From positions 1 to 64,000 of the forward strand of contig SUWD01000008.1 in NCBI GenBank assembly GCA_015061685.1: a stretch of 64,000 bases of DNA, given 5' to 3'. Of the stretch, positions 1-64,000 are shown one piece after another. Positions within the stretch are counted from its first letter, which is position 1; every line of letters starts with the position of its first letter. Origin of the DNA: Lentisphaerota bacterium (GTDB taxonomy: Bacteria > Verrucomicrobiota > Lentisphaeria > Victivallales > Victivallaceae). Both the position numbers and the translations under genes were made by a program. The notes beneath the pieces were generated by a model that was not told the origin of the DNA, searched no databases, and saw only the letters and a program-made list of their open reading frames with translations.

Positions 1-1
1 C

Positions 2-106
2 TATTGGATTGCTCCTGACGGGCTTGAAGCAGAACTCCCCAAAACTCCCAAGATGGAGAAAATTATAAAAAAGCTGCAAAAAAAAGAGGCTGCTGCGAAA
101 CATTAG
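2..106 (+). CDS. C-terminal end of an unidentified protein (partial)
   Basis: Only one forward frame stays open from the window edge to a stop that sits directly in front of a strong terminator hairpin. It reads 34 residues and ends in a lysine-rich amphipathic tail (KIIKKLQKKEAAAKH). The rest of the gene lies outside the window, and I do not recognise the family from this tail. The position of the stop inside the left arm of the terminator supports it being a real 3' end. Confidence 0.4.
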   Translation, partial: YWIAPDGLEAELPKTPKMEKIIKKLQKKEAAAKH

Positions 107-127
107 GTTTTGCAACAGCCCCTTTTT
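78..127 (+). terminator. Rho-independent terminator
   Basis: Stem GGCTG.TGCGAAAC with its partner GTTTTGCAACAGCC, extended by A-run/T-run pairing and followed by CCCTTTTTC. It ends the partial gene at the window start. The same hairpin design recurs at 54737-54786 after lacZ. Confidence 0.8.
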
Positions 128-400
128 CATTGAATTCCGTAAAAATTCCCATTAGAGAGATTGATAGCAGACAAATATCCCATTCGTCGCTAACTCATTA
201 TAAATCAATATTTAATGCACAAATAAAAACGGAACCAAATCTTTGAGACTCGATTCCGTACTTTTTACTAATAGTGGAGGTAAAAGTCGTTCCTCAAACC
301 GAGCAAGAGGACAGCGCAATTCTGACCATCCTTTTTAAGGTAGTCATTTGATTTTTACTCCAAAATCATCAGGCAATTTTTCAGCATAAACACCTCCGTT
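128..400. other. Intergenic region without recognisable gene
   Basis: AT-rich stretch with stops in all frames. The only structure seen is a weak hairpin at 229-259 (ACGGAA/TTCCGT, 19-base loop, then CTTTTT), which could be a second terminator. No coding signal found. Confidence 0.4.
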
Positions 401-493
401 TCGGAACAATATTCGGAATAATATCAAAACAAATTGACATTGTTCCGCATTTTTACGGAATTATTCCGCATCTCTACTTGACATTGTTCCGCA
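401..493 (+). promoter_or_regulatory. Array of TTCCG-type operator repeats
   Basis: The 16-base string TTGACATTGTTCCGCA occurs twice (434-449 and 478-493), 44 bp apart. Related copies of TATTCCGCAT lie between them (about 461-471), and inverted copies (CGGAACAAT, CGGAATAAT, ACGGAATTA) lie at about 402-460. The second direct repeat contains the -35 box of the promoter for the next gene. Repeated, mixed-orientation motifs overlapping a promoter suggest an operator. The N-terminal HTH of the protein encoded downstream is the obvious candidate binder (inference). Confidence 0.6.
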
Positions 494-506
494 AGTGTGG
501 TATAAT
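478..506 (+). promoter_or_regulatory. Consensus sigma-70 promoter
   Basis: TTGACA at 478-483 and TATAAT at 501-506 with a 17-bp spacer match the consensus exactly. The start codon of the next gene lies 35 bp downstream of the -10 box, behind an AGGAGA ribosome site. Such a perfect promoter is usual for genes held down by a repressor, which fits the overlapping repeats. Confidence 0.85.
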
Positions 507-540
507 ATCTTTGTGAACAAAACTTTTCAGGAGATTTATT

Positions 541-2415
541 ATGGCGGATATGATGAAGGTTAAAGATGCGGCAACTCTTTGGGGATTGACTCCCCGTCGG
601 GTGTCTGAGCTGTGCAAGCAGGGGAAAATTGCCAATGCGCGCAAAGTCGGGAAAGCATGGATGATTCCTGCAAGCACTCCCAAACCGACCGATCAGCGTA
701 TTCGCAGCGGAGCTTATGCAAAAGTCGTTTTGCAAGAAAATCTGCCGCTTCCCATTGGCATTTCAGATTACCGTCTGGCTTCGACAGAATATTATTACAT
801 CGACAAAACTATGCTTATCAAGGATTTTCTTGATGAACGCCCGATGGTCTCTTTGTTCACCCGTCCCCGCCGTTTCGGAAAAACGCTCAATATGGATATG
901 CTTCGTACCTTTTTTGAAAAAAGCGATGAAGATACTTCTATCTATTTCAGAAACAAAAAAATTTGGACGTGCGGGAAGAAATACCGTGATTATCAGGGTA
1001 AATATCCGGTGATTTTTGTCTCTTTCAAGGATGTCAAATGCGAAACGTGGCAAGACACCTACGGGAACATTTACAAACTGTTGCAGAAAGAATTTGAACG
1101 CCATCTTGAATTACTGGAAAGTCCAGCACTCAACGAATATGACAAGCAGAAAATAAAAGATTTTCTCTCCGGTAAAGCGGACGAAAACGATTGTATGGCG
1201 GCATTTGCGACCCTTTCTGAAATGCTTGACAAACACTACGGTATTGCTCCAATTATCATTGTCGATGAATACGACACCCCTATCCAGCAGGGATATATGC
1301 GTGGTTTTTATGATTCCGTCATCCGCTTTATGCGTAATCTTTTCTCCGGAGGCTTAAAGGATAACAAACATCTTTCTTACGGTTTTCTGACCGGAATTTT
1401 GCGTGTGGCAAAGGAAAGTATTTTCAGCGGCTTGAACAACCCTAAAATCAATACGATCCTTGAAAACAAATACAGTCAGTATTTCGGATTCACGCCGGAT
1501 GAAGTCAAGGAAATGGCACGTTATTACAAGGCAGAAGATAAGTACGATGAAATTTGTGCCTGGTACGATGGATACCGCTTCGGCAAGTCGGAAATCTTCA
1601 ATCCGTGGTCAGTCATCAACTATTTCAGCAACGAGTGCGAACCCAGAGCTTTCTGGCAATCCACCGGCAACAATGAGATCATCGGCGAAGTTCTGACCAA
1701 TGCGGATGAGTCCATTTATGAAAAACTCAATCAATTGCTCCAGGGAAAATCCGTTTTGACTTACATCGACCCCAGTGTGATTTATCCGCAGATAAAGAAC
1801 AATCCGTCATCAGTTTACAGTTTTCTGTTGGTGGCGGGATATTTGAAAATCACCAAGGTTGAACCGTCATTTAATGGTGACTTTATGTGCGAAGTTGCCT
1901 TGCCCAATAAAGAAATTGCCTACGTTTACAACAAGGAGATCCTGCAAACGTTGACCGATATTATTCCGCAATCCACCGCAATCAGCATTCAGGAAGCGAT
2001 TTATTCCGGAAACAGCACCGCGTTGCAGAACCTGTTGCAAAAACTTCTGCTGGAATCGGTAAGCAATTTTGACACTGCTCATGAAAACTTCTATCACGGA
2101 TTGGTTCTGGGGTTGTGCGTAATTTTAGATAATCGTTACGAAATCACCTCCAACCGTGAATCCGGCACAGGCAGATACGATATTGCCTTGACACCGAAAA
2201 CCGGAAATCTGCCGGGTATCCTGATCGAATTGAAAGCAGCCAAAGACGCGTCCGCCGAACAGCTCAGTCAACTGGCACAGGACGCCTTGACCCAAATTGA
2301 AGAAAAGCAGTACGATACAACCATGAAAACCAGCAACATCTCCCCCATTTTCAAATACGGCGTTGCTTTTAGCGGAAAGAATGTGGAAATCTGCGTAGCA
2401 GAGGAGGGTAAATAA
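541..2415 (+). CDS. HTH + AAA-ATPase-like + PD-(D/E)XK nuclease fusion protein
   Basis: 624 residues. Residues about 5-45 form a MerR/excisionase-like helix-turn-helix (KVKDAATLWGLTPRRVSELC, then GKAWMIP). Residues about 70-330 match the AAA-ATPase-like family of DUF1703 proteins, with the nucleotide loop RPRRFGKT at 108-115 and a Walker B-like IIIVDEYDTP near 238-247. The C-terminal 90 residues carry a PD-(D/E)XK nuclease signature (G-GRYDIAL, then ILIELKA). The start is set by AGGAGA six bases upstream. Such proteins are common and often multicopy in gut anaerobes and their role is not settled. The HTH fusion plus the operator repeats upstream suggest autoregulation (inference). Its stop overlaps the next ATG (TAATG). 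Confidence 0.85.
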   Translation: MADMMKVKDAATLWGLTPRRVSELCKQGKIANARKVGKAWMIPASTPKPTDQRIRSGAYAKVVLQENLPLPIGISDYRLASTEYYYIDKTMLIKDFLDERPMVSLFTRPRRFGKTLNMDMLRTFFEKSDEDTSIYFRNKKIWTCGKKYRDYQGKYPVIFVSFKDVKCETWQDTYGNIYKLLQKEFERHLELLESPALNEYDKQKIKDFLSGKADENDCMAAFATLSEMLDKHYGIAPIIIVDEYDTPIQQGYMRGFYDSVIRFMRNLFSGGLKDNKHLSYGFLTGILRVAKESIFSGLNNPKINTILENKYSQYFGFTPDEVKEMARYYKAEDKYDEICAWYDGYRFGKSEIFNPWSVINYFSNECEPRAFWQSTGNNEIIGEVLTNADESIYEKLNQLLQGKSVLTYIDPSVIYPQIKNNPSSVYSFLLVAGYLKITKVEPSFNGDFMCEVALPNKEIAYVYNKEILQTLTDIIPQSTAISIQEAIYSGNSTALQNLLQKLLLESVSNFDTAHENFYHGLVLGLCVILDNRYEITSNRESGTGRYDIALTPKTGNLPGILIELKAAKDASAEQLSQLAQDALTQIEEKQYDTTMKTSNISPIFKYGVAFSGKNVEICVAEEGK

Positions 2416-2429
2416 TGGAAGAACAGTAA
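2415..2429 (+). other. Four-codon mini-ORF: interrupted true start of the following gene
   Basis: A strong ribosome site (GAGGAGGG, 2401-2408) precedes an ATG that overlaps the upstream stop. It is read as Met-Glu-Glu-Gln and then TAA. The same frame remains open after this stop, through HLQTENDEIFKTFTAAIKTAAE and on into the gene called at 2496-2849. A single CAA-to-TAA change would explain it. A sequencing error is possible. Confidence 0.6.
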
Positions 2430-2495
2430 CATTTACAAACAGAAAATGATGAAATTTTCAAAACATTTACTGCTGCAATAAAAACTGCCGCAGAA

Positions 2496-2849
2496 ATGAC
2501 CCATTGCTACAATCTCTTTCAATCCAAAAACAAAAAGATTGATGAAGTTTTATGCATGGATAACAAGGAAATCCTTTGGCAAACATTGCAAGACTATCTC
2601 AAAGAATACGGATCGTTTATCAATAACACCACTGTTATTACAGGAATTTACATTTATCAGGTCAGTATCGAGCAGTACAATGCCATGACAGTAGTTGACA
2701 TAAAGCAGCAACTGGAAAGATTAAAACGCATCGTAATTGCAAAAGAAATTATGCATTCTGTGTACCAAAAATCTTTCAAAGAATGCCTTAAAAAGATTTT
2801 GCAAAAGACTAAACTGTTTCCAAAAGAAGCATTGGACATCATTTTCTGA
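2496..2849 (+). CDS. Hypothetical protein, probably N-terminally interrupted
   Basis: 117 residues from the first in-frame ATG after the interrupting TAA. There is no good ribosome site at this ATG, whereas the upstream start at 2415 has one, so the intact gene was probably 2415-2849 (about 144 residues). The protein is mostly helical and basic, with no motif I recognise. Its tight coupling to the HTH-ATPase-nuclease gene suggests they were expressed together. It may now be a pseudogene or be made at a low level by reinitiation. Confidence 0.5.
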   Translation: MTHCYNLFQSKNKKIDEVLCMDNKEILWQTLQDYLKEYGSFINNTTVITGIYIYQVSIEQYNAMTVVDIKQQLERLKRIVIAKEIMHSVYQKSFKECLKKILQKTKLFPKEALDIIF

Positions 2850-2873
2850 AATTCCTAATAACTGGACTATAAC

Positions 2874-3383
2874 ATGATTGAAATAATAACTGCCGACATC
2901 ACCAAATTGGAAGTCGATGCCATTGTGAATGCCGCCAACTGTTCGCTTCTGGGCGGCGGTGGCGTGGATGGCGCGATCCACCGGGCTGCCGGACGGGAAC
3001 TTCTGGAAGCCTGCCGTAAATTCAACGGTTGCGAAACCGGCGAAGCCCGCATTACGCCCGGATTCAAATTGCCCGCCAAGTTCGTTATCCATACTCCCGG
3101 CCCGGTCTGGCACGGCGGCAATCTCAACGAAGCAGAACTTCTGAAAAACTGCTACATAAACTCACTTGCTCTGGCAAAAGAAAACCTTTGCCGTACGATC
3201 GCATTCCCCTGCATTTCTACCGGAGTTTACCATTTTCCCAAAGAGCAAGCGGCAAAAATCGCCATCGAAACAGTTTTAAGCAACCTCACCGCCCCTATCG
3301 AAAAAGTGATTTTCTGCTGCTTCTCCGACTCCGATGCCGAAATCTACTGGGCAATCTGCAAAAAGATGAATGTTAATCCTTGA
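2874..3383 (+). CDS. Macrodomain protein (O-acetyl-ADP-ribose deacetylase, YmdB-like)
   Basis: 169 residues forming one macrodomain. The ADP-ribose binding elements are clear: [26 protein letters not shown] at residues 15-40 and the ISTGVYHFP loop around 115-123. The family removes ADP-ribose from proteins or nucleic acids or hydrolyses O-acetyl-ADP-ribose in the cytoplasm. The length is normal for YmdB-type enzymes and all key glycines and the Asn/Asp pair are present. It lies among toxin and defence genes, where macrodomains can counter ADP-ribosylation; that link is only suggested by context. There is no clear ribosome site before the ATG. Confidence 0.9.
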
Positions 3384-3407
3384 AAAACCACATTTGTTCC
3401 AACAAAA

Positions 3408-3456
3408 AAACTCCGGCAAAGATATGCTTTTGCACATCACTACCGGAGTTTATTTT
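3408..3456 (+). terminator. Rho-independent terminator after macrodomain gene
   Basis: AAACTCCGG (3408-3416) pairs perfectly with CCGGAGTTT (3443-3451), followed by ATTTTT. The loop is long (26 bases) but can fold further (CAAA/TTTG). Confidence 0.65.
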
Positions 3457-3610
3457 TACACCATACCGAAAAGTTCCATTTGCTCCTTCCATGAATACGG
3501 CAAGGTAGTGTCGAGTTGGGTGAGCGATAGTGTCCATGGGGCTTTCCCGGCAAAGATGGCATCCACGATCGGCGGAGCGAGCAAGGCAAGGCGCAGAAAA
3601 CGCCTGACAT

Positions 3611-3922
3611 ATGAGGTGTGAACGCCCACTCCGGAATCTGCGGACAGGGAAAGAATTCACATCAAAAACATTCATCATTCCCCCGCCGCCCAAACGGAGC
3701 TTGTTTGAAGTGGCAGTCGAAGTCCTGCGACTTGCTAAAATGCCGATGAATACAAGGGAAATCATCGAGTGGGCGATCGAGTTGAAACTCTGGCAGCCGA
3801 CCGGCACAAAAACGCCCGAACAAACGCTTTACGGAGCAATCCACCGTGAGAACAAGACCAAAGAACAGCCACGCATTGTCAGAAGCGACCTCAAAGGCAA
3901 GTTCATATATGCCGGAGAATAA
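3611..3922 (+). CDS. HARE-HTH (winged helix) domain protein, small
   Basis: 103 residues. Residues about 30-100 match the HARE-HTH (HB1/ASXL/restriction endonuclease HTH) fold: SLFEVAVEVLRLAKMPMNTREIIEWA, then TPEQTLYGAIHREN and a final FIYA strand. This domain is usually fused to restriction enzymes or chromatin proteins and is thought to read modified DNA. Here it stands alone, so this may be the remnant of a larger gene. The first 25 residues look unlike a domain start and no ribosome site is visible, so the true start is uncertain. Confidence 0.6.
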   Translation: MRCERPLRNLRTGKEFTSKTFIIPPPPKRSLFEVAVEVLRLAKMPMNTREIIEWAIELKLWQPTGTKTPEQTLYGAIHRENKTKEQPRIVRSDLKGKFIYAGE

Positions 3923-3938
3923 TACTTAAAACATATGC

Positions 3939-4011
3939 ATTATGCTCCAGAGTAACATATAGCCAACTTGAAAAAAGTTGGTTTTATGCTATATTACGCT
4001 TGGAGCGTAAT
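3939..4011 (+). promoter_or_regulatory. Promoter with two palindromic operators before the zeta-toxin gene
   Basis: TTGAAA (3968-3973) and TATATT (3990-3995) are spaced by 16 bp. A perfect inverted repeat ATTACGCT-TGG-AGCGTAAT (3993-4011) overlaps the -10 box. A degenerate version, ATTATGCTCCAGAGTAAC (3939-3956), lies upstream of the -35 box. This arrangement is typical of autoregulated toxin-antitoxin operons. Confidence 0.65.
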
Positions 4012-4027
4012 GGAGGTATTACCGATT

Positions 4028-4618
4028 ATGAGTGCAAAGAAACAACCGATTTGTTATATCGTTGCCGGACCGAATGGTGCCGGTAAGACTACTTTTGCAC
4101 TTCAATATCTCCCCAAAATCGTATCGTGCAACAACTTTATTAATGCCGATGAGATTGCCAAAGGCGTGTCCCCGTTGAACTTTGAAGCCGGTTTGTTACA
4201 GGCAAGCAAGATTTTTTTGCAATCTCTGAACCGGAAAATTGAGAACAAAGGAACTTTTGCTTTTGAAACAACTCTTTCCGGGCGGTCATATTTGACGCAG
4301 ATCCCTAAATGGCAGCAAGATGGATGGAAAGTTGTCCTGATTTATCTCTATATCCCCAGTGCTGAATTTTCAGCGTTCCGGGTGCAACAGAGATTTGAAC
4401 AGGGTGGTCATAATGTTCCTGCGGATGCCATTATCCGCCGCTACCCCCGAAGTATCAAAAACTTGTTTTTGTACTCTGAAGTATGTGACCAAACCTTTTG
4501 TTTCAGCAATGAACAAGGTATGGTAGCTTCCGTGTTTGAAAGAACCAAAGGACAGCCTGTTGAAATCATCGATAAAGTAACTTACTCAAGAATCATGGAG
4601 GTAGTAAACCATGAGTGA
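4028..4618 (+). CDS. Zeta-toxin-like P-loop kinase
   Basis: 196 residues from the chosen ATG, which follows GGAGGT; an in-frame ATG at 3968 is also open but precedes the promoter's -10 box. The Walker A motif GPNGAGKT is at residues 14-21, followed by NADEIAKG and FETTLSGR, the pattern of zeta toxins and related nucleotide kinases. Zeta toxins phosphorylate UDP-N-acetylglucosamine and so block cell-wall synthesis; other members of this broad family act on different substrates. The next small gene overlaps it by 8 bp and may encode its partner. The substrate here is unknown. Confidence 0.8.
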   Translation: MSAKKQPICYIVAGPNGAGKTTFALQYLPKIVSCNNFINADEIAKGVSPLNFEAGLLQASKIFLQSLNRKIENKGTFAFETTLSGRSYLTQIPKWQQDGWKVVLIYLYIPSAEFSAFRVQQRFEQGGHNVPADAIIRRYPRSIKNLFLYSEVCDQTFCFSNEQGMVASVFERTKGQPVEIIDKVTYSRIMEVVNHE

Positions 4619-4799
4619 AGATATGCAAAAAATCATCGCCTGTATGCAGGAAGCCGTTGATGCCGAAATGGAACGCAAAGCCAAACTCGGATACAATGCC
4701 GTTGTCGCAGACAAAAACGGCAGACCTAAAATTGTTTCTGCCAAATATCTTGTTCGCAAACGCCGTGCTCAGAAAAAAGCCGAAGCGGCGGTTTCCTGA
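4611..4799 (+). CDS. Small basic protein, possible antitoxin of the zeta-like toxin
   Basis: 62 residues, overlapping the end of the toxin gene by 8 bp and preceded by its own GGAGG (4597-4601). It has an acidic N-terminal helix (EDMQKIIACMQEAVDAEME) followed by a strongly basic tail (LVRKRRAQKKAEAA). It has no recognised domain. Translational coupling and size fit a toxin-antitoxin partner, although classical epsilon antitoxins precede zeta. The basic tail could contact the palindromic operator upstream (inference). Confidence 0.6.
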   Translation: MSEDMQKIIACMQEAVDAEMERKAKLGYNAVVADKNGRPKIVSAKYLVRKRRAQKKAEAAVS

Positions 4800-5405
4800 T
4801 TGGCTCTTCGTCTGCATTGGGTAACAAATCGTTGCCCCTTTTTTGGCGGTTATCTTCTGCAACCAACTCAAATGAGTATTTTGACTCCTTCCGCGTGCCC
4901 TCATATAAATATCTTTTTCGGGGGAACCATCTTTCGCCGGAGGCTTCCACCTCTGCCCAAGGCTACGGTGGACAAGATGGAGGGCAAGTCGTTGAGATGC
5001 CCCAGAAAGCCCCGCTGACGAATTTTATCAGCCGACCTGCCATGTCTCCGTCTTGCGTGTTTCGAGCGTACAACGCCCCTTACAACGCGTTTGTGAGCGT
5101 TTGGGCGTATAGATTGCTGATGCCATTTTCTGTTCCGCTCCGGGCGGCAAAATTCTATTGGTCGGGGCAACATTCCCCAGTTCCCGGATGCTATCGTATA
5201 TATGCAATAAGTGGCTGAAATCAGCGTATAGAGAGATGTTATGGGAATTAGGGAACTTACTTGAATAATATATTTATTTCTATTATTATCAATAAGTTAT
5301 AATTTCTCACTTCTTTCCCGGTATATCCCATAGTTCCCGGAGAAAGATGCCGTGTTTTGATGCTTCCCGTGGGATATTATGCCGTTGGGAATGCAACTTG
5401 GGGAA
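4800..5405. other. Intergenic region without convincing gene
   Basis: About 600 bp between the toxin pair and the end of the convergent Prim-Pol gene. Short open frames exist on both strands, but their products have no recognisable features. The right half carries scattered GTTCCC-type words: AGTTCCCGG near 5179 and 5330, and the inverted GGGAACT near 5247. They lie in an AT-rich stretch (5260-5310), which could be remnants of an origin or binding region. Nothing firmer can be said. Confidence 0.35.
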
Positions 5406-7652
5406 TTATGCCAAACGGTAAACGCTGGCAGATTTTGAAGAATTTCTGACGGTTTCCGCAACGATAGAGCCGTTTTCAATCAAGGTGTCAATGATTTTAC
5501 CGAACACCTCGGCAGACTCATGCATCCGCTTCAGCAAAGCTCCGTGCTGGTATTTTCCGCCATGCTCTCTGATATAGCGGATTGCCTTGCGACACTTCTC
5601 GTCAAACGAGTTTTCATAAGAATAGGCGTTTGCCATAAACAATGCCTGCTCGGTAGCATAGGTGACAAATCGGCTTGCCCAGTTGACCGCATCCAAAGTA
5701 ATTACAGGATTGGTAACATCGGCACTCACCGCATAGATGATTGCAAGTTTACACACTTTTTCAAATGCACGAGTCCAGAATGCCATCGGAATAACTACCT
5801 GCCGTGCCTCATACTCGTCATAGCGTTTATTGAACAAGGCGTTCAATTCCTCTAACCGGGCTTCAGCTTCATCCGTGGAGTGGATAACTGTCGGTTGCGG
5901 ATTGACCGCAGCCAGATTGCCACCGTTGCCATATCCGAGTATGACATCGATTTTTCGACTAATGCTTTCGGGTTCTTCGATAATTCCTGCTTTCTGATGA
6001 GTTCCCCGCTTCCCGGCATCAATGACCATACAGCGAGCCAACAAGCCGTTGGTCAACACCCGGTTGCTCAATGACTCATAAAAGAGTTTCGGTATCGCCG
6101 TCCCGAGGATGGTAAGATATGGGTAAAAGATAACATCGTCATTGCCAATTGTATCTTTCCTGATTTTATCCCTTGGAATCGCTCTTTTACGGGTTTTATA
6201 GATGTTGTTTGAGGAACTGTAAACCCGCAGCATTTTTTCAATGATCGCTTCAGCCCGTGACTCTTTGGTGTTTTTCAGCGTATTGAAGAGTGTATCGACT
6301 TCATCGACTTGAAGCAGCAATGTCGGATTTACGAACAATGCATCTTCCAGACCTTCGCCCGAAGCAAAAGACTCCGCAACTCCGCCGCAAATATTATGGT
6401 TTGCTGCGATGTGCATATTTACACTGCGGGGGTGGTTTTTGCCAACACCGGAGTTCGCCAGTGAAATCAGATAGATGTTCGGACGGTTGTTCCGATCATC
6501 CCGGACTTTTCTGCCCAGCAAAAACGACAAAAAAGCAACTGCTCCGCAAAAGGCAAGTACCCGGTTCGGCTGTGGTGCACTGGACATAATGAAATCGGTA
6601 TATTCATCAATAAAACCGGGAATATGCAACAAGTCTTTGGACAAACTCCCCGGATCTTTGAACTCCTCGGCGATGTCCTTGCTTACAGTTTCTGCTTCGG
6701 GCGTTATCGGAACAGAATTCAAAACTGCTTCTTTCGGTTGACCGTAACCTTGAGCTAATAAGTCTGCCGCCGCTTTGCTGAAGTCACCATTATGACGGAG
6801 CAATGCATAGGCGGTAAACGCAGTATAGCCTTTATTCGGTTCAAACGGATCGGCATTGGAAGAAAAGACATAAAATATGCCATCTTTCAGGGTCGCTGAA
6901 TGTTGATCACCAATCTTGCCGGGTCGTTGCCAGTACTGGTTGCCATCCGGCAGAGTCCGCATGAGTTTCCAGCCGTAAAAATTGAGCATCTCACCGAAAT
7001 TTATCCGCTCGTTGAAGTCATCTCCAGGGCGTTTTTCAAAGTTGGAATACGCTGATTCATACATAGTGAAATTCTGCGGCAAAACAGGCTCTGCTGGATG
7101 TTTTTCCGCTTTGATTTCATCAAGCTGCGTTGCCGTATTGAGCAGCAAGTCCCGTTCTTCAGCCGTCAAAATCGGCAAGTTTGCATAGTCCCCTTGCATA
7201 AGCGTATAGCCGTCACTCGGTGAACACAGAATAAGTCCGCCTTCGCCACGGGTTTCAATGAGCGTAACAAGTTTATCATTACGGATGCCCTGCGCCAGTT
7301 TGGTGTTGCCGCTGACAACTTCGGCACAGCGGTACGCCACATGAAAGCCACCCGACTGCGTTTGCTCAATGACCAGTTTGGACTTCAACGCTACCGGAAT
7401 CTGTACTTCCCACGCCGGATACAGTTCGCCGTGGTGGTCAAAGTCGATGACTTCCAGATTACCGGAAACCTTGCCGCAAATCAGACAGATCGCATTGTGC
7501 CGGTCGCTGAACCAACTTTCCACATCCGCAGTTACCGGACGGTGTTCCTGATAATTCTTCCACGCCATAACGGGGCGTTTCAGAGTTTTGTCAGCAGGTA
7601 ACACCGCCAAACCCGCCGCCAAAAATTTGAGTGCTGTTTCTTTTTCGATCAT
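5406..7652 (-). CDS. Prim-Pol / DUF3987 helicase-like replication protein
   Basis: 748 residues. The N-terminal 1-160 region is a bifunctional DNA primase/polymerase (archaeo-eukaryotic primase fold): EVIDFDHHG with Asp70 and Asp72 as metal ligands, SGGFHVAYR at 100-108, and ETRGEGG-CSPS at 133-145. The C-terminal part matches DUF3987, a helicase-like ATPase: Walker A SGVGKN (401-406) and Walker B LLQVDEVD (446-452). The protein ends in a winged-helix-like segment. AAGGAGA precedes the ATG. Such fusions replicate plasmids, phages and integrative elements, so this gene marks mobile-element DNA. It is transcribed towards the toxin pair and away from a repeat region that could be its origin. Confidence 0.85.
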   Translation of the reverse strand: MIEKETALKFLAAGLAVLPADKTLKRPVMAWKNYQEHRPVTADVESWFSDRHNAICLICGKVSGNLEVIDFDHHGELYPAWEVQIPVALKSKLVIEQTQSGGFHVAYRCAEVVSGNTKLAQGIRNDKLVTLIETRGEGGLILCSPSDGYTLMQGDYANLPILTAEERDLLLNTATQLDEIKAEKHPAEPVLPQNFTMYESAYSNFEKRPGDDFNERINFGEMLNFYGWKLMRTLPDGNQYWQRPGKIGDQHSATLKDGIFYVFSSNADPFEPNKGYTAFTAYALLRHNGDFSKAAADLLAQGYGQPKEAVLNSVPITPEAETVSKDIAEEFKDPGSLSKDLLHIPGFIDEYTDFIMSSAPQPNRVLAFCGAVAFLSFLLGRKVRDDRNNRPNIYLISLANSGVGKNHPRSVNMHIAANHNICGGVAESFASGEGLEDALFVNPTLLLQVDEVDTLFNTLKNTKESRAEAIIEKMLRVYSSSNNIYKTRKRAIPRDKIRKDTIGNDDVIFYPYLTILGTAIPKLFYESLSNRVLTNGLLARCMVIDAGKRGTHQKAGIIEEPESISRKIDVILGYGNGGNLAAVNPQPTVIHSTDEAEARLEELNALFNKRYDEYEARQVVIPMAFWTRAFEKVCKLAIIYAVSADVTNPVITLDAVNWASRFVTYATEQALFMANAYSYENSFDEKCRKAIRYIREHGGKYQHGALLKRMHESAEVFGKIIDTLIENGSIVAETVRNSSKSASVYRLA

Positions 7653-7763
7653 ACTTTCTCCTTAAAATGTTATTGATTATGTTTCTGACACTTATCACGT
7701 CTGTCCGGGGACGGTTGTATTGCGCTACATCATAGTCGCACCTCCCTTTTGTTATGCACTGCT

Positions 7764-8460
7764 CTTCACTGGTGTTATCGCAAAAAGCCCCTGAAAAGGT
7801 CACACCTCTTCAGAACTTTTTCTTAAAAAACTTCAACCCCCTATCGAGGTTATTTCCAAAAACATCCTCAACTGTGCCCCTCTTTGTCACCTTATTTTCA
7901 AAAAACATAGTCTCTCCACTGATGATTATCAGAAAAAGCACTCAAAAGCGTTACACCCTTTTTCAACTTTTTTCAAAAAACTTCAATCCTCTACCGGGGG
8001 TATATCCAAAACGACACCCCGTTGTGTTGCTGATTTTGGAAAAATTCCCCAAAAAGCATCGTCTCAACACTGGTTACTATCAAGATTACCCCCTCGTTTT
8101 GTTGCAGCGTTTTCAAAAAAAATTTGAAAAAGTTTTTATATTCACACCTGCCATATCACCGGCTTGGAGCTGTTTTGAGCCATTTATACCTCAAACGCAG
8201 GCTGCAAAGAATCGTGTTGTACTCCACCACTACCGGGGTTATTTCCAAAAACACCCCCTGTTGCGCTGTTGAATTCAGAAAAAATTCCGAAAAACATCAT
8301 CTCCCACCACTGACTGTCGCAATTACCCCCCTGTTTTGTAACACCCTTTTTCAACTTTTTTTCAAAAATTTTTATCTCACCACTGCTGTATATCACTTTT
8401 TTCCCATAAAAAGGTCACACCCGTTTTTGAATTTTTTGAAGAAATCTTACCGCGCGGGAA
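7764..8460. repeat. Degenerate tandem repeat region (~150-bp unit)
   Basis: The word CACTG in similar context recurs at 7767, 7917, 8068, 8308 and 8381, and a related CCACTACCGG occurs at 8228. The first three are spaced 150 and 151 bp; later ones fall near half-unit distances. Each unit repeats the order: CACTG-block, ACACCCTTTTTCAAC-type block, pyrimidine/oligo-A block, CTACCGGGGTTATTTCCAAAAAC-type block, then an AATTCC-AAAAACAT block. The copies are perhaps 60-75% alike. Open frames crossing the region show the same periodicity and look like by-products. It lies immediately upstream of the Prim-Pol gene, so an iteron-like origin is one possibility; a decayed satellite is another. Confidence 0.6.
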
Positions 8461-8637
8461 TAAAAAGCTGATAACAGGCTCTGATACCACACAATCTTCC
8501 CGAACGGTAGTATTTATCCCGACAGCACTGCGAGAAATATCCATATATTATTGCAACTCAACTGGATAACTAAAAATAGCACGCTAATATATGTATAGTG
8601 CAAAGTAAAATCTTAAATAGCAAGGAGATACATAAAA

Positions 8638-8868
8638 ATGACTAAAGAACAGATGCAAAAAGAGATCGCCCGCCTGAACCACAAAATTGAGCTGGAGCTG
8701 ACGGAAATCAAGAGTCTCGCCCAGTGGATTCTCAACGGAGCAGATAACCCCTACAACATCACCTTCCACACGCCGAGCCGGATGCTTGCCCAGAGCGAAA
8801 ATACGCTCAAGGAACTCATTGCCCGCCGCGACACCCTCAAAGAAATCCTCAAAGATATGGAGAACTGA
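8638..8868 (+). CDS. Small coiled-coil protein of mobile-element type
   Basis: 76 residues preceded by AAGGAGATA. The protein is almost entirely helical with heptad-like leucines (EIARLNHKIELELTEIKSLA, then LKELIARRDTLKEILKDME), suggesting a dimeric coiled coil. There is no known domain. It is the first of three tightly spaced small genes transcribed away from the repeat region and the Prim-Pol gene. Such clusters are typical of integrated plasmids and phage-like elements; its function is unknown. Confidence 0.65.
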   Translation: MTKEQMQKEIARLNHKIELELTEIKSLAQWILNGADNPYNITFHTPSRMLAQSENTLKELIARRDTLKEILKDMEN

Positions 8869-8871
8869 ATT

Positions 8872-9102
8872 ATGGATCCGTGGTTCAATAAAAAATTCTG
8901 TGACAGATGTGGCAAATCGCTGGCAGACGGCTTTTCAATGAGCCGCTTCAACACCCAGGCATTGTGTTTTGACTGCCTTGAAGAGGAGCATCAGCATCCG
9001 GACTACCTGAATGCGGTGGATGCCGAGCTTGCGTCATTCCGCTCCGGCAATCGGAACTTTGAGGGCATCGGCTGGCCCGGCAAAAACGGGAGGATAAAAT
9101 AA
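8872..9102 (+). CDS. Small zinc-binding protein
   Basis: 76 residues, starting 3 bp after the previous gene. A treble-clef or LIM-like zinc site is suggested by CDRCGKS at residues 10-16 and CFDCLEEEHQH at about 31-41. The C-terminal half is polar and contains no further motif. Its stop overlaps the next start (TAATG). It may bind DNA or a protein partner of the replication module; the function is not known. Confidence 0.65.
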   Translation: MDPWFNKKFCDRCGKSLADGFSMSRFNTQALCFDCLEEEHQHPDYLNAVDAELASFRSGNRNFEGIGWPGKNGRIK

Positions 9103-9302
9103 TGGCAACCACCAAGACTAACATCTCCGTACAGCTTACTGGCACGGATGGAAATATTTTTTGCGTGATTGCCAAAGTCCGTGAAGCACTCCGCCGGAAC
9201 GGACGCACCGACCTCATCAAGGAATTCACCGATTACATCACAAGCAGTAACTCCTACGAAGAGGCTCTCTGCCGCGTGATGGAATATGTCATCGTAAAAT
9301 AG
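9102..9302 (+). CDS. Hypothetical small protein
   Basis: 66 residues, with the ATG overlapping the upstream stop and GGGAGGA just before it. It begins with a beta segment (NISVQLTGTDGNIFCVIAKV) followed by helices (EALRRNGRTDLIKEF). This layout is seen in small accessory proteins of conjugative and integrative elements, but I cannot name a family. It is the last gene of the three-gene unit. Confidence 0.6.
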   Translation: MATTKTNISVQLTGTDGNIFCVIAKVREALRRNGRTDLIKEFTDYITSSNSYEEALCRVMEYVIVK

Positions 9303-9490
9303 CAACTTTATTGTAATAAATCGGTTGCTTAATCGGCAATCCGGATAAATATTATAACGCCCGCCAGAGACTCGTACAGCACAACGAGCCGCAACGCCCT
9401 CCACGGCGCACACCCGCTGGCAGACCGGGCAAAGTCTGCCATAATTTCCCGATAAAATCGTTGAATTGCGTAGAACGGCGTTTGAATTTA
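9303..9490. other. Intergenic region with a hairpin
   Basis: No gene is seen. GGCAGAC/GTCTGCC (9419-9440) forms a 7-bp stem with an 8-base loop, followed by ATAATTT, a weak candidate terminator for the small-gene unit. The word TTTATTGTAATA occurs at both ends of the region (about 9307 and 9487). Confidence 0.4.
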
Positions 9491-9537
9491 TTGTAATATG
9501 TGCTATTTTATGCTATGTAGGATTTTTGTATACAAAA
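9491..9537 (+). promoter_or_regulatory. Candidate promoter and palindromic operator of the DISARM operon
   Basis: TTGTAA (9491-9496) and TATGTA (9514-9519) are 17 bp apart, a moderate sigma-70 match. Immediately downstream, TTTTGTATACAAAA (9524-9537) is a perfect 14-bp palindrome in the position where a repressor would block transcription. The first gene of the operon encodes a small HTH protein that could bind here (inference). Confidence 0.45.
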
Positions 9538-9564
9538 TACTGATAAAAAGAAAGAGGCTTTGGT

Positions 9565-9756
9565 ATGAATGACCGTTGGCTGTCCATGAAAGAGATATGC
9601 ATCTATTTGGGTGTAAGTCATGATACTGTCTCGCGCTGGATTGCAAAAGGTATGCCCGCAGTAAAAATGGGTAAATGCTGGAAATTTAAGCAGTTACTTG
9701 TTGATGAATGGATTATTGCCAATGTGGCAAAACATAAACAGGCTTCTAAAGGTTAA
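9565..9756 (+). CDS. Small HTH (excisionase/MerR-like) DNA-binding protein
   Basis: 63 residues: an HTH_17/excisionase-type domain with MKEICIYLGVSHDTVSRWIA followed by the wing GKCWKFKQLLVDEWI. It opens the defence operon, 4 bp before the cytosine methylase gene. Proteins like this are either excisionases of mobile elements or transcription regulators. The position at the head of a restriction-type operon behind a palindrome favours a control-protein role, but an excisionase is not excluded. Confidence 0.75.
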   Translation: MNDRWLSMKEICIYLGVSHDTVSRWIAKGMPAVKMGKCWKFKQLLVDEWIIANVAKHKQASKG

Positions 9757-9759
9757 AAT

Positions 9760-10851
9760 ATGGAGACATCAACAATAAAACCGGTCAAGCAAATTTATGC
9801 TGTAGATCTTTTTTGTGGTGCAGGTGGTCTTACCCGAGGATTACTTGATGCCGGGATAAAGGTTCGTGCAGGTATTGACATTGACCCATTTTGCGAATAC
9901 CCTTATGAGTATAATAATGACGCAAAGTTTCTGAAAAAGTCTGTTACAGATTTAAAACCCGATGAAATAAAAGTTTTTTATCGTAAAAACACCCTTAGGT
10001 TGCTTGCTGGATGTGCTCCTTGTCAAACTTTTTCCACATACAATCTCAAAGCCAGAAGCAAAGAAGAAAAGGATAAAAAATGGTTTTTGCTTCTTGAATT
10101 TGCTCGATTGGTCAAGGAAATACAACCCGAGCTGGTTACGATGGAAAATGTTCCGGGATTAGAAACTCAAGATGTTTTTCAGGAATTTTTAACAACTCTT
10201 CAAAGTCACGGTTATAATGTTAGCTATCAAGTCGTAGCGTGTGAGGAATATGGAATTCCACAGCATCGCCGAAGATTAGTATTGCTGGCATCCAAACTGG
10301 GAGAAATAAAATTGTTGTCCCCTCAAGAGTTTGGGGCAACTGCGATGACTGTTCGGGAGGCATTTAAAGGTCTTCCTGCGTTAAAGCATGGCGAACAGTG
10401 TGTTTCTGACCCTTTGCACCAGAGTTCCAAACTTTCGGATAGAAATTTGCGGAGAATTCAAGCTTCAAAGCCGGGAGGAACATGGCGAGATTGGCCGAAA
10501 GAGTTAGTTGCGAAATGCCATTTAAAAGATAGTGGCAATACTTATGGCAGCGTATATGGTCGAATGGAATGGGATAAACCTGCACCGACTATGACGACTC
10601 AATTTTTCGGTTTTGGAAATGGTCGTTTTGGGCATCCGGAAGAAGATCGAGCGATATCCCTGCGCGAAGGGGCTATCATTCAAAGCTTTCCGCGCGACTA
10701 TCAGTTTTTCAAACCGAACGAATCTGTATGCCAAAGAAATATTGGGCGACTTATAGGTAATGCTGTTCCGGTAAAACTTGGAGAAGTGATCGGTAAAAGT
10801 TTGGTCGCTCATGTCAATGAAATATTCAAAAAAAGCAGGAAAATCAGCTGA
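9760..10851 (+). CDS. drmMII: DNA (cytosine-5) methyltransferase, DISARM class 2 type
   Basis: 363 residues containing the ordered motifs of C5-cytosine methylases: DLFCGAGG (16-23, AdoMet), GCAPCQT with catalytic Cys88, ENVPG (129-133), QHRRR (168-172), and a final IGNAVP. It transfers a methyl group from AdoMet to C5 of cytosine in a short target. DISARM class 2 uses such an enzyme to mark host DNA. It is listed as DrmMII because its stop overlaps the start of the DrmD-type helicase gene and drmABC follow. On sequence alone it could equally be a generic Dcm-like enzyme. Confidence 0.85.
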   Translation: METSTIKPVKQIYAVDLFCGAGGLTRGLLDAGIKVRAGIDIDPFCEYPYEYNNDAKFLKKSVTDLKPDEIKVFYRKNTLRLLAGCAPCQTFSTYNLKARSKEEKDKKWFLLLEFARLVKEIQPELVTMENVPGLETQDVFQEFLTTLQSHGYNVSYQVVACEEYGIPQHRRRLVLLASKLGEIKLLSPQEFGATAMTVREAFKGLPALKHGEQCVSDPLHQSSKLSDRNLRRIQASKPGGTWRDWPKELVAKCHLKDSGNTYGSVYGRMEWDKPAPTMTTQFFGFGNGRFGHPEEDRAISLREGAIIQSFPRDYQFFKPNESVCQRNIGRLIGNAVPVKLGEVIGKSLVAHVNEIFKKSRKIS

Positions 10852-13800
10852 TGAAATTGATCCCCAACGAAGCAGAAGATTTTCAACAGATTCCTGAACC
10901 TGGTCAACTTGTTGAGGTAAGACGCCGCCAATGGGTCGTTACGCAAGTTGATTCCAGCGGAGCTTTCCGTAAATTGGATCAGATCGAACATTTGGTAACA
11001 CTGGAATCAATAGATGAAGATTCCAGCGGAGAAGAGCTGCAGGTTATTTGGCAGCTTGAAGTCGGTGCAAAAATTTTGGAAAAAGCCGGATTGCCGAATA
11101 TAACCGGTTATGATCCAAATTACAAACTTGATGCTTTTTTGGATGCTGTCCGTTGGGGAGCTGCATCTAATGCTGACCGCAAATTTTTACAGGCTCCCTT
11201 TCGCAGTGGTATCACAATTGAAGATTACCAGCTTGATCCTTTGGTACGTGCCATTGATATGGCAAGGGTAAATTTGCTGATCGCGGATGATGTTGGTTTA
11301 GGTAAAACCATCGAAGCGGGTTTGGTTATTCAAGAATTATTGATTCGCCACCGGGCAAGGACAGTATTGGTGGTTTGTCCTGCAAGTCTTCAGGTCAAGT
11401 GGCAGATGGAGATGCAGGAAAAATTTGGTTTGGATTTTCGCATCGTAGATACCGAATATGTCCGTATGCTCCGGCGTGAACGTGGATTGCAGACCAATCC
11501 GTGGATATCCTATCCCCGGCTGATCACATCTATGGACTGGATCAAAAGTGGCGAAGGCTTGCGCTTGTTGAAAGATATTTTGCCACCGCAAATTACTTAT
11601 CCGAGAAAATTTGACATTCTGGTTGTTGACGAAGCACACAATGTAGCACCTGCCGCCGCCGCAGCTTATTCGCTGCCCAGCCAGAGAACTCAAGTTATAC
11701 AACGTCTGACGCCTCATTTTACACATCACTTGTTTTTGACAGCAACTCCGCACAATGGCTATCAGGAATCTTTTACATCTCTGCTTGAATTACTGGATGA
11801 TCAGCGATTTGCCAAAACCGTGATGCCCAATGAACAGCAGCTTCAGCAGGTGATGATCAGACGATTGAAAAACAGTATTGTTGATGCCCATGGCAACCCG
11901 GTGTTTCCAAAACGGGAACTGAAATGTCTGGAAATTGATTATACCCCTGAGGAAGAGGAAGTACATCAGTTGTTGCGTGAATTTACCGAATCCCGGATGC
12001 GTTCTGTAGCTGATTCACGCTTTGCCTATGGTACAAAATTTGTACACATTCTTTTGAAAAAGCGTTTGTTCTCCTCTCCTGCTGCCTTTGCAAAGACATT
12101 GGCGAAGCATCAGGAAACACTTATGGGTAAGTGCAAAGAGCGGAAAACGGATCACTTTGATAACCGTATTCTTCACAGGGCAATTATGAAGGCGGAAGAA
12201 GAAGTTGCCAATGAAACGATTGTTGATGAAGCGGTTGGAGAAGTCTTGCAGTTGGATGCAGAATTGACGACTCCGTTAACTGCTGAGCAGAATGTTCTGT
12301 TAAATAAGCTTTTGACATGGGCAGAGCGGGAAAAGAACAGAGTTGATTCCAAAGCAAAGGCGATTTTGGATTGGATCAATAAATATCTGAAAACTGACGG
12401 CAAATGGAATAATAAACGGGTTATTCTCTTTACTGAATACCGTGATACCCATGCGTGGCTGCACAATATTCTGGTGCATAACGGAGTTAAAAATGAAGCC
12501 CTGATGCTTCTGCACGGTGAAACCCCACCGGAAGAACGGGAGGCGATAAAAGCAGCTTTCCAGACCTCTCCTGAAATATCTCCTGTTCGTATTTTGCTGG
12601 CTACGGATGCTGCATCTGAAGGTATTGACTTGCAGAATTACTGTAACTATATGATTCATGTGGAAATCCCGTGGAATCCGAATGTAATGGAACAGCGTAA
12701 TGGTCGTATTGATCGTCACGGTCAGAAAGAATCATCCGTTTTTATTTGGCATCCGGTCGGAAAAGATTTCACAGAATCAGCAGTACAAGTTCGCAAGCCG
12801 GGAGATATTGTCGGGGACTTTGAGTACTTGATGCGTGCTGCTATAAAAATTGATACTATCCGTGAGGATTTGGGCAGTGTCGGACCAGTTATTGCCAGAC
12901 AGATCGAAGATGCCATGCTGGGTAACGGATCAATATTGGATACCCGCTCGGTGGAAGAGAAAAGGAAACGGGCAAGGAAACTTGTTGCTGCGGAAAAAGC
13001 ATTGCAGGAACGCATTGTAAAATTACATGAACATTTGAATGATTCCAGAAGTGACTTTCATCTTACCCCGGAACATATTGTTAATTCCGTACAAGTCGCT
13101 TTAAATATTGCAGGGAAACCGGGATTGACCGCTGTTTCCAAACCAGGGTTGGCAGACAATGTGGCTTTTGATGTTCCCCCGCTTTCGGGTTCCTGGGCAC
13201 AAGCGTTGACAGGTTTGAATCATCCGCATACTCACGAAAAACGCCCGATTACCTTTGATCACAATGCGGTCAAGGGGCGTGAAGACATTGTTCTTGCACA
13301 CTTAAATCACAAACTGGTTCAAATGTCGCTCCGGCTTTTGCGTGAAGAAATTTGGAAATTGGATGATATTAAAAATCTCCATCGTGTGGCAGTAAAGAGT
13401 ATCGCAGGACTGGAAAATCCGGCAGTACTTGTCTGGTCACGCTTGGTAATCACCGGTGGAGATCACCATCGTTTGCACGAAGAATTAACTCTTTCCGGTG
13501 GTGAATTGAAACACGATTCTTTCCGGCGTTTTACAACACAGAAAGAGTTGGAAAGTTTGCTTACAGAATCCATTCCCAATGATGATATTTCTGAAAGTAT
13601 CTTTGCTGTATTAAAAGAACGTTTTGACGCAAGTGAAAACTCTATTATGGCAGCAGTAGAAGCTCGATCCAAAGAGCGTTTGGAGTTTTTGAATAATACC
13701 ATTGAGCGGCGTAAAGAGAGCGAAAAGAAAGATATCAACAATATTTTGGATGACCTGAAAGCCAATATCAGTAAAGAACTGGCAGAGCCGGAAATGTATC

Positions 13801-14015
13801 AGATGACCTTTAACTTTGCGGAGTTTTCTGAAGAAGAAAAAAATCAGCTCAAAAAAGATATGAATGCTCTGCGTACCCGTTTGGCACGAATTCCGGAAGA
13901 AAAAGAACGGGAATGTGCCATTATTGATAAACATTACGCTGATCCGCAGACACGAACATTTCCGGTGGCAGTGATTTTTCTGATTCCGCAGAATAAAGCA
14001 TGGGGGGCAAAATAA
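10851..14015 (+). CDS. drmD: SNF2-like helicase of DISARM class 1
   Basis: 1054 residues with the N-terminal segment PEPGQLVEVRRRQWVV seen in DrmD proteins. SNF2 helicase motifs follow: Walker A DDVGLGKT (146-153), VLVVCPASLQVKWQ, VVDEAHN, LTATPHNGY, then in the second lobe TEYRDT, GIDLQNY and QRNGRIDRHGQ. A long C-terminal region contains a predicted coiled coil (about 900-1000). DrmD is the signature helicase of class 1 DISARM and likely remodels or translocates on DNA during restriction. The ATG overlaps the methylase stop (TGATG). Confidence 0.9.
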   Translation: MKLIPNEAEDFQQIPEPGQLVEVRRRQWVVTQVDSSGAFRKLDQIEHLVTLESIDEDSSGEELQVIWQLEVGAKILEKAGLPNITGYDPNYKLDAFLDAVRWGAASNADRKFLQAPFRSGITIEDYQLDPLVRAIDMARVNLLIADDVGLGKTIEAGLVIQELLIRHRARTVLVVCPASLQVKWQMEMQEKFGLDFRIVDTEYVRMLRRERGLQTNPWISYPRLITSMDWIKSGEGLRLLKDILPPQITYPRKFDILVVDEAHNVAPAAAAAYSLPSQRTQVIQRLTPHFTHHLFLTATPHNGYQESFTSLLELLDDQRFAKTVMPNEQQLQQVMIRRLKNSIVDAHGNPVFPKRELKCLEIDYTPEEEEVHQLLREFTESRMRSVADSRFAYGTKFVHILLKKRLFSSPAAFAKTLAKHQETLMGKCKERKTDHFDNRILHRAIMKAEEEVANETIVDEAVGEVLQLDAELTTPLTAEQNVLLNKLLTWAEREKNRVDSKAKAILDWINKYLKTDGKWNNKRVILFTEYRDTHAWLHNILVHNGVKNEALMLLHGETPPEEREAIKAAFQTSPEISPVRILLATDAASEGIDLQNYCNYMIHVEIPWNPNVMEQRNGRIDRHGQKESSVFIWHPVGKDFTESAVQVRKPGDIVGDFEYLMRAAIKIDTIREDLGSVGPVIARQIEDAMLGNGSILDTRSVEEKRKRARKLVAAEKALQERIVKLHEHLNDSRSDFHLTPEHIVNSVQVALNIAGKPGLTAVSKPGLADNVAFDVPPLSGSWAQALTGLNHPHTHEKRPITFDHNAVKGREDIVLAHLNHKLVQMSLRLLREEIWKLDDIKNLHRVAVKSIAGLENPAVLVWSRLVITGGDHHRLHEELTLSGGELKHDSFRRFTTQKELESLLTESIPNDDISESIFAVLKERFDASENSIMAAVEARSKERLEFLNNTIERRKESEKKDINNILDDLKANISKELAEPEMYQMTFNFAEFSEEEKNQLKKDMNALRTRLARIPEEKERECAIIDKHYADPQTRTFPVAVIFLIPQNKAWGAK

Positions 14016-17000
14016 TGGCAAAATTGTCAAAACATACAGAATGGCTCTCTTTAGTCGAGATTTCCGGACCGTTCCTTGCGGTCAGCGTTTTGGATAAAGT
14101 CTTTCCACAGGGATTGGAGGCGATCTATCCGGATTCAAAGAAAAGAATCCGCAATGCTTACGAAGAGTGGTGCGATGCCTTGAATGATGAAGATCCTGCG
14201 ATGAAAGAGCTTCATCAGGCATGGATCAAAATGGTTCTGACGGATTTTCTCGAAATCCCGGAAGAAATTTTAAGTTCAGGCAGGGAATATACCATCGCCG
14301 CCGAAGATGGTAACGGTAGTTTTACTCCGGATTGGGTTATCAAAGACAATGATGATAAACCAATGATTTTTGTGGCGCAATTAGCCCCCGGAGCATCTCC
14401 GAATTCTGTTTCCCGGAAGGATGACTGGGCGGCATCGGCATTGGATAAAATGACCAAGCTGTGCCGGATCAATGATGTTCGCTTGGGGTTGCTGACAAAT
14501 GGCGAAGAGTGGATGCTGGTCAACGCTCCCAATGGACAAACTTCAGGTCAGGTTACTTGGTACGCAAGACTGTGGTTTCAAGAGCCTAAAACTTTGCAGG
14601 CTTTTTCCTCACTGTTGGGAGTCCGCAGATTTTTTGGCCCGGAAAATGAAAAACTTCCGGCATTACTGGATGAATCATTGGATTGCCTCGAAGAAGTTAC
14701 CGACACTTTAGGATCGCAGGTGCGAACTGCGGTCGAAGTGCTGATTCAAGGTTTGGATAAAGCCGATGAAGACCGCAACAGAGAATTGTTGCGGGATGTA
14801 AAACCTGCTGAACTTTATGAAGCTGGTCTTACGGTAATGATGCGTTTAGTATTCATTCTTTGTGCGGAAGAACGTGGTTTGCTTTTGCTGGGCAGCGAAG
14901 TATATGATACTCATTACGCAGTATCTACTTTGCGGGCACAGTTGGCTGAAGAAGCCGATAAACACGGTGCAGAAATTCTGGAACGCCGCCACGATGCGTG
15001 GGCGAGATTGCTTTCGGTATTCCGGGCAGTTTACGCCGGTATTGAGCACGAAGAACTGCGTTTACCTGCTTTGGGCGGATCAATTTTCGATCCGGATAAA
15101 TACCCGTTCCTTGAAGGGCGGGATAAAAACAGCTCGTGGAGAACTTGTAATCCCACACCTTTGCCGATCGACAACCGGACGGTGCTTTTGCTGCTGAATT
15201 CTTTGCAGATATTGGAACAACCCGGCGGAGCGATTTTGCTTTCTTACCGGGCGTTGGATGTGGAACAGATCGGGCATATTTACGAAGGTTTGTTGGAATA
15301 TACCGCAGTCCGTGCTCCTGAAATTACATTGGGATTGCGTGGTTCGGCAAAAGCTAAAAATCCGTTGGCAGAATTGCCGACTTTGGAATCATTGGCTCTT
15401 GAATCCGAAAAGAAACTTCTGGATTATCTTAAAAAGTTGACAGATCGATCTGCGGCTGCCATCAAAAACGATTACACCAAAGATGTGGATGTTTTCGTTC
15501 AGGAAAAACTTCTGGCTGTTTGCGGCGGTGATCGGGAAATGCTTGAGCGTATTCTTCCCTTTGCCAACTTTCTGCGATTGGACGCCTGGGAACAACCTTT
15601 GGTGTACCGGAAAAATGCGTTTATGGTAACCTTGGGGCAGGATCGACGGGATTCCGGAACTCATTATACCCCAAAGATGCTGACCGAAAAAATCGTTAAA
15701 ACTACTCTTGAACCTGTAGTTTATCGTGGTGTGGCAGAGGGATTGCCCAGAGAAAAATGGACTTTGAAAACACCGGCAGAATTGCTGAATTTGAAAGTCT
15801 GTGATCCGGCAATGGGCTCGGGAGCATTTCTGGTACAAGTCTGCCGTTACCTTGCGGATCGATTGTTTGAAGCATGGGATATTGCAGAAAAAGCAGGCAA
15901 GTTTATCAATACCGATGGCGTTGTTTGCGAGAGTGCCAGTCAAGAGCCGCTTTCTGATCTTACCGATGAAAGGATGAATACGGCAAGGCGGCTGATTGCC
16001 GAAAAGTGTCTGTATGGTGTGGATATTAACCCGCTTGCTGTTGAATTGGCAAAACTTTCTATTTGGCTTGTCACCATTTCCAAAGGCAGACCATTCGGAT
16101 TTTTGGATCATAATTTGAAATCCGGTGACAGTTTGCTGGGTATTCACGATATTGAGCAGTTGCGGCAGTTAAAAATGAAACCGGACGATACAAAATACAG
16201 CAATCTTTTCGGTTCAGGTATCGGTTCGGCAGTGGATGACGCATTGGAACTGCGTGAAATGATCCGAGAAGTCAATATCCGTGATATTACCGATGTGGAA
16301 TATATGGAGTCACTTCATCAGGAAGCACAGGAAAATCTGACAAAAGTAAAACTGTTGGCAGATCTTTTTATTGGCGAAGCTTTGACTTGTAAACCAAATA
16401 AGTTACAAAATGCATTGGATTCACTTTCTGTTATTGTCGATACTATACTTGCCAGTGATTATGAAGCCAATCGCCAATATCGCATTGAAGCTTACAAAAA
16501 TCTGAATACAGACTTGCCAGACGGCAAACCGCCACGCCGTCCATTCCATTGGGCATTGGAGTTCCCCGAGGTATTCCAAAGTGGTGGTTTTGATGCGGTC
16601 TGTGGTAATCCTCCTTTCAGCGGTGGACAGCATTTGACTGGAACTCTGGGTACAGCGTACCGTGACTTTATGGTAAATCACATCGCCAATGGCACGAAAG
16701 GTTCTGCCGACTTGGTGGCATATTTCTATTTGAATGTCTATGATCTTTTGAAACAAGGTGGCGTTTTCGGGTTGATTGCCTGCAATACCATTGCCGAAGG
16801 TGATACCCGACAGGTGGGCTTGGAGCGTTTGCTGAAACAGGGGGCAACAATCATTGCCGCCAACCCCAATATGCCGTGGCCGGGAAAAGCTGCCGTTGTC
16901 ATCTCACCGGTATTTGTTGCCAAAGATATTGAATGGCACGGAAAATATTTTTTGAGTGACTCTGAAGTAGAAACGATTTCTGCCTTTCTTTCTGCCCAAG

Positions 17001-18133
17001 AAGAATGGTCTCCCAAAGTACTGGAGGCAAATAAAAACCAATCTTTCCAAGGTTCTATTGTTCTTGGATTAGGTTTTACGATGAGTGAAGCAGAAGCAAA
17101 GGCTTTTATTGCCAAAGATCCCAAGAATGCAGAAGTATTGTTTCCGTACTTAAACGGCGATGATTTGAATTCTGATCCGGAACAGAAACCATCTCGCTGG
17201 GTTATAAATTTCTTTGATTGGCCCTTGGATCGTGATGCCGAAGGCTCTTGGACAACAGCTGATGAACGAAAGAAGAATGAGTTTTTGAAAGAAGGGCATG
17301 TGCCTGCTGATTATCCTGCGCGTGTAGTGACTGACTTCCCCGAGTTACATGCTCTGATTGATGAAAAGGTGCGACCGGAACGTCAACGGAGAAAAGAAAA
17401 CGGCGAATATGCATTAAGAAAACCACTCCCCCAGAGATGGTGGCAGTACGGCGAAAAACGTCCTGCGCTCTACCACGCCATCGGTCGCGGAGCATCTTTT
17501 GCAAAGCATCCGACAGACTGGGAAAACGATAGTGCAAAACAAATGGATATTATGGTGATAACCAGACATACTCGTTTTCTTTCTCCTTCGCATTTTAATA
17601 CAAAACAGATTGCTTCGGAAGCGACTTGCATATTAGCTTTGCCGCTTAATTTTCAAAAAATGGTATTGTTATCCTCTATTTACCAAGATTGGGCTTGGAA
17701 ATTGGGGTCTCGTCTTGGGGCAACAACGCTTCGATTTTCCCCGAGTGACTGTTTTGAAACATTCCCATTTCCTCCAAAAGAGAGAATAACAGATATTAAG
17801 TTGGGAGACTCTTATATTGATTTACGAAATACATTGATGCATGAAATACCTGTCAGCTTGACAGATATATTCAATATGCTTCATAATTCTCAAGTGACAA
17901 GTAATAAAATTGAAATTTTACGACAGTTGCAAAAACAAATAGATGAAGCCGTCCGGGATGCCTATGGCTGGAACGATATTGATCTGGAACACGGGTTCCA
18001 CGCCGTCAGCTATCTCCCCGACAACGACAACATCCGTTACACCATCAGCGAGCCCGCCCGGATCGAAATTCTCCGTCGCCTCGCTCAACTCAACCGCCAA
18101 CGCTGGCAGGAAGAACAGGAGGCGAAGAAATGA
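14015..18133 (+). CDS. drmMI: N6-adenine DNA methyltransferase of DISARM class 1
   Basis: About 1372 residues from an ATG overlapping the drmD stop (TAATG), preceded by a G-rich ribosome site. The AdoMet motif DPAMGSGAF begins near residue 596 and the catalytic NPPF motif (GNPPFSGGQ) is near 865, the order of gamma-class adenine methylases. The long N-terminal region (1-550) and a C-terminal target-recognition-like part (LGSRLGATTLRFSPSDCF) resemble PglX/DrmMI-type enzymes. In class 1 DISARM it methylates adenine to protect self DNA. Co-occurrence with a cytosine methylase in the same operon is unusual. The length is normal for the family. Confidence 0.88.
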   Translation: MAKLSKHTEWLSLVEISGPFLAVSVLDKVFPQGLEAIYPDSKKRIRNAYEEWCDALNDEDPAMKELHQAWIKMVLTDFLEIPEEILSSGREYTIAAEDGNGSFTPDWVIKDNDDKPMIFVAQLAPGASPNSVSRKDDWAASALDKMTKLCRINDVRLGLLTNGEEWMLVNAPNGQTSGQVTWYARLWFQEPKTLQAFSSLLGVRRFFGPENEKLPALLDESLDCLEEVTDTLGSQVRTAVEVLIQGLDKADEDRNRELLRDVKPAELYEAGLTVMMRLVFILCAEERGLLLLGSEVYDTHYAVSTLRAQLAEEADKHGAEILERRHDAWARLLSVFRAVYAGIEHEELRLPALGGSIFDPDKYPFLEGRDKNSSWRTCNPTPLPIDNRTVLLLLNSLQILEQPGGAILLSYRALDVEQIGHIYEGLLEYTAVRAPEITLGLRGSAKAKNPLAELPTLESLALESEKKLLDYLKKLTDRSAAAIKNDYTKDVDVFVQEKLLAVCGGDREMLERILPFANFLRLDAWEQPLVYRKNAFMVTLGQDRRDSGTHYTPKMLTEKIVKTTLEPVVYRGVAEGLPREKWTLKTPAELLNLKVCDPAMGSGAFLVQVCRYLADRLFEAWDIAEKAGKFINTDGVVCESASQEPLSDLTDERMNTARRLIAEKCLYGVDINPLAVELAKLSIWLVTISKGRPFGFLDHNLKSGDSLLGIHDIEQLRQLKMKPDDTKYSNLFGSGIGSAVDDALELREMIREVNIRDITDVEYMESLHQEAQENLTKVKLLADLFIGEALTCKPNKLQNALDSLSVIVDTILASDYEANRQYRIEAYKNLNTDLPDGKPPRRPFHWALEFPEVFQSGGFDAVCGNPPFSGGQHLTGTLGTAYRDFMVNHIANGTKGSADLVAYFYLNVYDLLKQGGVFGLIACNTIAEGDTRQVGLERLLKQGATIIAANPNMPWPGKAAVVISPVFVAKDIEWHGKYFLSDSEVETISAFLSAQEEWSPKVLEANKNQSFQGSIVLGLGFTMSEAEAKAFIAKDPKNAEVLFPYLNGDDLNSDPEQKPSRWVINFFDWPLDRDAEGSWTTADERKKNEFLKEGHVPADYPARVVTDFPELHALIDEKVRPERQRRKENGEYALRKPLPQRWWQYGEKRPALYHAIGRGASFAKHPTDWENDSAKQMDIMVITRHTRFLSPSHFNTKQIASEATCILALPLNFQKMVLLSSIYQDWAWKLGSRLGATTLRFSPSDCFETFPFPPKERITDIKLGDSYIDLRNTLMHEIPVSLTDIFNMLHNSQVTSNKIEILRQLQKQIDEAVRDAYGWNDIDLEHGFHAVSYLPDNDNIRYTISEPARIEILRRLAQLNRQRWQEEQEAKK

Positions 18134-19956
18134 GTCATAATGTTAGCCAACTAATTGACGTTGCAAAAAATTGTAACATAGATGTACAATTGTCAACACT
18201 ATCTCAACGCACAACTACCTTTTGTGATTTCTTTTCCCAAAAAGTTAAAGAAACAGACAATGAGCAAGAAATTTTATTTTATACGATTCTGCAGATCGTT
18301 ACTTCTGTTTATTTAGATCCAACAGACCTTAATGTACCGTATAAACCTTTTCTGATTACATCGCAAGGTCGATCATATGCTATTGAGGATTTAACAGAAG
18401 ACGGAATATCTTTTCTGAAGGATTTTCTGCCGTTGGTGGAAAATCCAATATTAAAGGGACGCATTGCCGATATTTTATGGTTACGAGGACAGGGATTCGA
18501 ATATGCAAAAACGGCAATTTCATATTTTACGCAGTACCCAATATCGGAATCTAACTGGCATGAAGGTTCATCGGAAGTTTGGGAACGAACAATAAGAATG
18601 CTTCTAAAATTCGGCAAAGGAATACAGACAGAATTTTCTGTGGTGCAAGATAAAATCACAGCTGTATTCTTTTCGTTAGAATATACAAAAAATGGATATA
18701 TTTTTGATTTATCCCGTTTTATGCGTTTACTAAAAGTTTCTTCAGAAACTGCTGAAAAGGTTATTGAAAAGATTTCGGATTTCAAAAGCAGAGCTTGCCA
18801 AGAGGAAGATTGGTTTGTTTTGCAAGACTTTTGTAATGAGCTTATAGCTTGGTATTCGTACCTTGAAAGTAATGAGGAAATCTATAATATATATGCGGAA
18901 AAAGCCAAGTATTTTGTGGGGCAAGCCCAAAAAACATCGAGTCTTGCTGCAGCAGAGTTTTATTCCTCTGCGATAAAAGAATATCGCAAGATTCCTAATG
19001 CACATAGAGATAAATTCAATGTTGAGAAAGAAATTGCAGAAATTCATAACGCAATGAACTCTTCGCGAATAAATGCATTGCAAGAGATGGCTCCACTGTC
19101 TTATTCATTCCCTTTAGATAAATTAGGGGAGCATTTGAATTTATGTGCAAATGAAATCAGTAACAAAGATTTTTATACTGCGTTATCTAATTTTTCTAAT
19201 ATATGTTCTTTGCCTCAAGAAGAAAAATACAGAAATGATGCAATTAAGACATTGCAAGATCACCCATTAATGGCAATGTTTGGGGCAGGTTATATATCGC
19301 CATTAGGAGGGCTTTATGCCAAAACACCTGGATTGGAATTGGGTAATGATATAAATGCTGAACAGAATGAAATTCCAATATTTCACCAGATGTTAAAAAC
19401 TTACGAGCTGTACATGACGCTTTCCGCTCAAACAACAATATTGCATTCTTTAGATGCATTTAATATGGAACATAAAATTTCTCTTCAGCAAATAATTGAC
19501 ATTTGTTCATATTCAACTGTCATACCGCAAAATAGGGTTTATTTATGGGCTCGAGGACTATATCATGGTTTCAATTATGATTTTGCCGATGCTATACACC
19601 TTTTAACTCCGCAAATAGAAAATATGATCAGAGTTATGATGAGAGAGGAAGGTTTGAACACATCTCAAATTTCAGGTGATCAAATCCATACTGAATCAGA
19701 AATAGGCATGAGTAATTTATTGAGGGACCCCAATATTGACCGAGTTTTTCCAAAAGATTATATTTTTAATTTGAAAGCGATTTTTTCAGAGAAACCTGGC
19801 CCTAATTTACGCAACGAAATAGCGCATGGTCTCCTTGAACCATCAGTTGCTTGCTCGCCATTAGCTATATATGCATGGTGGTTTGTTTTAAGATTGGTGA
19901 TAAACTCAAACATAAAAATTCGTGAACACCTCAACCGGCAGGAGAAAACGAAATGA
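18130..19956 (+). CDS. DUF4209-like protein with HEPN-type Rx4H motif
   Basis: 608 residues, AT-rich compared with the drm genes, with the start overlapping the drmMI stop (ATGA). The C-terminal third resembles DUF4209 proteins (HPLMAMFGAGYISPLGG, later DADAIHLLTPQIEN-like helices) and contains LRNEIAHGLL, in which Arg561 and His566 fit the Rx4-6H catalytic motif of HEPN ribonucleases. The rest is helical without other motifs. HEPN proteins commonly cleave RNA in abortive infection systems. That role here is inference from the motif and the defence context. Confidence 0.7.
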   Translation: MSHNVSQLIDVAKNCNIDVQLSTLSQRTTTFCDFFSQKVKETDNEQEILFYTILQIVTSVYLDPTDLNVPYKPFLITSQGRSYAIEDLTEDGISFLKDFLPLVENPILKGRIADILWLRGQGFEYAKTAISYFTQYPISESNWHEGSSEVWERTIRMLLKFGKGIQTEFSVVQDKITAVFFSLEYTKNGYIFDLSRFMRLLKVSSETAEKVIEKISDFKSRACQEEDWFVLQDFCNELIAWYSYLESNEEIYNIYAEKAKYFVGQAQKTSSLAAAEFYSSAIKEYRKIPNAHRDKFNVEKEIAEIHNAMNSSRINALQEMAPLSYSFPLDKLGEHLNLCANEISNKDFYTALSNFSNICSLPQEEKYRNDAIKTLQDHPLMAMFGAGYISPLGGLYAKTPGLELGNDINAEQNEIPIFHQMLKTYELYMTLSAQTTILHSLDAFNMEHKISLQQIIDICSYSTVIPQNRVYLWARGLYHGFNYDFADAIHLLTPQIENMIRVMMREEGLNTSQISGDQIHTESEIGMSNLLRDPNIDRVFPKDYIFNLKAIFSEKPGPNLRNEIAHGLLEPSVACSPLAIYAWWFVLRLVINSNIKIREHLNRQEKTK

Positions 19957-20933
19957 ATAATGTTGATATCTTTCAAGCGATTTTTGACAATGCTATAGCT
20001 TCTATTGAACTTGGCATTGAAGATTACAAATTAGCCAAAGGCGACTCCAGTCGTTATCTCTCCGCTGTTAGAAACTTGTTTGCAGGTCTTTTGTTACTTT
20101 TTAAAAGCAAATTAGCAGAGGTGAGTAAAGATGACAATTTCAGCCTTCTTATAGCACCTTCAGTCAAAACACCATACGATATTCAGCAGCGTCCAAAGAC
20201 AGTAGGATATTATGACTTAATAAAAAGGCTTAAAGAACAAGAAGTAAATGTTGATTGGGAGAAAATAAAAGATTTACATGCTTATCGCAACGATATTGAG
20301 CATTATTTTGCTCCAGATTCAAAGAGTGATAGCATTGTAAGAGGTTACATTGCCAATAGTTTTCTGATTATTAAACAATTTTTAGAAAAAGATCTTGGGT
20401 ATAATCCCCAAGAGTGTTTTGCAGAAGATATTTGGCAAGAATTTTTAAAAGATGAGGCTGTGCATAGTGCCGAAATAGCAGAAATGGTTTTTGAATTTGA
20501 CAAATTGCTTTGGTTTTCTGATGATGTTGAAAAGCTGTTTTTAAAGCACAGATGCCATAATTGCAACTCTGATATTATAAGAGTTGATGATAAGCTTATG
20601 CAAGATGCAAAAGATACATCATTTATATGTCGAAATTGCGGTCGGCAATGGATTTACTATGAATTGGCAAAAGAGATTGCAAACAAATTATCTCAACGCG
20701 ATTTATGGGAATTAAAAGATGGTGGAACAGAGATAATCGGATACTGTCCAGAATGCGAAGAAGAGATGTATTGTTCTATTGGAGAAGTTTGTCTTAACTG
20801 CGGAGTCAGAGGGCCTTTTGAGTGTGAGTTTTGTGGATGTGAAGTTCCAATAAGCGAACTGATTATATTCAGTGAAACCGGAAGATGTAGTTGGTGCGAA
20901 CATCAATTTGAAAAAATAATGGAGGAGGATTGA
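19953..20933 (+). CDS. HEPN-like protein with C-terminal zinc ribbons
   Basis: 326 residues, with the ATG overlapping the previous stop by 4 bp. The N-terminal 150 residues are helical and carry YRNDIEHYF (Arg112-His117), another Rx4H HEPN-type motif. The C-terminal half holds three Cys pairs consistent with zinc ribbons: CHNC/CRNC (201-229), CPEC/CLNC (265-283) and CEFC/CSWC (291-315). Zinc ribbons could bind nucleic acid or bridge to a partner. I do not recognise the full-length family. It may pair with the preceding HEPN-like protein, since HEPN nucleases act as dimers (inference). Confidence 0.65.
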   Translation: MNNVDIFQAIFDNAIASIELGIEDYKLAKGDSSRYLSAVRNLFAGLLLLFKSKLAEVSKDDNFSLLIAPSVKTPYDIQQRPKTVGYYDLIKRLKEQEVNVDWEKIKDLHAYRNDIEHYFAPDSKSDSIVRGYIANSFLIIKQFLEKDLGYNPQECFAEDIWQEFLKDEAVHSAEIAEMVFEFDKLLWFSDDVEKLFLKHRCHNCNSDIIRVDDKLMQDAKDTSFICRNCGRQWIYYELAKEIANKLSQRDLWELKDGGTEIIGYCPECEEEMYCSIGEVCLNCGVRGPFECEFCGCEVPISELIIFSETGRCSWCEHQFEKIMEED

Positions 20934-20934
20934 T

Positions 20935-22809
20935 ATGTCAGCAAAAGAATATAAACTTAACATTGATCCTCGCATTTTGGAACTTTTGGGACCAAGCCTT
21001 TACACGAATATTTACTATATTTTGGCAGAATTAATTGCAAATGCTTACGATGCGGATGCCCATAATGTTTATGTGATCGCCAATAAAGATGATATCACGG
21101 TAGAGGATGATGGAACTGGGATGTCTTATCAAAATGGTGATATTGAGCACTATTTAAATGTTGCCAAAGAATCTAGATCATCTGAAGAGCAAGCTTTGAC
21201 AAAAACTTGTAACCGCAAAAAAATGGGGCGAAAGGGCGTTGGTAAGCTCGCAGCGTTGTCTGTGTCAGAAAATGTACTTGTGAAAACAAGACGTGATGGG
21301 GAAGTATCTGGATTTATACTGTCTCGTCATGTTGATGCAGATAATCACTTGACTCCTATTCCTGATGAAGAGATTGCTTTTCAAAAAATAACAGGAAATG
21401 GCTCTGCTATTGTTATGCAAAATCCTCAATATCGGTTGCATAAATCTCTTGATGTGATTAAAAAAAATCTCTTAAAAATATTCCCACTGGTATGTGATGA
21501 TTTTCAGATTCATATTATCAGAGGAACAGAGGAAGTTATTGTCTCTGACTTTGATAAAAATGTAATGGGTGAATTGTGCTCTGTAATTACCCTGGGAAAC
21601 GATTTTTCGTCTCTTGCAGATTTAGTAATGACTGATTTTGAGCGCAGAGGTGAATTGATCGAAAAACGGACATGTTATGAGAACCCTATCGTTATGCGTG
21701 ATAAAGACGATGTTGAACATGAATACACGCTTCAGATTCATGGATGGATCGGAACATATAAATCCACGCGTGGCAGAAAAGTCGAAATTTCTGATTTCCC
21801 AGATAACTTTATCTCGCTTTTTGCCAATAAAAAACTGGGCGAATTCAACATTTTGCCTTTTGTCGGACAAAACAAATTGAATGAAGTATACATTGTCGGA
21901 CAGTTACATATTGATTTGTTTGAACTTTCAGAATTGCCAGATATGGCTTTAAGTAATCGCCAAGGGTATAAATCAGATGATCCGAGATATAAAGTTGTAT
22001 TAGATTATGTCCGGGATACCTTGATGCCAGACATCCTGAAAAAACGCGATCTTTATGCAGATATTCAAAGTGCTGAGCGTAAAAAGAAAAGGGAAGAGGA
22101 ATTGAGCAAAAAAGAAAAAGCTCTTCAGGAAAGTTTTTCTGGCTATAAATCAAATGTTGTTGAGAAATCATTTGCTGATTTTTCTGCCAAAGGGGACAAA
22201 CTTACGCCACAAGATGCTGCGAATATTCTTAAACGGCATCTTAATGAAAGTGGACCGGATTTGGGATTAAAAAAAGAAGTTGATTCCTTAAAAAAGAAGA
22301 TACTGATAAGCCAAACACGGAATGATAAACCTCTGGCAGACATAGTGTATAATATGTTATTGCATAATAACGTTCCCGGCGATGATATCATTTACACAAA
22401 TTGCGACGATGAAATAGCAAGAATTCCAGAGGGTGAACGTGTTTATGAATATTTACGTAAATTCTTTGTGGAAAGTTATTCGACTCAAAAAATTTATGTT
22501 CTCTTTGTTACCAGCGAAAATACAAAGCAATCTTGGGGAGCACTCACAGAGGTCGGGGCAGCTTGGATTACTCAAATAGAACATAAAATATTCAACATCC
22601 ATCCATTCCGTCCAGATCATCCTCTTGATGATGAATCTATGTGGCACACAACTTCCCGGGAAAATAACATACTTTGGATGGATCAAGTAAATGCAGATAT
22701 TTTTTGTTCAAAGATCGAAAATGTTTGTGATAAACTTGGGTATCGCAAAAATGACCGAGCAGAAAACAAACGTTTTTTGGGCACTCTGATTGAAATAAGA
22801 AAACTTTAA
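20935..22809 (+). CDS. GHKL (MORC/Hsp90-like) ATPase with C-terminal TIR-like domain
   Basis: 624 residues. The ATP-binding Bergerat fold is complete: ELIANAYDADA (32-42), DDGTGM (58-63) and GRKGVGKLA (98-106), with a second domain to about 370 and a coiled coil (380-410). Residues 454-570 look like a TIR domain: KKILISQTRNDKPLAD, DIIYTN, RIPEGERVYEYLRK, YVLFVTSENTKQSW and TEVGAAW. Glu539 sits where TIR NADases place their catalytic Glu. MORC-like ATPases clamp DNA, and bacterial TIR domains deplete NAD. A sensor-effector fusion is a reasonable reading, but activity is unproven. It begins 1 bp after the HEPN-zinc gene. Confidence 0.8.
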   Translation: MSAKEYKLNIDPRILELLGPSLYTNIYYILAELIANAYDADAHNVYVIANKDDITVEDDGTGMSYQNGDIEHYLNVAKESRSSEEQALTKTCNRKKMGRKGVGKLAALSVSENVLVKTRRDGEVSGFILSRHVDADNHLTPIPDEEIAFQKITGNGSAIVMQNPQYRLHKSLDVIKKNLLKIFPLVCDDFQIHIIRGTEEVIVSDFDKNVMGELCSVITLGNDFSSLADLVMTDFERRGELIEKRTCYENPIVMRDKDDVEHEYTLQIHGWIGTYKSTRGRKVEISDFPDNFISLFANKKLGEFNILPFVGQNKLNEVYIVGQLHIDLFELSELPDMALSNRQGYKSDDPRYKVVLDYVRDTLMPDILKKRDLYADIQSAERKKKREEELSKKEKALQESFSGYKSNVVEKSFADFSAKGDKLTPQDAANILKRHLNESGPDLGLKKEVDSLKKKILISQTRNDKPLADIVYNMLLHNNVPGDDIIYTNCDDEIARIPEGERVYEYLRKFFVESYSTQKIYVLFVTSENTKQSWGALTEVGAAWITQIEHKIFNIHPFRPDHPLDDESMWHTTSRENNILWMDQVNADIFCSKIENVCDKLGYRKNDRAENKRFLGTLIEIRKL

Positions 22810-22821
22810 CGGGGTATACAG

Positions 22822-22902
22822 ATGGCAACAGATAATACAAGTAACTCATCACTCGCACCAGTTGCAAGTTTGCATATTCAAGTACTACAATGTCAGAGGT
22901 AA
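22822..22902 (+). pseudogene. Remnant copy of the drmA 5' end
   Basis: From its ATG, 38 of 44 bases match the first 44 bases of drmA (25166 on), including the shared tail of the word AACTCATCA and the run GCACCAGTTGC. It is read as MATDNTSNSSLAPVA and then diverges and stops after 26 codons. It lies just after the ATPase-TIR gene, where drmA would sit if the next two genes were absent. It is best explained as a scar of an insertion or recombination that moved drmA downstream. Confidence 0.7.
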
Positions 22903-22906
22903 AAAC

Positions 22907-23644
22907 ATGAAAATAAACAAAATAACTGTTCAAATCACATTATTGCTGGCTGTTATCAGCCTTGCAATAAGCTACATTATTTATTGCTTTAAATGGTCCG
23001 ATTTCTGGCAAAATGCCATGCTTGGAGTTTTTGGCAGTCTTTTGGTCGCGGCAATAGTATCTTTTGTTGCCTATATTCACGACAAAGGCAAGATATTAGG
23101 CACAATCCACAAAAATTTGATATTGATGTATCAGCAGAGTTGTTCTCTGGATGTTGTTCTTGCATGCCTTGCCAAAAATCTTGAAACAAAAATGACAACG
23201 CAAAAAATATTGGCAGAAGTGGAAATTGCAAAAAAAATTGATGCGTTAAAACCAACTCAAACAATATTAACATATTCAAGTTTCAGAAAATCAGGGATAA
23301 ATAATTTTTTCCTTGGTTTGTTGAATTTCATGAATTCATTTCATATGGAAACAATGGTCGGCAATATTCAAATTGCTCTCGGCGAATTTCAAATCATGAT
23401 TGCCGAAAATCAAATTTCACCCCAATATAACGATTTGACTTTGCAGGCCAAACGCGATAATGTATTTTGCATTCTATCTGTAACTAAAGCTATGAATGGA
23501 TATATCAGCAGTATGTTGGAAAATCAAATCATTGTTATGGAAAAATTTTATAAGCCGGAATGTCCTTGGGAAGATAGTAAAAAATATGTAATGGCTGAGG
23601 TTCAAACGATTCAAACGGCTTTGCAAAATATGAATCAGCGATAA
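22907..23644 (+). CDS. Membrane protein with two TM helices, unknown function
   Basis: 245 residues from the ATG behind AGAGG. Two hydrophobic segments lie at about residues 8-28 and 35-56, followed by a cytoplasmic helical domain of about 190 residues without known motifs. The S-4TM-like pattern of membrane-anchored defence effectors comes to mind, but the match is not specific. It is grouped with the Schlafen-like gene (13 bp apart) in a segment flanked by copies of the drmA 5' end, so both probably arrived together. Confidence 0.6.
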   Translation: MKINKITVQITLLLAVISLAISYIIYCFKWSDFWQNAMLGVFGSLLVAAIVSFVAYIHDKGKILGTIHKNLILMYQQSCSLDVVLACLAKNLETKMTTQKILAEVEIAKKIDALKPTQTILTYSSFRKSGINNFFLGLLNFMNSFHMETMVGNIQIALGEFQIMIAENQISPQYNDLTLQAKRDNVFCILSVTKAMNGYISSMLENQIIVMEKFYKPECPWEDSKKYVMAEVQTIQTALQNMNQR

Positions 23645-23657
23645 CCGGAGAGGTTTT

Positions 23658-25142
23658 ATGGGAAATAAAGAAAAAATATTACAGTTGATGTCCAATCTGG
23701 AGTCTGAAAATATCGAAAGAACACGGGCTTTCGATAAATCAGATAAAATGGGACAGGCAATCTGTGCTTTTGCTAATGATATCGGAGATCGTAAACAGCC
23801 CGGTTATCTTCTGCTGGGCGTGGAAGATAATGGGGCTTTTGCCGGGAAGCGTGTTACAGATGAGCAACTGACAGCACTAGCGGGGTTCAAATCCGAAGGG
23901 AATTTGCTGCCTCCGCCAGCAATGACGATTTATCATGAGTCATTTGATGATGGTGATGTCGTAGTTATTGAAGTTTTTCCGTCCTCATATCCTCCAATCA
24001 AATACAAAGGGCAAGTTTGGGTTCGCATTGGTCCCCGTAAATGTCTTGCCAATAATGATGATATTCATATTCTGGAAGAAAAACGGCTTCACTCTGCCAC
24101 ACGCTTTGAAATTATGCCCTGCGTTGATACCACTTTGTCAGATTTGAATTTAGATCTTTTCCGCAACAGTTATCTTCCCCGGGCAATTCAGGCTGAAGTT
24201 ATTGACGAAGATCCCCGTCCCATTGAAGAGCAACTTGCAGCATTGCGTTTTTATGATCGTCAACACAAACTGCCGACAAATTTGGGAATGTTACTTTTCG
24301 GGAAACACCCGGAAATGTTCATCCCATCTGCATACATCCAATATGTTAAATTCGGCGGCAGCGATAACGGTTCAGATATTTTAGCAGAACACGCCTATAA
24401 AGGTCCGCTGTTGCAAACTATTGATGAGATAAACAGCTTTGTCAAAGTTGGTATTGCCGCTCCCCGCCCGGTGAAAGTATCTGCATTACAGGAAGAAACT
24501 ATTTCCATGTATCCCGATTGGGCTGTTCGTGAATTGCTGCTTAATGCCATTATTCACCGGGATTATCAAATCAGTAATGCCCCGGTAAAGTTTTATGATT
24601 ACAATAACATCCGCTTGGAAATATCCAATCCGGGAGGTTTGTATGGACAGGCAAATCCGGAGAACTTCCCTTATGTGAATGACTACCGTAATCCGTTGTT
24701 GGCAGAAGCGATGAAAGTCATGGGGTATGTCAATAAATATAATCGTGGTATTGCCAAGGTCAAAACTGAAATGGAAAAGAATGGCAATCCCACGCCGCAG
24801 TTTGATGTAAATAAATTAACCGAGTTCCGGGTAACTCTTCTGCCCAGTGCCAAGCTTCAACTTATCATCTCAAATGACGAGTTAAAAGTAAAAAATGGTG
24901 AGTTATTTGAGCGTAATGACGAGTTAAATGGCGAGTTAAATGACGAGTTAAAAAGTCTTTCAAAAGGAACCGCAGACAGGCTGTGCAAAATCATTGCAAA
25001 TAACCCTGGACTGCGCAGAAAAGAACTTGCGGAAAAATTAAACGTATCAGTTTCGACTTTAGACCGTTATATCAAAGCATTGCCAGGAAAGATAGAACAC
25101 CGCGGTGCCAAAAAAACTGGTGGCTGGTTTCCTAAATCCTGA
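23658..25142 (+). CDS. Schlafen/AlbA-2 domain ATP-binding protein with winged helix
   Basis: 494 residues. The N-terminal 1-130 region is an AlbA_2 (Schlafen AlbA-like) domain (CAFANDIGDRKQPGYLLLGVEDNG). Residues about 290-400 match the HATPase-like C-terminal part of such regulators (VRELLLNAIIHRDY, LEISNPGGLYG, NKYNRGIAK). A C-terminal winged helix follows (RKELAEKLNVSVSTLDRYI). Between them (24879-24956) the coding DNA repeats AATGACGAGTTAAA/AATGGCGAGTTAAA, giving NDEL/NGEL units. Members are often transcription regulators or, when fused to effectors, part of anti-phage defence. GGAGAGG precedes the ATG. It is tied to the membrane protein gene upstream. Confidence 0.75.
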   Translation: MGNKEKILQLMSNLESENIERTRAFDKSDKMGQAICAFANDIGDRKQPGYLLLGVEDNGAFAGKRVTDEQLTALAGFKSEGNLLPPPAMTIYHESFDDGDVVVIEVFPSSYPPIKYKGQVWVRIGPRKCLANNDDIHILEEKRLHSATRFEIMPCVDTTLSDLNLDLFRNSYLPRAIQAEVIDEDPRPIEEQLAALRFYDRQHKLPTNLGMLLFGKHPEMFIPSAYIQYVKFGGSDNGSDILAEHAYKGPLLQTIDEINSFVKVGIAAPRPVKVSALQEETISMYPDWAVRELLLNAIIHRDYQISNAPVKFYDYNNIRLEISNPGGLYGQANPENFPYVNDYRNPLLAEAMKVMGYVNKYNRGIAKVKTEMEKNGNPTPQFDVNKLTEFRVTLLPSAKLQLIISNDELKVKNGELFERNDELNGELNDELKSLSKGTADRLCKIIANNPGLRRKELAEKLNVSVSTLDRYIKALPGKIEHRGAKKTGGWFPKS

Positions 25143-25165
25143 TAAAAACAGTGAGGATAATACTG

Positions 25166-28100
25166 ATGGCAACAAATAGTGCAAATAACTCATCACCTGC
25201 ACCAGTTGCGGGTGAAAAGAAAAAAGAGCTTTCCGCTTGGATCGTATTTGCCAAGCCGGAAATGTTTATGCTGACTCTTCCGGTTGACGGTTCTGTAATT
25301 CTGCCCGTATTGGAAAACGGAGATGCTTTACTTTTTGCCGACCGGGAAAATAAAGTTGCCACTGGCGTTCGCCGTTTGTACCTTATCCGCAATGAAGAGA
25401 AAAAAACAATCCTTTATTTCGATCGGATCGTTGACTTTGAATCGCCAATTCCCCTTGATGAGTTGCAATATACTATACCTGAAGCTCCTGCAGCCGTTTG
25501 GAAATTGGAAGTTCCCAAACTGGAACGTGCTCTTCAAATTGCCAAACATCCGGAATTTAAGGCGTTGCCGGAAATTAGTCCTTACGACAGAAATGCTCAA
25601 AACTATGTCCGTAACCTTTTGCAGCAAGCGGTTGTAGACGACCTTCTCGGTCCAGCACGTGGACCGGAAGAAGAAATCGTAGGAATGAGTGTCCGTGATC
25701 GATATCTGGTCGGCAAACTTGCTCCGAAAGTACCATACGATGACGGATCTTCAGACTCTCCCTTTACCGATGATGACTCAGATGAAGAACCTGCCGATTT
25801 GGTCAAGGTGGAAAATAAAGATCACAATGATCTCTCCAAATCCGCAGGCGGTGCAATTGATGAAGATGACGATGCTGCTATTGATACCAATAATAATCAA
25901 TCGCTTGTACCATCTTCACTTGGTTTTACTTTTTGTATTGATGCCAGCTTGCCGGATCTGGAGCTGACCGTTTCATGGGGGCGATATGAGCGTGCGGACA
26001 GTGAATTTGCTGTTAACCCCAAAAATGGCAATCCCGCCCGATGCTGGAAACGTATTCCTTCCGGTGGAACAACAGTTCTGAAGTTGCAGGAAGGGCGTAT
26101 TAAACCTTTTGTTATTGATAAAGAATCAGAACAAGTCTTCATTCAAGGTTCTGTCACCCGTGAGTTACCCAATCACTCTCGTCTGGTAACCCTCTTTCTG
26201 GTAAACGATCAAATCCGTCCCGATCAAAATCAGGATGCGGCGTGGATATTCCAACCGGAACTCCGGGTGAAATCCACGGAAGGTAAAGCAATATTTGTCC
26301 GGAAACCATTCCGGGATGTCAATGAGGTGGATGAAGAGCTCAAAGCCCTCAACATGATTTACCGTAAAAAGGTGGAATTCGCTGTCGGTCATGGAATTGC
26401 CGTTCATGCAATCCCATCTGTAGATGATTACGAAAAAGCAACAGAAATTCATACCGTAGTCATGCCAGAATATGAAATCCCGGTTACAGAAACTCCCGGT
26501 AGTGAACCGGAAGACCGTCCGGCAATGCAGCAGCTTTTCAAAGACGGCTTGTTAGATATGCGGCATTTGGCAGAACTGCCCAAAGATGAATTGCTGGCTG
26601 GACTCAATATTCTGACCGATGATTATGCCGAATGGATCAATGAACAACGTCATAAAGCAGAAACCGCAGAATTGCAATACTATGCAGATTCCGCACAATC
26701 TGCTATTGAACATTGTGAAGAAATTTTAGATCGGTTACGGGAAGGCTTGCAGGTAATTGCAGATAATCCCCTTGCTTTGGATGCTTTTCGTTTTGCAAAT
26801 CGGGCGATGGCTGATCAGCGTGTTCACTCCATATACGCATTGAGTAACCGCCGGAATGAAAATAAAAAACTTGTTGACTTTGATAAGCCGTCAAATCACT
26901 CCTGGCGACCATTCCAGTTGGCATTTATGCTTTTGTCCATTCCTTCACTGGTTGATCCTGCTCATATTGACAGAACCAATCCTCTGGCGGCACACGCTGA
27001 TCTTCTCTGGTTCCCAACTGGTGGTGGTAAAACAGAAGCATATCTTGGCGTAGCAGCCTTTGCAATGGGCATTCGCCGTTTACAAGGGGAACTGGGTGGC
27101 TTGGATGGTTCTCGCGGTTTATCAGTCATTATGAGATATACTCTCCGTTTGTTGACAATTCAGCAGTTCCAGCGTGCAACAGCTCTTATTTGTGCGATGG
27201 AAAGTATCCGCAGTAAAGAACCGAAAAAATGGGGCGAGACACCGTTCTCCATTGGGTTGTGGGTCGGTCAGAAAACAACACCCAACACGACCGAGGAAAG
27301 TCACAATGCGATTGAAAAAGAACGTGAACACCAGTATGGTATCAGTTCAACCCCAGCTCAGTTGACTACCTGTCCATGGTGTGGCGCTGAAATTCAGCCG
27401 GGACGGGAAATCGTTGTTGATCGGGAATGCGGACAAACGCATATCTATTGCGGAGATCCGCTTGGGCGCTGTGAATTCAGTCGTGCTAAAAATGAAATCG
27501 GTTTGCCGGTGGTAGTAGTAGATGATGAAATCTATCATCGTCCACCGACAATGCTGATCGCTACAGTTGATAAATTTGCGATGATGGCATGGAAAGGTGC
27601 TGTTAGAACCTTGTTTGGTAAAGTCAGCCAAGAGTGCCCCAGACACGGTCTTTTGTGGCCTGATGCAGATTGCAATGGAAACCACAAGAAAAAAGGAAAA
27701 TACGAGGCAACCGTAGTCAAAGCTGTAAAAGAAATCCGTCCGCCGGATTTGATTATCCAAGATGAGTTTCACCTGATTAGCGGTCCACTCGGAACAATGG
27801 TTGGACTGTATGAAACTGCCGTTGACGATCTTTGTTCATGGCAGTATGAAGGAAAAACAATCCGTCCTAAAATTGTTGCTTCAACTGCCACTGTACGAAA
27901 AGCTGAAAAACAGATCAATAATGTATTTTTGCGCAATGTTAGTATCTTTCCAGCTCACGGCATTGATGTTGAAGATAACTTCTTCTCAGTTCAGCGGTCA
28001 ATTGATAAACGATGCGGTCGCCGTTATCTTGGCATTTGCGCCCCTGGTGCATCTCGTCCAGCTGTTTTGATCCGGGTCTACGTCGCTCTACTTACCGGGG

Positions 28101-29131
28101 CACAGTCACTTTTCGAACATTTTGGCCTGTTAGCAGACCCATATATGACATTAGTAGGCTATTTCAATTCTCTGCGAGAACTCGGAGGTATGCGGCGTTT
28201 GGCAGAGGACGACGTTCAAACTCGAGCGTTCCGTGTCGCAATGGCTACTGAAGTTAAACGCCCCGGTCTGATTCAACGCAGAGTAAGAAATGTTGATGAA
28301 TTGACCTCGCGTGTCAGTAACAAAGAAATTCCCAAGAAATTAGATCAATTGGAAATTAAATTTAAAACAGCATGGGGACGGGATGAAACCAGAGCAATGG
28401 ATGTTATCCTTGCAACTAATATGCTTTCTGTGGGGGTTGATGTAAATCGCCTTGGTGTAATGGCTGTAAATGGTCAGCCCAAAAACACCGCAGAATACAT
28501 TCAGGCTACCAGCCGTGTTGGTCGCTCTTTTCCCGGATTGGTGTGTACCGTGTTGACATGGTCGCGTCCAAGAGATTTCTCTCATTATGAAACTTTTGAA
28601 CATTATCATGCTACTTTCTATAAACATGTGGAAGCTCAATCAGTTACCCCATTTGCATCCCGTGCGTTGGATCGTGGACTCACTGGCACAATGGTAAGTA
28701 TGATTCGTTTGGGTGCAGAAAACTTCAGTCCCAATCTCGGAGCTTCAGAGTTAAAAGATTCCGGGGACCAAACTGTCCAAACAGTCAAAAACCATGTGGC
28801 AAACAGAGCTTGGAATGTTGATGGTAATTCCGGGACAAAAGATCTTACAGATGATATGGCGGCAGTCCGTATTGACCGTTGGGTAAAAGAAGCTAAAGTT
28901 CCCGGTCGACAGTTAGGGTATGAAAAAGCCAACAGGCAGGGAGATGTTATAAATCTGCTTAAAAAACCGGGTATTTCTGCATGGGATGAATTTACTGTCC
29001 CTATGTCAATGCGCGAAGTCGAACCGGGAATACGGCTGATTATGGATAAAACAACCCGTACTGATGATGAACCGGAATGGCAAATGCAAGTATTAAAGGA
29101 TGAAAATAATCAGAACGGAGGTGAACAATGA
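25166..29131 (+). CDS. drmA: DISARM helicase DrmA
   Basis: 1321 residues from the ATG behind GAGGATAA (an earlier in-frame ATG at 25151 lacks a ribosome site). It is a superfamily 2 helicase: Walker A FPTGGGKTE near residue 615, DEFH box (LIIQDEFHLISGPLG) near 864, ASTATVRK, and the C-terminal lobe signature ATNMLSVGVDVNRLG with QATSRVGR. An acidic linker (DDDSDEEPAD and EDDDAAIDTNNN) lies near 195-240, and CPWC plus later cysteines suggest a zinc site inside the helicase. DrmA works with DrmB as the DNA-binding core of DISARM. The stop overlaps the drmB start. Confidence 0.93.
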   Translation: MATNSANNSSPAPVAGEKKKELSAWIVFAKPEMFMLTLPVDGSVILPVLENGDALLFADRENKVATGVRRLYLIRNEEKKTILYFDRIVDFESPIPLDELQYTIPEAPAAVWKLEVPKLERALQIAKHPEFKALPEISPYDRNAQNYVRNLLQQAVVDDLLGPARGPEEEIVGMSVRDRYLVGKLAPKVPYDDGSSDSPFTDDDSDEEPADLVKVENKDHNDLSKSAGGAIDEDDDAAIDTNNNQSLVPSSLGFTFCIDASLPDLELTVSWGRYERADSEFAVNPKNGNPARCWKRIPSGGTTVLKLQEGRIKPFVIDKESEQVFIQGSVTRELPNHSRLVTLFLVNDQIRPDQNQDAAWIFQPELRVKSTEGKAIFVRKPFRDVNEVDEELKALNMIYRKKVEFAVGHGIAVHAIPSVDDYEKATEIHTVVMPEYEIPVTETPGSEPEDRPAMQQLFKDGLLDMRHLAELPKDELLAGLNILTDDYAEWINEQRHKAETAELQYYADSAQSAIEHCEEILDRLREGLQVIADNPLALDAFRFANRAMADQRVHSIYALSNRRNENKKLVDFDKPSNHSWRPFQLAFMLLSIPSLVDPAHIDRTNPLAAHADLLWFPTGGGKTEAYLGVAAFAMGIRRLQGELGGLDGSRGLSVIMRYTLRLLTIQQFQRATALICAMESIRSKEPKKWGETPFSIGLWVGQKTTPNTTEESHNAIEKEREHQYGISSTPAQLTTCPWCGAEIQPGREIVVDRECGQTHIYCGDPLGRCEFSRAKNEIGLPVVVVDDEIYHRPPTMLIATVDKFAMMAWKGAVRTLFGKVSQECPRHGLLWPDADCNGNHKKKGKYEATVVKAVKEIRPPDLIIQDEFHLISGPLGTMVGLYETAVDDLCSWQYEGKTIRPKIVASTATVRKAEKQINNVFLRNVSIFPAHGIDVEDNFFSVQRSIDKRCGRRYLGICAPGASRPAVLIRVYVALLTGAQSLFEHFGLLADPYMTLVGYFNSLRELGGMRRLAEDDVQTRAFRVAMATEVKRPGLIQRRVRNVDELTSRVSNKEIPKKLDQLEIKFKTAWGRDETRAMDVILATNMLSVGVDVNRLGVMAVNGQPKNTAEYIQATSRVGRSFPGLVCTVLTWSRPRDFSHYETFEHYHATFYKHVEAQSVTPFASRALDRGLTGTMVSMIRLGAENFSPNLGASELKDSGDQTVQTVKNHVANRAWNVDGNSGTKDLTDDMAAVRIDRWVKEAKVPGRQLGYEKANRQGDVINLLKKPGISAWDEFTVPMSMREVEPGIRLIMDKTTRTDDEPEWQMQVLKDENNQNGGEQ

Positions 29132-30972
29132 GTACTCCGAATTGTTTTGTCGGTCAGGTCAGACCGAGTCAGTTATTATGGACTTATGGACCGGGAGCAC
29201 TGATAGATCTCCCCAATCTTTCCGTCATTACTATGGGATTGGATTATTGGAAAAGAGAACGGTGCACCCCTATAAAAGAAGCAAGACTTTTGAATGAAGT
29301 ACGACGGGTTATCGGACCTCAAGTACAAGAGCTGCTTATGCCTCCAATACAAAAGGAGGAAATGGTTGATTTTCATTCTGCAGAAGCATTTGTCGGAGTT
29401 CCTGTAAAACCATTTCCCAGATGGCTGCGGTGTGTAAAATGTGGTCTTTTAGCCGAATATGACAGCGGCTTGTTTGAAATCAAGGAAAATTTGTATCGCC
29501 CGGAACAAACACATTTTGTCCATAAAAATTGTCAGCATGGTAAAAATATTGAAGCTGTTCCAGCACGTTTTCTCATCGCGTGCAGTCATGGACATATAGA
29601 CGATTTTCCGTGGCGTTGGTTTGTTCATGGTGGCCCGAGTGATTGTACCGGAACGCTGCATTTCTTTGAACGCGGAGCATCTTTGCAAACCGAAAATTTG
29701 TGGGTGAAATGTGATGGTTGCGGGGCTGCTCGATCTTTAGTTCACGCCTTTGGCAAGGAAGGGCAGGAAAACCTTCCCAGATGCAGAGGACGTCATCCTC
29801 ATCTGAGTAAATTTGATGAGTGTGAAGAAGTTCCTCGTGCTATTCTGCTTGGTGCAACCAATGGCTGGTTCCCTGTAACTTTATCTGTTCTGGCTATTCC
29901 CACGGAAGATAATAGTATTGCACAATTAGTAACCGATGGTTGGGACTATTTTAACGATTGTGAATCTGAAATTGAGTTAAAAGTTGTTTTGAAGACATTG
30001 ACAAAAACTCATGCATTGCCCGGAATTGAAAATTGGGATCCTGCAGTTGTATGGAAAGCTATTGAGGAGAAAAAAGCTTGTGCAGGAGAGCCAGTGGTTA
30101 TAAAAAGTGATGATGTAAAGATCCCGGAATGGAATGTTTTAATCGCACCGAATCCGCCAAAAGATTGGCCTCATTTTATGAGTACGCCAACTCCAGTGCC
30201 AAGGAAATTTGCAGACAAAATTTCCAATGTACTGTTGCTGAATCGATTGAGAAAAGTGAATGCTTTGGTCGGTTATACACGCATTGAAGCGGCGAATGAA
30301 TTTGCAGCTCCTGATGAGCAAGTCCCAAGAGCACCACTGGCTAAAAAAGCTCCGACATGGATTCCGGCGTGCGAAGTTCATGGCGAAGGAATTTTTATCA
30401 GATTTGATGAAGATGCATTGAAAAAATGGGAAAATCTGCCCGGAGTAAAACAACGGGATACTATGCTGAAAGCAGGGCATAACGGTTGGCGCATTGCTCA
30501 CAATCTTACTCCGGATGTCGGTTATCCCGGAATACGTTATGTATTATTACATACTATTGCTCATTTAATCATTCGGGAATTTTCTCTGGAATGCGGCTAT
30601 AACGCAGCCAGTATTCAAGAACGAATCTATGCCAGCAACGATAGCGATAATCCAATGGCAGGGATACTGCTCTATACTGCCGCCTCGGACTCTGATGGCA
30701 CATTAGGAGGCTTAGTAGATCTGGGGAAGGCTAATGAATTGGGACGTATCATGGAGCTGGCATTCAGACGGGCTGAAATATGTTCCTCTGACCCTTTGTG
30801 CGCCCAGCACGATCCGGCAGATGATCGATCTCTTCACGCTGCTGCTTGTCACGCTTGTGCTTTTGTTGCAGAAACATCATGCGAAGCTGGCAATAAATTT
30901 TTAGATAGAGCATTGGTTGTTAACACTTTTGATTGTGATACTGCTGCATTCTTTACTATTGGAGACAGGTAA
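29128..30972 (+). CDS. drmB: DISARM protein DrmB (DUF1998)
   Basis: 614 residues with the DrmB hallmarks: an N-terminal VGQVRPSQLLWTYGPGALIDLP, several cysteine pairs (RCVKCG, VKCDGCG), the ACSHGHIDDFPW segment, and a C-terminal DUF1998-type Cys/His cluster (SSDPLCAQHD, CHACAFVAETSCE). The start overlaps the drmA stop by 4 bp (ATGA) and the stop overlaps the drmC start (TAATG), so the three are translationally coupled. DrmB forms a complex with DrmA that senses and binds foreign DNA. Confidence 0.93.
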   Translation: MSTPNCFVGQVRPSQLLWTYGPGALIDLPNLSVITMGLDYWKRERCTPIKEARLLNEVRRVIGPQVQELLMPPIQKEEMVDFHSAEAFVGVPVKPFPRWLRCVKCGLLAEYDSGLFEIKENLYRPEQTHFVHKNCQHGKNIEAVPARFLIACSHGHIDDFPWRWFVHGGPSDCTGTLHFFERGASLQTENLWVKCDGCGAARSLVHAFGKEGQENLPRCRGRHPHLSKFDECEEVPRAILLGATNGWFPVTLSVLAIPTEDNSIAQLVTDGWDYFNDCESEIELKVVLKTLTKTHALPGIENWDPAVVWKAIEEKKACAGEPVVIKSDDVKIPEWNVLIAPNPPKDWPHFMSTPTPVPRKFADKISNVLLLNRLRKVNALVGYTRIEAANEFAAPDEQVPRAPLAKKAPTWIPACEVHGEGIFIRFDEDALKKWENLPGVKQRDTMLKAGHNGWRIAHNLTPDVGYPGIRYVLLHTIAHLIIREFSLECGYNAASIQERIYASNDSDNPMAGILLYTAASDSDGTLGGLVDLGKANELGRIMELAFRRAEICSSDPLCAQHDPADDRSLHAAACHACAFVAETSCEAGNKFLDRALVVNTFDCDTAAFFTIGDR

Positions 30973-31733
30973 TGACAGACTTATTCAACATTGTAGCAGA
31001 AATGGCATTTGAACTACCACCGGAACGTTTGGATTTTATTGCTGTCCAAGCCGAAAAGATGCAGACATCTATAAATATTTCCAAACTTAAAAAAGCTTGG
31101 GGTGTGAATACTGATTCTGCATTGTTTGAACGATTTTTTGCCAATGTTGAAAAAACACATATTTCTGGGGCCGAGCTTGCTACCGCAATACGAAGTGCAA
31201 CGGCGACATCTTGTTACAGTACAAAACAAGGGCAAGTTGAACTGCTATGGACTGGACCGGAAACATCAGCTGTTCCTTTGCGTTATACAGAGCAAGCTTT
31301 ATGCGAATTAATAAATGCTTCACAAAGGAAATTGTTTATTGTCAGTTTTGTAGCCTATAAAGCAGATGCAGTTATTAATGCGTTAAATAGTGCTATATTG
31401 AGAAATGTGGAAGTGAATTTCCTTTTGGAAAAATCAAAAAATTTTGGTGGTTCTGTTGATATAGATTCCATGCAGAACTTAAAAAATCAATTGCCCGGTG
31501 CTAAATTTTATACTTGGTTCACGAAAAATGGACCCAATTTAGCAGTTGTTCATGCAAAATGTGCAGTAGCTGATGATAAATTTGCTCTGATTACAAGTGC
31601 AAACTTAACTGGCAAGGCAATGAGCGATAATATGGAACTTGGTGTTATGTTGCGTAAAGGTAATTTACCACGACAATTACACAAACACTTCGAAGCTTTA
31701 ATTTCCGAAAAGATAATAATTGAGAACGCATAA
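30972..31733 (+). CDS. drmC: DISARM phospholipase D-family nuclease DrmC
   Basis: 253 residues. A single HKD motif, HAKCAVAD (His194-Lys196-Asp201), is followed by ITSANLTGKAMSDNMELGVM, as in PLD-superfamily nucleases that dimerise to form an active site. The N-terminal 100 residues are helical. Gene order and overlap with drmB identify it as DrmC, which is dispensable in some DISARM systems. Confidence 0.9.
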   Translation: MTDLFNIVAEMAFELPPERLDFIAVQAEKMQTSINISKLKKAWGVNTDSALFERFFANVEKTHISGAELATAIRSATATSCYSTKQGQVELLWTGPETSAVPLRYTEQALCELINASQRKLFIVSFVAYKADAVINALNSAILRNVEVNFLLEKSKNFGGSVDIDSMQNLKNQLPGAKFYTWFTKNGPNLAVVHAKCAVADDKFALITSANLTGKAMSDNMELGVMLRKGNLPRQLHKHFEALISEKIIIENA

Positions 31734-31751
31734 AACGAGGATTTATAGCAG

Positions 31752-33566
31752 ATGAATAACTCTCAAAAATATTTTATCGAACAGAAAACCATTGAGTTTG
31801 TTTTAGGTTCAATTAACAGCGGAGAAATTGCGATTCCGGAAATTCAGCGACCTTTTGTTTGGAAAGGTCGACAAGTCCGTGATTTGATAGACTCTCTTTA
31901 TAACGGATATCCTACTGGGTACCTCATTATTTGGCAAAATCCTGATGTCAAACTTAAAAATGGTGGGAGTTCTATGGGCAAGAAAATACTTATTGATGGA
32001 CAGCAACGGGTTACTGCGTTAATGACCGCAATAAGTGGGCGTCCTGTACTCAATGAAAATTATGAAGAAAAACAAATTGCAATTGCGTTTAATCCTTTAG
32101 CTGAATCTGACGATGAATGTTTTGCAGTAAAAACTCCAGCTCATGAAAAAAGTTCTTTTTGGATTCCGGATATTTCCGTTCTTTTCCGCTCCGATTTCAA
32201 GTTATTTGACTTTATGAAAGAGTATCTTGAAAAAAATCCTGGTATATCTCAAGAAGAACTTTACAATTCGATATACAATTTACAGCAAATAAAAAATTGT
32301 GCGATTGGAACTATTTTTCTGGCTTCTGATTTGGATATCAGTGAAGTTACGGAGATTTTTGTGCGTATCAACTCTCAGGGCAAACGGCTCAATGAAGCTG
32401 ACTTTGCGATGTCAAAAATCGCTGCTGATGAGCGTTTCGGCGGTAATATGCTCCGCAAAGCTATTGATTATTTCTGTCACTTGGCAGTTGATCCGGCATT
32501 TTATGGTCAGCTTTCCAGCAAAGACCACGAATTTATGGCATCTGAATATGCGGACAAGCTGAAATGGCTCAAAGATGATTATGAAAACATCTATGATCCG
32601 GACTACAATGATATGCTGCGTGTTTCCTTTATGCATCAATTCGGCAGAGGTAAACTCGGCGATCTGGTGAGCCTGCTTTCCGGACGCGACTTTATTGAGC
32701 GTACATTCAAAGAGGAAATTGCCCAGGAAAGTTTTGAAAAGTTGACCGCCGGGGTGATCAACTTTATGAATAAATACACCTTTGAGCAGTTTGTTCTGGC
32801 GATCAAATCTGCCGGATTCATCAATCCCAAACAGCTCAATTCCAAGATGACTTTGGACTTCGCTTATACGCTTTATCTGCTTTTGAACAGCGATAAAGAG
32901 TTCCCGAAAGTCGAAATCAAACCGTGCGTACAAAAGTGGTTTATTCTTTCAACATTGACCGGCAGATACATCGGTTCACCGGAATCCCAGATGGACCGCG
33001 ACCTCCGTGCGATTGCCGCCAAAGGCTTTATGGCGTTTTTCAAAGAAGTGGAAGAAGCGGAGCTTTCTGATACTTTCTGGGAAGTCGGTCTGGTTCAGAA
33101 TCTGGAAACTTCGGCAATTTCCAGTCCTTATTTCAACACCTTTATTGCAGCACAGGTACACGGCAGCGACCGTTCGTTGCTTTCCAACAGTGCCAAAGTT
33201 GCAGATCTGCTTTCGGCAGGCGATGTTCATCACATTTTTCCGAAAGAGTTTCTGAAAAAGAACGGTATTGATGACAAATCAATGTACAATCAGGTGGCGA
33301 ACTATGCGTATCTCGATACCGGTGTGAATATTTCCATCGGTAAGCAAACTCCGCAAGATTATTTTACTGCCGCATTGAACCAGTGTGCAACTAAAGAACT
33401 CAAAGTCGGCACGATCACAGAAAATGCCGCCTTGCGGGAGAATTTGGCAGTAAACTGTATTCCGGCAGATATTTTCACAATGACGGCAGACGATTACGAA
33501 AAATTCCTGAAAGAACGCCGGATTCTGATGGCAAAAAAGATCAAGGAATATTATAATAACCTTTGA
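31752..33566 (+). CDS. DUF262/HNH protein (GmrSD-like, type IV restriction)
   Basis: 604 residues. The N-terminal DUF262 (ParB-like NTPase fold) has IPEIQRPFVWKGRQVRDLIDSL, then LIDGQQRVTAL with the DGQQR motif at 82-86, and FVRINSQGKRLNEADF. The C-terminal third carries a DUF1524-like HNH element, DVHHIFPKEFL (from 491), followed by NYAYLD. GmrSD enzymes use NTP to cut glucosylated or otherwise modified cytosine DNA, so this would complement DISARM against modified phages. It follows drmC by 18 bp and may share its transcript. Confidence 0.85.
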   Translation: MNNSQKYFIEQKTIEFVLGSINSGEIAIPEIQRPFVWKGRQVRDLIDSLYNGYPTGYLIIWQNPDVKLKNGGSSMGKKILIDGQQRVTALMTAISGRPVLNENYEEKQIAIAFNPLAESDDECFAVKTPAHEKSSFWIPDISVLFRSDFKLFDFMKEYLEKNPGISQEELYNSIYNLQQIKNCAIGTIFLASDLDISEVTEIFVRINSQGKRLNEADFAMSKIAADERFGGNMLRKAIDYFCHLAVDPAFYGQLSSKDHEFMASEYADKLKWLKDDYENIYDPDYNDMLRVSFMHQFGRGKLGDLVSLLSGRDFIERTFKEEIAQESFEKLTAGVINFMNKYTFEQFVLAIKSAGFINPKQLNSKMTLDFAYTLYLLLNSDKEFPKVEIKPCVQKWFILSTLTGRYIGSPESQMDRDLRAIAAKGFMAFFKEVEEAELSDTFWEVGLVQNLETSAISSPYFNTFIAAQVHGSDRSLLSNSAKVADLLSAGDVHHIFPKEFLKKNGIDDKSMYNQVANYAYLDTGVNISIGKQTPQDYFTAALNQCATKELKVGTITENAALRENLAVNCIPADIFTMTADDYEKFLKERRILMAKKIKEYYNNL

Positions 33567-33577
33567 GGTGAATTTTT

Positions 33578-34444
33578 ATGGACACAAAAAGAATTCTTGA
33601 GCTTAAAAACAATTTTGATCAGATACTGAATTCTGTTGTTGAAGAAAATATCGAATATTGGCTTGCTCGTGATTTAATGCCGTATTTGGGATATTCGCGA
33701 TGGGAAAACTTTGAAACAGCAATCAAACGAGCGATGACAGCTTGTGACGGCTCTGGCATTGATGTAAACGATCAATTTCGTGAGGTCACGAAATTGATAG
33801 AGCATGGCAAAGGGGGGAAACGCGAAATCACTGATTATATGCTGACCCGTTATGCTTGTTATCTGATAGCTATGAATGGTGATCCGCGCAAAGAAGAGAT
33901 TGCTTTTGCTCAAAGTTACTTTGCTGTTCAAACTAGAAAAGTAGAAATTATTGAAGAACGCGTCAAATATATTGAACGCATGAACGCTCGTGAGCAATTG
34001 ACGGCTTCAGAAACACGGTTATCTAAAAATATTTATGAGAGAGGCGTTGATGATCAGGGTTTTGGTAGAATCCGTTCAATGGGAGATCGTGCTCTTTTCG
34101 GCATTCGTACTGCCGAAATGAAAGAACGACTCGGAATGAGTCAAAATCGTCCGTTGGCAGATTTTTTACCTGCCCTTACAATTGCTGCAAAAAATCTTGC
34201 CACAGAAATGACCAATTACAATGTCGAGCAAAAAGATCTTCAAGGCGAACGTTCAATTACAACTGAACATGTGCAAAATAATCGCAGTGTCAGGCAAATG
34301 CTGGGAGAACGTGGAATAAAACCAGAAGAATTACCACCTGCCGAGGATATCAAAAAATTGGAACGGCGTGTTAAATCAGCAGAGAAGAAAATTGCAATTG
34401 AAAGCGGAAAATTACCCAAGAAAAAAGAAGATGACTTATTTTAA
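33578..34444 (+). CDS. dinD: DNA-damage-inducible protein D-like
   Basis: 288 residues matching DinD across its length: YWLARDLMPYLGYSRWENFETAI, ITDYMLTRYACYLIAMNGDP, SYFAVQTRKVE, and the C-terminal GDRALFG plus RSVRQMLGERGIKPE segments with a charged tail. DinD is a BRO-N-type DNA-associated protein of unclear role, in E. coli part of the SOS regulon. It starts 11 bp after the previous gene behind GAGGTGA. No LexA-like box was seen inside the short gap, so it probably depends on upstream transcription here. Confidence 0.85.
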   Translation: MDTKRILELKNNFDQILNSVVEENIEYWLARDLMPYLGYSRWENFETAIKRAMTACDGSGIDVNDQFREVTKLIEHGKGGKREITDYMLTRYACYLIAMNGDPRKEEIAFAQSYFAVQTRKVEIIEERVKYIERMNAREQLTASETRLSKNIYERGVDDQGFGRIRSMGDRALFGIRTAEMKERLGMSQNRPLADFLPALTIAAKNLATEMTNYNVEQKDLQGERSITTEHVQNNRSVRQMLGERGIKPEELPPAEDIKKLERRVKSAEKKIAIESGKLPKKKEDDLF

Positions 34445-34490
34445 AACCTTTAATGGTCTTTCAAACAGGGTAACGCTTTTATAGGATGAT

Positions 34491-35606
34491 ATGATTTATA
34501 CGCTGAAAATTTATGATACGGAGCTGATGACTTTTGAGTTGACTCAAAAGCCGCTGGAAGGGTTCTGTTGTCATATTATCAGCGTAAATGAAGCAAAAAA
34601 GCATCTTTTGCCGCTTGGGATGGCAGTTGATGATGTCGGTGTTTTGAATTGGCTGAAAGCTCGTATTTTGCCTGCGAATCGGGCAAATTCTGATCGTATT
34701 CTTTCGGGTTATGGGCTTACTCACAATAACATTCCCGGGATTATTCAGCTTTGCAAGGGGCTTTCTTTGAATGACAGTTACTGGATTACTGATTCGGATT
34801 TCAAAGGAAAATTTGCAGACTACAACCTCTTTGAAAACAGTTTTTACAAGGCGTTGTCGCTGATCGCTTACGGCAGTGTGAAGCCCAGCGGGTTTTCCTC
34901 ATCTCCGGAGTTTACCACCAATGGAATGCTCCGCAAAGGGTGGCGCAGAATTGACGACAAAATCAAGCTGTACAAAGGTGGGACTTCCGGGGCGACCAAT
35001 ACCGGCAACGAGCCTTATTCGGAATTTTACGCCGCACAAATCGCAGAAGCGATGGGGATTGACCATGTTCCGTACACACTTTCCAAGTGGAAAGGCAGTC
35101 TTTGTTGCGTGTGCGAACTCTTTACCGATATTGACCACTCCTTTGTTCCGATGTGGCGGTTCTATAAAACAAAGAGTATCAAAGATGTTGCGGCGTATTT
35201 GCGTAATTTGGGCGAAGATTATTTCAATGCGTTTTGTGATATGATGATCTTTGATGCGTTGATTTACAACACCGACCGTCATTTGAACAACTTCGGTTTG
35301 ATGGTGAACAACAAGACCAATCAGCCTTACGCTTTTGCTCCGATTTTTGACAATGGGCTGTCGCTTTTCAACTTCGCTATGGCTGATGACTTTGCCGATC
35401 TTGAAACTTACGCAAAGAGCCGTTTGTCGGCGTTTGACGTGCCTTTCGATGAGATTGCCAAGGAATTCATTACCTCGCGCCAGAAGGGGCAATTACGCCG
35501 TTTACAGGCGTTCAAATTTACTCGTCACAGCCGTTACAATCTTCCTGCCGCAAGACTGAAAGCCTTGGAGCAATTCATACAGAAGCGTGCAAAAGTATTG
35601 TTATGA
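34491..35606 (+). CDS. HipA-like kinase-fold protein
   Basis: 371 residues. The central KLYKGGTSGATNTGNEPYSE region would hold the ATP lysine, NTDRHLNNFG (about 260-269) looks like the catalytic loop with Asp, and PIFDNGLSLF (about 284-293) contains the metal-binding Asp. This is the layout of HipA and phosphatidylinositol-kinase-like proteins. HipA kinases phosphorylate aminoacyl-tRNA synthetases and cause dormancy, usually with a HipB partner. No HipB-like gene is adjacent, so this may be a solitary regulator or a different kinase. No strong ribosome site is seen. Confidence 0.7.
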   Translation: MIYTLKIYDTELMTFELTQKPLEGFCCHIISVNEAKKHLLPLGMAVDDVGVLNWLKARILPANRANSDRILSGYGLTHNNIPGIIQLCKGLSLNDSYWITDSDFKGKFADYNLFENSFYKALSLIAYGSVKPSGFSSSPEFTTNGMLRKGWRRIDDKIKLYKGGTSGATNTGNEPYSEFYAAQIAEAMGIDHVPYTLSKWKGSLCCVCELFTDIDHSFVPMWRFYKTKSIKDVAAYLRNLGEDYFNAFCDMMIFDALIYNTDRHLNNFGLMVNNKTNQPYAFAPIFDNGLSLFNFAMADDFADLETYAKSRLSAFDVPFDEIAKEFITSRQKGQLRRLQAFKFTRHSRYNLPAARLKALEQFIQKRAKVLL

Positions 35607-35634
35607 TAGCAATCGTTGAAAATATGGTGTTTTA

Positions 35635-37947
35635 ATGAGTAATGATAAAGCAAGACAAAAAAATGCGTCTGAAAAATATAATATTGATTTTTCTCATATT
35701 TTGGAAGAAGGTGGTAATGCGAAAATTTATGATGCGACCGAAAAAGCAACAGGAAAATCTTATGTTTTAAAATATCTAAGTAACTGTTCATTGGAAAAAA
35801 AGCAACGCTTTATTGATGAAATAAAAGTTTTACAAGAACTAAATGAGAGAAAGATAGAAGGCGTTGTCAAAATAATAGATTTTTCTGAAGAACATCTTTG
35901 GTATGTGATGCCCAAATTACAGCCAGCATTTCCTTATATAAGCCAACAGAAATCACTTGATGTAATAGTTGATTTATTCATATCTCTTGTAAATACGTTG
36001 ATTAGTATTCATCACTCGGGCTTTGCTCATCGGGATATAAAACCTGATAACATTTATATTGATAATGGGAAAATGATATTAGGTGACTTTGGGTTAGTGG
36101 AATTTCCCGATGATGAGAAACAACATAATCTAACGCAAACAGATAAGGCTTTGGGGGCAATATTTACAATTGCTCCAGAGATGAAAAGAAATCCCGTGCT
36201 AGCGGACGGGAAAAAAGCAGATGTATATTCTTTGGCAAAAACACTTTGGATGTTTTTGGCTTCTGATACGAAGGGGTTTGAAGGTTCGTATAATTTTTTT
36301 GATGAATCACATAGTTTGCGTATAGTGGGGAAGTATACGAAAGATCATCTTGTTGAAATAGAAGAGTTGTTCTTGGCTGCAACAAATAATGTTCCTGATT
36401 TGCGACCAGATATGGATGAATTCTTGCAATATTTGCAACTTTGGAAAAATATATCTTCTGATGAATATTTGAGTCAAATAAGCAATTGGAATTTTATCAC
36501 AAAACTTCTTTTTGGTAAATTTTTGCCACAGACTGCGTTATTCAATAAATTAAGTGATATTAAGCAAATACTGAAAATAATTTCAAAATCAAAAGCTCTT
36601 AATCATATGCTGTTTGCAAACGGTGGCGGTGCAGATTTAATAGATGTAGAAGTAGCCAAGGAAAAAGACTGTTTATATTTGCACACTGATACTCATGAAA
36701 TATTTGCAGTATCTCCAAAACAACTCTATTTTTATAGTTTTTCAGATGTTCGTTGGAATTTTTTCTTGTTAGAACTGAATGTGTTAACATTCGCGGTAGA
36801 AGATGATAAAAAACAAAATATAGAAATCGTTGTTGAAGACACTCCCGGACATTATGTTTCTGCAAAAGATGCAATGTACGGAATATATGATTATGAAACT
36901 GGAAAAAAATTACCAGAAGGGTATAAAATCGTCAATAGATGTATTCGAGAAAAATTATTATTTGTAATGAAAACAGGTCCATATAACAGTATTTCTGCGA
37001 CATATGATGGTCGACATGGGGATTGCTCTTCAGAAGAATTTTTCCATTATGTAAATAATTTATTAACCGATATTTCAGCTAAAATAAAACAGGGGATAAA
37101 AGAATTTGAAATATTATCATCTATTAGCAAGCAGGGTAATCCATTCAAAAAAGATAACGTTAATCTAATTCCAAGTAGTACATCTCACAAAAGAAAACTC
37201 CCTTCTCCTATAAAATTTATAAAGAAAGAATATTCTGAATGGAATTTTTATAACGATCTAATAAAATGCGAGAATAAAGATGCAATAATGAGGTTCTATT
37301 TTGCATTAAAGTATAATAGAAACCTTGTAGATCTATCTCAAATATACAAAAGTTTAGGTAAAAATTATTTAACGAATACAACTTCTGAGTATGATTTATT
37401 TGTTATGAAAGATGGGAAAATAACAAAATGCAAGAATAATAAGTCTGATGTATTTAAAAGTGCTGCTTACTTTTTGACGGAGCGAAATGAAGCAATTCGA
37501 ACAAAAAATATACTTAACAGGAAATTATTTGATTTGTGTTCTAACTATGAAATGTATGACATTTCTGAGAATGTAAGATTTGAGATTATTTGCTTGCGTT
37601 ATTTGCCACCGACACATCTTTTTACAAAAAAAGAATTGCATGATATTATGAAAAATGCTGATGATAGAGTATCTAATAGAATTGTTGTTGACGAATCTGG
37701 TCATGTCCTTATTATAGGAGGTGGTGAAAATTATTCACTGTATCCTGTCGCCAATGAAATGTATAATCAGCGTAACAATTATGTGGGAAAATACTCTCCT
37801 TTAAATCATCTTGATAACGAATATAAAAGTTTATTGAATGCTTGGTTACATCACTTACGGGAAGAAAAAAATATTTTTTGCAATGATTTCTATTATCAGA
37901 AATTAAATATTGAAAAAACAATAAAACAAATCGAAAAATACTATTAA
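35635..37947 (+). CDS. Ser/Thr protein kinase with large unknown C-terminal region
   Basis: 770 residues, notably AT-rich. The N-terminal 15-285 region is a eukaryotic-like kinase: glycine loop LEEGGNAKIYDA, VLKYL with the ATP lysine, HRDIKPDN (132-139), LGDFGLV, and IAPEMKR in place of APE. Catalytic residues are intact. The C-terminal 480 residues have no transmembrane segment or known domain. Kinases of this type occur in phage defence (Stk2-like, PglW-like) and could phosphorylate host targets upon infection. That role is inferred only from the island. There is no clear ribosome site. Confidence 0.8.
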   Translation: MSNDKARQKNASEKYNIDFSHILEEGGNAKIYDATEKATGKSYVLKYLSNCSLEKKQRFIDEIKVLQELNERKIEGVVKIIDFSEEHLWYVMPKLQPAFPYISQQKSLDVIVDLFISLVNTLISIHHSGFAHRDIKPDNIYIDNGKMILGDFGLVEFPDDEKQHNLTQTDKALGAIFTIAPEMKRNPVLADGKKADVYSLAKTLWMFLASDTKGFEGSYNFFDESHSLRIVGKYTKDHLVEIEELFLAATNNVPDLRPDMDEFLQYLQLWKNISSDEYLSQISNWNFITKLLFGKFLPQTALFNKLSDIKQILKIISKSKALNHMLFANGGGADLIDVEVAKEKDCLYLHTDTHEIFAVSPKQLYFYSFSDVRWNFFLLELNVLTFAVEDDKKQNIEIVVEDTPGHYVSAKDAMYGIYDYETGKKLPEGYKIVNRCIREKLLFVMKTGPYNSISATYDGRHGDCSSEEFFHYVNNLLTDISAKIKQGIKEFEILSSISKQGNPFKKDNVNLIPSSTSHKRKLPSPIKFIKKEYSEWNFYNDLIKCENKDAIMRFYFALKYNRNLVDLSQIYKSLGKNYLTNTTSEYDLFVMKDGKITKCKNNKSDVFKSAAYFLTERNEAIRTKNILNRKLFDLCSNYEMYDISENVRFEIICLRYLPPTHLFTKKELHDIMKNADDRVSNRIVVDESGHVLIIGGGENYSLYPVANEMYNQRNNYVGKYSPLNHLDNEYKSLLNAWLHHLREEKNIFCNDFYYQKLNIEKTIKQIEKYY

Positions 37948-37973
37948 AATATACTTACTTGAAAGCGGCGGTG

Positions 37974-38294
37974 ATGAAAGAAAAAGTGTATGATTTTGTG
38001 AAGAATATTCCCCGGGGGAAGGTTGCCACGTATGGGCAAATCGCTTTGCATCTGGGGAATCGAAACTTTGCCCGGGCGGTGGGGAATATTCTTCATGGCA
38101 ATCCTGATCCGGAGCATATTCCATGTCATCGTGTGGTCAATGCCCAAGGGCAGCTTTCCAGAGCATATGCGTTTGGCGGTATTGAGGCACAAAGACGTCT
38201 GCTGGAGTCTGAAGGTGTCGTATTCAAGAATGAGCAGGTTGTCGATTTAAGTGTATCTAAAATAATTTTGGAAAAATCATCAACAAGCTATTGA
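37974..38294 (+). CDS. O6-alkylguanine-DNA methyltransferase-like protein
   Basis: 106 residues from the first ATG (a TTG 15 bp upstream is an alternative). It holds the conserved DNA-binding and active-site half of the Ogt/MGMT family: GKVATYGQIALHLG, NFARAVGNILHGNP and the catalytic IPCHRV with Cys51. Full enzymes have an extra N-terminal domain, absent here, as in short MGMT and alkyltransferase-like proteins. Because the cysteine is present, direct transfer of alkyl groups from guanine is plausible. It starts 26 bp after the kinase gene. Confidence 0.82.
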   Translation: MKEKVYDFVKNIPRGKVATYGQIALHLGNRNFARAVGNILHGNPDPEHIPCHRVVNAQGQLSRAYAFGGIEAQRRLLESEGVVFKNEQVVDLSVSKIILEKSSTSY

Positions 38295-38329
38295 TGATTT
38301 CATAATCTAAAAGAGTAAAGGGAAGTCTT

Positions 38330-39133
38330 ATGAGCGATTGGTATCAGCAACAATTTGACAAGGCACTAACAACAAAATTTGATGATGAGTTCAAAAAAAT
38401 TACAGGGTTGACATGGCTACCTTGGGTTGGAAAAAATTTTGATAATTGCAAGATTCTCATTGTTGCGGAGTCTCATTATACCAATACAGATGATCAAACA
38501 CTTGTCCAACAGAAAAAGCAACAATATTTAGATGATAATCTTGCGACACGAGAGGTTATGGCAGAGTACCCGCTGTATGGGTATGAAGCTGGTTGGAAAA
38601 ACAATGGCGGACGGGGAAACAACCCGACATTTGATAATCTTTTCCGATTGCTTATTTCTGACGACCTGTTATATGGTGTGGATACACACAAGCGTCGGTT
38701 GAATCTTTGTTCAAACTTTGCTTTTATGAATATAATTCAAAGGCCGATGTGGTATCCTCCATCAAGCACTGGATTTCCGAAAGAGCGACCTAATGATGCA
38801 GACCGTAAAATCGGCTGGGAGGTTGTTTACGAGGTTCTGAAAATCTTGTTGCCGGATATTTGCATTTTTTCTGGATCGGATGCCTCTAGGTATTTTGAAT
38901 ATCACATGAATAGACTCGGGATCAAGTATTCAGGATGGGAGTGGGATGCCAGTAAAATAGGCAACACCTATCCTAAAAAAGCGATAGTTGATATTTGTGG
39001 CAAGAAAATTAACCTTAAATTTATCCGACATCCAGGAAGTTATTTCAGTTGGGAACAGTGGCAGAAGTTCGTTTTTTCTGACTGTAAAAATATTCAGGAT
39101 AAACTCCTTTCAATTATAAAAGCCCAATCCTAA
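38330..39133 (+). CDS. Possible uracil-DNA glycosylase-fold protein
   Basis: 267 residues. The segment NCKILIVAESHYTN near residue 45 and the C-terminal KFIRHPGSYFSW resemble the two active-site strands of the uracil-DNA glycosylase superfamily, and LLPDICIFSGSDAS fits the central strand. The match is by pattern only. The usual catalytic residues of motif 1 are altered, so it may be a divergent glycosylase-fold nuclease or sensor. It is the last gene of the island and is followed by a strong terminator. GGGAAG precedes the ATG. Confidence 0.5.
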   Translation: MSDWYQQQFDKALTTKFDDEFKKITGLTWLPWVGKNFDNCKILIVAESHYTNTDDQTLVQQKKQQYLDDNLATREVMAEYPLYGYEAGWKNNGGRGNNPTFDNLFRLLISDDLLYGVDTHKRRLNLCSNFAFMNIIQRPMWYPPSSTGFPKERPNDADRKIGWEVVYEVLKILLPDICIFSGSDASRYFEYHMNRLGIKYSGWEWDASKIGNTYPKKAIVDICGKKINLKFIRHPGSYFSWEQWQKFVFSDCKNIQDKLLSIIKAQS

Positions 39134-39221
39134 ATTGGTATGGTAAAATCAGTTCTTCTGAAAATCCAGCCCTTTTGAGGGTAAATTGTCACGACACGGG
39201 GTATCGAGACAGAGAGAGATT

Positions 39222-39251
39222 TTTGAGAGAAAATGAGGGTTTTCTCTCAAA
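39222..39251. repeat. Perfect inverted repeat
   Basis: TTTGAGAGAAA and TTTCTCTCAAA are separated by 7 bases. It lies in the gap between the last island gene and its terminator; function unknown. Confidence 0.5.
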
Positions 39252-39286
39252 TATACTTTGCAACTGACATCTCTGCTTAAAAGCGT

Positions 39287-39336
39287 AAAAGCCGTAATTT
39301 GCTTGAAGTCAAGCAGTAACTACGGCTTTTTATTTT
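39287..39336 (+). terminator. Strong terminator at the end of the defence island
   Basis: AAAAGCCGTA pairs with TACGGCTTTT, with an inner stem TGCTTGA/TCAAGCA (39300-39315), followed by TATTTT. It is symmetrical enough to act in both directions. Confidence 0.8.
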
Positions 39337-39375
39337 AACAAACTCACGACACTTTCGGTCGCAAGTTGCAGTTAG

Positions 39376-39404
39376 CCCTCCGTCGCTCTGCGAGCTATGG
39401 AGGG
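39376..39404. repeat. Hairpin between island and tmRNA
   Basis: CCCTCC/GGAGGG outer stem with GCTC/GAGC inner stem. It lies in a stretch (39340-39450) that has no gene and looks like inserted repeat DNA. Confidence 0.4.
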
Positions 39405-39449
39405 CATCCTTCGCCCGCTCCGTCTGCGACTCCGCTTTTTTTTGCTTGC

Positions 39450-39494
39450 GCAAAAAAAAATCTACGGATAGCAAGACGGGCTTGCCATCCGTAG
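39450..39494 (-). terminator. Terminator of the tmRNA gene
   Basis: Read on the minus strand, CTACGGAT-GCAAG pairs with CTTGC-ATCCGTAG around a 5-base loop and is followed by a run of nine T. It starts 13 bases after the encoded CCA end of ssrA. Confidence 0.85.
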
Positions 39495-39507
39495 CTTTAG
39501 CGAAGGA

Positions 39508-39868
39508 TGGTGGAGGTGAGGGGAGTTGAACCCCTGTCCCAACGAGGAATGATGAAGACATCTACATGCTTGTTCCATCTTCAATTGTTTTTCGTCCTCC
39601 GTTCCGCCAATGGACAGGCGGTCCTTCAGAACAGGCATTCTGAAATCTCGCAGAAGTTCCGAATGCCGGGAATCTCTGCCAGGGCGCTGGATGACGCCGC
39701 TTACACCTTAGCACCCGGTCAGGCGCAGCGACGTGGCGGGAAAATTATGCCGCCAGAGCAAACTCTTCGTTCGCATTTATTGTTTTAACCGGTGATTAAC
39801 GAGGCCAACGGTCATCCTCGGCATGCAATCAACCCAGTACCTTCGCCGGTCGAATCCGGAACACCCCC
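39508..39868 (-). ncRNA. ssrA: Transfer-messenger RNA (tmRNA)
   Basis: The 5' end GGGGGTGTTCCGGATTCGAC and 3' end GGGGTTCAACTCCCC-TCACCTCCACCA form the tRNA-like acceptor (7 bp with one G-U) and T arm, with CCA encoded. The tag frame lies at 39745-39774: GCG as likely resume codon, then codons giving ANEEFALAA and TAA. The RNA rescues stalled ribosomes together with SmpB, whose gene lies 1.9 kb away. The length (361 nt) is normal for a one-piece tmRNA. Its 3' end faces the defence island, a classic site for island integration. Confidence 0.97.
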
Positions 39869-39909
39869 AGAATCGATGATTGTATGCGGTTTTTTATGCC
39901 GCAATTACT

Positions 39910-39938
39910 AATATAACTCTTTATTGGTGCTTTTTCAA
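39910..39938 (-). promoter_or_regulatory. ssrA promoter
   Basis: On the minus strand, TTGAAA (39933-39938) and TATATT (39910-39915) with a 17-bp spacer. Transcription would begin about 35 nt before mature tmRNA, leaving a leader with a GCGG/CCGC hairpin for RNase P processing. Confidence 0.75.
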
Positions 39939-39947
39939 CAAAAAAAC

Positions 39948-39975
39948 TTGATTTTTTTGCAAAATCATATATATT
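39948..39975 (+). promoter_or_regulatory. Promoter of grpE-dnaJ-smpB
   Basis: TTGATT (39948-39953) and TATATT (39970-39975), spacer 16 bp, divergent from the ssrA promoter. No CIRCE element was found. The CTTGATT context is loosely like a heat-shock -35 box but not diagnostic. Confidence 0.5.
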
Positions 39976-40024
39976 AATAAATTCAGCATATATAGTATCA
40001 ATCGCCATTCATGAGGTTTTTATC

Positions 40025-40645
40025 ATGGCCGAAAATAATGAAAAAATCACCCCGGCGGAAGAAAATATGGCCGCCGAAAACAGTGCCGATCAGGTCAACA
40101 GCGTCCTTGAGCAGGGCGAAACTGCCGCCGGTGATGCCGCTGCTGCCGAACCTGTTTCCGAAGTCGATCAGCTTAAAGCACAGCTTGCCGAGCAGCAGGC
40201 AAAATTCCTCTATCTCCAGGCGGAATATCAGAATTTCCGCCGCCGTGCCGCCAGAGATATCAGCGATGCCAGAAGTCATGCCATCGCCGATACACTCACC
40301 CCGTTTTTAAGCGTTTCCGACTTCCTCGGTATGGCACAGACTGCGGCTGAAAAAACCGACAATCTCGATGCTATCAAGCAGGGATTGACCATGATTATCG
40401 CCCAGTTTGACAAAGCTCTGGAAGAAATGAGCGTGCGTAAATTCACCAGTACCGGAGAGAAATTTGATCCCGATCTTCACGATGCCGTCGGCAGGGAGCC
40501 GTCGGATACTGTTCCGGAAGATGTGGTCATCCGGGAGTGGAATTGCGGATATAAAATCGGCGAAAAGCTGCTTCGTCCCGCCCGGGTTTTGGTCTCATCC
40601 GGCCCGGCAGCGGCGGAAACTGCTGAAAACGCAGACAAGGAGTGA
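40025..40645 (+). CDS. grpE: Nucleotide exchange factor GrpE
   Basis: 206 residues. An acidic, alanine-rich N-terminal tail (1-45) leads into the long dimerisation helix (VDQLKAQLAEQQAKFLYLQAEYQNF) and the beta domain with DPDLHDAVGREP and VIREWNCGYKIGEKLLRPARVLVS, the GrpE signature. GrpE releases ADP from DnaK in the chaperone cycle. It starts behind GAGG and is followed 6 bp later by dnaJ. A Glu/Ala tail extends the C terminus. dnaK is not in the window. Confidence 0.95.
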   Translation: MAENNEKITPAEENMAAENSADQVNSVLEQGETAAGDAAAAEPVSEVDQLKAQLAEQQAKFLYLQAEYQNFRRRAARDISDARSHAIADTLTPFLSVSDFLGMAQTAAEKTDNLDAIKQGLTMIIAQFDKALEEMSVRKFTSTGEKFDPDLHDAVGREPSDTVPEDVVIREWNCGYKIGEKLLRPARVLVSSGPAAAETAENADKE

Positions 40646-40651
40646 TCCATC

Positions 40652-41788
40652 ATGGCTGACTATTACGAAACTCTTGGCATCAGCAAAGGTGCTTCTGCTG
40701 ACGAAATCAAAAAAGCATACCGCAAACTTGCGGTCAAATATCACCCCGACAAAAATCCGGGCAACAAGGAAGCCGAGGAGAAATTCAAAGAGGTCTCTGC
40801 CGCTTATGAAACTTTGAGCAATCCGGATAAACGCCGCCAGTATGACCAATTCGGTCATGATGCCTACACCCGCAGCGGCGGTGGAGCTGGGGGAGCCGGA
40901 TTCAATGCCCAGGATATTTTCAGCCAGTTCTTCGGCGGCGGCGGCTTCGGCGGTTTTGAAGATCTTTTCGGCGGCGGTTCCCGCCGGGCAAATCCCAATG
41001 CCCCCCAGCAGGGTGAAGATCTTCGTTATGCCGTGGAAATCGACTTCGAAGACGCCATGTATGGCGTGGATAAAAAGATCAATGTTTCCCGTTACGAGAC
41101 TTGTGAGAAGTGTTCCGGCAGCGGTTGTGCCGGGGGAACCGGCAAAAAGACTTGCAGCCGGTGCGGCGGTTCGGGGACTTTGAATATTTCTCAAGGCTTT
41201 TTCAGTGTCCGTCAGCCTTGTCCGAATTGTTCCGGAACCGGTCAGATCATCGACAAACCCTGTTCATCATGTCACGGGCAGGGCAGGGTGAAAACTTCCG
41301 CTCCGCTGCAGATCCATATTCCTGCCGGTGTCGATAACGGTACTCAGATCCGGGTGCCGGGCAAAGGCAGTTCCGGTTTGCGTGGCGGCGGCCCCGGTGA
41401 TCTTTATGTGGTCATGCGTGTCCGTCCCAGTGCTGTTTTTGAGCGTGAAGAAAATGATCTGCTCTGCGAAGTGCCGATCCCGTTTGCCGTAGCTGCTGCC
41501 GGTGGAGAAATTGATGTGCCGACCATTTCCGGCAAAGCAAAGATCCGGGTGCCGGCAGGCACGCAGAGTTATGCCATGCTGCGTCTCAAGGGCAAAGGAG
41601 CCCCGTCAGTTCGCGGCGGCGGCAGAGGTGATCTGCGCATCCGGCTTATCGTGGAGACCCCCTCCGGATTGTCGAAAGAACAGCTTGAATTACTGGAGAA
41701 ATTCAACGCTTCTCTGACGGAAAAAAATAACCGCCGTCAGAAAGAATTTGCCGAAAGAGCAAAAAATTTCCTGCGTGGGGAGGATTAA
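40652..41788 (+). CDS. dnaJ: Chaperone DnaJ
   Basis: 378 residues, full length. The J domain (1-70) carries HPD at 31-33, which stimulates DnaK. A Gly/Phe-rich linker follows ([15 protein letters not shown]). The zinc region has four CxxCxGxG-type repeats ([32 protein letters not shown]). The C-terminal substrate-binding domains contain VPAGTQ and RGDLRI. It forms one operon with grpE and smpB. Confidence 0.97.
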
Positions 41789-41791
41789 ATC

Positions 41792-42253
41792 ATGCCCCGT
41801 CAGGATCCCAAAGACCCGGTATTGGCGACCAACCGCAAAGCTTTCCATGACTACACCGTCCTGGATCGTTTTGAGGCCGGTATCCAATTGGTCGGTACCG
41901 AGGTGAAAAGCTGCCGGGCAAGGGCGATCCAGTTGCAGGAAGGCTTCGTCAAAATTGAAAAAAATCAGGCATTGCTTTATAATGTCCATATTGCGGCGTA
42001 TGATTTTGGGAACCGCTTCAACCATCAGACCCGGCAGGTTCGGCGGCTTCTTCTGCACAAAAGGGAAATTTTGAAACTTTCCCAATGGCTCAACACCAAA
42101 GGCGGTACGCTTATCCCTCTGAAGTTTTATCTGCACAAAGGCTTGGTCAAAGTCGAAATAGCCTACTGTCAGGGTAAAACTCACGCCGATCAGCGTGAAA
42201 CTTTACGCAAACGTGAAACCGAACGTGAAATGCAGCGTTTTGTCCGCAAATAA
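41792..42253 (+). CDS. smpB: SsrA-binding protein SmpB
   Basis: 153 residues with the SmpB pattern: ATNRKAFHDYTVLDRFEAGI, LVGTEVKSCR, LQEGFVKI, HQTRQVRRLLLHKREI, and a basic C-terminal tail (RETLRKRETEREMQRF) that mimics mRNA in the ribosome channel. SmpB binds tmRNA and brings it to stalled ribosomes. It is 3 bp after dnaJ; the ssrA gene is divergently encoded just upstream of the operon. Confidence 0.97.
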   Translation: MPRQDPKDPVLATNRKAFHDYTVLDRFEAGIQLVGTEVKSCRARAIQLQEGFVKIEKNQALLYNVHIAAYDFGNRFNHQTRQVRRLLLHKREILKLSQWLNTKGGTLIPLKFYLHKGLVKVEIAYCQGKTHADQRETLRKRETEREMQRFVRK

Positions 42254-42520
42254 CTCAAACAAGTCCGCAAAAGAACAACGGAGTGTCGCGGTGCTCCGTT
42301 GTCATGCCTCTGCTCCATGCACCCACGCTCTACTGCCTATACGGCTTATGCGGCCTATCCGGCCTATTGCTCTGCCCCATCCAACGGTCTGCGGTCACCG
42401 CGGCTCTGCTCCATGCTGTAAAGCAGTCAGCAAAGCTCCTGCTTGTCCTGCTGTTATTTTTTTGTTGCCGTAAACTGATGTTGAAACACAAACTCTTATC
42501 AAACTCTTATCAGCGATATT
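42254..42520. repeat. Intergenic region with repeat-family copy and tandem 11-mer
   Basis: 42254-42290 matches 61244-61280 with only a few changes (CTCAAACAAGTC-GCAAAAGAA-AACGG-GTGTCGC). It runs into a 9-bp perfect stem ACAACGGAG/CTCCGTTGT (42275-42302), possibly the smpB terminator. AAACTCTTATC is repeated in tandem at 42490-42511. No gene is supported. Confidence 0.5.
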
Positions 42521-42542
42521 CCCCAAAAACTTTTATATTCTA

Positions 42543-42571
42543 TTGCAAAACATTACGGTTGCATGTATAAT
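42543..42571 (+). promoter_or_regulatory. Promoter of the sugar-locus regulator
   Basis: TTGCAA (42543-42548) and TATAAT (42566-42571) with a 17-bp spacer. It lies 40 bp before the chosen ATG at 42612, which also argues against an earlier start inside the promoter. Confidence 0.7.
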
Positions 42572-42611
42572 ATTCAGCAGTTTGAAACGAATTGAATTAT
42601 CCGGGGAAAAG

Positions 42612-43706
42612 ATGATGAAAGATCGCTTTCTCAGCAAGAATTTGTACACTCTGTTTGCAGAACGCATTGAATCCGGTGAACTTCCACCCGGCAGCTGTCT
42701 GCCGTCAAATCAGCAGCTGGCAGATGAATTTCACGTTTCCATCATGACTGCCAACCGGGTTTTCAACCAGCTTGCGAAATCCGGTTACATCCGCCGTGAG
42801 CAGGGGCGTGGCAGTTTTGTTTGTGATGCTCTGCCGAGCGGAGACCGCAAAATTTATCACATCGGCATTGCCGACCAGGTGACTTATCCGGTAATTTCGA
42901 TCAGAAATGCGGCATTGGATATCCGGCCCAAAACCATAAGTCATTATCTGCAGGATTACGGGTGTGCGGTTCAGATGATAAATTACAAAGATGTTGTTGA
43001 CCGGGAGACGCTCTCCTGTTTATCCCGAAAGCTTGACGGTTTGATCGTCTCTGCCGGATTTCTGGATCGCACTACTGAACGCAATTTGTCACAATTGACG
43101 ATCCCGATCGTAGTGGTGAATAGGGAATATCTGGTTGATATACCGTTTCATCAGGTTCTTATGGACATGTATCCGGCACTTCAGGATGCTGCCAAACGGA
43201 TTGTTAAGGGGAATTACCATGAAGTGATTATTGTCCGGGAGTCACATCCTCACGGGATGATACGCTGCACAAATTTCATCAAGGAATTGCTCCGCGAGGG
43301 ATTCAATGTCAAAAACATCCGCTGCTATTCGATCAAAAATATTGCTTTGCAGGATGAATCGCCTTTTTATGAGCTTGGCATGAAACTTGCCGGTGGATTG
43401 TCCGGCAAACTGCTTTTCTCGACCTCTGACGTGGTATCTTTTGCCATGCTGAAAGCGTTTGCTGAATCCGGGGTCATTCCCGGCAGAGACTTTGATCTTT
43501 TGAGTTTCGACAATCTGGAGGGATATGGATATCTGCCGCAGAAAGAAGCCATGCTTACCAGCATTGATTATCCAAGAGTGGCAATTTCCGAACAGGCGGC
43601 ACAACTGCTGTTGGAAAAGATGGAAAAACCGGGCAGGGGAACGACTGTTCTAAAGGTACCGGCGAGTTTGAAAATACGTTCGACAGCTTTCAATTCAAAT
43701 CGGTAA
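42612..43706 (+). CDS. GntR-family regulator with LacI-type sugar-binding domain
   Basis: 364 residues. The N-terminal GntR winged helix (residues about 5-75: YTLFAERIESGELPPGSCLP, QQLADEFHVSIMTANRVFNQ, GYIRREQGRGSFV) is joined to a periplasmic-binding-protein-like domain of LacI type (IVVVNREYLVD, FDLLSFDNLEGYGYL, LTSIDYPRVAISEQAAQLL). This combination (AraR/XylR-like) senses a sugar and represses nearby hydrolase genes. GGGGA precedes the ATG. It heads the carbohydrate locus and is likely its regulator. Confidence 0.9.
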   Translation: MMKDRFLSKNLYTLFAERIESGELPPGSCLPSNQQLADEFHVSIMTANRVFNQLAKSGYIRREQGRGSFVCDALPSGDRKIYHIGIADQVTYPVISIRNAALDIRPKTISHYLQDYGCAVQMINYKDVVDRETLSCLSRKLDGLIVSAGFLDRTTERNLSQLTIPIVVVNREYLVDIPFHQVLMDMYPALQDAAKRIVKGNYHEVIIVRESHPHGMIRCTNFIKELLREGFNVKNIRCYSIKNIALQDESPFYELGMKLAGGLSGKLLFSTSDVVSFAMLKAFAESGVIPGRDFDLLSFDNLEGYGYLPQKEAMLTSIDYPRVAISEQAAQLLLEKMEKPGRGTTVLKVPASLKIRSTAFNSNR

Positions 43707-43727
43707 TCATCAGAAACGGAATATAAA

Positions 43728-44816
43728 ATGGATAAAGTCATTTGCTCATTGGAAAAATCCCTCTCCTGGTTTCTCAACTCCGGTGTAATGCCTGATGAGG
43801 GTAAAAACGGCGTTGCAGAAAGGATAATTCTCACCCGCAGCAATCCGGCACTGGAAAAGGTCAGAGATAATTTCTCCGGGCTTACTGAAGGCGATGGATT
43901 CTGGATCGTGGAAAACCGCCGTGCCGACTGCTGTTTTGAAACAGCTCTGCTCTTTTTGCTTGCCGGAAGAAAACTGGGAAATAAATTTTACACTTCAACC
44001 GGTGAAAATATTCTGGAATATCTCTTTGAAAAAACGACCATGTTTCAGGAGAATTTATGGAATTGGCACGCCAAAATGGAGAGCCGTGCTTTCTGGTATG
44101 ATGATAACGGATGGGTGGCGGCAATAGAACTTTTCATCGGTCAGAATTTCCCTGAACTGGATAAAAAGTACGATCTTATTGCCAGAGGCCGAAAATCCGC
44201 ATTGCTTTTGGGAGGATCTCTCTTGAAGCATCTCAACTCATCCAGGCCGGTCAAACACGGCAGCTGGCCGGATGAGCTGCTCTGGGGAGAACCCCGTCAG
44301 CCGCACTGGGGTACTCCGGTATGCGTGGCACTGATGCTTGCCGGGGAATTTGATATCGTCCGTCAATACCATCAATGGGGAGCAGGGAACTGGCATCGAT
44401 TCGGCATAAGTGAATGGGCGTATGCCCTGATCAGCAGTGCTGCCGGCGGTAAACTTGGCGATGAGTATCTGAAAGCTGAATCACTGAAAATTTTTGATTA
44501 TCTGAAAAAGCATGAGAAAAACGGTATTCTTCCCAGTGAACATTGTGAAGCTCCTGCAGGTGAAGCTTTGGCAGATTTGATCTATACGCTCAACTGGTAT
44601 CTGCCGGGATTGTCGCTGGTTGACGGCGGCAGGGAAGATTTTTGCCGTCTGCGTGATTTTATGATCTCCATCCAGAATCCGGATGGCAGCTGGCAGGGGA
44701 TGTACGATATAACCGGCGGCACCTGGTCGGGCGGTGATTTATTTGAAGGCGGAGCAAACAGCATTTACACCGGTTGGACGAATGCTGTGATCGCTCTTTG
44801 TATGTTGTTTGATTGA
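43728..44816 (+). CDS. Putative alpha/alpha-toroid carbohydrate-active enzyme
   Basis: 362 residues, 21 bp after the regulator gene. Helical repeats with aromatic and acidic residues (RRADCCFETALLFLLAGR, DDNGWVAAIELFIG, ELLWGEPRQPHWGTPVCVALMLAG, NPDGSWQGMYD) suggest a six-hairpin toroid as in unsaturated-glycan hydrolases, epimerases and lyases. No signal peptide is seen, so it probably acts in the cytoplasm on oligosaccharides. The exact family cannot be fixed by eye. Confidence 0.65.
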   Translation: MDKVICSLEKSLSWFLNSGVMPDEGKNGVAERIILTRSNPALEKVRDNFSGLTEGDGFWIVENRRADCCFETALLFLLAGRKLGNKFYTSTGENILEYLFEKTTMFQENLWNWHAKMESRAFWYDDNGWVAAIELFIGQNFPELDKKYDLIARGRKSALLLGGSLLKHLNSSRPVKHGSWPDELLWGEPRQPHWGTPVCVALMLAGEFDIVRQYHQWGAGNWHRFGISEWAYALISSAAGGKLGDEYLKAESLKIFDYLKKHEKNGILPSEHCEAPAGEALADLIYTLNWYLPGLSLVDGGREDFCRLRDFMISIQNPDGSWQGMYDITGGTWSGGDLFEGGANSIYTGWTNAVIALCMLFD

Positions 44817-44851
44817 CGGGAAAGTGACAGGAAACTTGAAAGGAGGACATA

Positions 44852-46657
44852 ATGGCAAAATATTTACCCGGATTTTCAGGTTTCGGTATCGGTGTCAATT
44901 ACTGGGCATCGAATGCAGGAACCAGGATGTGGAGCAAATTCTCTGCCGGAGAGGTTGATGCCGACTTTGCCGCACTGCATGGTGCCGGAGTCAATACAGT
45001 TCGTATTTTCCCTCTGTGGCAGGATTTTCAGCCGGTAATGGAAATTGCCGAATGGAGCAATTACTCCCGGGAACTGGGATTCCCTGATGGGACACCGCTT
45101 CCGGCGACCGGTCTGAAAAGTTACGGGATTGATCCTGTGATGATGGAAAGATTCCGCATTGTTGCTGATCTGGCAGACAAACATGGGCTCAAATTGATCG
45201 TGGGGTTGCTTACCGGCTGGATGTCCGGCGGTATGTTTGTTCCCCATGCTCTTTCCGGGAAGGATTTGACCAAAGACTTCAGGGCCTTGCGTATAGCGGA
45301 TATGTTTATCCGCGGCTTTGTCATGGAAATGAAAGATCATCCGGCGATCATTGCGTGGGAACCGGGCAATGAGTGTGATTGTCTGTCATACAACAAGGCT
45401 GATTGTGCGTGGAATTTTCTTAACATGGCTACTTCTGCCATCCGTCTTGCTGATCCGGGGCGACCTGTTTTTTCGGGGATGCATGGCGGGAAAACCTCAT
45501 TTCACCACTCCTACGATTTGATCACTCAAGGCAAACTCTGTGATGCTCTGACCACGCATCCTTATCCGGCATTTACTCCGCACTGTGGAAAAAGTGCCCT
45601 CAACACGATCCCGGCGATCTATCACGCAACTGCCGAAACGGTTTTTTACCGCGGGGTATCCGGGAAACCGGCATTCATTGAGGAAATCGGTGCTTTCGGC
45701 CCGGGGTATCTTTCTGAAGAACGCACTGAAAAATATCTCTATACCCAGCTTTATTCAGCCCTTGTGCATGATCTTGGCTCCGTTTTGTGGTGGTGTGGAT
45801 TTTCCTTTGACCGCTGTGCCGGTGAGACACCCTATCGCTGGGGGGCGATGGAGCGTGAACTTGGAGCATTCAAGTCAGACCGTTCCGCAGACGGTGCGGC
45901 AAGGGCGATGAAAAAATTCAGTGAAGAAAAAGCGAAACTTCCGGAATTCTCCTCCCGTGAAATTGATGCCGTGGTGGTGATTTCAACGCTGGAAGATGCG
46001 TGGAGAGCTGCTTACGGTTCATTTATTTTGAGTAAGCAGGCAGGTTTTGAAATAGAGTATTGTCACATTGCTTCGATTGATGCCCTGCCTGAAAGCAAAT
46101 TTTATATTGTGCCATCGATCACCGGTTATGAGGTTATGGATGTGCATAAATACCATTTGCTTCTGGATGCGGCAAGGAACGGAGCGACAGTAGTTTTTAC
46201 TGCAGACAGCGGATTCTTGCAGCCATTTGACGCTCACTTCGGAGCGACGGTCGATTACCGTACTGAAGAACCGGAAACAACCACGTTCACTCTCGACGGT
46301 AAAACATTTACGGCAAATCAGAAAATTACCCGCCGCATGAAAGCTGTTGATTGTGAAGTTCTTGCTTCGGATACAGATGGTTTCCCGGTAATTCTGAAAA
46401 AAGATTACGGCAAAGGTAAACTTGTATTTGTCAATGCGGCTCTGGAAAACAATGCTCTTGTCCCCGGCAACGAACTTTATCTGGTTTACCGCAAACTTGG
46501 TGCAGTTGCCGGTTTGGAACTTCCGGAGAAATCTCCGGAGATCGGTATTACCCGGCACAAAACCGCTGACGGCAGAGTTTTGAAGTTTTATATCAACTAT
46601 TCGGATGAAACAGTTGACGGAATATCCGGAAACAGTGTGAAATATGAAATTCTTTAA
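44852..46657 (+). CDS. GH5-like glycoside hydrolase with amidotransferase-like C-terminal domain
   Basis: 601 residues behind AGGAGG. The N-terminal TIM barrel (about 1-360) has GIGVNYWASNAGTRMW, NTVRIFPLW, the acid/base motif WEPGNECD with Glu174, and the nucleophile region FIEEIGAFG (Glu277 or Glu278), as in clan GH-A enzymes of GH5/mannanase type. The C-terminal half (370-600) resembles the beta-galactosidase trimerisation (class I amidotransferase-like) fold. No signal peptide is seen. The likely substrate is a beta-mannoside or beta-glucoside, given the GH130 gene nearby (inference). Confidence 0.8.
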   Translation: MAKYLPGFSGFGIGVNYWASNAGTRMWSKFSAGEVDADFAALHGAGVNTVRIFPLWQDFQPVMEIAEWSNYSRELGFPDGTPLPATGLKSYGIDPVMMERFRIVADLADKHGLKLIVGLLTGWMSGGMFVPHALSGKDLTKDFRALRIADMFIRGFVMEMKDHPAIIAWEPGNECDCLSYNKADCAWNFLNMATSAIRLADPGRPVFSGMHGGKTSFHHSYDLITQGKLCDALTTHPYPAFTPHCGKSALNTIPAIYHATAETVFYRGVSGKPAFIEEIGAFGPGYLSEERTEKYLYTQLYSALVHDLGSVLWWCGFSFDRCAGETPYRWGAMERELGAFKSDRSADGAARAMKKFSEEKAKLPEFSSREIDAVVVISTLEDAWRAAYGSFILSKQAGFEIEYCHIASIDALPESKFYIVPSITGYEVMDVHKYHLLLDAARNGATVVFTADSGFLQPFDAHFGATVDYRTEEPETTTFTLDGKTFTANQKITRRMKAVDCEVLASDTDGFPVILKKDYGKGKLVFVNAALENNALVPGNELYLVYRKLGAVAGLELPEKSPEIGITRHKTADGRVLKFYINYSDETVDGISGNSVKYEIL

Positions 46658-46684
46658 CCCAACCAGAAAAGAAAGGAAAAAGTT

Positions 46685-47446
46685 ATGAAGACAAAAATCA
46701 GAAAATCGCATTTCCGGCGTGCCGGAGTAAAGCAGTCTTGCTTTACTCTTATCGAATTGCTCGTAGTTATAGCGATCATCGCCATTCTGGCGGCGATACT
46801 GCTGCCTGCACTCAATTCCGCCCGGGAAAGGGGCAGACAGGCTGCCTGCATCAACAATCTCAAGCAGATCGGCACATCCTGTGAGCAGTACACTAACGAT
46901 TTTGACTCCTGGGCATTGCCGGCTCAAAGTACGAGTGATAGCGATACCCGGTGGATGTGTGTTCTGAATGACAATTACGGGCTGAAATATGTGGAAAAGA
47001 GAGGCGGCGAAGGTTCTTTTTTCATGTGTCCTTCCCAGGAGGGTGCATTTTCCGCTCCGTTCAATGTTTGGCTAGGTACCGGACCGAATTACAGTCATTA
47101 CAGCTATAATGCCTGTCTGGGGGGAGTTTATGAGACACTCCGTTCTTCAAAAGGCTCTGAATATAGCCGCAGTTATTTTCACAAAACGTCTGCTTTGGTT
47201 TCGGCATCACGTACTCCGCTTGCTTTTGATCATGCTCACGTTAACAGTTATGATGGGCAAATCTGGGCTGACCGGTTCAATACCCGGCATGGCAAGGATT
47301 ACCAGACCAATATGGTTATGGCAGACGGTCATACCCAGACCATGACTTTTGAGCAAATCAACAGTGTGCCGGCAGATCCGGTCAACAGTGCCTTATCTGA
47401 TTTGTACTATTACAATTTCCTCTCTGCCGGATTGAGAGTAAAATAA
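46685..47446 (+). CDS. Pseudopilin-like protein (prepilin-type N-terminus, H-X-DG tail)
   Basis: 253 residues. A basic leader ([19 protein letters not shown]) precedes [20 protein letters not shown], the prepilin cleavage and membrane helix; residue -1 is Cys rather than Gly. The C-terminal [15 protein letters not shown] is the H-X-DG pattern of the large pseudopilin family of Planctomycetes and Lentisphaerae. Proteins of this family recur next to polysaccharide genes and may build short surface or secretion filaments. It stands within the sugar operon, 27 bp after the GH5-like gene. Confidence 0.88.
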
Positions 47447-47474
47447 CAATTAACTGCATGAGGATCAAAAAAAA

Positions 47475-48116
47475 ATGAAAAAATTTCTCTTTCTTGCCTC
47501 TTGTTGTGCCGCTTTTGCACTCTCAGCAGCCGAAGTTGCCAATTTTGACTTTACCGGAGCTGTTCCCCAAGCTTCCGGTAAATACAGCCTGCCCCGTTTC
47601 AAGAAGACTGAAATCGGCGGCGATGAAAACAAACGCTCGCTCTATTTTGACGGTAAAGATGCCGTCGGAACTCTTTTTGCCAAAGATTTTCATATTCTCA
47701 AGGGCGGTTCAGTCGTGGTAAAATTGAAAATTGCTGATAAAAAGAAAAATCTTCACATGATCGTCGTCAAACCTGATGAGTGGTGGCTGGCACGTCAGGG
47801 CAATAAGATATATTTCAACTTCTGTCAGGGGAATAAACAGGCAGCTTACGGCGTACTTGTTCCCTGTGACTGGAGCAAGGAGACCACCATCGGTGTTTCT
47901 GTTTTCCCCGATGACACCTACATTGTCTGTGCCGACGGCAAAGTGTTGAAATCCGGCGTATTGAGCATCAATGATTCCCCCTGCTACAATGATAAACCGA
48001 TCACCATCGGCAACGGCTGGGGCAGCGTATGGAGTATGCTCGGCGATCTTTACGCTCTGCGGCTCTATGATGAACCGCTTGCTGAAGCTGAATTGATCGA
48101 AAACACCAAACTGTGA
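47475..48116 (+). CDS. Secreted LamG/concanavalin-like domain protein
   Basis: 213 residues with a signal peptide (MKKFLFLASCCAAFALSAAE, cleavage after SAA). The remainder is beta-rich and ends with MLGDLYALRLYDEPLAEAE, the last strands of a LamG-type jelly roll. It is probably a periplasmic or surface carbohydrate-binding protein acting with the larger LamG enzyme encoded next. No catalytic residues are apparent. Confidence 0.7.
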   Translation: MKKFLFLASCCAAFALSAAEVANFDFTGAVPQASGKYSLPRFKKTEIGGDENKRSLYFDGKDAVGTLFAKDFHILKGGSVVVKLKIADKKKNLHMIVVKPDEWWLARQGNKIYFNFCQGNKQAAYGVLVPCDWSKETTIGVSVFPDDTYIVCADGKVLKSGVLSINDSPCYNDKPITIGNGWGSVWSMLGDLYALRLYDEPLAEAELIENTKL

Positions 48117-48132
48117 AAAACGGATAACGAAA

Positions 48133-51100
48133 ATGAAGAAAATTCTTTTATCTTTGACAGGATTGTGCCTTTGTGCCGCCGCATCTCTTGCGGCAAAGCC
48201 TGTTTATCATTATGATTTTACCCAAAAAAGCAATATTATCCTCTCTGACGGAGCAATTCAGAAAGATGGATTTATCCGCTTCGACGGCGAAAAGAGCAAA
48301 GCGGTCATCCCCGGCAGTGAAAACTTCAAAATCACCGGTAAAGGAATTACGGTTGCCTGTATCGTTCGTTTCGCTGAACGCCCCCGGCTCGGTCAGGATA
48401 TGGTCGGCAAAGGTAAAGCGTGGCTGATGTCGCGTAACGACAACGGTATCGGCTTTTTCGGTATGCGTTCAGAGAAAAAGTGGGAACTTGTTCAGGGCGG
48501 CAGCAAGGTTGAAGCCGGTATCTGGGCCCATTATGCAATGACTGTCGAGCGTGTCCATGATGCCGGCCGCGGCTGGGACTATTACCGGGTGAATAATTTT
48601 ATCAACGGTGAAAAAGTTTCTTCGGGGACTTTTTCCCACGTCAAACCCTTTGATGACAATAATGCCCCGATCATGCTCGGTTACGGTCTGGGCAAAGAAC
48701 ACTGGGCGATGAAAGGCGATATCGCAGAAGTCCGGGTCTATGACCGCTTTCTCCGTGACGGCGAAGTTGAAGACCTTGCCCTTGCTGCACCATTGGTCAA
48801 TCTCAAACGCAAGGACCGTTTCACTCTCCGGGGGGATTTTTCCTCCATGCTCAAAACTCTGGACAAAAAAGCGAGATCCGCCGAAGCAAAGTGGCTCGTT
48901 GCCGCATTGAAGCGGAGCGTGGAAATCGGTGCCGATCAAAAGGATCTGCAAAAACTTGTGCAGGAAAAAAAAGACGTTTTCACGCTCAATTCCGCCGAAG
49001 CGATCCGGTTGAAGTGGAATGAAAATCAGCAAATTTGCCGCATTATGCTCACCGGTGATCTTGCCGCACTGGTGATGATCAACGGCAAGGGGAGCTGTTT
49101 CCCGCTGACCTCTCTTTTTGACCGTCATGCCCGCAAAGAACTGCTCAGTTCCTACGGAATTTACTGGCAGATCGAGTACCGCAAAGGACGCAACCGTCTG
49201 GAGTCGGCATTCAATTACAGCGATAATGTTTCATGGCAGGCGAGTGTCGGGGGGAATATTGCCAAAGTGAAATGGGTTCACCCTGTATTCACTGCCGAAG
49301 CGGAACTTGAACTCAAAGGCAAGCGTTTGGAGACCTCTTTGCGTGCCGATGCCACTGCCGGAAATCATCTGCTTTCACAGGTCACTTATCCCGGAGTTAT
49401 TTTTGCATTGAAAAAAACTCCGCAGGATACTTTGCTCCACATGAGCGGCGAATTGATAAAGAATCCTTCGGTCAACGGTCCCAGAATTGTTTCTACAACC
49501 GCTTACTACCCGACTGGTTATGTCCCGATGCAGTTTTGTGCTTATTACGATAATGACAGCGGCGTTTACTTCGCAACCGAAGACCCCAAAGCCGTAAGCA
49601 AACGCTTCATGCTCAAAGGTCAGCAGCGGGGAATCGAACTCAACTGGCTCTCCTGGGCTCCTTACAAAGCCGGTCAGAAAGAGTATAACAGTTATATTTT
49701 CAGCGGCAAAGGCGTTATTGAAACATTCAAAGGCGACTGGTATGATGCCGCTCATATTTACCGGAGGTTTCTCTCCGGCAAAAAGGTTTTCTGGTATCCG
49801 GAAGTGCCGAGAAAAAATATGGCAAAATGGTTTTCGGATAATCCGATGTGGTTCACCGTCCGTTTCCGTGCAAAAGCCAGTGAAATCAATCAGCAGAGAG
49901 TTTTTTTCTACCGCAACTATTTTGAACTGCCTTTCGGCATCCACGGTTACGGTGTGTGGGATCGTGCTTACGGCAATACTATGACTCACTACAAACCTTT
50001 GCCGTTTGTTATTCCCATGGTCAAAAAGATGAAAGAACTCGGCATTTATTTCAAACCTTACACCGACAGTCAGTTATGGGCTACTCTGGATGGACCTTTC
50101 AATAAGAGTGACTGGCGATTTTCCTCTCACGGGAAAAAATATGCGATTAAGAACTTCAATGGCTCGATGAACTACGAAACCTACAGCGGACTTCCTTATG
50201 CGGTGATGTGTCCTGCCTGTCCGCCGTGGCAGGATGAGCAGATCCGCCGTTTGAAAGAGATGGTTGATTTCGGCTGTATGGCACTTTACCACGATGAGAT
50301 GCTGGCGGCACGTCCCTTTACCTGCTACGATGAATCCCACGGACACCTGATGAATGATCCGGCAATGTGGCTGCATGACGGTTATCTGCCGATCATGAAA
50401 CGGTTGAAAGCGGCAGTGCCGGGTTACGTCGGTCACGATACCGAAGGCTTTGAAGAGCCGCTTATCGGTCTGCAGGATGGTTTTCTCTGCTGGGGTCCTC
50501 CGGAAGATGTGCCGCTTTACCGTACTGTTTTCGGGCCGCGTTTCGACCTTATCGGCAGACACTTCAGCTATGTCTGGGAATTCAACGGCAATACCGAAAG
50601 AAGATTTTTCCTCATCATCGGTCAGCAGTTTGTCAGCGGCGAGCAAATGGGCTGGTGTGAGCCCGGGGAAATGATCAATTATCCGCAGATGATATTATTC
50701 ACCAAAAAACTCATCCATCTGCGTTCCGGTTTGCTGAATTTTTTCAATGAAGCGGATAACTTACGGCCTTTCAAATACTCAGTCGCTCCTGAAATGACCT
50801 CCTATATCTGGGATGGTGAGGGGGGTAAAAAAGTTCCGTGTTCCAGTATTCCTGCTTGTGCATACGGCAGAAACGACGGGTTGAAACTGGTGATTTTCGC
50901 CAATTTGATGCTCAAAGAAAAAGGTTCCTGCACTCCGCAGATAAATTATGCCGGCAAAATTGCCGCCATCTGGGAAAAGGGCAAAGACACCCCGAAAATC
51001 ATTGATTACAACGGCTCATTCTCCGGGAAATTGGATTTTGATCCGTTGGAGTTGAAATTCATGCTCATTGCAGAAAAAGATGATGACCTTTTCCGCAATG

Positions 51101-51603
51101 AAGTAAAACGGATCTCTGCATTGATCGGCAAAGTTGAATCATTCAAAGCTCCGGTCGTGCCGGAAAATCTGAAAGTAAGATTGAAATCATCCGCCCCGAC
51201 AGGTACTCCGGCAGCAGATACACTCCCGGCGGATGGGAAAATCACGGCAAAAATGCTCAAAAACAGTGATAACTGTATGCTTGGTATAAATGATGCGTTT
51301 GTCACCTGGATGGAAAAAGAGCGTACCATGCTCACTTATAAACCGATCGATTTCGGCAAAGAGAGTTTCAGCAAAATTGAATTGACTTACAGCACCGGCG
51401 TGGGTGAAAATGGCGGCAGTTTTGTCGTTATGAGCGGAAATCCTCCGAATACTATTGCAGAAGGCATCTTGCCTCTTTCCGGAGGCAAGGTGAAAACAAT
51501 TACACTGGATCTGCGTAAAAAAATCAGCGGTATTCAGAATGTGAAAATCCGTTTCAATGGCAAATACTGCTGTACTTTCTATTCGTGGCGTTTGATCCCG
51601 TGA
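48133..51603 (+). CDS. Secreted LamG + large putative glycosidase (DUF6259-like)
   Basis: 1156 residues. Signal peptide 1-20 (LCLCAAASLA-AK); LamG domain about 25-215 (VYHYDF start, IAEVRVYDRFLRDGEVE end); a beta-sandwich region to about 550; a TIM-barrel-like part (GIHGYGVWDRAYG, GIYFKPYTDSQLW, GCMALYHDEMLAARPF, YVGHDTEGFEEP, GLQDGF) resembling DUF6259/GH36-like hydrolases; and a C-terminal beta domain with a jelly-roll-like end (KIRFNGKYCCTFYSWRL). Candidate acids are the Asp/Glu of YHDEM and GHDTEG. It likely cuts the target glycan outside the cytoplasm. The substrate is unknown. Confidence 0.72.
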   Translation: MKKILLSLTGLCLCAAASLAAKPVYHYDFTQKSNIILSDGAIQKDGFIRFDGEKSKAVIPGSENFKITGKGITVACIVRFAERPRLGQDMVGKGKAWLMSRNDNGIGFFGMRSEKKWELVQGGSKVEAGIWAHYAMTVERVHDAGRGWDYYRVNNFINGEKVSSGTFSHVKPFDDNNAPIMLGYGLGKEHWAMKGDIAEVRVYDRFLRDGEVEDLALAAPLVNLKRKDRFTLRGDFSSMLKTLDKKARSAEAKWLVAALKRSVEIGADQKDLQKLVQEKKDVFTLNSAEAIRLKWNENQQICRIMLTGDLAALVMINGKGSCFPLTSLFDRHARKELLSSYGIYWQIEYRKGRNRLESAFNYSDNVSWQASVGGNIAKVKWVHPVFTAEAELELKGKRLETSLRADATAGNHLLSQVTYPGVIFALKKTPQDTLLHMSGELIKNPSVNGPRIVSTTAYYPTGYVPMQFCAYYDNDSGVYFATEDPKAVSKRFMLKGQQRGIELNWLSWAPYKAGQKEYNSYIFSGKGVIETFKGDWYDAAHIYRRFLSGKKVFWYPEVPRKNMAKWFSDNPMWFTVRFRAKASEINQQRVFFYRNYFELPFGIHGYGVWDRAYGNTMTHYKPLPFVIPMVKKMKELGIYFKPYTDSQLWATLDGPFNKSDWRFSSHGKKYAIKNFNGSMNYETYSGLPYAVMCPACPPWQDEQIRRLKEMVDFGCMALYHDEMLAARPFTCYDESHGHLMNDPAMWLHDGYLPIMKRLKAAVPGYVGHDTEGFEEPLIGLQDGFLCWGPPEDVPLYRTVFGPRFDLIGRHFSYVWEFNGNTERRFFLIIGQQFVSGEQMGWCEPGEMINYPQMILFTKKLIHLRSGLLNFFNEADNLRPFKYSVAPEMTSYIWDGEGGKKVPCSSIPACAYGRNDGLKLVIFANLMLKEKGSCTPQINYAGKIAAIWEKGKDTPKIIDYNGSFSGKLDFDPLELKFMLIAEKDDDLFRNEVKRISALIGKVESFKAPVVPENLKVRLKSSAPTGTPAADTLPADGKITAKMLKNSDNCMLGINDAFVTWMEKERTMLTYKPIDFGKESFSKIELTYSTGVGENGGSFVVMSGNPPNTIAEGILPLSGGKVKTITLDLRKKISGIQNVKIRFNGKYCCTFYSWRLIP

Positions 51604-51630
51604 CATGTCCCCAAAAGAGAAAGTGAAAAA

Positions 51631-54600
51631 ATGAAAATTTCACAAAAGCTGTACGCCATGCCGGAGCTTCAGGAGTTGAACCGGCTGCCGATGCACGGTG
51701 CGGAAATCCCTTTCCATGACCGTGAAACGGCATTGACCGGGGAGTGGAAAAAATCGAAGTATTTCCGCTTACTTGACGGTCAATGGGATTTCCGGCTTTA
51801 CCGCTGCCCGGAGGCTGTACCGGCAGATTTCGCTGCAGAAAATTTTTCCGATCCGGAAATTTTCAAACTCCAAGTCCCCTCAAACTGGACTTTGGCAGGC
51901 TTGTGGGATAAACCTGTTTATACCAACATCCAGATGCCTTTTTTGGAAAATTTTGAGCTGCCGGAGGAAAATCCGACCGGCATTTACCGCAAAACCTTTT
52001 CCGTCCCGGCTTCGTGGCTTAAGCGACGCACTGTTCTGCACATCGGCGGAGCTGAAAGTTACCTTGAGGTTTATCTCAACGGTACTTTTGTCGGCATGGG
52101 TAAAGATACCCGTCTGCCTTCGGAATTTGATTTGACCCCGTACCTGAAAAAGGGCGGTAATCTGCTTGTCTGCAAAGTCATCCGCTGGTCAGATTCATCT
52201 TTTATTGAGGATCAGGATCAGTGGTGGATGGCGGGCATCTACCGCAGTGTGTGGCTTTACAATACGGGGTTTTCTTTTATTGAAGACCTCTATGTGAATG
52301 GCGACTTCGATTATGAAAACGGTAAAGGTTTGCTCCATATTGAAAACAAAAGCGGTTTTTATTCTCCGGCATGGAGTTCAAAGGGACCGCGGGATCCGAT
52401 GAAACTTCATTTGACTCTTTATGACAGATGCAATGAAGTTCTCTGGGACAAAGAAGAGGTTGTTTCTCCGTTGTTCCGGGATGAGGGGTACTGCACTGCA
52501 ATCGATGCAGTTTTTGATAATATTCAGCCGTGGTCGGCGGAATCACCGGAACTTTATACGCTGATTGTGGAATTTCTGGATAAAGGCGGCAAACTTCTTG
52601 ACTGCCGCCGCAAACGGCTGGGATTCCGCAATATCCGTATTGAGGGCAGAGATCTGCTTTTCAACGGCAAACGGGTATTCATCCGGGGAGTCAACCGCCA
52701 TGAACACAATATGCTCACCGGCAAGACCCTTTCGCTGGAGGATATGCTTTCTGATATAAAGATGATGAAGCAGTATAACTTCAACGCTGTCCGTACCAGC
52801 CATTATCCCAATGATCACCGCTGGTACGGGTTGTGCGATGAGTATGGTATTTACGTCGTGGATGAAGCAAATGCAGAATCCCACGCCCTTTATCATCTGC
52901 TCTGCCGGGATCCGAGGTGGAAAAATGCTTTTGTTTCCAGAGGCGAAAGAATGGTGCTGCGGGACCGTTCTTTCACCAGTATATTCTGCTGGTCAACCGG
53001 CAATGAATCCGGAAACGGCGAAAATCATATCGCCGAGATCAGGGCAATGAAAGCTCTTGATCCGACCCGCCTGATCCACCACGAGGGGGAAGTGAAAAAA
53101 TTCTGGCATCAGGGAGCCAATGTGATGCACAGCAAAATGAAGTGGATGAATAATTTCTATGATCCGATGTATCCGGCTCCGTCGGAATTGGCAGAATATT
53201 CTGCCGATCCGGAAACGGATCGTCCCATGATCATGAGCGAATATGCTCATGCTATGGGCAACAGTTCCGGTTCGCTTTGCGATTACTGGGATCTGATCTT
53301 TTCCAAAACCGGTTTGCAGGGCGGATTCATCTGGGACTGGATCGATCAGGGATTGCTGGTCAAGCGTGAGGATGGTAAAGAGATGATGGCATACGGAGGA
53401 GACTTCGGTGAAAAGCGTCACGATTTTGATTTCTGCTGCAATGGCATGATATCATCTGACCACCGTCCGCATCCGGGGATGTTTGAATTCCGTCATTTGG
53501 TTCAGCCGGTAAAAATTTCCTGGCATGATCCGGAAAAGCTCTCTTTCAAACTGACCAACCGCCGGGATTTCACCACTTTGCAGGATCTTGCCGGAGTCTG
53601 GAAAATGGAGGTGGACGGCAATATTGTGCTTTCCGGTAAAATTCCGGATTTCAGCACCGTTGCTCCGGGAGAAAGTATGGATTTTCTCCTGCCGTTGAAA
53701 GCTGGTTTTTCCGGCAGAGAGGCTTTTGTGACCTTTGAATTTTACCTTGCTGAAAATAAATCATGGGCATCTGCCGGCACGCTTATTGCACACGACCAGC
53801 TTGAATTGACCGGGAAGATCCGTCTTGAATTTCCGGCAGCAAAAAAATCTGTCACCAGACCGGAGATAATTGAAAAGGATGACACTCTGACCCTTGTCAA
53901 TGGAAAAACTTCCATCATCATTAACCGCAAAGATGGTACGGGGGTGATGAAACGATCCGGAAAAATTATTCTGACTAAGCTCTTTGAGTGCAATCTTTTC
54001 CGTGCCGGTACCGATAATGACGGTATCCGTGGCTGGACAGGGCAGGAACATAAGCCGCTTGCCAAGTGGCTCAATGCCGGATTGGATCATCTTGAAACGA
54101 TTGATTGCCGTATGACTTTTTCCGGAGAGCAGCTGCGTATAGCCGGAAAATTGACCGGAAGGGATCCGGGGGCAAAGATCAGTTTCATCCGGAAGATCAA
54201 AATGCTTCCCGATGGCTCTTTTTGTTTCATTCAGGAGTATAAGCTGCCGGAAAAATTCCCCGCCATGCCCCGCATCGGTGTTACGGCGATGACCGCTGCC
54301 GGATTTGAAAAAGCCGGATGGTTCGGCAGAGGCCCATGGGAAAACTATTCCGACCGCAAAAGATCCGCCCATGTCGGCAGATATGAAGCATCGGTATCAG
54401 AACTTCATGAGGATACATACGTTCTGCCGCAGGAAAACGGCAACCGCTGCGATGTCCGCAGTTTAACATTGAAGTCAAAGAAAAATACTCTGCATATTTC
54501 TGCGGAAATCCCGTTTGAATTCAGCGTGAGCCACTATACTGCCAATGATCTTTATGAAACGCTGCATCAATGTGACCTTGTCCCCCGGAAAGAGACGGTC

Positions 54601-54720
54601 ATCAATATCGATCTTGCCCAGAGAGGAGTCGGGACCGGTTCCTGCGGACCGCAGACTTTGGAACAATATGAGCTGAATGAAAAGAACTACCGCTTTGAAT
54701 TCACTGTTTTTGCGGAATAA
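51631..54720 (+). CDS. lacZ: Beta-galactosidase, GH2 family
   Basis: 1029 residues, typical LacZ length and domain order: sugar-binding jelly roll (HIGGAESYLEVYLNGTFVGMG, DQWWMAGIYRSVWLY), two Ig-like domains around the GH2 barrel (FIRGVNRHEHN, AVRTSHYPND), acid/base Glu459 in WSTGNESG, nucleophile Glu537 in IMSEYAHAMGNS, then the small-chain domain (WFGRGPWENYSDRK). No signal peptide, so it is cytoplasmic. It hydrolyses terminal beta-galactosides from oligosaccharides. It is the last gene of the operon, followed by a terminator. Confidence 0.95.
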   Translation: MKISQKLYAMPELQELNRLPMHGAEIPFHDRETALTGEWKKSKYFRLLDGQWDFRLYRCPEAVPADFAAENFSDPEIFKLQVPSNWTLAGLWDKPVYTNIQMPFLENFELPEENPTGIYRKTFSVPASWLKRRTVLHIGGAESYLEVYLNGTFVGMGKDTRLPSEFDLTPYLKKGGNLLVCKVIRWSDSSFIEDQDQWWMAGIYRSVWLYNTGFSFIEDLYVNGDFDYENGKGLLHIENKSGFYSPAWSSKGPRDPMKLHLTLYDRCNEVLWDKEEVVSPLFRDEGYCTAIDAVFDNIQPWSAESPELYTLIVEFLDKGGKLLDCRRKRLGFRNIRIEGRDLLFNGKRVFIRGVNRHEHNMLTGKTLSLEDMLSDIKMMKQYNFNAVRTSHYPNDHRWYGLCDEYGIYVVDEANAESHALYHLLCRDPRWKNAFVSRGERMVLRDRSFTSIFCWSTGNESGNGENHIAEIRAMKALDPTRLIHHEGEVKKFWHQGANVMHSKMKWMNNFYDPMYPAPSELAEYSADPETDRPMIMSEYAHAMGNSSGSLCDYWDLIFSKTGLQGGFIWDWIDQGLLVKREDGKEMMAYGGDFGEKRHDFDFCCNGMISSDHRPHPGMFEFRHLVQPVKISWHDPEKLSFKLTNRRDFTTLQDLAGVWKMEVDGNIVLSGKIPDFSTVAPGESMDFLLPLKAGFSGREAFVTFEFYLAENKSWASAGTLIAHDQLELTGKIRLEFPAAKKSVTRPEIIEKDDTLTLVNGKTSIIINRKDGTGVMKRSGKIILTKLFECNLFRAGTDNDGIRGWTGQEHKPLAKWLNAGLDHLETIDCRMTFSGEQLRIAGKLTGRDPGAKISFIRKIKMLPDGSFCFIQEYKLPEKFPAMPRIGVTAMTAAGFEKAGWFGRGPWENYSDRKRSAHVGRYEASVSELHEDTYVLPQENGNRCDVRSLTLKSKKNTLHISAEIPFEFSVSHYTANDLYETLHQCDLVPRKETVINIDLAQRGVGTGSCGPQTLEQYELNEKNYRFEFTVFAE

Positions 54721-54736
54721 GCAGCACAATATTTCG

Positions 54737-54786
54737 AAAAGGGGCTGTCACAAAACCTCATGTTTTTGCAGCAGCCCCTTGTTTTT
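54737..54786 (+). terminator. Terminator after lacZ
   Basis: GGGGCTG and CAAAAC pair with GTTTTTG and CAGCCCC, followed by TTGTTTTT. Near-identical in design to the hairpin at 78-127. It also lies convergent to the GH130 gene and may serve both. Confidence 0.8.
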
Positions 54787-54858
54787 ACGGCAGATTTGAA
54801 ATCACTTCAATGAGATTTTATCGGGAAAGATCCCGGTCATACGCATTTTCGCTCCACT

Positions 54859-55929
54859 TTATTTGTTTTTCATCCAGTCACAGAGACGGAATGGTACAGT
54901 TGCTCTTTCGGCGATCCTCTCACAGGGAGTTATTTGAGCAATGACTTCATCCAGTGTGGTTTCAGCAAGACAGGTACACCAGTCTCCGGCACCGTAATAA
55001 ATACGCAGAACCTCATCATCTTCGAGGATGGCACCGCAGGGGAAAATGCAGTTTTCCACATAAAGATCATCGTTTCCGGTTTCATAAGGAGCTTCAGCGA
55101 GCATCAGCGGATTTTTGGTGATGCCGATCAATCTGGTCGGGTCATCCGGGGAAAAGAGTGCCGCCCCGGCGGCGTAACGTTTATCCCAGGAAAGATATTT
55201 CAATCTGACTTTTCTTTCCGGATCACTGTCAACCGCATGGAAAATAAGCAGATAACCGTATTTTGTTTTAATGGGTGGGGCGCCGCCGCCGATTTTGACA
55301 TTGGCATAAGGAACATCTTCCACGCCCAGAAGCAGCTCTGAATCGCCCCAATAACGCAGATCCGGAGAGAGACTGTACCAGATATGAAACGGTTCTTTGT
55401 ATTGGTTTGCCGGGCGTTCCAGACGCATATACAGCCCCTCTTGGGTCTTGAAAGGGCAGAGGATCATATTGCGTTGCTGGGGCATGCCCAGGCAGATACA
55501 GTCAAAATCGGTACCTTTACCCCGCCAACGGGCAATGCCGGGGCGTTCGGAGTGGCTGCCGTTGAAGCAGAAACTTGCATAAAGTTCCCCATCCAGAACA
55601 GTAAGGCGGGTATCATTGCACCAGAGCAGTTCTTCTTCCTGATACCAGAAATGGCACGGCTCTCCGGCGATAGTGAAGTTGATCCCGTCATCACTGGTTC
55701 CGAAACCGGTTCCCATCCATTCTGCGGGTGGATAATTTTCTCCGAAGTAATCGACCCGCGGTGCAATGTAGTATTTATCGTTGAGCTTGGCAGCTCCGGC
55801 ATTGAAAGCAAAGTCGGCAGGATAGGGAATATCGTTTTTGGTGAGGATAGGATTCCCGGAATAACGGCGGATTACCGGCGGAGCGGTGAATGCTCCGGTC
55901 GGAGCTTTTTTGACGAAAAAATTTTCCAT
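54859..55929 (-). CDS. GH130-family glycoside phosphorylase/hydrolase
   Basis: 356 residues forming a five-bladed propeller: RRYSGNPILTKNDIPYPADFAFNAGAAKL, TSDDGINF, ELLWCNDTRLTVLDGELYASF, KIGGGAPPIKTKYGYLLIFHAV, and a late IYYGAGDWCTCLAETTLDEV. These are the hallmarks of GH130, which phosphorolyses or hydrolyses beta-mannosides. It has no signal peptide. It faces the lacZ operon end-to-end across the shared terminator and may use products of the GH5-like enzyme (inference). Its own promoter lies in the AT-rich region above 55930 but no clear boxes were chosen. Confidence 0.88.
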   Translation of the reverse strand: MENFFVKKAPTGAFTAPPVIRRYSGNPILTKNDIPYPADFAFNAGAAKLNDKYYIAPRVDYFGENYPPAEWMGTGFGTSDDGINFTIAGEPCHFWYQEEELLWCNDTRLTVLDGELYASFCFNGSHSERPGIARWRGKGTDFDCICLGMPQQRNMILCPFKTQEGLYMRLERPANQYKEPFHIWYSLSPDLRYWGDSELLLGVEDVPYANVKIGGGAPPIKTKYGYLLIFHAVDSDPERKVRLKYLSWDKRYAAGAALFSPDDPTRLIGITKNPLMLAEAPYETGNDDLYVENCIFPCGAILEDDEVLRIYYGAGDWCTCLAETTLDEVIAQITPCERIAERATVPFRLCDWMKNK

Positions 55930-56282
55930 CTTTTATCATTCTCAGTTATTGTTTCATTTTTACCGGTTTGACGAACCACAACTTATGTGATATGTTTTAC
56001 ACGTTAACAAAAATGTTTGTTTATAAGCTCCTGCTTGGGTTTCACAAAATTTGAGACATTATCCATTCTCAATAAAAAATTATATTTCTTCCGCATAATT
56101 TCGGAGGATAACGGATATAATATACAGTTTTCAGAGAGGGAAATCCACGTGCCGGGAAATTTTTTTCCGGTATGTTGTGATAAGAGCTTGATAAAAGTAT
56201 TTGCAACAGTTGGAAAATTGTGAAATTTGCTGCGATTTTTTGTTGCTTCATTTGAGACAGGTGTTTACAGTGAAGTCCCATC
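55930..56282. other. Intergenic region upstream of the GH130 gene
   Basis: AT-rich and without a convincing gene. It should hold the minus-strand promoter of the GH130 gene; a TGTT-N9-AACA word (55993-56009) is a weak operator candidate. Confidence 0.35.
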
Positions 56283-56486
56283 GGCAACCCACAATCCCTT
56301 TTCGCCGGGCTGCCAAAAAAAATAAGCCAGTCGGATGACTTGCTTGGATAATAGTAGCCCGGGCGGGGATTGACGAGGAGCATTTTTGCTCCGAGAGCCT
56401 GAGCATTAGCGAAGGCAACCCACAATCCCTTTTCGCCGGGCAGCCAAAAAAAATAAGCCAGTCGAAAGACTGGCTTGAATTTTTTT

Positions 56487-56505
<19 letters not shown>
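56283..56505. repeat. Imperfect tandem duplication including the tRNA-Arg 3' end
   Basis: The block starting GGCAACCCACAATCCC at 56283 recurs at 56414, through TTTTCGCCGGGC, the A-run and AATAAGCCAGTCG. Both copies reach TAGCCCGGGCGGGGAT (56355-56370 and 56490-56505), which is the 3' end of the tRNA gene. The left copy lacks the rest of the tRNA and has a damaged terminator stem. The offset is 131-135 bp. Confidence 0.75.
56450..56487 (-). terminator. Terminator of tRNA-Arg
   Basis: On the minus strand AAGCCAGTC-TTTC-GACTGGCTT is followed by ATTTTTTTT; it lies a few bases after the encoded CCA. Confidence 0.85.
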
Positions 56506-56562
<57 letters not shown>

Positions 56563-56637
56563 AAAAAAGTTAACATTATTATAATATGCCTCCACTTGGC
56601 AGTTTTTTCAAGTCCTTGCCGGAGGAATTTCCATATT

Positions 56638-57417
56638 TCAGCGATTTCTGGTGTTTCTTACCGGAGGTTGTTCGATTATTATCAATTCCGGCTTGGGCTG
56701 GATCTCCAGCAATTTGGTATTATTGAAAACCGGTTCCGGCACATCTTTGCCGCTGAAATAGGATACGATCAGCACGATGACCAGCACGATGATTCCGATA
56801 ACGATCAAAGCGGCGGCAGCGAGGATGATCACTTCCAGGCGGTTGAGGAGTCCTTTGCGTTCATTATTTTCCTCATCCTGCTGAATGGATTCCAGAAGTT
56901 TTTCCGGCAATTCGCAGGGGATATTCCGCCACGGGCGGACGAGATGATCTTCTTCTTCGCCGGAAATATCGTAGAGATTGCATAATTTCCGCAAATAAGC
57001 CAGCACATACACCGGTTGCGGGAGTTTATCGTAGTCGCCTTCTTCCAGGGCAACGAGGTAATGGGCTCGTATTTGAGTGGATTTTTCCACTGCTTCCGGG
57101 GATAATCCGGCGGTTTTTCTTGCAGCTTTGAGGATGCGTGAAACCTCCATTTTATCTTCGGTGGAAAATTCCTCCGCTTTTCTTCTCCGGTGGAGGAAGT
57201 GCGGATTATTTTTCAGAGCCGGCTGGATTTTATTTTTCTCCGGCACTTTGGGTGCAACATATTTCGGCAGGGTAGGCGGCTTGATCTGCGGCCGTTTGAC
57301 CTCCTGTTTTTCCTCTTTTTTCACCGGGGCAGGGGGAACTGCGGTATCGGTGTTGCTGAAAAGATCATCGTTATCCGGCTCATTGGCGGAATTCATGTCA
57401 GTTCCAAAATCCAGCAT
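56638..57417 (-). CDS. RodZ-like HTH membrane protein
   Basis: 259 residues. A Pro/Lys-rich N-terminal segment precedes a HTH_25/RodZ-type helix-turn-helix (residues about 88-155: ILKAARKTAGLSPEAVEKST, YLVALEEGDYDKLPQPVYVLAYLRKLC). A single hydrophobic helix follows at about 205-232 (VIILAAAALIVIGIIVLVIVLIV). RodZ links MreB to the membrane and helps set rod shape; the usual large C-terminal periplasmic domain is reduced here to about 25 residues. It is encoded 12 bp after ftsK in the same direction. Confidence 0.8.
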   Translation of the reverse strand: MLDFGTDMNSANEPDNDDLFSNTDTAVPPAPVKKEEKQEVKRPQIKPPTLPKYVAPKVPEKNKIQPALKNNPHFLHRRRKAEEFSTEDKMEVSRILKAARKTAGLSPEAVEKSTQIRAHYLVALEEGDYDKLPQPVYVLAYLRKLCNLYDISGEEEDHLVRPWRNIPCELPEKLLESIQQDEENNERKGLLNRLEVIILAAAALIVIGIIVLVIVLIVSYFSGKDVPEPVFNNTKLLEIQPKPELIIIEQPPVRNTRNR

Positions 57418-57429
57418 AATTCATTCCCT

Positions 57430-60018
57430 TTATCCTATATCAATTCCATCAAAAATCAAAATATCCCGTTTATTGCCGCTCCCGGACGGAGGTCCGACAA
57501 TTCCTCGTTCCTCGAGCTGATCGACGATTTCAGCGGCCCGGTTGTAACCGATTTTCAGCCGCCGCTGGAGGTAACTGGTACTGGCTTTGCGGTCGAGGAT
57601 GACCACTTCCAATGCCCTCCGCATGGTGTCATCATCGCCGGGGAGCATGTGTCTTTGCACCAATGGTGCGATATCTGCCCGGTCTTCGGGGTCGATTTTC
57701 TCCATATCCTCATCGATTTCCTCATCGGAATCTTCAGTTTCTGCCAAAACGGTATCGTTGAAGTGCTGCGGGGCCTGATCGGAGACGAATTTAACGATAT
57801 TTTTGATATCATCATCTTTGACCCATGCACCCTGAACACGCTCGATCTCCATACTGGAGCTGGTCATTACCAGCATATCGCCCATACCGAGAAGTTTTTC
57901 TGCTCCGGGGGTATCCAGCACGACCCGGCTGTCCACGAGACTGCGTACCTGGAAGCACAAGCGGGTAGGCAGATTGGCTTTGATGACACCGGTAATGATA
58001 TTGGTACTGGGCCGCTGGGTGGCGACGATGATATGGATACCTGCAGCCCGTCCTTTCTGAGCGATACGGGTGATATTGGTTTCGACATCTTTTTTAGCTT
58101 CTGTCATCATCAAATCGGCAAGCTCATCAAGAATGATGACGAGGAGCGGCATTTTATCGGGAATGGGATTGCCCTCGTGGTCGAATTCCGGTTCAGCGGG
58201 GCGGGGACGGCTGTTGAATTCTGAAAGTTTTTTAACGCCGACACTTGCGAGGATGTGATAACGCCGATCCATTTCGTTTGCCGCCCACCGCAGAGCGATA
58301 GGCACTTTGGCTGAATCATTGATAATGGGGGTCAGCAGGTGGGGCAATTTTTTATAGGCATCGAATTCCACGATTTTGGGATCGACCATGATCAACCGCA
58401 GCTCATCCGGGCGGAAGCGGAAAAGCAAACTGACGATAAGCGAGTTTGAACAGACGCTTTTACCGGTACCGGTGGCACCGGCGACCAGCATGTGCGGAGC
58501 TTTGGCGAGGTCGAGGATAACCGGTTTGCCGGAAACGTTTTTGCCCAGAGCCAGCGGGATTTCCGCTTTGGAATTTTTCCACTCATCGCTCTCCATTATC
58601 GAACGCATGAAAACGGCTTCGGGTTTACTGTTTGACACTTCGATACCGACGACGGATCTGCCGGGGATGGGTGCGAGGACACGGATGCTTTGGGCGGCGA
58701 GATCCATACGGATATTATCCTGGATCTGTTCAACTTTTTTGACATTGACGCCGGGTTCGAGGGTGATTTCGTACCGGGTGACCCGGGGACCGGAGACGTG
58801 TCCTGAAACTCTGCCGGGGATGGAGAAATTTTCCAGAGTCTGCTGGATTTTGCTTTTAGCCAATTCGATGGCGTCGGAACTTTCACCGATGACATTGGTT
58901 CCCTGGGCGAGCATGGAGAGCAGCGGCAGGACGAATTCGCCATGTTCGCCGCGGATTTTTTCGCCGTCCTGCACGACTTTTTTGCCGACGTCGGGAATTT
59001 CTTTTATTCCGGCGGCAGAAGCGGGGGGAGCAGCTGCCGGACGGGAAGAATTTACCGGAACTGCGGCAGGAATGCTTGCCGCCGGGGGCGGTTCATCGGG
59101 GGGGAGCAGAGAATCATTTGCCGGAGAATCACCCCCATCGGAGTTGAATTCTTCTCCGGATTGGAGAAGTGCCTGCAGCCGGGAGAGTTTACCGGTTTTT
59201 TTTGGTGTTTCGATCACTTCCGGGAGGATATCTTCTTCGTCATCATTATCATCATCATTATCCGTGAGGTCATCATTTTCCTCCTCTTCTTCATACTCCT
59301 CCCCGTACTCCTGCAGTTTTCTGGCGGCTCTTTCCTCCTGATATCTGGCGATCCGGTCAAGGATGCTCCGTGAAATATCTCCGGCAGTGGAAATTCCTCT
59401 GGCGTGCAGGATTTTCCGGACGATCTCGTGCCAGTCGGAAATATAAAGGATGACGCCTCCGGAAATGACCATGATCCAGCCGACGACGGCGGTACCGATT
59501 TTGCCGATCCACTGGTAGAGATATCCGGCTGAAATTATATCGTAAGGGGGGGCGGCGAAAAATTGTCCGATAAGTCCGCCGGGAATTGCCTTTGCCGGAT
59601 CGGAAGCGGCATGACCGAGACCGAGATTGTGGGTGACATTGATGAATGTTTCCGGATTGATCGCCAGCAGGAGCATGGCTCCGGAAGTAATCAGGATTGT
59701 ACCGGTGAAAAAGTTGCGGAAACTTCCGGCACCGGGCAGCAGCAGCCGGAATGATCTCAAGAGCATCAGGATCACCAGAATATAACCGGCAATACCGCAG
59801 GCGTAGAGCAGAAACCAGCTGAAATAAGCCCCCAGAGCTCCGACCCAGTTCGCCGGTGGTGCGGAAATGCCGCCGCGGAGGGAATTCCAATCATTGGATG
59901 AGTAGGAAACGACAGCCAGCAATGCGAGGATCATTGCGGCACAGAGAAAGATGTTCCATACCCGGATATGATGTTTGTTCTGCGGTTCATCATCCGTCTT
60001 TTTTCTGGTTCTGATCAA
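57430..60018 (-). CDS. ftsK: DNA translocase FtsK/SpoIIIE
   Basis: 862 residues from a TTG start with GGAGA upstream; no suitable ATG lies before the membrane region. Four to five transmembrane helices occupy about residues 25-200. A linker rich in Glu, Asp, Pro and Ala follows. The alpha/beta motor has Walker A GATGTGKSV, the VDPKIVEF segment and LVIILDELADLM, and the C-terminal winged-helix gamma domain has YLQRRLKIGYNRAAEIVDQLEERGIVGP. It pumps chromosomal DNA across the division septum and activates dimer resolution. All motor motifs are intact. Confidence 0.95.
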   Translation of the reverse strand: MIRTRKKTDDEPQNKHHIRVWNIFLCAAMILALLAVVSYSSNDWNSLRGGISAPPANWVGALGAYFSWFLLYACGIAGYILVILMLLRSFRLLLPGAGSFRNFFTGTILITSGAMLLLAINPETFINVTHNLGLGHAASDPAKAIPGGLIGQFFAAPPYDIISAGYLYQWIGKIGTAVVGWIMVISGGVILYISDWHEIVRKILHARGISTAGDISRSILDRIARYQEERAARKLQEYGEEYEEEEENDDLTDNDDDNDDEEDILPEVIETPKKTGKLSRLQALLQSGEEFNSDGGDSPANDSLLPPDEPPPAASIPAAVPVNSSRPAAAPPASAAGIKEIPDVGKKVVQDGEKIRGEHGEFVLPLLSMLAQGTNVIGESSDAIELAKSKIQQTLENFSIPGRVSGHVSGPRVTRYEITLEPGVNVKKVEQIQDNIRMDLAAQSIRVLAPIPGRSVVGIEVSNSKPEAVFMRSIMESDEWKNSKAEIPLALGKNVSGKPVILDLAKAPHMLVAGATGTGKSVCSNSLIVSLLFRFRPDELRLIMVDPKIVEFDAYKKLPHLLTPIINDSAKVPIALRWAANEMDRRYHILASVGVKKLSEFNSRPRPAEPEFDHEGNPIPDKMPLLVIILDELADLMMTEAKKDVETNITRIAQKGRAAGIHIIVATQRPSTNIITGVIKANLPTRLCFQVRSLVDSRVVLDTPGAEKLLGMGDMLVMTSSSMEIERVQGAWVKDDDIKNIVKFVSDQAPQHFNDTVLAETEDSDEEIDEDMEKIDPEDRADIAPLVQRHMLPGDDDTMRRALEVVILDRKASTSYLQRRLKIGYNRAAEIVDQLEERGIVGPPSGSGNKRDILIFDGIDIG

Positions 60019-60138
60019 GGTTTTTTCTCCATAATTCCGGTGAATACTATTAGCTATAAAATATAATACCTGATACGCCGGATTGCAAGGGGGATTCCCA
60101 AAAAAAAAGTTTTTCTTCTCCGGCAGAGTTATTCCGGC

Positions 60139-60167
60139 TTGAAAGAAACTCTTTTTTGTACTATATT
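60139..60167 (+). promoter_or_regulatory. Promoter of the creatininase-family gene
   Basis: TTGAAA (60139-60144) and TATATT (60162-60167), 17 bp apart, located 58 bp before the ATG at 60226 and divergent from ftsK. Confidence 0.7.
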
Positions 60168-60225
60168 ACAAGCAGAACACAACACAGTGCTGTGCTTATA
60201 AATACCAAAAAATGGAGAAAACATC

Positions 60226-61077
60226 ATGAAACATTACCGTATGCAGGATATGACTGTCCGCGAACTGCAGGAGTACCTCAAAACCAATCAGACGATCATC
60301 ATCCCTTACGCTCTTTGCGAACAGCACGGATTTCATCTGCCGCTGGATGTGGATATCCGCAATGCTGAATTCTGTTCCAAAGCTCTGGCGGAAAAACTCG
60401 GCTGTATCACCGCTCCGGTTCTCAATTATACTTTCAGCGGCGGAATGCTTCAGGGTACGATCAACGTCAAACCCAATACCTTCTCCAACCTTGTCGGGGA
60501 AATCATCGAATCTCTCGTGCTTCAGGGCTTCCGCAATATCATCATCCTGCCCGGACACGGCGGCAGTGAAAGTCTGCTCCACCTCAAAGAATCCCTCCGT
60601 ATCCTCAAGTGGCTCAATCCGGCCCTGCGTGACACACTTATTCTGCTGACCCAGATCTGGGACTTCTCCCCGACCTGGACGAATCTTTTTGATACCAAAG
60701 ATTACCATGCCGCTGATGCGGAGACGTCACTTCTGCTCCATTGGTGTCCGGAAGTCGTCCGGGATGAGATCGTCATGGATGAGCCGGAAGTTGCCGAAAG
60801 ACTCCGTCAGGATCCCGACAGCTACCAGCTGCGTGAATCTTTCACCGAGCTGAAACAGGAAGTTATCCAGACCAGTCAACGCAGCGACGTCAAAGTCGGC
60901 GTGATGGGCTATCCGGAGCGTGCCTGCGTTGAGACCGGCAGAAAGATCGAAGCTGAATTTCTGGAAAATGCAGTCCCGGCAATTCAGAAAGCTATCGCCG
61001 ATGCCGACGAAGCCCGCCGTACCGGTAAACGCATCGTCCACGCTGACAACGTCCACCTCAAAATCCGTGCCATCTGA
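60226..61077 (+). CDS. Creatininase-family metal-dependent amidohydrolase
   Basis: 283 residues. The metal-site motifs are CEQHGFHLPLDVD (about 28-40), NYTFSGGM-QGTINV, and IILPGHGGSE (about 106-115), typical of the creatininase/FAPy-deformylase (MftE, ArfB) family. These enzymes open cyclic amides or cut formamides with Zn or Mn. No partner gene indicates the substrate here. It is a single gene with its own promoter and is followed at once by a 14-bp perfect hairpin (61078-61109). Confidence 0.85.
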   Translation: MKHYRMQDMTVRELQEYLKTNQTIIIPYALCEQHGFHLPLDVDIRNAEFCSKALAEKLGCITAPVLNYTFSGGMLQGTINVKPNTFSNLVGEIIESLVLQGFRNIIILPGHGGSESLLHLKESLRILKWLNPALRDTLILLTQIWDFSPTWTNLFDTKDYHAADAETSLLLHWCPEVVRDEIVMDEPEVAERLRQDPDSYQLRESFTELKQEVIQTSQRSDVKVGVMGYPERACVETGRKIEAEFLENAVPAIQKAIADADEARRTGKRIVHADNVHLKIRAI

Positions 61078-61378
61078 CTTACTTTCTTTTCACGAGAAAA
61101 GAAAGTAAGCAAAGAAAAGCGGGGTGTCGCGGCACGCCTCGTTGGGCGTGCCTTGATCGGACGCTTTTGGAAAAAGCTTGGCAAAACTCCGGCTTGGTAT
61201 GGCTCTCTTTTTACGGAAAAAGAGAGGTATTTGTAGCAAGTACCTCAAACAAGTCAGCAAAAGAAAAACGGGGTGTCGCTCTTTATGGGGGCGTTGCCCC
61301 CATACCCCCTGTACAGCAGTCTGCGGCAGTTTGTGGCTTGCTACGCTCGACAAACTGCGGTACGGAGTGTACGGACAC
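61078..61378. repeat. Hairpin-rich intergenic repeat region
   Basis: CTTACTTTCTTTTC/GAAAAGAAAGTAAG (61078-61109) follows the stop codon directly. CTCTCTTTTT-ACGG-AAAAAGAGAG lies at 61203-61226. Two copies of the GCAAAAGAA-ACGGGGTGTCGC family occur (61105-61132 and 61244-61280), the second closely matching 42254-42290. No gene is seen. Confidence 0.55.
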
Positions 61379-61519
61379 TTACGGACAGCTCCGGGGATAG
61401 TCAGCAGTCTGCATCAGGATTTGCTGACACAACGGGCACTGCACTTCTCTGCCGATAAGTTCTTCACTGATGCTCAACTGCCCCTGACAAAAAGGACACT
61501 GGATGATTTGGTCTGCCAT
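61379..61519 (-). pseudogene. Truncated duplicate of the zinc-ribbon start of the LRR gene
   Basis: 46 codons behind GAGGAA. The first 35 residues (with CPFC and CPLC zinc ligands) are the same as the start of the gene at 61627-63072, and the DNA match covers about 110 bp (61413-61523 against 62967-63076) with about one mismatch inside. After the copied part the frame continues for about 11 unrelated residues (MQTADYPRSCP). It may still be translated as a small zinc-ribbon protein. Confidence 0.7.
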
Positions 61520-61566
61520 TTTTTCCTCAATATTTACAATACCATAAGTTATTTCCATAAAATAAT

Positions 61567-61600
61567 ACCGGGAAGTGTTTTTTTTCAACCGCTTCCCGGT
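61567..61600 (-). terminator. Terminator of the LRR gene
   Basis: ACCGGGAAG pairs with CTTCCCGGT around a loop containing a run of A on the minus strand, followed by ATTATTTTA. It lies 27 bp after the stop codon of the LRR gene. Confidence 0.6.
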
Positions 61601-61626
61601 AAATAAAATATCCGGGGCAGGGATTT

Positions 61627-63072
61627 TTATCTCCGGATTACCCGGCAACCATCCGGGAAGGCATATTTTCCGACAGTACAGTTTTGAGGAATCGAAACAT
61701 CGGGCAGTTTGTAACACCATCTGAATGCCGATTCTCCGATGGCGGTAACGCTGTTCGGGATCGCCACACTGGTCAATTTGTTGCACCCCTCAAATGCCGA
61801 TTCTCCGATGGCGGTAACGCTGTTTGGAATCGAAACAGTAGTCAACATGATACAGTGTTGAAAAGCATTTTTTTCAATGGAAGTAACGCTGTTCGGGATA
61901 GAAACGCTGATTAGAGAAGCACATCCGGAAAAAGCTCCTTCTCCAATGGATTTTACACTGCCCGGGATTGTCAGAGATAGCAATTTGTTGCACCCTGCGA
62001 ATGCTCCTTTTGCAATAGAGGTTATTGAATTGGAAATCGTTGCAGTGTGCAGATATCTGCAACCAATAAATGCCGATCTCCCAATGGAAGTAACGCTGTT
62101 CGGGATGGTAATACTATTCAATCCACACCACCCGAATGCGAAAGCACCGATGGTGGTAACACTGTTCGGAATTTCTATGCCTGTTAAGTAGGGACAGGAA
62201 ATAAACGCTGATTCTCCGATGGTAATGATTCCCTGGGGGATGGCATATTTTCCGCTGAAAGCAGGTGGCAAATAAAGCAGTGTTTTATTTTTATTGTCCA
62301 ACAAAGCTCCGGCTGAATCAATTGTAAAAGCAGGGTGATTCCGGGCAATTTGAACTTTTTTTACTCCGGAAAATGCCCCGTTCCCGACAGAGGTTACATT
62401 GCCGGGGATTGTGATGCTGGAAATGTTGTGGCATCCTGAAAAAGCATTTTTTTCGATGGAAGTAACGCAGGAGGGAATAACGACCGAAGTGACATTTACC
62501 GGGCACTTGATCAGAGTTTTATTATCTTCACTGAAAGTTATCCCTTGAGCTTTGGCAGCCGCCAATTCCTGCTCCCATTTTTCGACAATTGCATTTTCCG
62601 TGGCGGTGCTTTCAGCGGCGGCACTTTCAGCGGCGGCACTTTCAGCGGCAGAATTGCTCTTTCCAGAAGACAGGGCGTAAATGATATATATAGCATTGGG
62701 GATCCACAGTATGAGCAATACTATTCCGCCAATGATAAAAGCCTTTTTCATCCGTTGTTTGAAAGACGGTTGCTGTGTTCCTGCCGGATTGTTGAAAACT
62801 CCTTGCATCTGCGGCGGCGGTGGAAATCCGGGTCTGAATCCGCCCGGAGGGGGCATTGGTGGAACCCCAGGCTTGAATCCGCCCGGAGGGGGCATCGGCG
62901 GCGGAGTCATTTGGGGCATTTGTGGTGGCATCGGCGGCGGTGCGGGAGTCTCTTCCTCTCCGATGATCAGGATCTGCTGACACAACGGGCACTGCACTTC
63001 TCTGCCGATAAGTTCTTCACTGATGCTCAACTGCCCCTGACAAAAAGGACACTGGATGATTTGGTCTGCCAT
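61627..63072 (-). CDS. BspA-type leucine-rich repeat protein with zinc ribbon and TM helix
   Basis: 481 residues from the ATG behind GGGGG (a longer frame to 63159 lacks a ribosome site). Order: N-terminal zinc ribbon (CPFC 8-11, CPLC 28-31); a Pro/Gly/Met-rich linker with PPPGGF repeats; a transmembrane helix (IIGGIVLLILWIPNAIYIIYAL); a short AAES repeat; then about ten LRR_5 units (TSIEKNAF, SVTSIGRSAF, SVTAIGESAF) running to the end. The cytoplasmic zinc ribbon and external LRR suggest a membrane-anchored surface protein. BspA-like LRRs bind host or community ligands in other bacteria. It is divergent from a Ser/Thr kinase gene. Confidence 0.85.
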   Translation of the reverse strand: MADQIIQCPFCQGQLSISEELIGREVQCPLCQQILIIGEEETPAPPPMPPQMPQMTPPPMPPPGGFKPGVPPMPPPGGFRPGFPPPPQMQGVFNNPAGTQQPSFKQRMKKAFIIGGIVLLILWIPNAIYIIYALSSGKSNSAAESAAAESAAAESTATENAIVEKWEQELAAAKAQGITFSEDNKTLIKCPVNVTSVVIPSCVTSIEKNAFSGCHNISSITIPGNVTSVGNGAFSGVKKVQIARNHPAFTIDSAGALLDNKNKTLLYLPPAFSGKYAIPQGIITIGESAFISCPYLTGIEIPNSVTTIGAFAFGWCGLNSITIPNSVTSIGRSAFIGCRYLHTATISNSITSIAKGAFAGCNKLLSLTIPGSVKSIGEGAFSGCASLISVSIPNSVTSIEKNAFQHCIMLTTVSIPNSVTAIGESAFEGCNKLTSVAIPNSVTAIGESAFRWCYKLPDVSIPQNCTVGKYAFPDGCRVIRR

Positions 63073-63279
63073 TTTTACCCCCTGTATGATTATGTTTTGG
63101 AATTTTTTCTTTCTATATATTATATTTCCGCATTTTTTGTAAATCTTACAGCAAAACACAAAAAAAATTGAAAAATTTTCTTTCCTGCCGGAAAAATCTT
63201 TTTATTGCTTGACATTTTATATTTTTCAGTTATTTTATGTGAATCAGATATCATTTTTTGGGGATTTTGTGGGGGGATA

Positions 63280-64000
63280 ATGGCTTTTTTACCGGACATC
63301 GGAGACACTTTTTCCGGTTGTCAGATCGTTGCCCGTATCGGGCAGGGGGCATTCGGTGTGGTCTATCTCGCCGTCAATCCTCTCGGACAGAAGGTGGTTA
63401 TCAAAATCGTTACCACCGGTGACAATTCGTCCCGGGAGATGAAAGGCTTACGCAACTACATGACCGTGGCGGGAAGTCATCCCAATCTGATGCGGATATT
63501 CCACATCGGAGAAGCAGAGGCCGGATTCTATTACGTTATGGAAGCCGCCGACGATCTCACCCCGGAGAGCAATTACACCCCTGCCACATTGGGGAATCTT
63601 TTCCGGAGCAAAAAGATCTACTCCCCGGAAGAAGCGGTCAACATCACCCGGGATCTGCTCAACGGTCTGATCGTTATGCACCGGGCAGGATTGGTTCACC
63701 GGGATATCAAACCGGACAATATCATTTTCGTCAACGGCAAAGTGCGTCTTTCCGATCCCGGTCTGGTTTCCCGGGCGGGATCGACTACCAGTTTGGCAGG
63801 AACCATCGGATTCATTCCCCCGGAAGTCATCAACGACAATGCCCCCATGGATCAGAATGCCGATCTTTATGCCGTGGGCAAGGTCTTTTACTGCATGGTC
63901 ACCGGCAATAAACCCGGTCTTTACCCCCAGTTGCCGCCGGATATGCCGGTCGAGGTGTGCCGCCAACTCTATCCGGTTTTGAGCCGGATGTGCAACCGTG
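63280..64000 (+). CDS. Ser/Thr protein kinase (partial, runs off window)
   Basis: 240 residues visible, behind GGGGGG. The kinase elements are the glycine loop IGQGAFG (20-26), Lys42 in VIKIV, HRDIKPDNI (140-148) with catalytic Asp142, and IPPEV in place of APE. The metal-binding DFG is replaced by DPG (Asp159-Pro-Gly), an unusual change that keeps the Asp. Kinases of this Pkn type sense surface or envelope state; the C-terminal region that would show any TM or sensor domain lies outside the window. It is divergent from the LRR gene, 207 bp apart. Confidence 0.88.
   Translation, partial: MAFLPDIGDTFSGCQIVARIGQGAFGVVYLAVNPLGQKVVIKIVTTGDNSSREMKGLRNYMTVAGSHPNLMRIFHIGEAEAGFYYVMEAADDLTPESNYTPATLGNLFRSKKIYSPEEAVNITRDLLNGLIVMHRAGLVHRDIKPDNIIFVNGKVRLSDPGLVSRAGSTTSLAGTIGFIPPEVINDNAPMDQNADLYAVGKVFYCMVTGNKPGLYPQLPPDMPVEVCRQLYPVLSRMCNR

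Follow-up and report, generated by a model that had tools for sequence, protein, structure and literature searches.

A conserved repeat operator, probably autoregulatory, upstream of a helix-turn-helix-bearing DUF1703 ATPase-nuclease gene in a Lentisphaerota bacterium

Analysis of a 64,000-nt stretch of DNA from a Lentisphaerota bacterium (GCA_015061685.1; contig SUWD01000008.1, positions 1-64,000; hereafter the window) showed a cluster of repeats running into a consensus promoter ahead of a gene for a 624-aa protein with a winged helix-turn-helix (HTH), an ATPase and a nuclease domain. We consider it quite likely that these repeats are the autoregulatory operator of this HTH-bearing DUF1703 protein, which would read them via its own HTH and repress its own gene. 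Autoregulation is well supported by sequence comparison, and repression is probable. The original prediction had been one of self-repression; self-regulation through the protein's own HTH held up in the comparative test described below, while we infer the repressing part from the layout of the promoter.

Layout of the repeats and promoter

As predicted, the 16-mer TTGACATTGTTCCGCA occurs in two identical copies, at 434-449 and 478-493. Six TTCCG/CGGAA words start at 402, 414, 443, 456, 464 and 487; they are direct and inverted, as had been claimed, but instead of surrounding the promoter they sit upstream of it and within it. When relatives were taken into account, the repeat unit was recast as a 14-bp half-site, TTGAYATTRTTCCG, used in both inverted and direct orientation across a core operator spanning 402-491. 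In a half-site scan allowing up to 4 mismatches, two minus-strand matches (from 402 and 414) and three plus-strand matches (from 434, 455 and 478) were obtained, with zero mismatches in the copies at 414, 434 and 478. An inverted pair (414-427/434-447) with a 6-bp spacer is followed by direct copies, and a sixth, weak match that overlaps the -10 region was left out of the following list of parts.

402-415, minus strand: outer half-site, CGAATATTGTTCCG on the minus strand, 3 mismatches to TTGAYATTRTTCCG
414-427, minus strand: half-site, left arm of the conserved inverted repeat, TTGATATTATTCCG, 0 mismatches; position conserved in relatives
434-447, plus strand: half-site, right arm of the inverted repeat, within the first 16-mer copy
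455-468, plus strand: weak direct half-site, ACGGAATTATTCCG, 4 mismatches, 21 bp after the preceding half-site
456-468: short palindrome CGGAATTATTCCG inside the weak direct half-site
478-491, plus strand: last half-site, within the second 16-mer copy; its first six bases are the -35 box
478-506, plus strand: consensus promoter TTGACA-N17-TATAAT with TG before the -10 box, 12 of 12 consensus positions
529-533, plus strand: likely ribosome-binding site AGGAG, read from the sequence
541-2415, plus strand: gene for the 624-aa protein (winged HTH, STAND-like AAA ATPase, PD-(D/E)XK nuclease)
2496-2849, plus strand: 117-aa ORF between the nuclease and macro-domain genes, no Pfam match; a related ORF follows the gene in locus L023
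2874-3383, plus strand: macro-domain gene

The perfect promoter of the original prediction was confirmed at every consensus position (TTGACA at 478-483, 17 nt, TATAAT at 501-506). When both strands of the 64 kb were searched for TTGACA/TATAAT at spacings of 16-18, it was the single perfect copy, and most homologues also have near-consensus promoters. Among 5000 dinucleotide shuffles of 341-540, none held a duplicated 16-mer within 76 bp and none held six TTCCG/CGGAA words (shuffle mean 0.42). The 16-mer with up to 3 mismatches matched 5 times in the window, compared with 0.96 expected. The arrangement of repeats and promoter at 402-506 is not a product of chance.

The operator in homologues and in other genomes

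Close homologues of the protein occur in Victivallales (96, 80, 70 and 70% identity) and Clostridia (mostly 64-68%). Of 63 loci, 17 entered the HTH-bearing group and 25 the HTH-less group; 18 that were partial or distant were left unscored, and three were dropped because their upstream sequence was the same as that of another locus (L044, as L043) or was missing or short (L023 and L035). A further homologue set contributed 7 of its 9 matches. Four homologues (L168-L171, from three phage records and one plasmid) were obtained after the consensus had been set and are described below. Upstream of 28 HTH-bearing homologues we observed 106 half-sites against 20.3 expected, and upstream of 25 HTH-less homologues 17 against 13.0, most counts coming from the same loci from which the half-site consensus was derived. 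A half-site on the promoter -35 with another 19-23 bp upstream was found in 23 of the 28 HTH-bearing homologues and 0 of the 25 HTH-less ones (shuffle expectation 0.000 and 0.005, respectively), the first bases of the consensus themselves resembling a -35 box. Removal of three near-duplicates left the layout in 20 of 25 HTH-bearing homologues. It is present in both Victivallales and Clostridia, distantly related gut bacteria, and the misfits were L033, L038, L144, L147 and L149, of which L149 (47% identical) has a different operator layout, with five direct CGGAA words at short spacing upstream of the gene. An alignment of 18 sequences anchored on the -35 box had 42 of its 110 columns above the 99th percentile of a shifted control.

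The comparative check thus agreed with the prediction, in that close HTH-bearing homologues have the repeats upstream and HTH-less ones do not; among the latter is L041, which is 65% identical and lacks both HTH and operator. L041 is the single close control; since most other HTH-less controls are just 33-42% identical, some of the contrast could be due to divergence alone. Scoring each upstream region by its best generic inverted repeat failed to tell HTH-bearing from HTH-less homologues, because terminator-like repeats score equally well, and this score was replaced by the half-site scan.

Diverged homologues have other half-sites at the same place and keep the layout. L145 has a perfect inverted repeat with 20-bp arms around TTGATTTCCTTCCG, L148 and L154 have TGCCG forms of the half-site, TTTCGC is common to L144 and L157, and CTTCCCA is common to L147 and L162. 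Near-consensus promoters were present in all four of the later homologues: L168 (63% identity) has, on its own -35 box, the canonical direct pair at a distance of 21 bp; L170 and L171 have variants, an inverted repeat around its own -35 box and repeated TGCCG half-sites, respectively; and L169 has a weak inverted partner only. A rule joining the helix ERT with TGCCG, drawn from L148 and L154, was broken by L169. In a covariation test using 31 of 32 sequences (L148 left out), the recognition helix correlated with the half-site when overall protein divergence was allowed for (partial Mantel r 0.19, p 0.03), as did the rest of the protein with the operator (partial r 0.24, p 0.009); the 5' untranslated region showed no partial correlation in the same test. 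The sequences thus suggest helix-operator covariation beyond overall divergence that is just modest and not decisive.

Within the 2.94-Mb genome, the exact inverted repeat with its spacing occurs once, and all eight further matches to the 16-mer with up to 2 mismatches lie inside reading frames. The suggestion that the same repeats would precede other such genes in this genome was not borne out: neither of the two other PF09820 genes has the repeats, because neither has the HTH. The strict repeat was found in nine of 387 genomes of the phylum and a reversed control in none. Four of the nine matches precede full genes, one lies where the contig ends in the gene, one precedes a truncated gene and three are geneless. 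A looser pattern lies upstream of the homologue in 16 of 21 homologue-bearing genomes. In 392 genomes from the order of G141, one of four strict-repeat matches precedes a homologue; since the reversed control was also found in 4 genomes of this order, the three others are at background level. In viral contigs, the strict repeat had no match and a protein search gave two pattern matches but no relative, while relatives are present in phage records. No neighbouring gene family is common to more than 3 of 23 loci. The protein itself is therefore the best candidate reader of the operator, and the gene with its operator acts like a single unit that can be transferred.

At this contig end, the gene is part of a variable island that also holds a DISARM-like cluster and stops at ssrA. 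The cluster (window 9760-30972) comprises a DrmMII-type methylase, a DrmD/SNF2 helicase, a PglX-like methylase, a DUF4209 protein (PDC-S39) and a HATPase protein, with DrmA at 25151-29131. The tmRNA gene ssrA, where the island ends, is at 39508-39868 on the minus strand. Genes for a HARE-HTH protein (3611-3922) and a zeta-toxin-like protein (3968-4618) adjoin the macro-domain gene, and 69-bp tandem-like repeats lie in register at 61688-62107. In the 96% relative (L022), the macro-domain gene starts 8 bp past the nuclease stop.

Operators also occur without the full gene. In five Victivallales genomes (G081, G082, G085, G106 and G127) the operator directly precedes the macro gene, which is interrupted in G085 and G106; these loci (L113:790-1459 of G081, L123, L124, L125 and L129) have a common junction and a possible TTGATT-N17-TATTTT promoter. 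In G081, which belongs to another genus, pieces of the same island adjoin ssrA. Gene fragments remain in G080 and G094, and operator DNA alone in G095 and G097; the solo operator of G097 (L115:434-491) is identical over 58 bp to window 412-469 and has unrelated genes on either side. At E <=1e-60, no nuclease homologue was detected in these nine genomes. We read such operators as remnants of gene loss, although their persistence in homologue-negative genomes counts against autoregulation by this protein.

The ATPase-nuclease and its relation to described systems

The predicted HTH-ATPase-nuclease makeup was borne out by profile matches. The winged HTH (residues about 1-50) matched HTH_17 at 28.4 bits against a cut-off of 27, AAA-ATPase_like (PF09820; residues 71-295) scored 136.2 bits against a Pfam cut-off of 26.1, and PDDEXK_9 (PF08011; residues 514-618) 66.9 bits against 25.5. 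In a 35-sequence alignment, R108, P109, R111, F112, G113, K114 and T115 of the Walker A variant RPRRFGK are invariant and R110 nearly so, as defined together with Walker B DEYD in PMC1913061; the DEYD at 242-245 is invariant, as are D547, E563 and Q585 of the nuclease motif, with K565 nearly invariant. No match was detected in a sequence search against solved structures. The predicted model of the protein has a mean pLDDT of 83, and its residues from about 68 to 465 match the STAND folds 2qen (Z 15.7) and 2fna (Z 14.6) over about 300 residues at rmsd 4.3-4.5, a similarity of fold only. The same region matched RPP1 and CED-4 at Z 12.9 and Avs3 at Z 9.7. In the predicted model, the ATPase part has a STAND-type fold across the nucleotide-binding and the following helical/winged domains, and the C-terminal part matches the nucleases of Wolbachia CinB/CidB at the domain level, with a Z of about 9. 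The HTH modelled alone (59 residues, pLDDT 74.5) aligned best with Xis 2ief (Z 6.2, rmsd 3.0), an entry whose title names a cooperative Xis filament, and with BldC 6ama (Z 6.2, rmsd 1.6), a modest score. Membership of either family is not claimed.

The protein resembles described DUF1703 proteins, whose AAA+ and nuclease domains were defined in PMC1913061 and which have expanded in Cardinium (PMC6387759), in having the same two domains, the RPRRFGK(S/T) Walker A variant, the DEYD Walker B and the nuclease motif residues. It differs from them in its N-terminal winged HTH and conserved operator. The term helix-turn-helix is absent from both PMC1913061 and PMC6387759; in the open-licence literature, DUF1703 was not found together with helix-turn-helix, and searches on DUF1703 and STAND/autoregulation found no description of such an operator. 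PF09820 is listed under RADAR RdrA, PARIS 1 and Old-tin (PMC10952713). PADLOC-DB 2.0.0 profiles of catalogued anti-phage systems matched the 624-aa protein in 0 families at E <=0.001. On the predicted model, the fold is like that of STAND ATPases (2qen, 2fna, NLR/CED-4 and Avs3); unlike NLRs and Avs, the protein is without a large repeat sensor domain, and the HTH takes the N-terminal place.

Cooperative binding to direct repeats is described for BldC, whose protomers occupy 9-bp direct repeats (PMC5859096). The operator described here lacks the head-to-tail direct repeats of about 9-10 bp expected of BldC/Xis; instead, its 14-bp half-sites are spaced 20-23 bp and include an inverted pair, and the HTH belongs to an ATPase-nuclease of 624 aa. 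In the RptR case, repeats in a defence-gene promoter overlap a promoter element and the operon represses itself, RptR being a separate protein of 9 kDa (PMC12255303). As in RptR-type repressors and autoregulated antitoxins, the present repeats overlap a promoter element, and self-repression is proposed. In contrast to RptR, a single polypeptide would serve as both repressor and effector, and its gene lacks a conserved partner such as type II toxin-antitoxin systems have, no family being found in more than 3 of the 23 loci.

Alternative readings and a possible mechanism

Sites that lie upstream of or overlap the -35 region also serve activators, and MalT is an activator among STAND proteins. 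The protein might thus bind the same sites and switch its own promoter on in positive feedback. We regard this as unlikely: the promoter needs no help, matching 12 of 12 consensus positions with a TG extension and being near-consensus in most homologues, and both the -35 box and the first part of the spacer fall within the last half-site. Repression is preferred over activation because the -35 box of a near-consensus promoter lies inside a half-site.

Repeats of this kind are bound by several small HTH regulators, and operators persist in seven homologue-negative genomes (G081, G082, G085, G095, G097, G106 and G127), as might be expected if the reader were a separate host or mobile-element regulator, e.g., an Xis- or MerR-like protein. 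Such a reader is improbable, since the operator moves between phyla together with the gene, is missing in front of HTH-less homologues and is single-copy in the genome, and no neighbour is conserved across the 23 loci. Inverted arms with a 6-bp centre also look like recombinase sites, and the geneless copies in several Victivallales loci (with the 58 identical bp in G097) and the variable island adjoining ssrA would suit the end of a mobile cassette or a nuclease target. We considered a cassette or transposon reading and set it aside as highly improbable: the repeats are on the -35 box in tight phasing, have one genome copy and belong to no repeat family of at least 35 bp in the window, and the geneless copies vary in extent, with gene fragments in G080 and G094, as decay predicts.

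Under autoregulation by repression, the HTH would hold several copies of the protein on the TTGAYATTRTTCCG half-sites, phased at about two turns of the helix (20-23 bp). With the -35 box of a very strong promoter inside the last half-site, occupation by the protein would shut out RNA polymerase and keep the nuclease scarce. From the sequences, we infer that the protein binds the sites, that binding represses and that cooperative oligomers take part. More speculatively, a trigger could move the ATPase from its operator-bound state into an active nuclease assembly, derepressing its own gene.

A fuller reading, in which one polypeptide would be sensor, repressor and effector, is offered tentatively and is on the whole doubtful. 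In a resting nucleotide state, the STAND-nuclease would sit on its own operator via the winged HTH, with the promoter silent; upon a trigger, ATP-driven assembly would remove the protein from the operator, turn the nuclease on and set off a burst of new synthesis of the protein. The operator and the HTH would have diversified together as a self-contained unit moving between phyla. DUF1703 proteins are widespread, and a conserved, readable operator is the family's first testable handle. If this switch model is true, the protein would join regulator and effector in one chain, as an immune-like ATPase able to read the promoter of its own gene.
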